Source: a bacterium (GTDB lineage: Bacteria > UBA9089 > CG2-30-40-21 > SBAY01). Taken from it: a stretch of DNA of 30,922 nucleotides. Below, piece after piece: positions 1 to 30,922 of this stretch. Position numbers and translations under genes: made by a program. The stretch spans positions 1 through 30,922 of the forward strand of contig JBFLYA010000019.1 of assembly GCA_040757115.1 (NCBI GenBank). Direction: 5' to 3'. The notes beneath the pieces were generated by a model. The model had not been told where the DNA came from. It saw nothing but the letters and a program-made list of their open reading frames with translations, and did not search any database. Each line of letters begins with the position of its first letter. The first letter of the stretch is position 1.

Positions 1-92
1 CTCTATATATCGGCATTTTTTCAAAAAATCTTCACTTTTTTATTTTCTTATACTATTCCACAAATTTATGAGTAGTTACCATTTTCTGTCCA

Positions 93-125
93 TACTTGCT
101 CATGCCACTGGCTCATGAGCAAGTA
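93..125 (+). promoter_or_regulatory. Perfect 12-bp stem-loop covering a start codon
   Basis: Bases 93-104 (TACTTGCTCATG) and 114-125 (CATGAGCAAGTA) are perfect reverse complements around a 9-nt loop. The ATG at 115 of the following membrane-protein gene lies in the 3' arm. No good Shine-Dalgarno and no other in-frame start after the stop at 73-75 is visible. The hairpin could limit translation initiation, or it could be a chance or repeat-derived palindrome. Confidence 0.5.
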
Positions 126-894
126 CGAAATTATATTACTTATTTTTTTATTCTTAAATTATCTACCAATTTTCTCTCCGTTATTGGCCCCGCCAATTAA
201 AGTTTTTTTTGGTGAAAGTTATCTTCATTATCCCTCTAATCTTGTTATTTTACCAACTATCTTTGATTATGTTGATTTGATTTTGGTGCTTATTTTTGCT
301 CCTTTAATCAGTGGTATGACTGTGCGTATGGTTTATCAATCAGCAGAAGGTCATAAACCTGAAATTTTCAGTAATATTTTCCCGGTATTAAAAAAATACC
401 TTATTCTTCTTGGATTGTGGATAATCGTAACAATTCTGATATTTACCATTTTTCATCTGGGTAAATTTTTAGTTTCAGAATTCTATACTAAAGAAATATC
501 AAAAGCTATCCATATTCCTACCTGGCGAATGACCCGATTAATGGAATACTTCTGTTTTTTCCTGACTTTAGTCATTGAAACCTTTTTTGCCTTCTGCATT
601 CCAATTGTAATAATTGAAAATAAAAAAATATTAGCCTCTATCAAAACATCCTTTAAAATAAGCCTCTCTTTGTTTTTAGTTACCTTTATCTTAATCTGTG
701 TGCCTAACATACTTAATAATATGATAGTCTTAATAAAACAAAAGGTGCTTATTTTGTTGATGGATAATTTTTTCCCTGAAATTGTCTTTGTCATTATGGG
801 AGTAGGATTTTTAGTTTATCTTATTACGCAGGTTCTTCAAATAACATCTTTAACATTAGTTTTCTTAAAGAAGTATTATGAGAAACTTATTTAA
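115..894 (+). CDS. Multi-spanning membrane protein of unknown function
   Basis: This 259-residue protein is dominated by hydrophobic stretches, roughly residues 5-25, 45-70, 92-115, 140-168, 180-202 and 222-252, so about five or six membrane helices are expected. The short connecting loops contain lysine, arginine and glutamate. The layout resembles bacterial families of about 250-300 residues annotated only as integral membrane proteins (DUF975-like or glycerophosphodiesterase membrane-domain-like), but I see no diagnostic motif and assign no family. The ATG at 115 is the only usual start downstream of an in-frame stop at 73-75 and lies in a stem-loop. The 3' end overlaps the next gene, a TPR lipoprotein, by 17 nt, which suggests translational coupling and a shared role in the envelope. 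It is very likely a real gene; the function is unknown. Confidence 0.75.
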   Translation: MSKYEIILLIFLFLNYLPIFSPLLAPPIKVFFGESYLHYPSNLVILPTIFDYVDLILVLIFAPLISGMTVRMVYQSAEGHKPEIFSNIFPVLKKYLILLGLWIIVTILIFTIFHLGKFLVSEFYTKEISKAIHIPTWRMTRLMEYFCFFLTLVIETFFAFCIPIVIIENKKILASIKTSFKISLSLFLVTFILICVPNILNNMIVLIKQKVLILLMDNFFPEIVFVIMGVGFLVYLITQVLQITSLTLVFLKKYYEKLI

Positions 895-1732
895 TATTAT
901 AGGTTTAACACTAATAATTTTATTAACCAGTTGCACGCAGGAATATAAACTGGAGCGAATGTACTATCATGCTTACAAAAAATATATCCAAATTAGTAAA
1001 AATCCATCTTCTGCTACTCCATCCCAAATAGACCAGGTAATTGCTGATTTTAAGAAAATTATTAATCTGAGTTCAAAGAACTTTAAAGGCGGAAATATCC
1101 AATATACCATTGGACATCTTTATTTTCTTAAAAATGATTTTAAAAAGGCAAGACAAGAACTTAATGAATTTATTTCGGATTTTTCCTACCAGAGAGAAAA
1201 CTGCCTTACGGCAAAATTTCTAATTGGACTTTCTTATGAACAGGAAAACAAATGGGATAATGCTCTGGTCATTTTTAAGGAAATTATGAAAGATTATCCC
1301 TTAAGTTTAATAGCGATAGACCTTCCACACCATATTGCCCAATATTACGAAGGAGATAAGAAATATCAAGAGGCAGAAAAAACTCTAAGAGACGCAATTG
1401 TTTATTATGACAAAATTATAAATAGTTATCCATCTAATAAAAAATTAGTTATGATTATGGAGGATAAGATTCTTCAAACTTATGAAAAATTAGATGATTG
1501 GCAGAGAATGATAAATACCTTACGGAATATGATTGATATCTACCCTCATACAGAAAGGGGAGCACAGGCATTATATCAGTTGGCAAAGATTTATGAAGAT
1601 AGGAAAAAGACAAAAGAAGCTATTTTCTGTTATGAACAATTCATACAAGACTACCCGCATCATAATTTAAAAAGTGTTGCCAGAGAAAAAATACACGCTT
1701 TGAAAATAATCTTACCTGTGAAAAGTGAGTAA
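878..1732 (+). CDS. TPR-containing outer-membrane lipoprotein
   Basis: The 284-residue product begins with a short basic n-region, a hydrophobic core (about residues 6-17) and a lipobox ending LLTSC, so Cys19 should be lipidated and the protein exported. The rest is helical. It contains several TPR-like units with the usual A/Y/P spacing, for example around residues 70-105, 110-140, 150-185, 190-225 and 228-265, including the segments DNALVIFKEIMKDYP and EAIFCYEQFIQDYPHH. This is the general pattern of BamD/YbgF/Tol-associated lipoproteins, which act as scaffolds for envelope complexes, but I cannot say which complex is involved. The start overlaps the upstream membrane protein gene by 17 nt, so the two are probably one operon. 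Confidence 0.85.
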   Translation: MRNLFNIIGLTLIILLTSCTQEYKLERMYYHAYKKYIQISKNPSSATPSQIDQVIADFKKIINLSSKNFKGGNIQYTIGHLYFLKNDFKKARQELNEFISDFSYQRENCLTAKFLIGLSYEQENKWDNALVIFKEIMKDYPLSLIAIDLPHHIAQYYEGDKKYQEAEKTLRDAIVYYDKIINSYPSNKKLVMIMEDKILQTYEKLDDWQRMINTLRNMIDIYPHTERGAQALYQLAKIYEDRKKTKEAIFCYEQFIQDYPHHNLKSVAREKIHALKIILPVKSE

Positions 1733-1741
1733 AGTGAATTG

Positions 1742-1806
1742 GTAACCGTTCAGGTAGTTCTTTACCGCACAGACGCAGAGAACACACCCCTAACCCCTCT
1801 CAAGAG
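1742..1806 (+). repeat. Truncated copy of the GTAACCGTTCA repeat family
   Basis: It starts with GTAACCGTTCA at 1742-1752 and continues with the long-end signature GGTAGTTCTTTACCGCACAG, matching the left ends at 17331 and 30265. After about 40 bases it passes into CACCCCTAACCCCTCTCAAG. That segment is the reverse complement of bases inside another family member at about 24476-24500. No right terminus is found, so this is a broken copy. Confidence 0.75.
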
Positions 1807-1841
1807 CTGACATTACCCAACACATCGTAGGGAGGGGAAAA

Positions 1842-2389
1842 ATGAAAAAAAGAATATTTATAAATCTGTAGTGATATTCACCATTATCACATTTCTATTC
1901 AATATTATCTTTTCTCACCAGGATATATATTACTCCATTCCTCAATCTCGAATCTCTCGTCAACTCATCTCATCTTCTAAACTCCCACCTCTTTCCAAAT
2001 GGGAAAATATACTCCTCAATCTCACCAATCCTTCCTCTTTAATCTCTCTTTTGCTTGCATCTTTACTTTACTTCTACCATCCTAATATCTTCTTCTACAT
2101 AATCCAAAATGGAGTCTGGATATATCTTCTATCCAGACTCTTTAACTCCTTTTCTCACGCCATTTCTATCCACTCCCCTATAGAACCTTGTCAAAAATCT
2201 AAAAATAAAGGCTGTTTAAATTGCTCTAAGTGTCAAATTAAAACTAACTTTATAAAAACTATTCATCATGACCCTTTGCTTCAGTATTTTCAACCTATCT
2301 TTAATCTCTTTAACTTCCAAATCCTTCCTCTCAAAAAACAATGTGTTAATTCAGATAAGGTGACATTATCATATTGGGATGACAGTTAA
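1842..2389 (+). CDS. Hypothetical secreted or membrane-anchored protein, probably frameshifted at an A7 tract
   Basis: The open frame from GTG 1871 to 2389 encodes 172 residues starting with a hydrophobic stretch and has no ribosome site of its own. Just upstream, GGAGGGG at 1831-1837 is well placed for ATG 1842, whose frame stops after nine codons at TAG 1869-1871. If the A7 run at 1845-1851 had one more A, ATG 1842 would join the long frame. The product would then begin MKKKNIYKS followed by a hydrophobic core ending near FSHQ, a textbook signal peptide or anchor. The remainder has a second hydrophobic segment (about residues 55-85 of the GTG-initiated protein) and a cysteine cluster, CxxCSKC, near residues 118-123. 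Base composition is unusually C-rich and G-poor for the window. I recognise no family. The shift could be a sequencing error, slippage, phase variation or true decay. Confidence 0.5.
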
Positions 2390-2395
2390 AAATCA

Positions 2396-2424
2396 TTGAC
2401 AAAGCAAATATCTTATGATAAAAT
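2396..2424 (+). promoter_or_regulatory. Sigma-70-type promoter for the PorV-TPR gene
   Basis: TTGACA at 2396-2401, a 17-nt spacer and TAAAAT at 2419-2424, preceded by TGA as an extended -10. Transcription would be expected near 2431, only about five bases before ATG 2436, so the mRNA would be nearly leaderless. No Shine-Dalgarno lies in that interval. Confidence 0.8.
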
Positions 2425-2435
2425 AAGGCTGTCAG

Positions 2436-4598
2436 ATGAAAAAATTACCATTCATCTTATCCAGTATAGTCTGGTTGATATTGACGGGTATATCTTTCGC
2501 CACAGAAGATGGTGGAGTCCAGAGTCCATTTATTTTAGGTGCAGATGCGCGGGCATCAGGAATGGGACGGGCTTATGTCTCACTTGTTAAAGAACCTTCG
2601 GCTATCTTCTGGAATCCTGCGGCTCTAACTCAAGTTGAGCAAAAAGGATTTAATGTTCTGCATTCTAATCTGTTCTGGGATACAAATTATGATTTTATTG
2701 GTTTTTGCTATCCTACCCCACGCGCCGGCGCCTATGGATTTGGATTATTCAAATTGACGGTGGATGATATTGAAGAAAGGGACTACAAAAATAATCTCCT
2801 CAACCCATCTTTAAAAAATGAACAATTAGAATATATCTTCTCTTACAGCAAGCAATTCTCTCCTTCACTTTCCTATGGTCTTAGTTTGAAATTAAATACC
2901 CATAAGATTCAGTCGTATTCTGCGGCAGGTGTAGGTTTGGATGTCGGAGTGCTTTATCATCCTGAAAAATTCCCTGATTTAACCATAGGCGGTAATCTGC
3001 AAAATATATTAGAACCGAGCTTAAAATTAAAAAATGATACAACTAAATATCCAATTAATTTAAAAGCAGGTATTTCATATCATTGGAAATTAATAGATAA
3101 ACTGGATGATGAGTTTATAATTTCTATAGATGTGGATAAATCAAGATTGACTGAGTTAAAATGGCATTCTGGCATTGAATATTCCCTTTATAAAATCTTA
3201 AGTCTGCGACTGGGACTGGATGATAAGGATTTTACTTATGGATTTGGGATAAGATATAAGGGGATTGGCTTTGATTATGCCTGTGCCTGCCAGGAATTAA
3301 AAGATACTCAGAAATTTACCGCTAATTTATACATTGGTCAGACCCTTGAACAGATGCGACAAGCACTCCAGAAAAAGGAAGAAGAGCAGATAAATAAAAG
3401 ATTAGAGGAGGAATTAATTAAAAAGGAACAAATTCAAGTCCAACTTGCAATGAACAAAGCAAAAGAATATCTTGAGGCCAAACAATATAAAGAAGCCATT
3501 ATGTATCTTGAAAGGGTGCTTGTTTGGAATCCTGAAGATGAGGAAGCAAAGCAATATCTACTTGCCGCAAAAAACGAATATCAAAAAGTCCATTTAAAAA
3601 ACCAGATTAAAGAACATTTAGAAAAAGGCAAAAATTACCTTGATACAGAAGAATACCTTGATGCCGCATTAGAATTTAAACAGGTGTTGATTTTAGAGCC
3701 AGGTAACTCTTATGCCTCAGAATTATTAGCCGAGGCAACGGAAGGGATTGAATTTGCCATAAAAAAGGATACCGCGATTAATCAATATTTCCGTAGCGGT
3801 GTCGAGGCATATACTAATGGAAAACTGGTTGAATCTATTGCCGCCTGGAAACAGGTGTTAAACATAAACCCAAATCATTCCGAGACATTGGATTATATGA
3901 AAAAGGCTACAGCTAAGTTAAACGAGCAAATAAACGGCTATATTTTTAGTGGCAAAAAATATCAAAAGAGAAAAATGTGGGATAAGGCTATTTCAGAAGT
4001 TGAAAGGGCTCTATCATTAGACCCGGAAAATAAAGAGGCAAAAGACCTGGTTGAAGAGGTAAAATTACAAATAGCCCATAGCCAAAAAATGGTTAAAATC
4101 AATGAATCCCGGGCATTAACTTATTTAAATGAAGGGATTGAGTTATATGAAGCAGGTGAATATGAACAGGCAAACAAAAACTTTCAGAAGGCACTTACCC
4201 TGGATAAAAAATTGACTGAGGCACAAATTTACCTTAAAAAATCTACTTCAAAATTGACTGAATTAAAAGAAAAAGAACTTTCGTCCCAACAGACAAAACA
4301 ACTGGCTATTGCTTATGATAAAGGACTAAAATATTTCCATCTCCAGAAAATTACCCCGGCGGTAAAAGAATTAGAGTTTGTTTATAAAAATGACCCTGAT
4401 TATCGGGAAGTCAAATTTTATCTGGTCAAAGGCTATTTAATCGTCGGTATGGAACATTATACGACTGGAAGATTACAACAGGCTATTAATATCTGGCAAA
4501 AAATTCTAACGATAGAACCCGAAAATCAAAAGGCAATAAGTTACATTACCCGAACACAATTAGAATTAACCCGAATTGAAGAGATAATGAGAAAGTAA
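2436..4598 (+). CDS. PorV/PorQ (UPF0164)-type outer-membrane barrel fused to a TPR domain
   Basis: The 720-residue protein has an N-terminal signal peptide (MKKLPFILSS..., cleaved near residue 22). An N-terminal barrel of about 290 residues follows. Its opening, GADARASGMGRAYVS...AIFWNPAAL, is the signature of the PorV/PorQ or UPF0164 family, whose members are outer-membrane barrels linked to secretion in Bacteroidota and relatives. Alternating short strands run to about residue 300. A charged coiled-coil-like linker (about 305-345, rich in K/E/Q) leads into at least six TPR-like repeats from about 340 to 715, each with a motif like YLEAKQYKEAIMYLERVL followed by NPED. The TPR half probably faces the periplasm as a docking scaffold. 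Combining the barrel with so many TPRs is uncommon compared with barrel-only relatives of about 300-400 residues. The gene has its own strong promoter. Confidence 0.85.
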   Translation: MKKLPFILSSIVWLILTGISFATEDGGVQSPFILGADARASGMGRAYVSLVKEPSAIFWNPAALTQVEQKGFNVLHSNLFWDTNYDFIGFCYPTPRAGAYGFGLFKLTVDDIEERDYKNNLLNPSLKNEQLEYIFSYSKQFSPSLSYGLSLKLNTHKIQSYSAAGVGLDVGVLYHPEKFPDLTIGGNLQNILEPSLKLKNDTTKYPINLKAGISYHWKLIDKLDDEFIISIDVDKSRLTELKWHSGIEYSLYKILSLRLGLDDKDFTYGFGIRYKGIGFDYACACQELKDTQKFTANLYIGQTLEQMRQALQKKEEEQINKRLEEELIKKEQIQVQLAMNKAKEYLEAKQYKEAIMYLERVLVWNPEDEEAKQYLLAAKNEYQKVHLKNQIKEHLEKGKNYLDTEEYLDAALEFKQVLILEPGNSYASELLAEATEGIEFAIKKDTAINQYFRSGVEAYTNGKLVESIAAWKQVLNINPNHSETLDYMKKATAKLNEQINGYIFSGKKYQKRKMWDKAISEVERALSLDPENKEAKDLVEEVKLQIAHSQKMVKINESRALTYLNEGIELYEAGEYEQANKNFQKALTLDKKLTEAQIYLKKSTSKLTELKEKELSSQQTKQLAIAYDKGLKYFHLQKITPAVKELEFVYKNDPDYREVKFYLVKGYLIVGMEHYTTGRLQQAINIWQKILTIEPENQKAISYITRTQLELTRIEEIMRK

Positions 4599-4605
4599 AT
4601 CACAG

Positions 4606-4637
4606 TTGGAGTAATGGGATTAAATCCAGCACTCCAA
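4606..4637. terminator. Possible bidirectional hairpin between convergent genes
   Basis: TTGGAGT at 4606-4612 pairs with ACTCCAA at 4631-4637, and inside it GGATT pairs with AATCC around a single A. It lies between the convergent ends of the barrel-TPR gene and the cupin gene. No clear T tract follows on either strand, so termination is only plausible. Confidence 0.4.
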
Positions 4638-4652
4638 TATTCCATCACTCTA

Positions 4653-4925
4653 TTATTTAAAGCTATATACCTTCCGAATCTTATCAATCACATGCCAGGT
4701 GCATTTTAGTCCTTTTGGGAAATGGACTAAGTCACCCTTGTTAATCTCAACTATACCTGTCGGGGTATCAATTTTCACCTTGCCTTCTAAGACATAAGCA
4801 CTTTCGTCGCATGAATATTGCCAATCAAATGTCTCTGGTTCACATTCCCATGGACTCCAGCTCTCCACATTTAATGATTTTAGTTGTTCTTGAGTCGGTT
4901 TTTCAATTTTAACCTCAAGATTCAT
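4653..4925 (-). CDS. Small single-domain cupin protein
   Basis: This 90-residue protein is a minimal cupin barrel of the cupin_3 (DUF861, EutQ-like) type. The region CDESAYVLEGKVKIDTP carries motif 1 with a GKV turn, and EINKGDLVHFPKGLKCTWHV carries motif 2 with the G-D-hydrophobic-FP-G pattern and a terminal histidine. Such proteins often bind a metal and small metabolites, but the two histidines of classical motif 1 are absent, so metal binding is uncertain. The ATG at 4925 is preceded by AAGGAGG about 8-10 bases upstream, a strong ribosome site. It is convergent with the barrel-TPR gene and shows no attC-like site of its own, so it is probably outside the cassette block. Substrate unknown. 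Confidence 0.85.
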   Translation of the reverse strand: MNLEVKIEKPTQEQLKSLNVESWSPWECEPETFDWQYSCDESAYVLEGKVKIDTPTGIVEINKGDLVHFPKGLKCTWHVIDKIRKVYSFK

Positions 4926-5220
4926 AACTAACCACCTCCTTTTGTGGTAAAGGGATTAGGGTTAAGAGAATAATTTGGTTTAGGGGTTAGGAAGTTAGTG
5001 TTTTCTTCCACTTGAAATTTGGTAACTATTCAGCCACAGATGGACACAGATGAAACACTGATTTTATTTTTTTATCCGTGCTAATCCGCCTCAATCAAAT
5101 TACTATTCGCCAACCATAACTCCTGTGTATTTTATTTTAATTGGGTATTCCAATTCTGGTGAATATTTCCAGGCTAATAATTCAATCTATTATGTTTTTT
5201 TAATAAACTCTTTCCCAAAA
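4926..5220. other. Gene-poor spacer with repeat fragments
   Basis: No convincing gene is seen. The stretch holds the ribosome site of the cupin gene, a G-rich tract near 4950-4995 with several GGGTTA-like words, and at 5022-5032 GTAACTATTCA, a degenerate terminus of the GTAACCGTTCA family. That terminus is joined to a different internal repeat starting GCCACAGATGGACACAG. A fragment of the same internal repeat type recurs at about 24357-24380. The rest is AT-rich with no recognisable feature. Confidence 0.6.
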
Positions 5221-5281
5221 GGCATAACGACAAAGCTCACCTGCCCGTCTTAGGCGGGTCAGGTGCAGCGATTGGTTATGT
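5221..5281 (-). other. attC-like integron cassette recombination site 1
   Basis: On the - strand the site starts ACATAACC and ends GGTTATGCC, giving paired R''/R' boxes. The inner stem CACCTG/CAGGTG is extended by CCCG/CGGG, and an unpaired G follows GCT in the 5' arm (GCT-G-CACCTG against CAGGTG-AGC). The first box supplies the TAA stop of the SRPBCC gene (5276-5278), as expected for an attC at the 3' end of a cassette gene. Length about 60 bp. Confidence 0.75.
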
Positions 5282-5758
5282 ATCTTCTTCCAAAATTCTT
5301 TTGAGATTTTGCTGTTCTTCAGCAATATGTTGTTTAACAGACATAAGTTTACTCTCAAATAATATACATAATCTTTGTATAAATTTATCCAGTAATCTTC
5401 CGAATAAAGGGGTATTATGTCCCAAATGTATCTCTGTTGTAAACAGTAAACTGGCATTATATGGTTCTACAACAAAAACAAACCTCGCGCCTGCAATAGA
5501 ATGGGGAAACAACAGTTTATACTCTAATTGGGAATATAGTTTAACATTTATAATCTGAAATCTTGGTTTCTCTAAATATCCACCAATATACTCTTCGCAA
5601 TAAATGATTGAACCTATATCTAACGAATTTCCTTTAAGATAGCGACATTCTTTATGGTCTTTATGCCATATCTGATAATTTTTCTCAATATGAGCAAACC
5701 AGTCAAAAATCTTTTCTTTCGTTGTTTTCATTTCAATTGTATCTCGGATTATTATCAT
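5276..5758 (-). CDS. SRPBCC-family (START/Bet v1-like) protein, cassette-borne
   Basis: The 160-residue protein has the SRPBCC helix-grip fold pattern. It starts with a strand and helix, DTIEMKTTKEKIFDWFAHIEK, followed by the conserved aromatic motif around YQIWHKDH. Several antiparallel strands follow (for example GSIIYCEEYIGG, SQLEYKLLF, ARFVFVVEP, SLLFTTEIHLG), and a long C-terminal helix from about residue 115. Members bind hydrophobic ligands or act as cyclases or polyketide-related enzymes; no catalytic motif identifies the ligand here. The stop codon lies in the first box of attC-like site 1, and attC-like site 2 lies upstream, so the gene looks like a single integron cassette. An alternative start is Met10 (5731); neither has an ideal ribosome site. 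Confidence 0.8.
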   Translation of the reverse strand: MIIIRDTIEMKTTKEKIFDWFAHIEKNYQIWHKDHKECRYLKGNSLDIGSIIYCEEYIGGYLEKPRFQIINVKLYSQLEYKLLFPHSIAGARFVFVVEPYNASLLFTTEIHLGHNTPLFGRLLDKFIQRLCILFESKLMSVKQHIAEEQQNLKRILEEDT

Positions 5759-5832
5759 TTTTTACATTTATCTCCGTTTCAATGAGCAGATAACTTATCA
5801 TATCCGAACTGAGCTCAAATATACATCTCTCT

Positions 5833-5960
5833 GCATAACGAGTGAGTTGAGTAGTTGCGGGGCTGCAACGTTCATCCAATATCTCTGATATCACTAATGC
5901 TTGAATTACCACAAATTGTGGAGTGCAGTTCCCGCCATCCACTCCAACGACTGGTTAGCA
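5833..5960 (-). other. attC-like integron cassette recombination site 2
   Basis: On the - strand it starts GCTAACCAG and ends CTCGTTATGC (R''/R' boxes). Inner arms pair as GTTG-G-AGT against ACTCAAC, with an unpaired G in the 5' arm as in sites 1 and 3. A GCGGG/CCCGC stem follows and a large imperfect hairpin fills the centre. Its length of about 127 bp is within the known attC range. It separates the SRPBCC cassette from the toxin-antitoxin cassette. Confidence 0.65.
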
Positions 5961-6047
5961 AAAGTTACACTTCCCCCTCTTTTTCTTTTCTTCTGGCTTA
6001 CCGAATTATTGTGCATTCCACATTCACGATCTGACCCCAAAACCCGC

Positions 6048-6395
6048 CTAATTCCTAATTAGCCAATCCGCCAAATGTTTTTTGATCCGTTCCAATCTCT
6101 CTGGAGCTATTTCGCCTATAGTGCCAAGAAAAACCTCGCTTTCTACCACTGCCAAACGCCCAATTCGAATGACACTAAACACTTTCAATCCACTTGTTGC
6201 AAAGTCAGAATCTTCTTCCCTGACAAATTCGTCAAAGTCTGGGATGTAATGCCGTGTCTGCGATGAAATCATGCATATCAACCAATTATCATATTCTCCT
6301 GGGAGCCTACTCAGCAGAAGCGCAGGGCGAAGTTTGCCTCCTACCAAATCCGTTTGTGGAAACCGAAATAAAACAATCTGTCCTCCCTTTTTCAT
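6048..6395 (-). CDS. PemK/MazF-like toxin (endoribonuclease family)
   Basis: The 115-residue protein matches the PemK/MazF fold. It has an N-terminal strand GQIVLFRFPQTDLVGGKLRPALLLS, which is the family pattern with KxRPALV. This is followed by NWLICMISSQ, the central loop of variable charge, GLKVFSVIRIGRLAVVES, and the C-terminal helix LERIKKHLADWL. MazF-type toxins cut mRNA at short motifs. The gene starts inside the upstream antitoxin gene with a 4-nt ATGA overlap, typical of a toxin-antitoxin operon with the antitoxin first. The stop lies about 90 bp before attC-like site 2, so both genes probably form one cassette. Activity is not certain, but no residue expected in the family is obviously lost. 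Confidence 0.85.
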   Translation of the reverse strand: MKKGGQIVLFRFPQTDLVGGKLRPALLLSRLPGEYDNWLICMISSQTRHYIPDFDEFVREEDSDFATSGLKVFSVIRIGRLAVVESEVFLGTIGEIAPERLERIKKHLADWLIRN

Positions 6396-6616
6396 GAAAA
6401 CACCATCCTCAAGTCCGCAGTAGTATATACTGGCGTATCTTCATCTTCCATACCACGCATCGCAAAGGCAAGAGACGAAGTTGCCCACTTCTTTTCTTCG
6501 TGGCGAAGAGTTTCACGTTCGGCTTTGAGAAGAAGATATTCAATGAAATCCAGTACTTCTGCTTGTAGAGAATTAGGTAATTTCTGTACATCTTCTTGAA
6601 TTCTTTCGGCAATCAT
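6392..6616 (-). CDS. DUF2281-type antitoxin partner of the MazF-like toxin
   Basis: This 74-residue protein begins with an amphipathic helix, VQKLPNSLQAEVLDFIEYLL. That is the core of DUF2281 domains (LPxxLQxEVLDFIEFLL) found in many small antitoxins paired with PemK/MazF or PIN toxins. The remainder is charged and probably disordered until it binds toxin (for example AMRGMEDEDTPVYTTADLR). The ATG at 6616 has GGAAGGAG upstream. The 3' end overlaps the toxin start by 4 nt. DUF2281 antitoxins normally neutralise the toxin and help repress their own operon; the second role is inference here, since no DNA-binding domain is evident. Confidence 0.8.
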   Translation of the reverse strand: MIAERIQEDVQKLPNSLQAEVLDFIEYLLLKAERETLRHEEKKWATSSLAFAMRGMEDEDTPVYTTADLRMVFS

Positions 6617-6670
6617 TATCTATACTCCTTCCCAGGGATTTTACCCTGATCTTCTAATTTCACTCAGGTG

Positions 6671-6719
6671 GTCTAACGATAAAATAACCTGCTCTGTCAG
6701 GTTCATTGTTTTGTTAGGC
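6671..6719 (-). other. attC-like integron cassette recombination site 3
   Basis: On the - strand this 49-bp site starts GCCTAAC and ends GTTAGAC, a near-perfect RYYYAAC...GTTRRRY pair. The inner stem AACCTG/CAGGTT surrounds a short loop, and an unpaired G in the 5' arm (CAAT-G-AACCTG against CAGGTT-ATTTT) matches the position seen in sites 1 and 2. The first box holds the TAA that would end the frameshift-corrected HicB-like reading frame. This is the cleanest of the attC-like sites. Confidence 0.8.
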
Positions 6720-7015
6720 AAAAACTCCAAAATCTTGACTTTTATGCTTTCTAAGTCGTGTGTTTTTAAATCGTGTTTTCTTGAAATTTAGACTTTTTAC
6801 CGCACCATCATATTTAGGCTCAAACCCACATTCAAGGAGATATTCATTAAGAGTGTGCATTTCTTCCATTTCTTCAAATTGTATTTTATTACCTCTAAAA
6901 GATTTTTTTTTGCCTCTTCTTGTGTTCTACCTTGTGAAATAAAATCTAGCTCCGGTGTCTTTGCTAAGTACCAATTCCCTTTCTCCCATATTTCAATGGT
7001 TAATTTTAACTTCAT
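6714..7015 (-). pseudogene. HicB-like antitoxin gene with a one-base frameshift, cassette-borne
   Basis: From ATG 7015 the frame gives a HicB-type N-terminus, LTIEIWEKGNWYLAKTPELD followed by FISQGRTQEEAKKNLLEVI, the partial RNase-H-like fold of this family. It then runs into an unrelated tail and stops at 6797. The next frame continues naturally as IQFEEMEEMHTLNEYLLECG and FEPKYDGAVK, and reads on to a TAA inside the first box of attC-like site 3 (6714-6716). The join falls at an A-run (T4 at 6884-6887 on the + strand); one extra base would give an intact protein of about 100 residues. The coding match on both sides and the stop inside attC strongly support one interrupted gene. No HicA partner is adjacent. 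The shift may be real decay or a sequence error. The gene has its own promoter at 7068-7096. Confidence 0.7.
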
Positions 7016-7067
7016 AAAAAACTACTTCTTTTTTTAACCTCCTTATTCTTAGGTGGAGCGATAAGAT

Positions 7068-7096
7068 AGTATACTACATCATTTCTCTTTTGTCAA
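7068..7096 (-). promoter_or_regulatory. Promoter of the HicB-like cassette gene
   Basis: On the - strand TTGACA (7091-7096) is followed by a 17-nt spacer and TATACT (7068-7073). It lies about 50 bp upstream of ATG 7015, with GGAGG between. A cassette carrying its own promoter is common for toxin-antitoxin cassettes. Confidence 0.8.
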
Positions 7097-7142
7097 ATAA
7101 ATTCTGCTTTCTACATTCACGGTACGACCCCGCTCTCACCCC

Positions 7143-7162
7143 CTGCAACGGTTTGTTAGGAA
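7143..7162 (-). other. Half attC-like site 4
   Basis: On the - strand CCTAACAAACCGTTGCAGGG resembles the 5' half of an attC (R'' box plus an arm with GTT-G-CA). The matching 3' half is not found in the next 100 bases, where a dispersed repeat and the HicB promoter lie. It is best read as an eroded site at the end of the BrnT/antitoxin cassette. Confidence 0.45.
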
Positions 7163-7233
7163 AAAATTCCACTTCGCCGTCTTTTTTCTTTTTTTCTCTC
7201 GAGATATGACCACGATTATCTTTTATCCTGCTT

Positions 7234-7506
7234 TCAACGATTTAACTTTTTTGGTGGCTCATGTTTAGTTCGTTTGTATTGATTCCCCAGAAGAATTTGG
7301 GACATCTGCATCACTAATCGTAGTGCATCATTTACAGTCTTTTCATCAGGAAACGCCCGTGATACATCAGGTGCTAATAATACCAAATTTGTGCCCATTC
7401 GGTAGCGTGCATCATATTTACCTCGCACGCCACTCTTCAGCAGTTGGGACAAATCATATTCAGGACGAAGTTCATCATCCATTTCGATATCAGTATTCTT
7501 CTTCAT
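7234..7506 (-). CDS. Antitoxin-like partner of a BrnT-family toxin
   Basis: This 90-residue protein starting at ATG 7506 contains RPEYDLSQLLKSGVRGKYD followed by MGTNLVLLAPDVSRAFPDEK and VNDALRLVMQ. This is a pattern I know from small antitoxins encoded directly after BrnT-like toxins, where the second part forms a ribbon-helix-helix-like segment. The start at 7506 is preferred over the in-frame ATG at 7527 because GGAAGG lies just upstream of it and because it follows the usual toxin-antitoxin overlap. The start overlaps the last 17 nt of the truncated brnT frame. With the toxin gene broken, the antitoxin may be an orphan able to counter a related toxin elsewhere. The C-terminal ten residues are lysine-rich and may bind nucleic acid. 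Confidence 0.75.
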   Translation of the reverse strand: MKKNTDIEMDDELRPEYDLSQLLKSGVRGKYDARYRMGTNLVLLAPDVSRAFPDEKTVNDALRLVMQMSQILLGNQYKRTKHEPPKKLNR

Positions 7507-7657
7507 AGACCTTCCTTTCTTCTGCACGCCTTAATTCTCGTGCAATGATAATACGAATACGATTACCTCTTTCCGTGTGGGCAACCATTAGTAGTCGAGA
7601 ATGGTTTGACCAGCCAACTGTAAGGGAGAACTTAGGGTCAAACCTTGAATATAGAAT
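7490..7657 (-). pseudogene. BrnT-family toxin gene, N-terminally truncated
   Basis: The frame from 7657 to the TGA at 7490-7492 encodes a clear BrnT C-terminal half. It contains FDPKFSLTVGWSNHSRLLMV, then AHTERGNRIRIIIAREL and the tail ERKVYEEEY. Full BrnT RNases are about 90 residues and start with a FEWDxxKxxxNxxKHG segment. That segment is absent, and the upstream sequence is an inverted-repeat element beginning at 7636. Only about 50 family residues remain, without a plausible start codon. It directly precedes and overlaps the antitoxin-like gene, as in brnTA operons. The toxin is presumably inactive. Confidence 0.75.
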
Positions 7658-7786
7658 TTACTTTGGACATAACTTATTGATAACAAAACAGATAAGTTCT
7701 TAATTGCTCTTTGAAGACTAAAGGAATACTCATGGTCAAACCTTTAGAACACCTAAATTCTGTTTTCCTGTTTTCAAGGTTTGACC
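7636..7786. repeat. Inverted-repeat element at the broken end of brnT
   Basis: GGTCAAACCTTGAA (7636-7649) and TTCAAGGTTTGACC (7773-7786) are perfect 14-bp inverted repeats. A third partial copy, GGTCAAACCTTT, lies near 7735. The left arm begins within the BrnT reading frame and the lost N-terminal half is not found beyond the right arm. No target duplication is seen at these ends. Confidence 0.6.
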
Positions 7787-7859
7787 ATAATTCTTTCCCT
7801 GCAATTCTCTTTCTTTTTTCTTCCCTTGCCGAACTATTGTAATCCCGACCCTAATTCTA

Positions 7860-8690
7860 TCAATTGTAAATTCCATAATCAAGGTACGACCCTAATTTTC
7901 CCCCCGACCCTAATTTTTCCTGTTGAATCTTGGCCCAAATGTCCCCATATCCAAACCCAGGTTCATTTTTAATTTCAGTAAAAAATTTATTAAGAAAATC
8001 GTCTTTTGTTAACCAACGAGCAAATTTCAATGTTAACTTTTCAGCCGGCGTGATATTAAGAAGGATATCACCTAATTGCGATAAGTAATTGACACAATCA
8101 GCAACGCCGCAAGCATTGTTATCGTTGAAATGATATTCAAATGAAATAATTGGTATCGCGTGGGTAAGCCCTTTTAGAACTTCATACTCATACCCTTCGA
8201 CGTCAATTTTGATAAAGACAGGTATCCCATATTTATTGATCATTTCATCTAATGTTACCAAAGGTACATCTATAATTGATTCTTCAACATTTGTTACAAC
8301 ATGCTTTTGCCAATCCTTAATTAGCCCCGATTTATCTCTATGTGTACGGACAAAAAATTTTCCTGTTCCTGATTTTGAAGCCAAAGCAGATTGAACTGTA
8401 ATTAAATTTTTAGAGTTGCCACACCTTGATTTTAATTCAGTCATACAATCAGACTGAGGCTCTATGGAAATGACTTTTGCCCCCAACTTTAAAAAAATTC
8501 TTGTCTTTTCTCCATAATTGGCCCCCACATCAAATACTAAATCTCCTTTTTTTAATATTGTTGAATAAAATGCCAAATCGGACTTCTCTAGTTCCAACTC
8601 TTTTTTATTTAATAAATGCCGATTAAACCATCTTGCCTGGCGATAGAGCCCGAACTGGCGACTAATTTTTTTTATGAGTTCATATGACAT
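7860..8690 (-). CDS. FkbM-family SAM-dependent methyltransferase
   Basis: The 276-residue protein has the Rossmann methyltransferase core of the FkbM family. Motif I is DLVFDVGANYGEKT (about residues 50-63), and the acidic second strand is VISIEPQS. The family-typical IDVEGYEYEVLKGL (about residues 160-173) follows a strand VFIKI. FkbM enzymes O-methylate sugars or natural products, often in polysaccharide loci; the substrate is unknown. The ATG at 8690 has AGGAG upstream, and a strong promoter lies at 8869-8897. The last ~20 residues (from KLGSGGKLGSYL) are encoded by a dispersed repeat that also occurs near 7110-7132 and 6013-6036. The natural C-terminus was therefore probably replaced or extended by repeat sequence. 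Confidence 0.85.
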   Translation of the reverse strand: MSYELIKKISRQFGLYRQARWFNRHLLNKKELELEKSDLAFYSTILKKGDLVFDVGANYGEKTRIFLKLGAKVISIEPQSDCMTELKSRCGNSKNLITVQSALASKSGTGKFFVRTHRDKSGLIKDWQKHVVTNVEESIIDVPLVTLDEMINKYGIPVFIKIDVEGYEYEVLKGLTHAIPIISFEYHFNDNNACGVADCVNYLSQLGDILLNITPAEKLTLKFARWLTKDDFLNKFFTEIKNEPGFGYGDIWAKIQQEKLGSGGKLGSYLDYGIYN

Positions 8691-8868
8691 AACATCTCCT
8701 AATAGTTGTTTGTTTGAATAATCTTTTAAATCATTTCAATTTTCTGCTATCGTTCTTCCTGGAGTTTGGGGACATCGAGAGTTGTGTTTTCTCTTTTTTT
8801 ACTGATAGGAAATTGCTTTTTTGAGTGTTTTGGGTGGTATTATATCCATTTGTGCCCATTGTGAGGAT

Positions 8869-8897
8869 ATTTTACCAAAAATTTTACCCTATGTCAA
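8869..8897 (-). promoter_or_regulatory. Strong extended -10 promoter for the FkbM gene
   Basis: On the - strand TTGACA (8892-8897), 17-nt spacer, TAAAAT (8869-8874) preceded by TGG. The start point would be near 8862, leaving a leader of about 170 nt. Element A begins about 10 bp upstream of the -35 box. Confidence 0.8.
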
Positions 8898-8907
8898 CAA
8901 AATTTTC

Positions 8908-9357
8908 GGTAGTGTCTTAATCTATCATAAAGGTTAAAATAGTGTATAGGGTTCTGCAAAATAGGATTTGAGGGAGACAACAATAAATATCAAATATTAA
9001 ATATCAAAATGCAAAATTACAAATCAAATTTCAAAGAGGAACTAGCAGGGTTTCTCAAAGAGTTGGAGGAATTTGGTAATATCTTTGCTTCAAGTATTTT
9101 AACGCTGAAAGGAAAGAGATAATTTTACTGAACTTTGGCAAAGATAGTTTATAGTTGATAGTTTATAGTTGATAGTTGATAGTTGAAGGACTATAAACTA
9201 TACACTATAAACTATACACTATACACTATAAACTATAAACTATACACTATAAACCCTAAACTATAAACGAGTTTTGCATTTTGCTCTTTGGAGGAAATCC
9301 CTTTTGGACACCAAATCTGCATAGATTTCACTATTAGAGTTATTTTCAGACAGCACC
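8908..9357. mobile_element. Nested palindromic element A with a near-perfect 8-bp flanking duplication
   Basis: The ends are GGTAGTGTCT (8908-8917) and AGACAGCACC (9348-9357), near-perfect inverted repeats. The subterminal blocks match element B, including TAATCTATCATAAAGG on the left and TTTCACTATTAGAGTT on the right. The flanks are AAATTTTC (8900-8907) and AAATATTC (9358-9365), a 7/8 match consistent with a target duplication. Inside is a second inverted layer, CAAAATGCAAA (9005-9015) against TTTGCATTTTG (9273-9283). The core is a palindromic array of TATAGTT/AACTATA units. No coding capacity is seen. This fills most of the 764-bp gap 8691-9454. Confidence 0.75.
9144..9267. repeat. Palindromic short tandem array (TATAGTT / AACTATA)
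   Basis: The left part (9144-9186) repeats units such as GATAGTTTATAGTT. The right part (9190-9267) repeats the complementary ACTATAAACT and ACTATACACT units about seven times. The whole array can fold into one long hairpin. The units are too short and too uniform for a CRISPR and have no spacers. Confidence 0.85.
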
Positions 9358-9454
9358 AAATATTCCTATTTCACGGGTTGAAATTTGTCCAGGTAACCAA
9401 TTATCACCAACTTCCATACCGGCTCCCTAACCTTAACCTTTTATCCAATCTACA

Positions 9455-11752
9455 TCATCTATGGATGCCCTGTGTTAATCTTCTCCAAAGGTAAATCACG
9501 GTTAAAAATAAAGTAAGGATACTAATTATTGCCCCGATTTTGAAAGAGATAGGGTTATAGATAAATCGGATTTTATGTCTGCCTTCTTTTATTGGAATTG
9601 CCCGCTGGAGATAATTTGCCTGGTAAATCTTAGTTAATTTGTCATCAACAAAGGCTTTCCACCCAGGATAATAGGTATCACCAAGCACTAAAAAACCATC
9701 ATCAGTCAACTTAGCCTCAATAATTACCTCAAGCGGTGAATATTTAGTTATTTTTACCGCGGAATTCGCTGTATCTACACCACTAAAATCTATTTCTTCT
9801 TCAATAATTACTTCCTTCCCTGGGTCAAATCCGGGGTTACTCAATTCCCCTAAAATTTCTCCATCCCCTTTGACTATCTTTGCCTTTGGCACAACATAAA
9901 CTCTGGGTAAAAACATTTTATTTCGATACACCTTTATATCTGGAATTACCTTTTTAAAATCAGTCTTCATTACCACTTCTAAATTAGGGTCATTCATCTC
10001 CCAGAAGGATAAAATATACTTAACATTCATTATCCCTAATATTTTTGAGAAAGCAGGCTCGGGAACAGTAAACGGCAAAGGTTCATTTGGTCTGCCATAA
10101 AGTTTCATTTTCTGATAAAGTAAGAAATAATAAAGGTCTGAGCACCGTTGAAGACCAAAACTTTTAGGCGGATAACCAAAGAAACTCTCAAGGTGATATA
10201 TCATATTGAAATTCTCTTGAAGCACACCCCGATGCTTGATATAAAGGTCAAGGTCATTTCCTTTCCAGCCAGAAGATTTTGAATATACCATTCGCCAGGA
10301 TTCATTATTTCCAAAACTACAGATACGGAAGTAATCCTTATCCTGTGCTAAAAATTTCACTGTCTCTGGTGGAGAAAACCATACCTTTGGGTCAACCGCA
10401 GGATTATGCCCTATCCCAAATACAAACAGATCAATAATTAATATTAGAATCAAACCTTGAAGGCAAAATGAAGGTATTTTTATTCGATTTTTAATGTAAT
10501 CCATCCCAAATCCTGCAAGGACAGATAATGATAAAGCGACAAATAATAAAAATCGATTGGGGAATCTGAAATATTGTGCTCCGGGAATAAATTCCCAGAA
10601 TATCTTGAATATCGGCGTGTATTTTCCCATTGTCAGCGCAATAGATAAAACAAAAAAGAAGGCAAAAAACCTGACATAACCATTAGTTTTTAATAATCCT
10701 GATGACAGTAAGACTAATATCAATGGGATGATACCAACATAACCGCAATTTTCCCAGAATAAGGTGTTTTCCTCATTAAAAGTCCCTTTAGCATAATCAC
10801 CATAAAAATAAGGCAAAATGAAGGTGATAAGATGCTTTGGTTGATAACCCCAACCTACCGCTTCATCAAAACTTAACCCTTGTGACCGCGTGCCTTGTTT
10901 CATAAACTCATAAGTTGGTAATAATTGAATCCCTGCAAGTGCTCCACCAATGACAAATATTAACACTAAACAAGCCAATTTCTTTGTAAAAAAAATAGAA
11001 AAGGTTTTGGAAAGTTGGATTAAAGGTAGTCTGGATTTAGTTTTTTTCTCAAGAGATAGTAAATAGTTTTGGCCAAGTTTAAATAAAAAGTATAAAGATG
11101 TCCCCAGCACTGAGTAATAGGCAATCTGAAAATGACCGGCTAATATCTGAATCCCAAACACCATTCCCGCCAGAAAAATATAAATTATATTCTTTTTTTT
11201 GAAGTAATATTCAATCAAGAAAAATAATAACGGTATCCATATCGCCGTATTTATCATATTAATGTGCCTGATTTGAGTGATAAAAAATCCAGAAAAGGAA
11301 AACGCCACTGCGGATAATAAAGATGCGGATTTGCTGAGATTGATTACTCTGGCATACAAAAATAGAAACAATGTTCCCAGAAAGAAGTTTAGTATAACAG
11401 AGAAATTAAAGGCAACAAAACCTGGTAGCAGAGAAAACAGGATAAGATTTAATGGATAGAAGGCACCCATTTCACCCTGAGCTAAAATAGGATACCCACC
11501 AAAGATATATTGTGTCCAGAGAGGAATCTGCAAGCTTTTTAATGATTCACCTAAAAGATGGCGAAACGGGTAGTATTGTGACATCAAGTCACTCAGCGTC
11601 AGGTCACCGGTAATAAATATACCTTTTGATATTGCCAATTTAAAGAAGTAAATCAAAACCAGAATCAATAACCCAACGATAATAAATAAATCGGTTCTTG
11701 AAAATCTAAACTCCTCAATCTTTATTTCTTTTATCTTTTTCTTTTTACCCAT
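9455..11752 (-). CDS. YfhO-family large membrane protein
   Basis: The 765-residue protein has a basic N-terminus (MGKKKKIKEIK), a first helix at about residues 22-45, and a periplasmic loop with ITGDLTLSDLMSQYYPFRHL followed by PLWTQYIFGGYPILAQGEMG. That loop is the typical YfhO signature around an acidic residue, as in GT-C-like folds. About 11-13 membrane helices run to around residue 455. A soluble domain follows from about 460 to 725, including LGDTYYPGWKAFVDDK near the end, which is conserved in YfhO proteins, and a last helix precedes the C-terminus. YfhO proteins are implicated in glycosylation of teichoic acids or other surface polymers; here the acceptor is unknown. It lies downstream of the EF-G-like gene, separated by palindromic island B. 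The ATG is 12 bp from the arm of that island and has no clear ribosome site. Confidence 0.85.
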   Translation of the reverse strand: MGKKKKIKEIKIEEFRFSRTDLFIIVGLLILVLIYFFKLAISKGIFITGDLTLSDLMSQYYPFRHLLGESLKSLQIPLWTQYIFGGYPILAQGEMGAFYPLNLILFSLLPGFVAFNFSVILNFFLGTLFLFLYARVINLSKSASLLSAVAFSFSGFFITQIRHINMINTAIWIPLLFFLIEYYFKKKNIIYIFLAGMVFGIQILAGHFQIAYYSVLGTSLYFLFKLGQNYLLSLEKKTKSRLPLIQLSKTFSIFFTKKLACLVLIFVIGGALAGIQLLPTYEFMKQGTRSQGLSFDEAVGWGYQPKHLITFILPYFYGDYAKGTFNEENTLFWENCGYVGIIPLILVLLSSGLLKTNGYVRFFAFFFVLSIALTMGKYTPIFKIFWEFIPGAQYFRFPNRFLLFVALSLSVLAGFGMDYIKNRIKIPSFCLQGLILILIIDLFVFGIGHNPAVDPKVWFSPPETVKFLAQDKDYFRICSFGNNESWRMVYSKSSGWKGNDLDLYIKHRGVLQENFNMIYHLESFFGYPPKSFGLQRCSDLYYFLLYQKMKLYGRPNEPLPFTVPEPAFSKILGIMNVKYILSFWEMNDPNLEVVMKTDFKKVIPDIKVYRNKMFLPRVYVVPKAKIVKGDGEILGELSNPGFDPGKEVIIEEEIDFSGVDTANSAVKITKYSPLEVIIEAKLTDDGFLVLGDTYYPGWKAFVDDKLTKIYQANYLQRAIPIKEGRHKIRFIYNPISFKIGAIISILTLFLTVIYLWRRLTQGIHR

Positions 11753-11763
11753 TTTTTCTGAAA

Positions 11764-12062
11764 ATCGGGACTCGGGACTCGGGGTTCGGGACTCGGGAAT
11801 AAAAGAATCTTCGAACCCAGAAATCGGTGGTGTCTTAATCTAGCATAAAGGTTGAAATAGTGTCCGAAAAGGAGATATGGGCATTATGGAGATAAGGAGA
11901 TAAATTCATTCTAAAATTTTGGAAAGGACAATGAATAATCTCCATCTCTCCCTTTATCTCCTTATCCCCTTTTTTTACACCAAATCTGTATAGATTTCAC
12001 TATTAGAGTTATTTTCAGACACCATCCGAAATCCGAGTCCCGAACCCCGAGTTCCGAGTCCC
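11764..12062. repeat. Three-layer nested palindrome B
   Basis: The outer arms are repeats of CGGGACTCGGG (11766-11798) and their complement near 12033-12062. Inside lies an element with ends GGTGGTGTCT (11826-11835) and AGACACCATC (12017-12026), whose subterminal sequences match element A. Inside that, GGAGATAAGGAGATAAATTC near 11888 pairs with AATGAATAATCTCC... near 11930-11966. Flanks of the middle layer, CAGAAATC (11818-11825) and CCGAAATC (12026-12033), match 7/8. This occupies nearly all of the 342-bp gap between the EF-G-like and YfhO genes. No gene is seen in it. Confidence 0.75.
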
Positions 12063-12094
12063 TTTATTTTTGTCATCCTTTGTGAATCGCAGAG

Positions 12095-14167
12095 TTATGA
12101 GTGTTTCTCTTCTTTATGTTGTTGGATAATTTTTTCTGCAAGTTGATGCGGGATTTCTTCATAATAGGCGAATTCAGCGTGATAAATTGCCTTACCACGA
12201 GTAATCGAACGCAATGAGGTAGAGTATTTATACATTTCTGATTGAGGGACAAAGGCATTGACTACTTGAATTCTACCCAGCGGCTCTATTCCTTGAATTC
12301 TACCTCGTCGGCTATTCAAATCTCCAATAACATCACCCATATATTCTTCAGGCACCTTTGCTTCAACCTTCATAATTGGTTCAATAAGAACTGGATGTGC
12401 ATCCTGAAATGCCTCTTTAAAGGCAAACGACCCGGCTAAATTAAAGGCAATATCCGACGAATCTACTTCATGAAAACTACCATCATATAAGATAACCTTA
12501 ACCCAGAGAATAGGATAGCCCGCTAATATTCCTTTTACCATTGCCTCTTTTACGCCTTTTTCGATAGATGGAATATATTTAGCCGGGATAGCCCCGCCAA
12601 AGATTTTATCTTCAAATTCAAATGTGGTTTCGGAATTTTGAGGTAATGGTTCAATTTCTATCAATGCATGTCCGTATTGTCCTCGACCACCTGTTTGTCG
12701 TTTGTATTTTCCTTCACCTTTAGATTTGGATTTAATCGTTTCTCGATATGGCACTTTGGGCCTTTCAATATTTACCTCTGCCCCAAACTTTTTTTGTAAT
12801 TTGTGAAGCATTACATCTAAATGCAATTCACTCATTCCCGAAACAATAGTTTGACCTAACTCATGGTCATAGCGAATCTGAAAGGTTGGGTCTTCATCAT
12901 GAAGTCTTGATAAGGCAAGACTCATTTTCTCCTGGTCTTGTTTTGTTTTGGGATTAACCGCAACCTCAGCGGTTGATTCAGGAAAGATAATATTTGGGAA
13001 CTCAATATGGTCATTTGGCGAACATAATGTATTTCCAATAAAAGCACCTTTAAATTTGACCAAAGCCCCGATGTCACCACAACCAATCTCTGGAATATCA
13101 TTCCGATTTTTACCCATAATCTGACAAATTTGTGAAACTTTTTCCTTTTGATTCTTGTTTGGATTATAGATTTCATCACCACTATGGACTATGCCGGAAT
13201 AAACTCTAAAGAAAGTCAATTCACCAATATACGGGTCAGTAATAACCTTAAATACTAAACTACTAAATGGTGCAGTCAGAGAACATATTCTTTTTTTATC
13301 AGGGATAGTTCCAACAATCTCCCCTTGCTCAATTGGCGCAGGGAAAAGGTCTATTATCATATCTAATACCGCAGATACGCCAATATTGTTATAACTTGAA
13401 CCACAAACTACAGGAATAATCTTCCTTGATTTAACACCATTGGTTAAACCAGTTATAATTTCACTTTCATCCAGGGTCATATTTTCTAAGTATTTCTCAG
13501 TCAATTCATCTGATGTTTCGGCTATTGCCTCTAATAATTTTTCTCGAAACTGATTTACCTTATCCAATTCATCCTGGGGAATTTCTCCTTCTTCACTTTT
13601 TCCATCTTTGTAAGTATAAGATTTTAGTTTAATTAAATCAATTACCCCTCTGAAATTTGCTGATTGGCCTAAAGGTAATTGAATAGGAACGATATTAGAT
13701 TTTGAATCGAGGTGTTGTTTTGTTGTCTCTAATATTTTATAAAAATCAACATTTTCTTTATCCATTTTGTTGACAAAAATTATTCGCGGGAGGTTGTATT
13801 CATCTGCATATTTCCAGGCTATTTCAGTACCTACCTCTACACCCGATGTGGCATCTATCAAAACCAGACAGGCATCTGCTACTCTTAATGAGCGAATTAC
13901 CTCTCCAAGGAAATCAGTATAGCCTGGCGTGTCGATAATATTAATTTTATGATTTCTCCAATTCAGATAGGCTAAACTTGCATTGATAGATATTTTTCGT
14001 TCAATTTCGCTTGGGTCATAGTCAAATATAGTATTTCCATCATCTACTCGACCTAATCTATTAGTTACTTTAGTGTTAAAAAGTAAGGCTTCTGCAAAGG
14101 AAGTCTTTCCAGTGCCTCCATGTCCAACAATACCTACATTTCTGATATTTTGTGGTTGAAAACTCAT
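12095..14167 (-). CDS. EF-G-like translational GTPase (probable FusA2-type paralogue)
   Basis: The 690-residue protein has the full EF-G domain order. The G domain contains P-loop GHGGTGKTS (residues 15-23), DTPGYTDF (79-86) and NKMD (133-136). A domain II barrel follows (about 290-390), then domain III with MSELHLDVMLHKL. Domain IV contains RQTGGRGQYGH and GSFHEVDSS, and domain V contains MGDVIGDLNSRRGRIQG. In canonical EF-G the P-loop reads GHIDAGKTT; the GHGGTGKTS form marks the EF-G-like/EF-G2 subgroup, whose role is less clear and may include ribosome recycling or translation under stress. The ATG at 14167 has AAGGAGG upstream and a promoter at 14210-14238. The neighbours are not ribosomal genes, which also argues against the housekeeping fusA. 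Confidence 0.9.
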   Translation of the reverse strand: MSFQPQNIRNVGIVGHGGTGKTSFAEALLFNTKVTNRLGRVDDGNTIFDYDPSEIERKISINASLAYLNWRNHKINIIDTPGYTDFLGEVIRSLRVADACLVLIDATSGVEVGTEIAWKYADEYNLPRIIFVNKMDKENVDFYKILETTKQHLDSKSNIVPIQLPLGQSANFRGVIDLIKLKSYTYKDGKSEEGEIPQDELDKVNQFREKLLEAIAETSDELTEKYLENMTLDESEIITGLTNGVKSRKIIPVVCGSSYNNIGVSAVLDMIIDLFPAPIEQGEIVGTIPDKKRICSLTAPFSSLVFKVITDPYIGELTFFRVYSGIVHSGDEIYNPNKNQKEKVSQICQIMGKNRNDIPEIGCGDIGALVKFKGAFIGNTLCSPNDHIEFPNIIFPESTAEVAVNPKTKQDQEKMSLALSRLHDEDPTFQIRYDHELGQTIVSGMSELHLDVMLHKLQKKFGAEVNIERPKVPYRETIKSKSKGEGKYKRQTGGRGQYGHALIEIEPLPQNSETTFEFEDKIFGGAIPAKYIPSIEKGVKEAMVKGILAGYPILWVKVILYDGSFHEVDSSDIAFNLAGSFAFKEAFQDAHPVLIEPIMKVEAKVPEEYMGDVIGDLNSRRGRIQGIEPLGRIQVVNAFVPQSEMYKYSTSLRSITRGKAIYHAEFAYYEEIPHQLAEKIIQQHKEEKHS

Positions 14168-14209
14168 ATCTTATTCCTCCTTGATTTGGTAATTGATTAG
14201 TGACTTAAT

Positions 14210-14238
14210 AGAATACAATATATTTAATAATAAGTCAA
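14210..14238 (-). promoter_or_regulatory. Promoter of the EF-G-like gene
   Basis: On the - strand TTGACT (14233-14238), 17-nt spacer, TATTCT (14210-14215), about 43 bp before ATG 14167. The flanking duplication of element C begins only 8 bp upstream of the -35 box. Confidence 0.7.
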
Positions 14239-14253
14239 GAAAAAATTACGACC

Positions 14254-14618
14254 GGGTGTATGTAAAATTTGTGGGTAAAAAATATTGAGGAATATTCATC
14301 TTTTTGCCAATATAAAGAAATAGATGAAATTCAATGCGAAAATTACAAATTCCAAGCACCAAATCTCAAATAAATTCCAAATTCCAATTTCCAAATAAGT
14401 TTCAAATTCCAAAGATTATATGACAACGAGAGGAATTTATTTAGATTTTTCAATAATTGAAGAAAAAATTTTCTTCTTGTATTGTTTGGAATTTTGAATT
14501 TTGGTCATTGAAATTTATTTGTAATTTGGTATTTGTGATTTGGAATTTTGTAATTTTCAATTGATTTAATCGTTACTTCAGACGGCTAAATAGTTACCCA
14601 TAAATTTTACACGCACCC
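14254..14618. mobile_element. Inverted-repeat element C with perfect 8-bp target duplication
   Basis: The termini are 25-bp inverted repeats matching at about 22 positions: 14254-14278 begins GGGTGTATGTAAAATTT and 14594-14618 ends AAATTTTACACGCACCC. TTACGACC occurs immediately outside both ends (14246-14253 and 14619-14626). The interior is another long palindrome of AAATTCCAAA/TTTGGAATTT-type words (about 14337-14415 against 14488-14563). No coding capacity is seen, so it is a non-autonomous, MITE-like element. It accounts for most of the 480-bp gap 14168-14647. Confidence 0.85.
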
Positions 14619-14621
14619 TTA

Positions 14622-14637
14622 CGACCTGCACAGGTCG
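14622..14637 (-). terminator. Hairpin downstream of pmbA, separated from its T tract by element C
   Basis: CGACCTG-CA-CAGGTCG is a perfect 7-bp stem just after the pmbA stop. If element C and one copy of TTACGACC are removed, the - strand would read stem, then TAATTTTTTC, a good intrinsic terminator. In the present sequence the stem is followed by element sequence without a T run. The two-base loop is tight, so confidence is moderate. Confidence 0.5.
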
Positions 14638-14647
14638 AAATATTCCT

Positions 14648-15952
14648 CTATCCTATTCCCGTAACATTTACCTCATCGATGTAAAAATGTGGGCTTCTAA
14701 CCCCTTCCCAGTCGGATAACTTTGAGCCAATTGCCCGTATTTTATTAAAAATATCAAAGAGATTACAGGCAACCATTGTATCTTTCAATCTGCCAACGAC
14801 CTCTCCATTTTCCACCTTAAATCCCAATTCAACATTAAAGGCAAATTCACCGGCTAAAACATTACTCTGCCCACCACCCAGAACTAAATCTATAATAATT
14901 CCTTCCTTCATATCCTTAATCATCTCGTAGAAGTCCATATTTCCTGGTAAAACTACAATATTACTGCAATGTGGTGCAGGTAAGGAATCAAAATCTCGAT
15001 AGCCATTACCAGTGGAGTTAGTTTTTAAAAAACCGGCGGTTTGTAAATCAAAGATATAATTTTTCAAGACACCTTGTTCAATCAATGGTGTCTTTCGTGT
15101 GGCTATTCCTTCTCCATCTACCGGACAACTACTTATTCCAAAATCCATCGTTGCATCGTCATAAATAGTTATTTTATCATCAAATATCCTTTCGCCAAGT
15201 TTCCCAATCAAAGGCGAGATACCTTTTTGAACTAATTTTCCATTTACACCGAGTTTAATGGTTTCTAAAAGCGTTGGGATTAATTTTGGAGTAAATATTG
15301 CGGGTAATTTTTTGGGTTTAGCTGAAAGCTCATTTTTAGACCAGGCTAACGACTCATTTATCTTGCTCACAATAGAATTAATATCCTTATTCAAATTGCA
15401 TCCACTGACATATTCAGTTAGCCATAAGAGGCTATTATTTCTTACTAAAAGTCCAGTAACACAAAAGGTAAATATGGTTTTTTGATATTCAAAATCAACC
15501 CCTGATGTATTCATAATCTTTGTCTCTAAAATAGTTTTATTAATCTCTAACTCTTTACAAAATAACTCAGGTTCAATGTTTGATAGTCGGTCTATCAGGC
15601 TTTTCCCTAATTCTACGCCTTGTTCAATGCTAAAATTCTCAACCTCTTTATCGAATATTTTTATTTGTGGAGGAATGTGTGGTTTTGTTGGGAATTCAAA
15701 TTTAGCCTCTTGACCAAATTTAGCACTAATAATTGCATTCTCAATTAATTGGGATGGATTAGTCAGATTTGTGGTTGAAGAAAATCCAATCTTACCCTCT
15801 TTTATGACCCTTAATCCCAAACCATTGATTTGTTTGGTATTGATATATTTTAACTTATTATTTTCGAATTTAGTTTGAGTTAAAATAAATTGTTGGTGAA
15901 TGGTTTCTGCATTTGGGGTATATTTTAAAATATTATTAAAAACCTCTTCCAC
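14648..15952 (-). CDS. pmbA: PmbA/TldE-type subunit of a TldD/TldE protease
   Basis: This 434-residue protein belongs to the PmbA_TldD family. The N-terminal domain includes GLGLRVIKEGKIGFSSTTNL (residues about 43-63). The C-terminal domain includes FDDKITIYDDATMDFGISSC, VDGEGIATRKTPLIEQGVL, GNGYRDFDSLPAPHCSN and LVLGGGQSNVLAGEFAFNV. As in known PmbA/TldE subunits, the zinc-binding HExxxH motif is absent; the partner subunit supplies it. TldD/TldE complexes degrade unfolded peptides and mature some ribosomally made peptides. Translation starts at GTG 15952, whose first base is the last base of the tldD stop (TAGTG), with GGAGGAAAA upstream, so translation is coupled to tldD. Confidence 0.9.
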   Translation of the reverse strand: MEEVFNNILKYTPNAETIHQQFILTQTKFENNKLKYINTKQINGLGLRVIKEGKIGFSSTTNLTNPSQLIENAIISAKFGQEAKFEFPTKPHIPPQIKIFDKEVENFSIEQGVELGKSLIDRLSNIEPELFCKELEINKTILETKIMNTSGVDFEYQKTIFTFCVTGLLVRNNSLLWLTEYVSGCNLNKDINSIVSKINESLAWSKNELSAKPKKLPAIFTPKLIPTLLETIKLGVNGKLVQKGISPLIGKLGERIFDDKITIYDDATMDFGISSCPVDGEGIATRKTPLIEQGVLKNYIFDLQTAGFLKTNSTGNGYRDFDSLPAPHCSNIVVLPGNMDFYEMIKDMKEGIIIDLVLGGGQSNVLAGEFAFNVELGFKVENGEVVGRLKDTMVACNLFDIFNKIRAIGSKLSDWEGVRSPHFYIDEVNVTGIG

Positions 15953-17319
15953 TATTTTCCTCCAATTACGATATTTTTAATTCGGATATGTGGTCCGCCG
16001 CAGGAAACAGGTAACGGCGACTGCCCATTTTTACCACAACCACCAAGTCCACCATAAAAGATTAAATCATTACCAATCGCCTCAATATTCATTAATGTTT
16101 CAAATACATTTCCAGTCAGCACAATATCCCGTAACAACTTTTTGACCTGACCATTTTTAATTAAATAAGCCTGTTGTGCCGAGAAGGTAAACATCTCACA
16201 ATCCGTATTTCCACCAATGTATCCTTTGGCATAAATTCCTTCTTTGACATCACTTATCATTTCTTCAAAAGATAGATTTCGAGGTTCAAGATAGGTATTT
16301 GACATCCGGACAATTGGTTCAAAATTATAATTAATCGCCCTGGCATTTGCGGTGGGTTTAGCATCCATTTTAGCCGCGGTCTCACAAGAATGTAGGCGAT
16401 TTAAAAATATCCCATTTTTAATAATCTCGGTTTTGCTCGCAGGAATTCCTTCCTCATCATAGGTATAAGAACCTGCTTGAAGTTGAAGTGTGGCGTCGTC
16501 AATTATTGTTAGTTCATCACCGCCAAACCTTTTACCCAATTTCATCAGTTCTTCCATTTTTTCATTTTCGTAGATATGGTCAGCCTCGGCTAAGTGTCCA
16601 AAAGCCTCGTGAATAAATACACCACATAACTCGGGGTCAAGAACAACGGTATATTTACCTCCCTGGATACTTTTGGCTTTAAGTAAATCTACAGCTAATC
16701 TGGAGACATTTTCTACCTTATCATCCAATCCTTGAACCGTTTCATAGCCACAATAATCACCTGTAGATGTATGCGCCTGTTGAACATTCATGCCATCTTT
16801 TGCCATCGCCACAAAACTAATCCCGCTAAATACCTTTTCCTGAAGTATATCTGTGCCTTGCGAATTGGCAAAATACTGTTTTTTATAATAATCTCGATAA
16901 GTAACCTTTGAGGTTTGAATAAGTGGGGAAAAATTCAGGATAATGGAATTATATTGTTGGCAAAGGTGATATTTTTCTTCTAATGATATTTCTCTTGGGT
17001 CTTTTCCACCAGAGATTATTTTAGAATCTACAACAGGTTGGGCAAAGGCAAACTGAGTTTTACTCTTCCCGGTCAATGTTGCCTCTTGAATGGCTAATTT
17101 GATATGAGTCTCAAGTTGCTCTATATTATTAAATGAAACAAACCCAAAGCCACCATTGACTAACGCTCTAACATTCCCGCCGATTTTAGTAGTTACACCA
17201 ATATTTTCAAGTTCTTTTCCGATAAAATCTACTTTTGTGGTTTGGTTTTCCTCTATCCTGATTTCTAAATAATCTACTTTTGGGGCTTTATTGATAGCAT
17301 TTTTAATGAAATTTCTCAT
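15952..17319 (-). CDS. tldD: TldD-type zinc metalloprotease subunit
   Basis: The 455-residue protein carries the TldD active site HEAFGHLAEAD (His237, Glu238, His242) in the second half, preceded by YTVVLDPELCGVFI. It then has DDATLQLQAGSYTYDEEGIP, ARAINYNFEPIVRMSNTYL and the terminal glycine-rich GGLGGCGKNGQSPLPVSCGG. With PmbA it should form the TldD/TldE peptidase. I use ATG 17319: a longer open frame to 17436 exists, but its first 39 codons lie in mobile element E read backwards. The promoter is at 17646-17674 on the far side of that element. The start region is GGAAAATAAATATG. Element E has inserted within what was probably AGAGGAAAATAAATATG, leaving only a partial ribosome site. Confidence 0.92.
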   Translation of the reverse strand: MRNFIKNAINKAPKVDYLEIRIEENQTTKVDFIGKELENIGVTTKIGGNVRALVNGGFGFVSFNNIEQLETHIKLAIQEATLTGKSKTQFAFAQPVVDSKIISGGKDPREISLEEKYHLCQQYNSIILNFSPLIQTSKVTYRDYYKKQYFANSQGTDILQEKVFSGISFVAMAKDGMNVQQAHTSTGDYCGYETVQGLDDKVENVSRLAVDLLKAKSIQGGKYTVVLDPELCGVFIHEAFGHLAEADHIYENEKMEELMKLGKRFGGDELTIIDDATLQLQAGSYTYDEEGIPASKTEIIKNGIFLNRLHSCETAAKMDAKPTANARAINYNFEPIVRMSNTYLEPRNLSFEEMISDVKEGIYAKGYIGGNTDCEMFTFSAQQAYLIKNGQVKKLLRDIVLTGNVFETLMNIEAIGNDLIFYGGLGGCGKNGQSPLPVSCGGPHIRIKNIVIGGK

Positions 17320-17330
17320 ATTTATTTTCC

Positions 17331-17602
17331 GTAACCGTTCAGATGATAATTTACCGCAGAGACGCAGAGGAACAGAGAAAATATAGAAATAAATCAGATA
17401 ACATAAAAGATTATTGATGCAGACATGAAAATACATAGGACCTGCTTACCGAATGTTCAGCAGGCAAGCCAGATTTGTTAATCAATTTTAATGTTGTTGT
17501 ACTCAAGATCTTGCCCTGATGAAAATCAGGGATGTTAAGCGTCTCGTAAATAGATTTTAATTTTTTTCTCTGCGTCTCTGTGTCTCTGCGGTGAACGGTT
17601 AC
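17331..17602. mobile_element. Mobile element E: 11-bp terminal inverted repeats, 8-bp target duplication, decayed GxxExxY gene
   Basis: The ends are GTAACCGTTCA (17331-17341) and TGAACGGTTAC (17592-17602), perfect inverted repeats. They are followed inwards by ACCGCAGAGACGCAGAGG on the left and CTGTGTCTCTGCGGTG on the right. TATTTTCC lies immediately outside each end (17323-17330 and 17603-17610). The interior carries a decayed gene on the + strand. The element lies between the tldD promoter and the tldD start, on the leader side of the tldD-ribD divergent region, and with the two promoters explains the 459-bp gap 17320-17778. Confidence 0.88.
17383..17560 (+). pseudogene. GxxExxY-family gene remnant (PD-(D/E)XK-like), copy 1
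   Basis: At 17383-17447 the sequence reads IEINQIT, stop, KIIDADMKIHRT. That is the GxxExxY N-terminus (xINQITEKIIGAAIEVHKTL), in which the Gly is now Asp and the motif is ruined. At about 17477-17510 it reads LLINFNVVVLK and ends DVKRLVNRF with TAA at 17558-17560, the conserved C-terminus of the family. Between them the centre is deleted. Two small palindromes have appeared: CCTGCT/AGCAGG near 17432-17462, and CCCTGAT-GAAA-ATCAGGG at 17514-17531, which splits the C-terminal part. Full-length members are about 125-130 residues, so this copy is dead. Confidence 0.8.
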
Positions 17603-17645
17603 TATTTTCCTCTGAAAATGGAAAAATGTAATTCTAACGATTTAT

Positions 17646-17674
17646 ATTATAACCTTTTCTTTGGCTTGCGTCAA
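17646..17674 (-). promoter_or_regulatory. Promoter of tldD-pmbA
   Basis: On the - strand TTGACG (17669-17674), 17-nt spacer, TATAAT (17646-17651). It is about 330 bp from the tldD start because element E lies between; without the element the leader would be about 45 nt. Confidence 0.75.
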
Positions 17675-17701
17675 GAATTATTTTATCAGGGTGGAATTTT
17701 G

Positions 17702-17730
17702 TTGACAGGTGATAAATCTTCTGGTAAAAT
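17702..17730 (+). promoter_or_regulatory. Extended -10 promoter of ribD
   Basis: TTGACA (17702-17707), 17-nt spacer, TAAAAT (17725-17730) with TGG just upstream. A start near 17737 gives a leader of about 40 nt to ATG 17779. The -35 box lies 28 bp from the divergent tldD promoter. No riboswitch would fit this leader. Confidence 0.85.
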
Positions 17731-17778
17731 ATACCCAAGAGAATACAACATCCAAAATACCAAAAAGAGAATATATTT

Positions 17779-18825
17779 ATGGATAAAAAATATATAAAAC
17801 GGACATTTATACTGGCAAAGAAATCGGCTGGTAAAACTAACCCTAATCCTATGGTTGGAGCAATCGTGGTCAAAGACGGTCAGGTTGTTGGAGAAGGCTA
17901 TCATAAGGGACCAGGATTTGCTCATGCAGAAATAAATGCCCTTAACCAGGCTAAAACAAAAGCAAGAGGAGCAACCCTTTATGTGAACTTAGAGCCCTGT
18001 TCTCATCAAGGTCGAACTCCACCCTGTACCAAAAGTATTATTAAAGCAGGAATCAAAAAGGTCGTAGCCAGTATGCTTGACCCAAATTCAATAGTTTCAG
18101 GTAAAGAAGAATTAGAAAAAGCAGGTATCCTGGTAGAAGTAGGAATGTTAGAAGAAGAGGCAAAAAAACTCAACGAGGTCTATATTAAATATATGACGAC
18201 TAAATTGCCTTTTGTCATTCTTAAATCGGCTATTACCTTAGATGGCAAGATAACAACATTAGAGAAAAGTTGGATTACCTCTAATGAAAGCAGAAGATTA
18301 GTTCACAGGTTACGGGCAGAAGTTGATGCGATTTTAGCTGGCAAAAACACCATTTTAATTGATGACCCATTACTTACGGCTAGAATAAAAGGAGCAAAAG
18401 ACCCATTTAAAATAATTGTGGATACAAAATTAGAAACTCCACTTTCGGCAAAGGTATTAAAAAATCCTGAGAAGGTAATCATCGCTACAACTAAACAGGC
18501 ACAGGAACATAAAATTCATAGCCTGAAGAAATTAGGGGCAAAAATCTTAATTCTACCTGAATCTAAAAAAATGGTAGATATTAAAGAATTAATGAAAGAA
18601 TTAGGAGAGATGGAAATAACCAGTATTTTAGTCGAAGGTGGGGCTCAAATGAATGCCTCTTTTTTAGAAAATGGATTGGTCGATAAGGTATTCTTTTTTA
18701 TTGCCCCTAAAATAGCCGGTAATAAACAAGTCAGTGCAGTCGGAGATTTGACCCAAACAATCCGATTAAAAGAACTCACGACGAGAAAAATAGGCAATGA
18801 TATTCTGATATGTGGTTATGTTTGA
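17779..18825 (+). CDS. ribD: Bifunctional riboflavin biosynthesis protein RibD (deaminase-reductase)
   Basis: The 348-residue protein has the usual two domains. Residues 1-145 form the pyrimidine deaminase with zinc ligands in HAE (49-51) and the PC...C motif LEPCSHQGRTPPCT (Cys74, Cys83). Residues about 147-348 form the reductase, containing ITLDGKITT, SRRLVHRLRAEVDAILAGKN and ILVEGGAQMNASFLE. It catalyses two successive steps from 2,5-diamino-6-ribosylamino-pyrimidinone 5'-phosphate toward riboflavin. All expected residues are present and length is normal. Other rib genes are not adjacent, so it is scattered rather than in a rib operon. Confidence 0.95.
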   Translation: MDKKYIKRTFILAKKSAGKTNPNPMVGAIVVKDGQVVGEGYHKGPGFAHAEINALNQAKTKARGATLYVNLEPCSHQGRTPPCTKSIIKAGIKKVVASMLDPNSIVSGKEELEKAGILVEVGMLEEEAKKLNEVYIKYMTTKLPFVILKSAITLDGKITTLEKSWITSNESRRLVHRLRAEVDAILAGKNTILIDDPLLTARIKGAKDPFKIIVDTKLETPLSAKVLKNPEKVIIATTKQAQEHKIHSLKKLGAKILILPESKKMVDIKELMKELGEMEITSILVEGGAQMNASFLENGLVDKVFFFIAPKIAGNKQVSAVGDLTQTIRLKELTTRKIGNDILICGYV

Positions 18826-18905
18826 ACCAGGTAGAAACCAATCTCCCTTACTCTTTGAACCTACTGTCTCACTTCACTTCTGGGTAAATAATTACAAAAA
18901 AGATA

Positions 18906-18935
18906 TTGACAAAAAATGGACTTAAATGGTATAGT
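18906..18935 (+). promoter_or_regulatory. Extended -10 promoter of proA
   Basis: TTGACA (18906-18911), 18-nt spacer, TATAGT (18930-18935) preceded by TGG. GGAGGA at 18944-18948 follows at once and serves ATG 18955. This places an in-frame ATG at 18916 inside the promoter and rules it out as the start. Confidence 0.85.
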
Positions 18936-18954
18936 TATTGGACGGAGGAAAAAA

Positions 18955-20214
18955 ATGGAAATTAAAGATGAAGTAACTAAAATCGCTAATTTATCAAAAC
19001 AGGCATCTTTTAAACTATCTAATTTATCTTCAAAGATTAAAGATACCGCTTTACTGGCAATGGCAAAGGCGATTGAAGAGAGTGCAAATATTATCCTTGA
19101 AGAAAACAAAAAAGACCTCGAGTTTGCTAAAAGTCAGGGTTTATCGTCAGCACTAATTGATAGACTTACACTGAATGAAAAACGAATAAAGGTAATGGCA
19201 GATGGACTACGCGATGTGGCTAATTTACCCGACCCGATAGGTGAAATTATCTCTATGTCAAAAAGACCCAATGGGTTACAAATTGGTCGGGTGAGGATTC
19301 CTTTAGGAGTCGTGGGTATTATTTATGAGGCAAGGCCAAATGTTACCGCCGATGCGGTGGGATTATGCCTTAAATCTGGCAATGCGGTCATTCTTCGCGG
19401 TGGCACAGAGGCAATCAACTCAAATAAAATTATTGTTAGGATACTTGATTCTGCCGCGATTTCAATTGGTATCCCCCAAAATAGCGTGTCTTTGATTGAA
19501 ATTACCGATAGGCAAGCCGTCCGTGAATTAGTTAAATTAAATCATCTGATAGATGTCATCATTCTGCGTGGGGGTAAAGGATTAATCGAGACAATTGGTG
19601 AAGAGACGAAAGTTCCAATCATTGCCCATGGAGAAGGTAATTGCCATGTCTATGTTGATTGTCCAGCAGATCTGGCTATGGCGGCAGAAATTGCTTTTAA
19701 TGCCAAGGTTCAAAGACCTGGCGTTTGCAATGCTATCGAGTCACTTTTAGTTCATCAAGATGTTGCCCGGGAATTTTTACCCACAATAATAAACCGCCTG
19801 AAATCAGCAAAGGTAGAAATAAGGGGTTGTCCCCAAACCCGAGAGATAGTTTCGGAAGGAATAATACAAGCAACTGAAGAAGATTGGTATAAAGAATATT
19901 TAGATTTGATTTTAGCCGTAAAGGTCGTTTCCGGATTAGACGAGGCAATTGAACATATCAATATTTATGGTTCTTCGCACTCAGAGGCGATTGTAACTTC
20001 ATCATATAGAAATGCCCGTCGATTTCTTCAAGAAGTAGATGCGGCGGCAGTTTATGTCAATGCCTCAACGCGATTTACGGATGGTGCTGAATTTGGTTTA
20101 GGGGCAGAGATTGGTATTTCGACCCAAAAATTACATGCCCGCGGTCCAATGGGACTTGTGGAATTAACTACAACTAAATTTATTATATTGGGAGATGGAC
20201 AAATCAGGGAATAA
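18955..20214 (+). CDS. proA: Glutamate-5-semialdehyde dehydrogenase (proline biosynthesis)
   Basis: From ATG 18955 the protein has 419 residues, the normal ProA length. Family segments are RIPLGVVGIIYEARPNVT, LKSGNAVILRGGTEAI, the catalytic cysteine in RPGVCNA (Cys258), the C-terminal SHSEAI, and ASTRFTDGAEFGLGAEIGIS. It reduces gamma-glutamyl phosphate to glutamate-5-semialdehyde using NADPH in the cytoplasm. proB, the usual neighbour, is not in the window. The start is fixed by the GGAGGA ribosome site seven bases upstream. Confidence 0.95.
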   Translation: MEIKDEVTKIANLSKQASFKLSNLSSKIKDTALLAMAKAIEESANIILEENKKDLEFAKSQGLSSALIDRLTLNEKRIKVMADGLRDVANLPDPIGEIISMSKRPNGLQIGRVRIPLGVVGIIYEARPNVTADAVGLCLKSGNAVILRGGTEAINSNKIIVRILDSAAISIGIPQNSVSLIEITDRQAVRELVKLNHLIDVIILRGGKGLIETIGEETKVPIIAHGEGNCHVYVDCPADLAMAAEIAFNAKVQRPGVCNAIESLLVHQDVAREFLPTIINRLKSAKVEIRGCPQTREIVSEGIIQATEEDWYKEYLDLILAVKVVSGLDEAIEHINIYGSSHSEAIVTSSYRNARRFLQEVDAAAVYVNASTRFTDGAEFGLGAEIGISTQKLHARGPMGLVELTTTKFIILGDGQIRE

Positions 20215-20228
20215 TTTGTATGAAATAT

Positions 20229-20258
20229 TTGACAAATTTTGATTTTACTTACCATAAT
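20229..20258 (+). promoter_or_regulatory. Probable promoter of the restriction-modification operon
   Basis: TTGACA (20229-20234), 18-nt spacer, CATAAT (20253-20258). It is about 130 bp before ATG 20389. The intervening leader shows no controller-protein box or small ORF that I can support. Confidence 0.65.
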
Positions 20259-20388
20259 GAGGACGAATCCAGATTTTCTAATTATTATTGAAAAACAATC
20301 AATGGCATGCCAAAAAGTAAATGGGGAAATAGAGATAGATTCATAAGTCTATAAGTTATATGAAATGGTAGGTTAAGGGAAGAAGTAC

Positions 20389-21690
20389 ATGGTGGAAACA
20401 GATATAACCAGAAAAGAGATTTTAGGCTTAAATATGCAACCAGAGCCAACTTCAGAGATTAAGTCGATATCGAATTTACCTAAAATAACTTCAGTTATAT
20501 TGACGAAAGAATTTGAATTACTACCTAATACCTCAGAGGTTTTTGAATTAGAATTTGCCTTCTATGAACATAGATTCCTGACTAAAGATGAAATCATTCA
20601 TAGAGGGGCATTTTTCAAAAGTGTTGATGGAATACCTACTTATCATTATATAATTTGTTCAAATAATAGCCCTCTGGTATGGGAAGGAAGATCGGAGATA
20701 ACCAGGTCATACTTCAAAGAGGGTAGCTTTTCTACAGGTTATGCCACACACGGACTTTTTCCATACAGAGGTAAATTCCATCCACAACTTATTAAAGGTA
20801 TACTGAATATTTTAAAGGTTCAACAAGAAGATGTTGTCCTTGACCCTATGTGTGGAAGTGGAACATTAAATGTTGAGGCAAGTATTATTGGGATTGATTC
20901 TATTGGTATTGAGAAAAGTCCATTTTGTGTATTGATGAGTAAAGTAAAGCAGGAAGCATTAAAAATTGAAAATGCCCAATTATCATCAATACTTAGGGAT
21001 ATGCACAAAAATTATAAAATTCTAATAAGTAGTAAGAAATTGCCAGAGGATTTTTCTTATCATAATGGGTTCAACCCAGAAAAGGCAGTAACCCTACTTG
21101 CTTTCTTAGATGCTATGGGATATGCGAGGAGATGCTCAAAAAGTATAGATGTTCTTTTCCCCTCAGTCCTTAAGAGATATGTAGGGCAAATTGGTTCGTT
21201 TGTTCATGCAAGAGATAAACTTAAGCTTAAGATTGGTAAGGCAAGATTTGAACCTGGTGATGCAAAACATCTTCCTTTAGAAGATAATTCAATAGATGGT
21301 ATTATTACCTCTCCTCCTTATTCCTTTGCCATTGACTATGCAGAAAATGACCGACCACAATTAGAGTATTTGGGATATGATGTATCTAAACTTAAGGATG
21401 AGATGATCGGGCTTGTTGGGAAAACCAGAAAAGAAAAACTGGCTAATTACTTTGAGGATATGAATAAGGTTTTGTCCGAGATGTCCCGGATTTTGAAAAT
21501 CGGCAAATATGCGGTAATCATAATAGGCTCAAACGATGTTCAAACAGGCGGAATAAGGTTGGAGACTAAAGTTGAAGAAATGGCATTAAAACATGGATTT
21601 GTCCTTGACCAGAAAATGGTAAAGCCAATTAAAGGAATACAGAATACAATGAGGGATGAGTATATGTTGTTTTTAAGGAGGGTGAAATGA
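20389..21690 (+). CDS. DNA methyltransferase 1 of a three-gene restriction-modification system
   Basis: The 433-residue protein has an N-terminal region of about 115 residues without a recognised domain. Then comes the segment GLFPYRGKFHPQLIKGIL typical of DNA amino-methyltransferases, motif I DPMCGSGT (152-159) for SAM binding, and the catalytic motif IV TSPPY (307-311). Motif I precedes motif IV, and SPPY fits N4-cytosine or N6-adenine methylation. It is followed by the conserved LEYLGYD segment. A well-formed RBS-like GGGAAG lies upstream. The TGA overlaps the nuclease ATG by 4 nt, so the genes are coupled. The target sequence cannot be read from the protein. Confidence 0.85.
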   Translation: MVETDITRKEILGLNMQPEPTSEIKSISNLPKITSVILTKEFELLPNTSEVFELEFAFYEHRFLTKDEIIHRGAFFKSVDGIPTYHYIICSNNSPLVWEGRSEITRSYFKEGSFSTGYATHGLFPYRGKFHPQLIKGILNILKVQQEDVVLDPMCGSGTLNVEASIIGIDSIGIEKSPFCVLMSKVKQEALKIENAQLSSILRDMHKNYKILISSKKLPEDFSYHNGFNPEKAVTLLAFLDAMGYARRCSKSIDVLFPSVLKRYVGQIGSFVHARDKLKLKIGKARFEPGDAKHLPLEDNSIDGIITSPPYSFAIDYAENDRPQLEYLGYDVSKLKDEMIGLVGKTRKEKLANYFEDMNKVLSEMSRILKIGKYAVIIIGSNDVQTGGIRLETKVEEMALKHGFVLDQKMVKPIKGIQNTMRDEYMLFLRRVK

Positions 21691-22661
21691 TGATATACTA
21701 TCCACCATTAGATGAGAAGTTCAACACTGTAATCTCAAAGAACACCTTCTATTTTTATAACGAAGGGTTTGAAGAATACTATGAGGGGTATATTTCATCT
21801 ATTGCTCAGAATATTTTTCTGCTTAAGAACAGGATAGAAAGGGAAGGGCTAAAAGAGTCTGTTTTGCTTACACACATTACAGAGGTTGAAGATGGATTAG
21901 ATGCAATTTTAACTGTAACTGGTTTCTCAAAAGAGAGTTTGCAAAGATTAGTCACATTCATAAGAGCTACAAATGACAAAACTTTATCCGACCTCGTCAA
22001 TAAAGATTCTTGGCCAATTGAGGATTTTAAAACTGAATGGGGTCTGGATAAAATAAAAACTATTATTAAAACAAACAAGAAGTTTGCTGAAGGCATTGTA
22101 AATCTGTTCTTTAGAGGGCCTACGGTTCCTGTGATAAAGAATGTTCTCCCACTTTTTGAATTTAAGAAGATTAATATTAATAAATTCAGTTTTTCTATAG
22201 AATCTCTGGTAGATACAATAATACGATACAAGACAAAGGGTTCGTATAAAGCCGCCAGAGAAGGAAATCCTGAGGTTGTAATCGAGCAAATTTTAACCTC
22301 CCATAAACTGACCTTTGAGAAAGGGAAATTCAGAATTCCAGAAGCAGGTAATATTCCAAGAACGATGGACTTCATTATTCCCAACAAGACATCGCCAAAA
22401 ATAATAATTGAGTGTTCGTATTCGGTAACTACTGCCTCAGGAATGGGAGACAAAGCAAAAACAGAAAAGACCGTGGCTGATTATCTGAAAAAAAATTATC
22501 CAGATGTAGTATTCGTTGGTTTTGTAGATGGAATTGGCTGGTATGTGAGAAGGGGTGACTTGAAACGGATGGTTGAGGCGTATGATTTTGTTTTTACATT
22601 TAGCAGGGATGAACTGGAGAGATTTAAAAATTTGTTAGCGGAGTTCTTTTATGGAAGATAA
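21687..22661 (+). CDS. Probable type II restriction endonuclease (PD-(D/E)XK-like, DpnII-like architecture)
   Basis: This 324-residue protein sits between two methyltransferase genes and overlaps both. Its N-terminal two thirds are mostly helical and unrecognised. The C-terminal third has a nuclease-like core: IPRTMDFIIPNKTSPKIII with Asp228, then IECSYS with Glu242, then a lysine-containing GMGDKAKTEKT (Lys256, Lys258). This pattern, with the third residue not directly after the Glu, resembles the core of DpnII-type enzymes, where an E-x-N-F/Y strand is followed by a glycine-serine-lysine loop. I therefore call it a nuclease with good but not full confidence and do not name a target. GGAGGGTG upstream of ATG 21687 is a strong ribosome site. 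Confidence 0.75.
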   Translation: MMIYYPPLDEKFNTVISKNTFYFYNEGFEEYYEGYISSIAQNIFLLKNRIEREGLKESVLLTHITEVEDGLDAILTVTGFSKESLQRLVTFIRATNDKTLSDLVNKDSWPIEDFKTEWGLDKIKTIIKTNKKFAEGIVNLFFRGPTVPVIKNVLPLFEFKKININKFSFSIESLVDTIIRYKTKGSYKAAREGNPEVVIEQILTSHKLTFEKGKFRIPEAGNIPRTMDFIIPNKTSPKIIIECSYSVTTASGMGDKAKTEKTVADYLKKNYPDVVFVGFVDGIGWYVRRGDLKRMVEAYDFVFTFSRDELERFKNLLAEFFYGR

Positions 22662-23625
22662 GGAATTTTTTGATAGATTGATAAATAAAGTTGTTCAAGG
22701 TGATTGCTTAGAGGTTATGGGAAGGATTCCTGACAAGAGCGTTGATGTTACTTTTGCCGACCCTCCATTCAATCTAAAAAAGAAATATAACAGTTACTAT
22801 GATAAATATGAGGTTGAAGAATACCTCTCCTGGTGTAAAAAGTGGCTCAACGAAATGGTTCGCATTACCAAACCAACGGGTTCTATTTTTGTTCATAATA
22901 TCCCAAAATGGCTAATCTATTTTGGTTCTTATTTGAATGAAATTGCTATATTTCGCCATTGGATCGCCTGGGATGCGATGGGAGCTCCCCTTGGTAAGAC
23001 GCTTTTGCCCAATCACTATGGGATTTTATACTATGTAAAGTCAGACAAATTTAAGTTTTATGATATTAGAATGCTGCATAAACGCTGTAGGAAATGCTAC
23101 TATATCTTACAAGATTACGGTGGTAAAAAAAGCCAGATGCACCAATTTGGACCTCTTGTTTCTGATGTTTGGACAGATATACACAGAATAAGACACAAGA
23201 AAAGGAGGGACGAACATCCGTGTCAATTACCCGTCCATCTGCTTGAAAGATTATTGCTTTTGAGCAGTGACGAAGGAGATATTATTTTAGATCCGTTTGT
23301 AGGAACTGGAACAACCACAATTGCGGCAAAAAGATTAGGAAGAAAATTTATTGGGATTGATATTGACCCAAAGTATGTTGAAATTACAAATAAAAAATTA
23401 GAAGAAACCGAACCAATAGTAATTAATGGATGTTATGTAAGTAATTTTCTTGGCAATGTAATAACTATCAGGAATAAAGATTGGAATAAGATTAAAGATG
23501 CATTTGTTATCCCAACCAATCCGTTAGAATTAGAAAAAAGGAGAATCTGTTTGTTATACAAGAAAGAAAGAGCCATAAGATATAAGGTAGTTGGAGGAAT
23601 ACAGGACGATTTATTTTCAATATGA
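22651..23625 (+). CDS. DNA methyltransferase 2 (beta-class N4/N6) of the same system
   Basis: The 324-residue protein begins QGDCLEVMGRIPDKSVD and carries catalytic motif IV DPPFN (37-41). A target-recognition region of about 100 residues follows, including a cysteine pair in HKRCRKCYY (143-151). Next come EHPCQLPVHLLERLL and SAM-binding motif I DPFVGTGTT (214-222). The order IV then I defines the beta class, opposite to methyltransferase 1. A C-terminal extension of about 70 residues is unassigned. The ATG lies 11 bp inside the nuclease gene. Two methyltransferases for one nuclease is usual for asymmetric targets (one enzyme per strand) or for DpnII-like systems. Confidence 0.9.
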   Translation: MEDKEFFDRLINKVVQGDCLEVMGRIPDKSVDVTFADPPFNLKKKYNSYYDKYEVEEYLSWCKKWLNEMVRITKPTGSIFVHNIPKWLIYFGSYLNEIAIFRHWIAWDAMGAPLGKTLLPNHYGILYYVKSDKFKFYDIRMLHKRCRKCYYILQDYGGKKSQMHQFGPLVSDVWTDIHRIRHKKRRDEHPCQLPVHLLERLLLLSSDEGDIILDPFVGTGTTTIAAKRLGRKFIGIDIDPKYVEITNKKLEETEPIVINGCYVSNFLGNVITIRNKDWNKIKDAFVIPTNPLELEKRRICLLYKKERAIRYKVVGGIQDDLFSI

Positions 23626-23741
23626 AGGAATCCATTAGGTGGAAATTCTGCGAATGTCGAATTGTAAATTAAAAGATTGGAAAGTGTTCAGGTAGTGTAA
23701 GCGAGGAAAAAGGGAAATGGGTAAATGAGGGAGTAATTTGT

Positions 23742-24353
23742 ATGAAAAAATCCACAATCCGTAATCCGCAATCTACAATCCATATTGGAATAATGGGAGG
23801 AACTTTCAACCCGATTCATTATGGCCATTTATTAGCCGCAGAGGAAGCAAGACAAAGATTTAATCTTAAAGAATTTATCTTTGTGCCCTGTGCCAGACCA
23901 CCTCATAAAAATCAAAAGGATATTGCTGGGCCAGAAGATAGATATAAAATGACCTGTCTGGCGATTGAATCGAATAAGTATTTTAAAGCATCTGATATTG
24001 AGCTCAAACGGGGCGGAATATCTTATTCACAGGATACAATCATCGAATTTAAAAAAATCTATGAGCGTGCACAAATCTATTTTGTTACTGGTGCGGATGC
24101 TATTGCAGAAATTGATACCTGGAAAAATGCAAAGGATTTGCCAAAATTATGTCAATTTATCGCTGTTACTCGACCAGGCTATCTTTTTAAAATAAAAGAA
24201 GAATACCTTAAATGGACGCATATTTTGGAAATACCCGGCGTCTCTATTTCTTCGACTGAGATTAGACAAAGAATACACGAGGGAAAATCAATTAAATATT
24301 TAGTCCCGGAAGAGGTAGAAAACTATATCTATGAGCATAAATTATACCAATGA
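23742..24353 (+). CDS. nadD: Nicotinate-nucleotide adenylyltransferase
   Basis: The 203-residue protein has the nucleotidyltransferase signature GGTFNPIHYGHLLAAEEA (HxGH motif HYGH at 26-29), FVPCARPPHK, YFVTGADAIAEIDTW, and ISSTEIRQRI near the end. It adenylates nicotinate mononucleotide in NAD synthesis. GGGAG eight bases upstream supports ATG 23742. The first 13 residues (KSTIRNPQSTI) lie before the family core. They are encoded by short imperfect AATCCNNAATC repeats, so a small repeat seems to have been built into the N-terminus. The core needs the strand IHIGIM, so the internal Met18 is not a suitable start. Confidence 0.93.
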   Translation: MKKSTIRNPQSTIHIGIMGGTFNPIHYGHLLAAEEARQRFNLKEFIFVPCARPPHKNQKDIAGPEDRYKMTCLAIESNKYFKASDIELKRGGISYSQDTIIEFKKIYERAQIYFVTGADAIAEIDTWKNAKDLPKLCQFIAVTRPGYLFKIKEEYLKWTHILEIPGVSISSTEIRQRIHEGKSIKYLVPEEVENYIYEHKLYQ

Positions 24354-24404
24354 TTAACACAGATTTAGCACGGATAAAATGGAGGAAAAAGTAAAAAATA
24401 ATAG

Positions 24405-24538
24405 GTGGTAATTTACCGCAGAGACACAGAGGAACTGAGAAGACATAGTAAGCGTCTCGTCCATAGATTTTCCCTTCTTGAGAGGGGTTAGGGGTGTGTT
24501 TTTCTCTGTGTCTCTGTGTCTGTGCGGTGAATAGTTAC
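24405..24538. mobile_element. Element F: deletion derivative of the GTAACCGTTCA / GxxExxY family
   Basis: The left part has the ACCGCAGAGACACAGAGG block but a degenerate terminus. The right end is CTGTGCGGTGAATAGTTAC (ending 24538). The interior keeps only AAGCGTCTCGTCCATAGATT, which matches the C-terminal codons of the GxxExxY gene in element E. It is joined to AGAGGGGTTAGGGGTGTG, the complement of bases near 1782-1799. It lies directly before the hisG ribosome site and creates a false in-frame start at 24494. Confidence 0.75.
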
Positions 24539-24562
24539 CTTTGTTATTGGAGGTGTAAAAGA

Positions 24563-25432
24563 ATGATATTGAAACTTGGGTTGCCAAAGGGTAGTTTGCA
24601 AGAATCAACAATTGAATTATTTCAAAAGGCAGGATATATGATTGCGGTTGATAAACGCTCATATTTCCCCAGAATTGATGATGAAGAGATAGAGGTGATG
24701 TTAGTTCGGGCACAGGAGATGTCGCGGTATGTAGAAGAAGGGGTATTTGATGTTGGTTTGACTGGATTTGATTGGATTAAAGAAAATAAGTCAGATGTCA
24801 TTGAGGTGGCAAGTTTAGAATATGCCAAACAGGGATTTCGATTTGTAAAATGGGTATTAGCCGTGCCAAATGATTCATCCATTAAAAGCATCAATGACTT
24901 GCAAGGCAAACATATTGCCACAGAGTTAGTAAATGTAACAAAAACATATCTTAAGGAAAGAGGTATCCAGACAAATGTTGAATTTTCATGGGGAGCAACT
25001 GAGGTAAAAGCACCCAGACTTGTGGATGCCATTGTCGAATTAACCGAAACCGGTTCCTCTCTTCGAGCAAATAATCTACGCATTGTCGAAACTATACTTG
25101 AGTCCACAACAAGATTAATTGCCAATAAAGACGCCTGGCAGGATGCTCAAAAACGCAAGAAGATAGAAAATATTGCCCTGTTACTTCAGGGGGCACTTGC
25201 CGCCGCACAAAAAGTAGGACTAAAAATGAATGTCTATAAGGAACACTTACCACAGGTGCTTGCTATCCTACCTGCTTTAAAAACACCAACTATCTCAAAA
25301 TTAAGTGATGAAAATTGGTGTGATGTGGATACTATTGTTGATGAAAAAGTTGCCCGAGAAATAATCCCGGAACTTAAAAGAGCAGGTGCACAAGGAATTG
25401 TCGAATACCCATTGAATAAGGTGATTTATTAA
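24563..25432 (+). CDS. hisG: ATP phosphoribosyltransferase (first step of histidine synthesis), long form
   Basis: From ATG 24563 the protein has 289 residues, the length of the long HisG form with a C-terminal regulatory domain. Landmarks are [47 protein letters not shown] (a variant of the family's substrate loop), [18 protein letters not shown] (the PRPP-binding region), and C-terminal [18 protein letters not shown]. The long form works as a homohexamer without HisZ and is feedback-inhibited by histidine. The true start follows GGAGGTG by about seven bases; a longer open frame from GTG 24494 runs through repeat element F and is rejected. Other his genes are not adjacent. Confidence 0.93.
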
Positions 25433-25440
25433 AAAAATTG

Positions 25441-25469
25441 TTGACTAATTTTTAATTTAATGGTAAAAT
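25441..25469 (+). promoter_or_regulatory. Orphan extended -10 promoter reading into repeats
   Basis: TTGACT (25441-25446), 17-nt spacer, TAAAAT (25464-25469) with TGG upstream, the same form as the ribD and FkbM promoters. The next gene starts about 745 bp downstream at 26215. The first transcribed bases would be the hairpin at about 25470-25516. Confidence 0.65.
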
Positions 25470-25516
25470 AATTCGTAATTTAGTTACCATTTACTAAAAT
25501 ATGGCTTCACGAAATT

Positions 25517-26000
25517 GTAACTGTTCACCGCAGAGACACAGAGACGCAGAGAAAAAATTAAAATCTATTCACCAGAGACAGAAATTTCCTTTTTTTTGTG
25601 CATTTTGGGTCTTTCGTTGTTTATTAATCTTTTAATACTTACTTTTGACTAACTGTTTTTAAGCCTTTTTAAACACCGAAAAACACGAAAAAAAGTAACC
25701 GTTCAGGCTATATATCAAAAGTGTAAGAAAGGGGATAAGGAGATAAGAGTGATATGGAGATAAGATAATAGAATATAGATTGAAATTTATAGAAATAGGT
25801 AGAAATTGATTGTGGAAAACAACAAATTTCCATAAATTTCTATTAGTTTCTATTAATTTCAATTTTTTTATAATATCTCCCTATCTCCTTAATCTCCACA
25901 TCTCCTTTTGTTACACCACCTGAACGCTTACGGAAAAAAAGATATTTTCCTCTCTGCGAACTCTTGCGTCTCTGCGGTAAAGGATTACCTGAACGGTTAC
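25517..26000. repeat. Composite nested repeat island D
   Basis: GTAACTGTTCA at 25517 begins an inverted, truncated right end of the GxxExxY element, including AAAATTAAAATCTATT, the complement of the gene's last codons. A second unit runs from GTAACCGTTCA (25695-25705) to TGAACGCTTAC (25921-25931). Inside it, GGGGATAAGGAGATAAG (from 25731) pairs with CTATCTCCTTAATCTCC (about 25881-25897). Inside that, GAAATTTATAGAAATAGG pairs with CCATAAATTTCTATTAG. A third terminus, TGAACGGTTAC, ends at 26000. GAAAAAAA occurs at 25687-25694 and 25933-25940, but it is low-complexity and one base off the right end. Together with 26074-26196 it explains the 782-bp gap 25433-26214, which holds no gene. Confidence 0.7.
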
Positions 26001-26073
26001 ATAAAGAGATTAACCTCGTAGAGATGTTCTGTTGGTAGAGAGAGGTTTTACGAAATTCAAAATATGATTGTCA

Positions 26074-26196
26074 GGCAAAAACTTCAGAGGGGAAGAAAAA
26101 CCACAAAGGCACAAAGTTTTTACAATACATTGATGATGTTGGAATTAATTTCAATCTTTTTTTCGTGTCTTTGTGGTGAGAATTTGAGTTTTTGCC
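26074..26196. repeat. Inverted-repeat element before the Rpn gene
   Basis: GGCAAAAACT (26074-26083) and AGTTTTTGCC (26187-26196) are perfect inverted ends. Just inside, ACCACAAAGGCACAAAG pairs with CGTGTCTTTGTGGT. No target duplication is visible. It ends three bases before the AAAGGAG ribosome site of the next gene. Confidence 0.7.
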
Positions 26197-26214
26197 ACCT
26201 AAAGGAGTATTTGG

Positions 26215-27153
26215 ATGCGTTTTTTAGATGTTAAAACAGATTATGCCTTCAAAAAGGTTTTTGGCTCTCAAGGGAGTAAGGATATCCTTATTAGCTTTCT
26301 TAACTCGGTGATTGATTTTAAAGAGACTGAAAAAATCGTTGATTTAGTAATCGTTGACCCCTACCAAATACCATTAATCAAGGGGATGAAGGATACCTAT
26401 GTCGATGTTAAAGCCAAACTCTCAAACCAGAAGAATGTCATTATCGAGATGCAGGTTTTGAATGTAGAAGGGTTTGAGAAAAGGATTTTATATAATGCGG
26501 CTAAGACATATTCAGCTCAGCTAAAAGAGACAGAATCATTTACCAGCCTTGAACCTATTATTGCTCTAACCATTACGGACTTTATCATGTTCGAGGATGT
26601 AGATAAGGTTATCACCTATTTCAATCTCATTGAAAAGGAGACTTTAATCAAATACCATGATGAAATCGAACTTGTTTTTATCGAATTGCCCAAATTCAAG
26701 AAGAATGAGGATGAGCTGGATTCAATCAAAGACAAATGGATATATTTTATAAAGAATGCAGGCAGACTTGAATATACTCCAGAGAGCTTAGTTAAAGAGA
26801 TAGAAATAAAGGAGGCATTTGAAATAGCCAATACAGCGGGGATGAGTGAAAAGGAGTTAGAAATTCAATATAAGCGGCACGATTTTATCCGAATGCAAAG
26901 AGGTGCGATAGAGTTTGCCTTAAAACAAGGGTTAAAACAAGGAATAGAAAAAGGAATACAAAAAGGGTTAAAACAAGGAATACAAAAAGGATTAAAACAA
27001 GGAATACAACAAGGCAAAATAGAAGTAGCGAAAACTCTTTTGAAATCAGGCGAGAAAGTTGAAAAAATATCACAGGTAACGGGATTAACAATAGAGGAAA
27101 TTAGTAACTGTTCACCGCAGAGGCGCAGAGGAAGAGAGAAAACATGGAAATAA
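26215..27153 (+). CDS. Rpn-family PD-(D/E)XK nuclease (recombination-promoting nuclease/putative transposase)
   Basis: The 312-residue protein begins RFLDVKTDYAFKKVFG, the hallmark of the Rpn/PDDEXK_2 family. The nuclease core follows: DTYVDVKAKL (Asp) and NVIIEMQVLN (E-x-Q in place of E-x-K, which is common in this family), then KRILYNAAKTYSAQL. Residues about 238-272 are a tandem array of LKQGIQKG-type units, which Rpn proteins often carry near the C-terminus. Family members promote RecA-independent recombination in Escherichia coli and have been linked to phage defence. The start has AAAGGAG eight bases upstream. The last 15 residues (from NCSPQRRRGRE) are encoded by the left end of element G, so the original tail was lost when that element arrived. 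Confidence 0.9.
   Translation: MRFLDVKTDYAFKKVFGSQGSKDILISFLNSVIDFKETEKIVDLVIVDPYQIPLIKGMKDTYVDVKAKLSNQKNVIIEMQVLNVEGFEKRILYNAAKTYSAQLKETESFTSLEPIIALTITDFIMFEDVDKVITYFNLIEKETLIKYHDEIELVFIELPKFKKNEDELDSIKDKWIYFIKNAGRLEYTPESLVKEIEIKEAFEIANTAGMSEKELEIQYKRHDFIRMQRGAIEFALKQGLKQGIEKGIQKGLKQGIQKGLKQGIQQGKIEVAKTLLKSGEKVEKISQVTGLTIEEISNCSPQRRRGREKTWK
26921..27015 (+). repeat. 24-bp in-frame tandem repeat in the Rpn gene
   Basis: About four imperfect copies of a 24-bp unit with words TTAAAACAAGGAATACAAAA encode LKQGIQKG repeats. Copies differ by only a few bases, so the number of units could change by slippage or recombination without breaking the frame. Confidence 0.85.
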
Positions 27154-27366
27154 ATCAGATAACAGAAAAAATTATTGGGGCAGCAATTGAAATACATAAG
27201 ACATTAGATTCATGTCTATTAGAATCTGCATAGGAAGAATGAGGAATAAAAGGATAGGTTTATTGATCAATTTTAATGTTTCTGTTCTAAGAGATGGAAT
27301 TAAGCGTATAGCCAATAGATTTTAATTTTTTCTCTGTGTCTCCGCGTCTCTGCGGTGAATAGTTAC
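27104..27366. mobile_element. Element G: GxxExxY-carrying member of the GTAACCGTTCA family
   Basis: The ends are GTAACTGTTCA (27104-27114) and TGAATAGTTAC (27356-27366), inverted with one mismatch, followed inwards by ACCGCAGAGGCGCAGAGG and GTCTCCGCGTCTCTGCGG. The left end overlaps the final codons of the Rpn gene. No flanking 8-bp duplication is seen. With the hairpins at 27452-27495 and 27519-27546 it explains the 429-bp gap 27154-27582. Confidence 0.82.
27144..27325 (+). pseudogene. GxxExxY-family gene remnant (PD-(D/E)XK-like), copy 2
   Basis: ATG 27144 opens a frame reading MEINQITEKIIGAAIEIHKT followed by LDSCLLESA. It stops at TAG 27231, where the family has the Tyr of the GxxExxY signature (ESAYEECL). 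In a second frame 27257-27325 encodes GLLINFNVSVLRDGIKRIAN with RF and TAA, the intact C-terminus. About 75 central residues are deleted. The N-terminus preserves G12 and E16 better than copy 1 does. GxxExxY proteins are small and assigned to a PD-(D/E)XK nuclease family (PF13366); their biological role is not established. Confidence 0.88.
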
Positions 27367-27451
27367 GTTTTTTAAAATTAAGGAGTTATGTAACAGGAGG
27401 GCAATAAGAAAAGAAGTGTGTTTGTAAGTTTATTTAAATCAATGAGTTATG

Positions 27452-27495
27452 AATTTCGTGAAAGGCTATTTACTAAAATAGGGCTTCACGAAATT
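27452..27495. repeat. Long perfect-arm hairpin, also present in altered form near 25470-25516
   Basis: AATTTCGTGAA (27452-27462) pairs with TTCACGAAATT (27485-27495), and inside CTATTT pairs with AAATAG around a four-base loop. The right half, TTTACTAAAATA then GGCTTCACGAAATT, recurs almost unchanged at 25490-25516, next to a GTAACTGTTCA terminus. Confidence 0.8.
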
Positions 27496-27518
27496 ATAAA
27501 CTAAGTAATCGGTTAAAT

Positions 27519-27546
27519 GGTGATTGGTAACTAATTACCATTCACC
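27519..27546. repeat. Short hairpin before the HTH-like gene
   Basis: GGTGATTGGTAA (27519-27530) and TTACCATTCACC (27535-27546) pair with one mismatch around CTAA, followed by CAGTTACC words. There is no T tract. It may be another repeat remnant. Confidence 0.55.
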
Positions 27547-27582
27547 AGTTACCAGTTACCAAATTTAAGGAGGTAGAATGAA

Positions 27583-28014
27583 ATGAAGAAAATTTTTTCA
27601 ATTGAGCCAGTGGAAGGTAAAAAAAATACGGTCGAGATAACCTTCTTGAAAGATTTCACGCTAAAAGTGGATAAAAAAGATACCTTATTTGTCAAATTTC
27701 TGATGATGATGCTCCATTATAGCGGTGGGGCAGCATCTTATTTTGCGCCACTGTTAGGTTTTACTGAATCTGCATTTCGAGACATAAAAAAGAAATTTGA
27801 AACAGAGGATGTAAACTCTATCTTCTATCCCGAAATAGAAAAAGGGAAAGTTAAGGAGTTACCTGAACCAGAGATAGGCAAAATTATTGCTTTAATTGTT
27901 CAGAATCCCAGAGATACAAATAAAAAAATAGCAGATAAGTTTAATGCAGTTTCCTCAAAAACTAAGATAAGTTTAAAAGATGTAGAAAAGATTCGGGAAA
28001 AGTTTGAATTATAA
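27583..28014 (+). CDS. Hypothetical protein with helix-turn-helix-like segments
   Basis: I do not recognise this 143-residue protein as a named family. Residues 1-45 look like strands with a FTLKVDKKD turn. About 52-75 (ASYFAPLLGFTESAFRDIKK) look like a helix-turn-helix of the kind found at the N-terminus of transposases and Homeodomain-like proteins. A second possible one spans about 98-140 (IALIVQNPRDTNKKIADKFN onward). It has AAGGAGG ten bases upstream of ATG 27583. It is followed with essentially no gap by two receiver-domain genes and a CheC-like gene, so it may be part of that signalling operon. A remnant of a transposase N-terminus is the main alternative. Confidence 0.6.
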   Translation: MKKIFSIEPVEGKKNTVEITFLKDFTLKVDKKDTLFVKFLMMMLHYSGGAASYFAPLLGFTESAFRDIKKKFETEDVNSIFYPEIEKGKVKELPEPEIGKIIALIVQNPRDTNKKIADKFNAVSSKTKISLKDVEKIREKFEL

Positions 28015-28021
28015 AAACATT

Positions 28022-28405
28022 ATGAAGTCAAAACGACCCAGAATACTTCTTGTTGATGATTCAAAATTTATGAGGATAATCCTCCGTAAGTTATTAACAC
28101 ACGAAGGATATGAAATAGTAGGAGAGGCTTATGATGGAGCATTTGCTATCCAGAAATATCGTGAGTTAAAACCTGATGTGGTATTAATGGATATAATTTT
28201 GCCAGACCCCACAATGAATGGCATTGAAACGATTAAATGGATAATCAAGATTGACCCATCTGCCTTAATAATTATAGTCAGTGCGATGGAGAATCAGATG
28301 TTGATTAACGAGGCATTGGCGGCTGGAGCAAAAAATTTCTGTATTAAACCCTTTGAACATAATAATCTTATAAAAATAATAAGTGATGTCATTAAAGAAA
28401 GATGA
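28022..28405 (+). CDS. CheY-like single-domain response regulator
   Basis: From ATG 28022 the protein has 127 residues and a complete receiver domain. It has the acidic pair Asp12-Asp13 in ILLVDDSKFMR, phospho-acceptor Asp57 in VVLMDIILPD, Ser87 in IIIVSAME, and Lys109 in CIKPFEHNN. There is no output domain, so it signals by protein contact, as CheY does. A TTG at 28004 would extend the frame by six residues but overlaps the previous gene and adds nothing conserved. The stop overlaps the start of the next receiver gene (ATGATG). The order receiver, degenerate receiver, CheC-like phosphatase suggests one regulatory unit; no histidine kinase is visible in the window. Confidence 0.9.
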   Translation: MKSKRPRILLVDDSKFMRIILRKLLTHEGYEIVGEAYDGAFAIQKYRELKPDVVLMDIILPDPTMNGIETIKWIIKIDPSALIIIVSAMENQMLINEALAAGAKNFCIKPFEHNNLIKIISDVIKER

Positions 28406-28758
28406 TGGAAAAGGTTCTTATTATTGATGATTCAGCATGGCGTCGAGGACAAATCCGTGATTTGTTCCTTAATAATAAATTAGCCGAGTGTTGGGAAAGT
28501 AGAGAAGGAATTGAGGCTGTAGAAAAATATCGGATGCTCAAACCATATTTAGTTATTGTTAGAATTTTGGATATGCTCGGGGTGGAAATAGTAAAAAGGA
28601 TTAGAGCAATAAATCCAGATGCGAGAATTTTAATTTTAAGTGATAGTGGAAATGAATCGTATGTAGGTGAAGCAATGCGAGCCGGCGCTTTAGAATATCT
28701 TATAGAACCTGTTACTCCTGAAAATCTCTTAGCCTCAGCAATCAAAATGATTAAATAA
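28402..28758 (+). CDS. Degenerate receiver-domain protein (pseudo-receiver)
   Basis: This 118-residue protein has the length and secondary structure of a CheY domain: VLIIDDSAWRR with Asp9-Asp10, LVIVRILDMLGVEIVKRI, and ILILSDSGN with Ser80. Aligned to its neighbour, the phospho-acceptor Asp57 is replaced by Arg54 (VIVRIL against VLMDII), and the conserved Lys before Pro is Glu102 (IEPVTPEN). It should therefore not be phosphorylated in the normal way and may act as a constitutive, phosphorylation-independent or decoy receiver. It overlaps the previous gene by 4 nt. The reading frame is intact and the fold residues are kept, which argues against simple decay. Confidence 0.88.
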   Translation: MMEKVLIIDDSAWRRGQIRDLFLNNKLAECWESREGIEAVEKYRMLKPYLVIVRILDMLGVEIVKRIRAINPDARILILSDSGNESYVGEAMRAGALEYLIEPVTPENLLASAIKMIK

Positions 28759-28824
28759 AAGGAAACAAGTTACTACCAGTCAACTTATTTCCGGTCAACT
28801 TTCCTAAAAAGGCTAATTAGAACA

Positions 28825-29478
28825 ATGCAATTAACAAATTTTCAATTAGATGCATTACGGGAAATTGGAAATATTGGGAATGGGCATGTCAGCACTTGTT
28901 TATCTCAACTCGCAAATGAGAAAATTATCCCCATTATTCCCGAAATAAAATTAGTTCCAGCAAACAAATTTAATGAATTGATTGAAGATTCAGAAGGTTT
29001 AACTATTGGAATAAGTAGCGGGTTACTCGGAGAGGTAATGGGAAAAGTGGTGATGATTTTCCCTTACGAAAATGGACTTTCTATGTTAAATGAAACGATA
29101 AAAGAGCGAGACCCTTCTCTTACGACTATCTCGGAATCTGATGAATCCTATCTTAAAAAAATCGGTCAACTGATTATTTCTACTTATACCCATGCTTTAT
29201 CTAACTTTTTAGATATTTTACTTGTTTCTTATACCGCAAATATTGTTATTTATAAAGGAGAAGATTTTCTAAACTGGTTAACTCAAGAATTAGAAATTTC
29301 CCTAAAACAACAAACCCCTTTGCCATATTCTGAAATAGATTCTGTTTTGTGTTATCAATCTACCTTTAATAAATCCCCATTTTTAAGATTTTGGGGAAGT
29401 TTTTTCTTACTCTTTGATGGACAGACGATGAAAGTAATCGTGAAGGCAATTGATAAATTAATTTTGAAAATAAAATAG
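28825..29478 (+). CDS. CheC-like phosphatase (CheC/CheX/FliY family)
   Basis: The 217-residue protein starts DALREIGNIGNGHVSTCLSQ, the CheC signature with the E-x2-N active site (Glu13, Asn16) and downstream prolines in IPIIPEI. The symmetrical second site in the C-terminal half is LKKIGQLIISTYTHALSNFL. Here the Glu and Asn are replaced by Lys and Gln, so only the first site is likely active. CheC dephosphorylates CheY-P in chemotaxis; the adjacent CheY-like protein is the natural substrate by position. It sits 66 bp after the degenerate receiver and four bases before the SAM hydrolase-type gene. A role outside chemotaxis is possible because no che or flagellar genes are seen. Confidence 0.88.
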   Translation: MQLTNFQLDALREIGNIGNGHVSTCLSQLANEKIIPIIPEIKLVPANKFNELIEDSEGLTIGISSGLLGEVMGKVVMIFPYENGLSMLNETIKERDPSLTTISESDESYLKKIGQLIISTYTHALSNFLDILLVSYTANIVIYKGEDFLNWLTQELEISLKQQTPLPYSEIDSVLCYQSTFNKSPFLRFWGSFFLLFDGQTMKVIVKAIDKLILKIK

Positions 29479-29482
29479 TAAA

Positions 29483-30268
29483 ATGCCAATTATTACTTTA
29501 ATCACAGATTTTGGGCTAAAAGATAATTATGTCGGGATAATAAAAGGAGTAATCCATTCAATCAATCCTGAGGTAAAAATAATTGATATTACTCATCTTA
29601 TAAATTCTTATAGTCTGGTGGAAGCAGGCTATATTCTCAAATCTTCTTTCAATTATTTCCCGAAAGGAACAATTCATATTATTATTGTTGACCCTGAGGT
29701 TGGTAGCCAGCGTAAAATTATTTTACTAAAATCAAAAGATTACTATTTTTTGGCTCCAGATAATGGAATTTTAAGTTTTATCTTGGATAGATTTAAAGAG
29801 ATAAAAATTGTTGAACTGACCAATAAAAAGTATTTCCTGCAGGAAGTTAGTCAAACCTTCCATGGAAGAGATATTTTTGCTCCGGTAGCCGCTTATTTAA
29901 GTTTGGGTAAAAACATTGAAGAATTTGGTCCTGAACTAAATAAAATAAAAACACTTGCTCCTGAATTTAAACCTGAATTTAATAAAGATAAAATAGTTGG
30001 TCAGATAATCTATATCGACCATTTTGGAAATCTAATTACGAATATTGTCAAAGAAGAATTTACTTTTGATGATTCTAAAGTGTTAATTGAAATAGCAGGG
30101 CAGGAAATAAAAGGTATTAACAAAACATATAGTCAGTTAAAACCAGGAGAACTCTTAGCCTTATGGGGCAGTAGTAATCACCTGGAGGTCGCCGCAAATC
30201 AAGCTAATGCTCAACAATTACTTAAAATTGAAAAGGGAAAAACAGCAGTCATAATTCGTTATTTGTAA
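29483..30268 (+). CDS. SAM hydroxide adenosyltransferase (DUF62 family)
   Basis: The 261-residue protein begins ITLITDFGLKDNYVGIIKGV and has IIIVDPEVGS, FLAPDNGILS, FHGRDIFAPVAAYL and IYIDHFGNLITNI. These are conserved features of the SAM hydroxide adenosyltransferases, which convert SAM and water to adenosine and methionine, and of their fluorinase and chlorinase relatives. The family's N-terminal and C-terminal domains are both complete. Without the halogenase-specific insertion, hydrolysis is the most likely activity. Its TAA stop (30266-30268) lies within the terminus GTAACCGTTCA of element H, so the repeat supplies the end of the gene. Confidence 0.9.
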   Translation: MPIITLITDFGLKDNYVGIIKGVIHSINPEVKIIDITHLINSYSLVEAGYILKSSFNYFPKGTIHIIIVDPEVGSQRKIILLKSKDYYFLAPDNGILSFILDRFKEIKIVELTNKKYFLQEVSQTFHGRDIFAPVAAYLSLGKNIEEFGPELNKIKTLAPEFKPEFNKDKIVGQIIYIDHFGNLITNIVKEEFTFDDSKVLIEIAGQEIKGINKTYSQLKPGELLALWGSSNHLEVAANQANAQQLLKIEKGKTAVIIRYL

Positions 30269-30339
30269 CCGTTCAGGTAGTCCTTTACCGCAGAGATGCA
30301 GAGGAACAGAGTCTCTGTGTCTGTGCGGTGAACAGTTAC
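30265..30339. mobile_element. Element H: minimal 75-bp member of the GTAACCGTTCA family
   Basis: The ends are GTAACCGTTCA (30265-30275) and TGAACAGTTAC (30329-30339), one mismatch when paired. Inside, ACCGCAGAGATGCAGAGG pairs with CTCTGTGTCTGTGCGG. Nothing is left between the two arms, so it is a solo hairpin with no GxxExxY sequence. It supplies the stop of the upstream gene and lies 15 bp from the next start. No target duplication is seen. Confidence 0.82.
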
Positions 30340-30354
30340 CAAAAATTGATTAGC

Positions 30355-30810
30355 ATGAAATTTATAGCCGATGATATGTTAGGTAAATTAGCCAAATGGC
30401 TACGAATTCTTGGGTATGATACAATATATTATCGCACACAAAACGACTATGATTTAATAGAAATTGCCCAAAATGAAGGTAGAATATTACTTACCCGTGA
30501 TTCACAATTGGCAAGAAACTGGATTGTTCCGACACTTTTAATTAAAGATGAAATAATAGATGAACAACTTAAACAGGTAATCCAGAGGTTTAAGATTGAA
30601 ATAGGATGTGCCCTATTTTCAAGATGTCCAAAATGCAATACCCTATTGATAGAAATTGATAAAGAGGCGATTAAAGATAAATTACCTGAGTTTGTCTATC
30701 AAACTTATAATGAATTCTGGTCCTGTCCTACCTGCAACAGATATTATTGGCAAGGTAGCCATTGGATGAATATTAAGGCAAAAGTAGAAAATCTAAAAGT
30801 CTTACGGTAA
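30355..30810 (+). CDS. Mut7-C RNase-domain protein (PIN-like) with zinc ribbon
   Basis: From ATG 30355 this 151-residue protein has the Mut7-C pattern. It starts KFIADDMLGKLAKWLRILGY with catalytic-type Asp residues, followed by ILLTRDSQLA with the conserved Arg-Asp. The C-terminal part carries a zinc ribbon, CPKCNTLL and CPTCNRYYWQGSHW. Such proteins are stand-alone relatives of the C-terminal nuclease domain of exonuclease Mut-7 and belong to the PIN-like fold; the substrate is presumed to be RNA. A longer frame from 30328 adds nine codons that lie in or next to repeat H and has no family match, so I use 30355. Confidence 0.88.
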   Translation: MKFIADDMLGKLAKWLRILGYDTIYYRTQNDYDLIEIAQNEGRILLTRDSQLARNWIVPTLLIKDEIIDEQLKQVIQRFKIEIGCALFSRCPKCNTLLIEIDKEAIKDKLPEFVYQTYNEFWSCPTCNRYYWQGSHWMNIKAKVENLKVLR

Positions 30811-30813
30811 AAT

Positions 30814-30855
30814 GTCAAGTAAAAAATTAAGTTTTTTTAAAAATATTTTTCCTGA
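30814..30855 (+). terminator. Weak inverted repeat after the last gene
   Basis: GTCAAGTAAAAA (30814-30825) and TTTTTCCTGAC (30845-30855) form an imperfect stem around an AT-rich loop. It lies directly after the Mut7-C gene but is AT-rich and lacks a clean T tract, so termination is uncertain. Confidence 0.3.
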
Positions 30856-30922
30856 CTTATATCCCTAAAAAGGCACAAAAATAGTATGTTCGGATACAAG
30901 TGAATTTTTTAAATATCCAAAT

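Follow-up and report, generated by a model that had tools for sequence, protein, structure and literature searches.

The window analysed here, a stretch of 30,922 nucleotides of bacterial DNA, carries a gene for elongation factor G (EF-G) and, upstream of it on the same strand, a gene of the pmbA/tldD family. The interval between the two genes is occupied by a short element without a gene, which is flanked on both sides by the same 8-bp sequence and is bordered by a predicted promoter at one end and by a hairpin at the other. The features of this locus are as follows.

12095..14167, minus strand: gene for elongation factor G; the targeted promoter lies upstream of it (NF009381, E 6e-274; PF00009/PF03764)
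14210..14215, minus strand: predicted -10 hexamer TATTCT, 17-nt spacer
14233..14238, minus strand: predicted -35 hexamer TTGACT, directed towards EF-G; its distance of 15 nt to the element end is made up of the 8-bp duplication and a further 7 nt
14240..14245, minus strand: T6 tract, possible terminator tail, now apart from the hairpin
14246..14253, no strand: TTACGACC, copy of the target-site duplication on the promoter side; the word is present once in the sister species
14254..14618, no strand: 365-bp non-coding element, very probably a miniature inverted-repeat element (MITE) of the ISKra4 group; two species have copies of 93-98% identity at other loci
14254..14278, plus strand: terminal inverted repeat type A, GGGTGTATGTAAAATTTGTGGGTAA, the end facing the EF-G promoter
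14339..14555, no strand: element interior (element positions about 86-302), a dispersed genomic repeat; most of 88 matches are confined to this interval
14594..14618, minus strand: terminal inverted repeat type B, GGGTGCGTGTAAAATTTATGGGTAA
14619..14626, no strand: TTACGACC, copy of the target-site duplication on the pmbA side; the word is present once in the sister species
14622..14637, minus strand: hairpin CGACCTGTGCAGGTCG downstream of pmbA, 6-bp stem, 4-nt loop
14648..15952, minus strand: pmbA/tldD-family metalloprotease gene, upstream neighbour (PF19289, E 1.6e-65)

The element at 14254-14618 is mobile. A preliminary description of the window had reported a gene-less element of 365 bp with 25-bp ends matching at 22 of 25 positions and a perfect 8-bp duplication, TTACGACC, all of which was borne out. 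The inverted repeats (14254-14278 and 14594-14618) start with GGG and are 88% complementary, the end sequence being GGGTGYRTGTAAAATTT; no open reading frame of at least 80 amino acids lies between them, and a comparison of the window with Rfam was negative. A degenerate 25-mer derived from both ends matched twice in the window and not at all in 100 shuffles, with up to 3 mismatches allowed. Copies of 365 bp and 98% identity are present elsewhere in the window's own genome (G000, 4.3 Mb; C50:18631-18995 and C123:3537-3901), and the genome of a sister species (G001) holds further ones of 93-98% identity (C31, C246, C271, C374, C431). The DNA flanking these copies varies, and the same ends also enclose other interiors of 224-405 bp (C58, C106, C146, C50:11576); overall, the set of ISKra4-type MITEs spans about 200-445 bp and comprises many subfamilies whose interiors are unrelated.

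The copies in both species, with their different flanks, carry 8- and 9-bp duplications. Perfect examples are TTACGACC, CTGACCGCT, GTTACCAAT and ACCGATAGA, while the pair ATTTGAAAC/GTTTGAAAC differs by one mismatch. Across G000 and G001, duplications of 8 or 9 bp were found in 10 of 12 paired copies (the exceptions being C50:11576 and C159), two of the 9-bp ones among these ten with one mismatch, so that the length of 8 bp given earlier holds for the window copy but not for the family. The sister species also preserves what appears to be the empty site: its pmbA/EF-G interval has the same neighbours and a single TTACGACC and lacks the MITE, from which it follows that TTACGACC is a target duplication and not a part of the element; in agreement with this, the word does not belong to the element in its other copies, which the preliminary description had named as a finding that would have refuted it. 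In two further genomes, G002 and G003, pmbA and EF-G lie on separate contigs, and no empty site can be obtained there.

Some observations concern the composition of the element and its relatives. The interior at 14339-14555 is a partly palindromic AATTCCAAATTCCAA repeat that recurs at dozens of other loci. Tandem TATAGTTTATAGTTGATAG repeats are found at 9144-9268 of the window, and the same motif fills the interiors of the MITE copies C146 and C31. Relative to the interior, the A and B ends of C19, C50:18631 and C123 of G000 have the reverse placement of those in C159, a pattern resembling an exchange of ends through recombination.

A regularity common to many insertions emerges when the flanks are read outward from the element ends. 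In 27 of a set of 86 non-redundant flanks, the distance from the element end to the start of TTGAC, the core of a -35 box, is exactly 15 or 16 nt, whereas shuffled flanks gave a mean of 0.145 and a maximum of 2 (2000 trials); every other offset accounts for 0-2 flanks, and extending the range to 15-17 nt raises the count to 29. Promoters with at least 10 of 12 matches at 15/16 nt occur in 24 flanks (shuffle mean 0.1), and in 23 of the 29 promoter-facing flanks the -35 and -10 hexamers are separated by 17 nt. Both end types, A and B, face promoters, and the elements thus stand in either orientation upstream of sigma-70-type promoter sequences, all of which are predicted from sequence. By eye, a -35-like hexamer could be recognised at 15-17 nt in 13 of the 17 insertion sites listed for the window's own genome. 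Since an insertion contributes two flanks, of which a single one faces a promoter, the fraction of insertions that are phased exceeds the fraction of flanks. At four of these 17 sites and in many flanks of the sister genomes, the phased position lacks a -35; such flanks are partly the non-promoter side and partly sites that truly lack one, e.g., G001 C246.

The distance to the promoter also follows the length of the duplication. Copies with an 8-bp duplication lie 15 nt from the -35 hexamer (3/3; C19, C106, C146) and those with a 9-bp duplication 16 nt (4/4; C50, C58, C123, G001 C271); a fifth case of 9 bp and 16 nt, G001 C431, has TTGCAA instead. In these seven copies the offset tracks the duplication length, so that on the promoter side the duplication invariably ends 7 nt away from the -35. 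This covariation is an observation of the present analysis, as the published account gives only a range of 15-17 nt (PMC3942029). Selection against insertions inside promoters or genes could sharpen the phasing, but a window of 1 nt is not expected from selection alone.

At the locus itself, the predicted EF-G promoter (TTGACT-17-TATTCT, 14238-14210, minus strand), whose -10 hexamer ends 42 bp upstream of the start codon, had been missed in the preliminary description. Taken as a lone site it is unremarkable, and it becomes credible through the phasing seen across the copies. Neither the core promoter nor the 15 bp preceding its -35 was disrupted by the insertion, and this sparing would explain why such copies are tolerated.

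The transposase is indicated by one copy in the window's own genome, C159:2287-2731, which has the same ends and whose left subterminal 70 bp are 94% identical to those of the window element. Its degenerate frame aligns with the final 44 positions of NF033572, the model for ISKra4 transposases (E 1.4e-17), followed by ISLre2 (E 2.6e-7) and ISH6 (E 1.2e-4), and the same ISKra4 transposase tail adjoins such ends at C132 and at G001 C311. Because C159, between the same ends, holds a broken transposase of the ISKra4 family (Mutator superfamily), the window element can be assigned with confidence to the MITEs of that family. The IS256 family also belongs to the Mutator superfamily and makes duplications of 8-9 bp, a length compatible with ours, and one IS256-type transposase relic (C232) is present. 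We nevertheless judge an IS256 origin very unlikely: neither the DNA near the C232 relic nor the contig listing revealed a copy of the MITE ends around it, no IS256 model was reported for the C159 relic, and IS256 insertions show neither a conserved motif in the flanks nor a fixed phase relative to promoters (PMC3942029).

The preliminary description had proposed to look for a transposase gene with the same ends, and what the four genomes that carry such ends (G000-G003) provide is the ISKra4 relic and no intact gene. No autonomous copy was found in the window's own genome, in 192 relatives, in species-level genomes (exact 22-mer) or in viral contigs. As multi-copy insertion sequences are often collapsed and lost from MAGs, this missing partner is weak evidence. 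Among the 193 genomes searched, the MITE ends are confined to four of one family, and in the species-level collection, from which records very near the window's own genome had been excluded, the exact 22-mer occurred only in MAGs labelled Nitrospira sp. Bin_21_1 and bacterium Yes70-31. A separate ISKra4 insertion sequence at C195 of G000 served as a local control for the behaviour of the family: it is 1664 bp long and frameshifted, begins with GGGTGTGG (GGGTGT) and is flanked by a perfect 9-bp duplication, ATATCTTTT, while its inner end sequence differs from that of the MITE. This element and G001 C404 were rejected as the autonomous partner, both being other ISKra4 elements with different ends. 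A second Mutator-type insertion sequence lies at about 639-2299 of G000 C221, with ends CGACCTGTGAAATAGGT and a perfect 8-bp flank AAAGATTT; a 21-bp palindrome, TCGACCTGTGAAATAGGTCGA, which contains the end of this C221 element, occurs seven times in the genome.

The window contains a second repeat family, with GTAAC (GTAACCGTTCA) ends, to which the ends of the 365-bp element are unrelated, as had already been recognised. It had also been proposed that one transposase moves both families, given that each shows an 8-bp duplication in the window, and the two are indeed nested in each other at several loci. The common ground is limited to the duplication length of the window copy. The GTAAC family has duplications of 8 bp in 14 of 15 pairs and of 7 bp in one, against 8 and 9 bp for the window family; TTGAC at 15/16 nt was found in 0 of its 51 flanks against 27 of 86 (Fisher p = 8e-7); and the relic between the MITE ends is of the ISKra4 and not of the IS66 type. 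Neither a GTAAC-ended insertion sequence with an ISKra4 transposase nor the same -35 phasing in both families was seen. A transposase common to both is thus highly improbable.

GTAACCGTTCAGG ends number 360 in the genome. A candidate for moving the GTAAC family is IS66, relics of whose transposase are present there; GTAA ends together with 8-bp repeats are IS66 features. The window element has GGGTG ends instead, and duplications of both 8 and 9 bp. Within the window, the GTAACCGTTCA family was noted at 17331-17602, 1742, 25517-26001, 27104-27366 and 30264-30339. Its 8-bp duplications are often T-rich (TATTTTCC, AATTTTTT, CACTTTTT), and the family may prefer T tracts, perhaps terminators. A 12-bp tandem repeat at 26908-27039 of the window lies inside the open reading frame 26215-27153.

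On its pmbA side, the insertion parted a hairpin from a T tract. The preliminary description had drawn the palindrome CGACCTGCACAGGTCG with a 7-bp stem and a 2-nt loop, which is impossible; it folds with 6 bp and a 4-nt loop. Without the insertion, the sequence of the pmbA strand would be CGACCTGTGCAGGTCG-TAA-TTTTTT, with the T/U tract beginning 3 nt past the stem and a fold of -7.9 kcal/mol (z -2.4). The suggestion that a terminator was split stands as regards the separation of hairpin and T tract, while an intrinsic terminator after pmbA is plausible but weak. The T tract also adjoins, just upstream, the promoter of the next gene, EF-G, which was the target of the insertion. At G001 C90, a different insert of about 400 bp sits between the hairpin halves, between CGACCTGTATG and CATACAGGTCG, in the loop of the pmbA hairpin; this small site has accordingly received two independent insertions, the MITE of the window and the unrelated insert of G001.

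One could suppose that terminator hairpins (CGACC palindromes) are the actual target of the element, the nearby promoter being incidental, for CGACC is found in the duplications of two copies (C19, C58) and within an inverted repeat in C19. The remaining duplications (CTGACCGCT, TTGACAAC, GTGTATTA, ACCGATAGA) have no motif in common, most copies are phased to TTGAC at 15-16 nt, and the majority of copies are located at promoters without any hairpin, all of which makes hairpin targeting a very poor prospect.

We are thus confident in regarding the window element as a promoter-targeting MITE of the ISKra4 group that is mobilised by an ISKra4-type transposase. The transposase would act on the MITE in trans and would recognise a promoter, or the RNA polymerase bound there. 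The strand cut on the promoter side would be fixed 7 nt upstream of the -35 hexamer, the other strand would be cut 8 or 9 nt further out, and either end of the element could be joined at the cut site. In the case of the window, the element would have landed in this way between pmbA and EF-G, parting the weak hairpin from its T tract. We tentatively speculate, and consider it possible though not probable, that the transposase is tethered to the complex of sigma-70 RNA polymerase and promoter instead of reading the DNA letters, with a promoter-side cut rigid at 7 nt and a far cut that slides between 8 and 9, and that the scattered MITEs form a family-wide insulator layer which resets the region upstream of many promoters.

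Promoter-phased insertion is rare among bacterial transposons, and the MITE copies constitute a natural set of promoter marks. They point to a geometric rule, in which duplication length plus 7 gives the distance to the -35, and which allows promoter prediction in uncultured genomes as well as tests of how the transposase finds its target.

Bacterial MITEs such as Correia elements and Nezha are, like the window element, short, gene-less and multi-copy, with inverted ends and a target duplication; to our knowledge, they are not phased to promoters. The open-access literature that we searched yielded no promoter-targeting ISKra4 MITEs, and the word MITE is absent from the principal study of the group (PMC3942029). 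There, the insertion sites of TnGBS/ISLre2 and of members of the ISKra4 group were shown to lie 15-17 nt ahead of the -35 in sigma-A promoters, and it was suggested that the TnGBS transposase makes contact with RNA polymerase in its initiation complex (Guerillot et al., 2014; PMC3942029). The ISLre2 family and the TnGBS conjugative elements (p-MULT 3) resemble the window family in this fixed-distance insertion. Unlike it, they are mostly found in Firmicutes and are nearly always oriented with IR-right towards the promoter, whereas both ends of the window family face promoters, and for the C159 relic the ISKra4 model outscores that of ISLre2.

Every testable feature of the ISKra4 group (p-MULT 4, prokaryotic Mutator-like) fits the window family. 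The group makes repeats of 8 or 9 bp, has inverted repeats of 18-39 bp with conserved G/C at their termini and, when these are 83-100% complementary, is found in both orientations, with promoters on both sides (PMC3942029); the window family has 25-bp repeats, 88% complementary and with terminal G/C, duplications of 8 and 9 bp, insertions 15-17 nt upstream of the -35 in either orientation and a transposase relic in a sister copy. It differs from the group in being without a gene, in its size of about 200-445 bp with many unrelated interiors and in having no intact autonomous partner in the bins. Promoter-phased insertion, already known for ISs and ICEs (PMC3942029), is here encountered in MITEs, with many interiors and within one uncultured bacterial family.

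Follow-up and report, generated by a model that had tools for sequence, protein, structure and literature searches.

A mini-transposon with IS66-type ends and remnants of a GxxExxY gene splits the ribosome site of tldD

The window, by which we mean the whole analyzed stretch of 30,922 nucleotides, contains a tldD-type metallopeptidase gene with Pfam PmbA_TldD domains (positions 15952–17319, minus strand), whose ATG start codon is read from position 17319 and whose ribosome site is split. In front of tldD lies a unit of 272 bp (17331–17602) with perfect 11-bp inverted ends, GTAACCGTTCA on the left (17331–17341, plus strand) and TGAACGGTTAC on the right (17592–17602, minus strand). The sequence on both sides of the unit consists of an exact 8-bp target-site duplication, TATTTTCC (17323–17330 and 17603–17610). 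Within the ends we identified an inner arm of CRCRGAG-type repeats (17353–17380, plus strand) and the opposite arm with the same type of repeats in inverted orientation (17568–17591, minus strand). The arms enclose remnants of a GxxExxY gene (17381–17566, plus strand), in which both gene ends are kept and the nuclease core is missing; a stretch coding for GLLINFNV was recognized by eye within these remnants. No IS66 transposase frame was found inside the 272 bp, and the unit is therefore not an autonomous IS66 element. The unit is absent from the PF13366 matches and its only similarity to GxxExxY proteins is a 26-residue tblastn match (E 6e-4), so that it does not itself encode a member of this family (TIGR04256 / PF13366). 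An Rfam search gave no match for the window or for the sampled cassette loci discussed below.

The genome from which the window derives (G000; 4.3 Mb in 462 contigs) harbors a large family of such elements. A search of this genome listed 72 matches to the window element; in the first genome search, 40 of 410 candidates were scored. The 11-mer end is present at 553 sites when matched exactly (8 for the reversed control), and at 1019 sites when at most one mismatch is allowed (65 for the reversed control). Each end was paired with the next facing end over 2.18 Mb of the genome, and an exact 8-bp duplication was observed in 52 of these 140 adjacent pairs, versus 0.45 in shuffled partners. Duplications of 7, 9, and 10 bp were found in 3, 0, and 0 pairs, respectively, so that a length of 8 bp stands out. 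A perfect duplication is absent in 88 of the pairs, some of which will be decayed, mispaired or nested. As both the end sites and the duplications are far above their controls, the structure of the window element is not due to chance, and we conclude that a genuine mini-transposon of 272 bp, with ends of the IS66 type, was recently inserted here. The original prediction, which had interpreted the inverted termini and the 8-bp duplication of this single locus as a signature of transposition and had pointed to the duplications of other copies as a check, is thus borne out.

Allowing at most two mismatches in the ends, a wider collection of 105 distinct duplication-flanked elements was obtained, 95 of which have an exact duplication. 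The duplicated targets of these 95 elements are 76% A + T. Only 13 of the 95 insertions are located inside reading frames of at least 120 amino acids, compared to 79% of random positions, and 19 of the distances to a flanking start codon do not exceed 22 nt (starts called mechanically). The 105 elements comprise about ten interior types, with GxxExxY similarity in 33, similarity to four-helix (IVP) proteins in 5, and neither in the rest. One IS66-type end pair can thus frame hundreds of small elements with varied interiors, some of them in ribosome sites. The window itself contains further members of the family. A second, GxxExxY-type element (25517–26000) appears to be interrupted by a 237-bp member (25695–25931) with an imperfect duplication, GAAAAAAA / GGAAAAAA. 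A decayed GxxExxY frame is found in another member (27104–27366, plus strand; ends GTAACTGTTCA / TGAATAGTTAC), and a minimal member of 75 bp (30265–30339) consists of ends and arms only; no duplication was seen at either of these two. A PDDEXK_2 gene (PF12784), which belongs to another nuclease family, is located between family members at 26215–27153.

Full-length copies with the same ends, proposed earlier as a further check, are present in the genome of the window. Element L071 (496 bp, exact duplication TTATACAC) contains a full-length GxxExxY gene, and L075 (511 bp, exact duplication GATAGGTG) a full-length gene with one stop. The full-length relatives of the window element thus encode GxxExxY (TIGR04256 / PF13366), with stops in some copies; L071 and L075 hold the gene as a passenger in the manner of a mobile insertion cassette, and the window copy holds only a remnant. 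The core-less arrangement of the window copy also occurs in L018 and in a copy (L216) from a second species of the same genus (G001, the sister species), and further copies of 266–294 bp match the window element end to end. The occurrence of the same deletion derivative in other copies and in the sister species implies that loss of the core preceded the insertion, and the end-to-end matches imply that the derivative spread in that form. As core-less copies were amplified, GxxExxY is dispensable in cis. The earlier description of a decayed GxxExxY gene therefore stands with respect to the presence of a gene remnant, but not with respect to its history, since the gene did not decay in place and its core was deleted before insertion.

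To our knowledge, GxxExxY proteins form a widespread orphan family without an assigned role. A structural model based on an alignment of 57 relatives reached a pLDDT of 96, and the motifs D..ExK and QxxxY are present in 74 and 72 of 75 sequences, respectively. Neither a sequence search of solved structures nor Foldseek with the model (E ≤ 0.001) gave a match. The top row of VIA-align was SSO0001 (4ic1; Z 9.4, rmsd 3.2, 96 aligned residues), which we take to be a Cas4 protein, and archaeal Holliday junction resolvases scored Z 6–7, a level that VIA-align calls common. The fold matches and the near-invariant motifs support the prediction that GxxExxY is a PD-(D/E)XK nuclease.

Removal of the element together with one copy of TATTTTCC yields AGAGGAAAATAAATATG before tldD. 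In the sister species, tldD is 98% identical and its leader lacks the element; the TTGACG-17-TATAAT promoter assigned to tldD in the original prediction is present in the window and conserved in this leader. The empty site that had been anticipated in a close relative is thus seen, with the qualification that it reads AGAGGAAAGATG and is a small indel apart from the predicted pre-insertion allele AGAGGAAAATAAATATG. The tldD leader of G003 is strongly diverged from that of the window. The comparison of filled and empty sites, which is based on few loci of the sister species, includes a reciprocal case: L216 contains an element (272 bp, duplication GCAAAATA) whose empty site lies in the genome of the window, where the flanks of the element align to L100 with an overlap of exactly 8 bp (7389–7396), corresponding to a single target copy. 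The elements thus show insertion polymorphism with an empty site, as is characteristic of an IS66-derived MITE. The small indel would also fit a near-precise excision in the sister species, with a tldD insertion that predates the divergence of the two species, but the absence of any remnant of the element ends in G001 and the almost exact empty site of the reciprocal L216/L100 case make such a history unlikely. Transposition into the tldD ribosome site, as originally proposed, is supported by both the family-wide duplications and the element-free site of the sister species. In G005, from another genus, inspection by eye of the region upstream of tldD (L245) showed a separate element, whose ends are GTAACAGTTCA-like, whose arms are of CGCAGAG and which has the near-duplication AAAATTAA / TAAATTAA.

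Inverted ends starting with 5′-GTAA are a trait of the IS66 family, for which the ends GTAACCGTCCGGGCA and GTAAGCGTCCGG have been reported (PMC12888890), and the former shares 12 of 15 positions with the ends found here. IS66 transposase genes were identified between such ends in three genomes: in L211 of the genome of the window (between GTAACCGTTCAGGTA at both ends, with two stops inside), and in L285 and L284 of relatives from the same order, with open frames of 476 amino acids (between GTAACCGTTCAC ends) and 541 amino acids (between GTAACTACTCAGG ends), respectively. An 8-bp duplication was found at none of these three copies, and the one copy from the genome of the window, with its stops, is not an intact driver; the link to the transposase is based on the family model and the end sequence. 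IS66 elements captured on trap plasmids, ISPpa5a and ISPpa7, are tabulated with 8-bp duplications (PMC3281130). The window element is multicopy, short and without a transposase gene, it has an 8-bp target duplication, and its 5′-GTAA ends match those of an IS66 element from its own lineage. It is best read, from its sequence, as an IS66-driven MITE, and we consider it highly probable that the unit is a non-autonomous element of the IS66 family, internally deleted from a GxxExxY cassette of approximately 470 bp within IS66-type ends, an assignment that draws on the ends, the duplication and the family comparison. The genomes G008 and G013, which belong to the same phylum, contain 485 and 127 copies of GTAACCGTTCA, respectively, but gave no match to PF03050; their driver may have been lost, have diverged or be missing from the assembly.

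Another transposase family that makes 8-bp duplications could drive the chassis, the likeness to IS66 ends then having another cause. Such duplications are also made by other IS families, for example by ISPpa9 of the IS6 family (PMC3281130), and the IS66 copies found here are without them. However, the end type is common to the IS66 copies in all three genomes, the literature ends match it closely (PMC12888890), and no other transposase was recognized between such ends in approximately half of the genome (frames judged by eye), which leaves little room for a different driver. Even less credence can be given to a role of the GxxExxY nuclease as recombinase for the elements with GTAACCGTTCA ends, although the gene or its remains are found in 33 of the 105 members and the modeled protein resembles PD-(D/E)XK-type nucleases and has conserved motifs. 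Elements whose cargo is a four-helix gene, or in which no gene is detectable, have the same ends and 8-bp duplications, copies without the nuclease core were amplified, IS66 genes lie between the same ends, and such ends frame none of 80 loci with GxxExxY in other genomes (these loci are the top matches to a single query set and represent one part of the family). The choice between recombinase and passenger, posed in the original prediction, is accordingly answered in favor of the latter: the IS66-type ends and duplication, the IS66 genes between such ends and the likewise framed elements that lack GxxExxY indicate that the protein is a passenger of the IS66-type chassis and not its transposase.

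In the preferred IS66-driven reading, the GTAACCGTTCA ends would be recognized by a DDE transposase of the IS66 type, provided in trans, which would move or copy the unit and join it to AT-rich DNA, for the most part intergenic, cut with an 8-bp stagger. For the window copy, the cut would have hit the ribosome site of tldD, of which GGAAAATAAATATG would have remained, through the duplication, as a partial site.

Compared to IS66 insertion sequences with a single transposase, such as L285, the window element is alike in its 5′-GTAA inverted ends and the 8-bp duplication of the family, but differs in its length of 272 bp and the lack of a transposase gene. With bacterial MITEs and mobile insertion cassettes (MICs) it shares the short length, the multiple copies, the IS-like ends with duplications and a passenger or its remnant instead of a transposase, whereas the passenger gene here codes for a GxxExxY nuclease and has inverted repeat arms of its own; no MITE or MIC with such an arm-flanked passenger was found in the literature searched. 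IS66 elements with passenger genes are known as tIS66, for example ISPa75 with fosZ, which likewise carries a passenger gene between IS66 ends, but has retained its transposase genes and has a resistance gene as the passenger (PMC12888890). The intervening sequences of 23S rRNA with an S23p frame (PMC4990558) are alike in anatomy only, with a small frame inside a long inverted repeat; the elements described here are not in rRNA, and GxxExxY has a predicted nuclease fold rather than a four-helix bundle, although IVP-type genes in the genome of the window share the IS66-type chassis. This genome has 26 matches to four-helix IVP (PF05635) genes. IVP loci (L261, L265, L267, L268, L276, and others) mostly lie between inverted short-repeat arrays that differ from copy to copy, and several IVP genes are located within GTAACTATTCA ends with exact 8-bp duplications.

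In the loci from other, named genomes, C[AG]C[AG][AG]AG repeats precede the GxxExxY gene and recur in inverted orientation after it. Each side of the gene has at least two repeat units in 48 of 73 loci, versus 0 of 63 control stretches, and a typical arm consists of three 7-nt repeats of the CRCRGAG type. According to the record titles, which for the most part denote MAGs, these loci represent at least 11 bacterial phyla (Pseudomonadota, Acidobacteriota, Chloroflexota, Planctomycetota, Bacteroidota, Cyanobacteriota, Verrucomicrobiota, Spirochaetota, Desulfobacterota, Nitrospinota, and Sumerlaeota); in a MAG of the Methanosarcinales the arms are located further upstream. The two arms of a cassette covary: they agree at variable positions within a locus (0.84, versus 0.57 when shuffled, with a maximum of 0.676 in 2000 shuffles), and their spacing agrees within the locus in 33 of 51 cases (15.2 when shuffled). 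Across 53 loci, the arm-gene-arm unit showed no consistent target duplication where it lies outside a transposon chassis. In the Bacteroidales, the cassette is found in a different chassis with GCTACTCTTT ends and exact 8-bp duplications (L300, 1757–2454; L303, 1757–2453). A GxxExxY gene with arms is located between fabD and fabG in Sphingomonas parapaucimobilis, and likewise between radA and the next gene in Bacteroides finegoldii; the gene is absent at the corresponding places in Sphingomonas paeninsulae, Rhizobium indigoferae and Parabacteroides distasonis. A search of phage records gave no match, and a plasmid search yielded 8 records. In the literature searched, we found no published description of GxxExxY genes between inverted repeat arms, and exact 15-mers of the arm sequences gave only an unrelated fungal match.

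We consider this cassette layer the more interesting part of our findings, compared to the IS66-type MITE insertion, as it provides a physical context for GxxExxY: transposon cargo in some lineages, and cassettes with covarying arms in many phyla. Tentatively, the GxxExxY gene and its two inverted arms (outer ends TTCAC / GTGAA) might form a genetic unit of their own that is spread over bacteria of many phyla and is present in at least one MAG of a methanogen, with a nuclease that acts on a hairpin or cruciform of its own arms, and that was taken up by transposon chassis in some lineages, of the IS66 type here and of the different 8-bp-duplication type in the Bacteroidales. This physical context makes the hypothesis of a nuclease acting on its own arms directly testable. 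At L067, L069, and L070 in the genome of the window, other GxxExxY copies have inverted repeats of the CGACCTGTGAAATAGG type on their flanks instead of GTAA ends.
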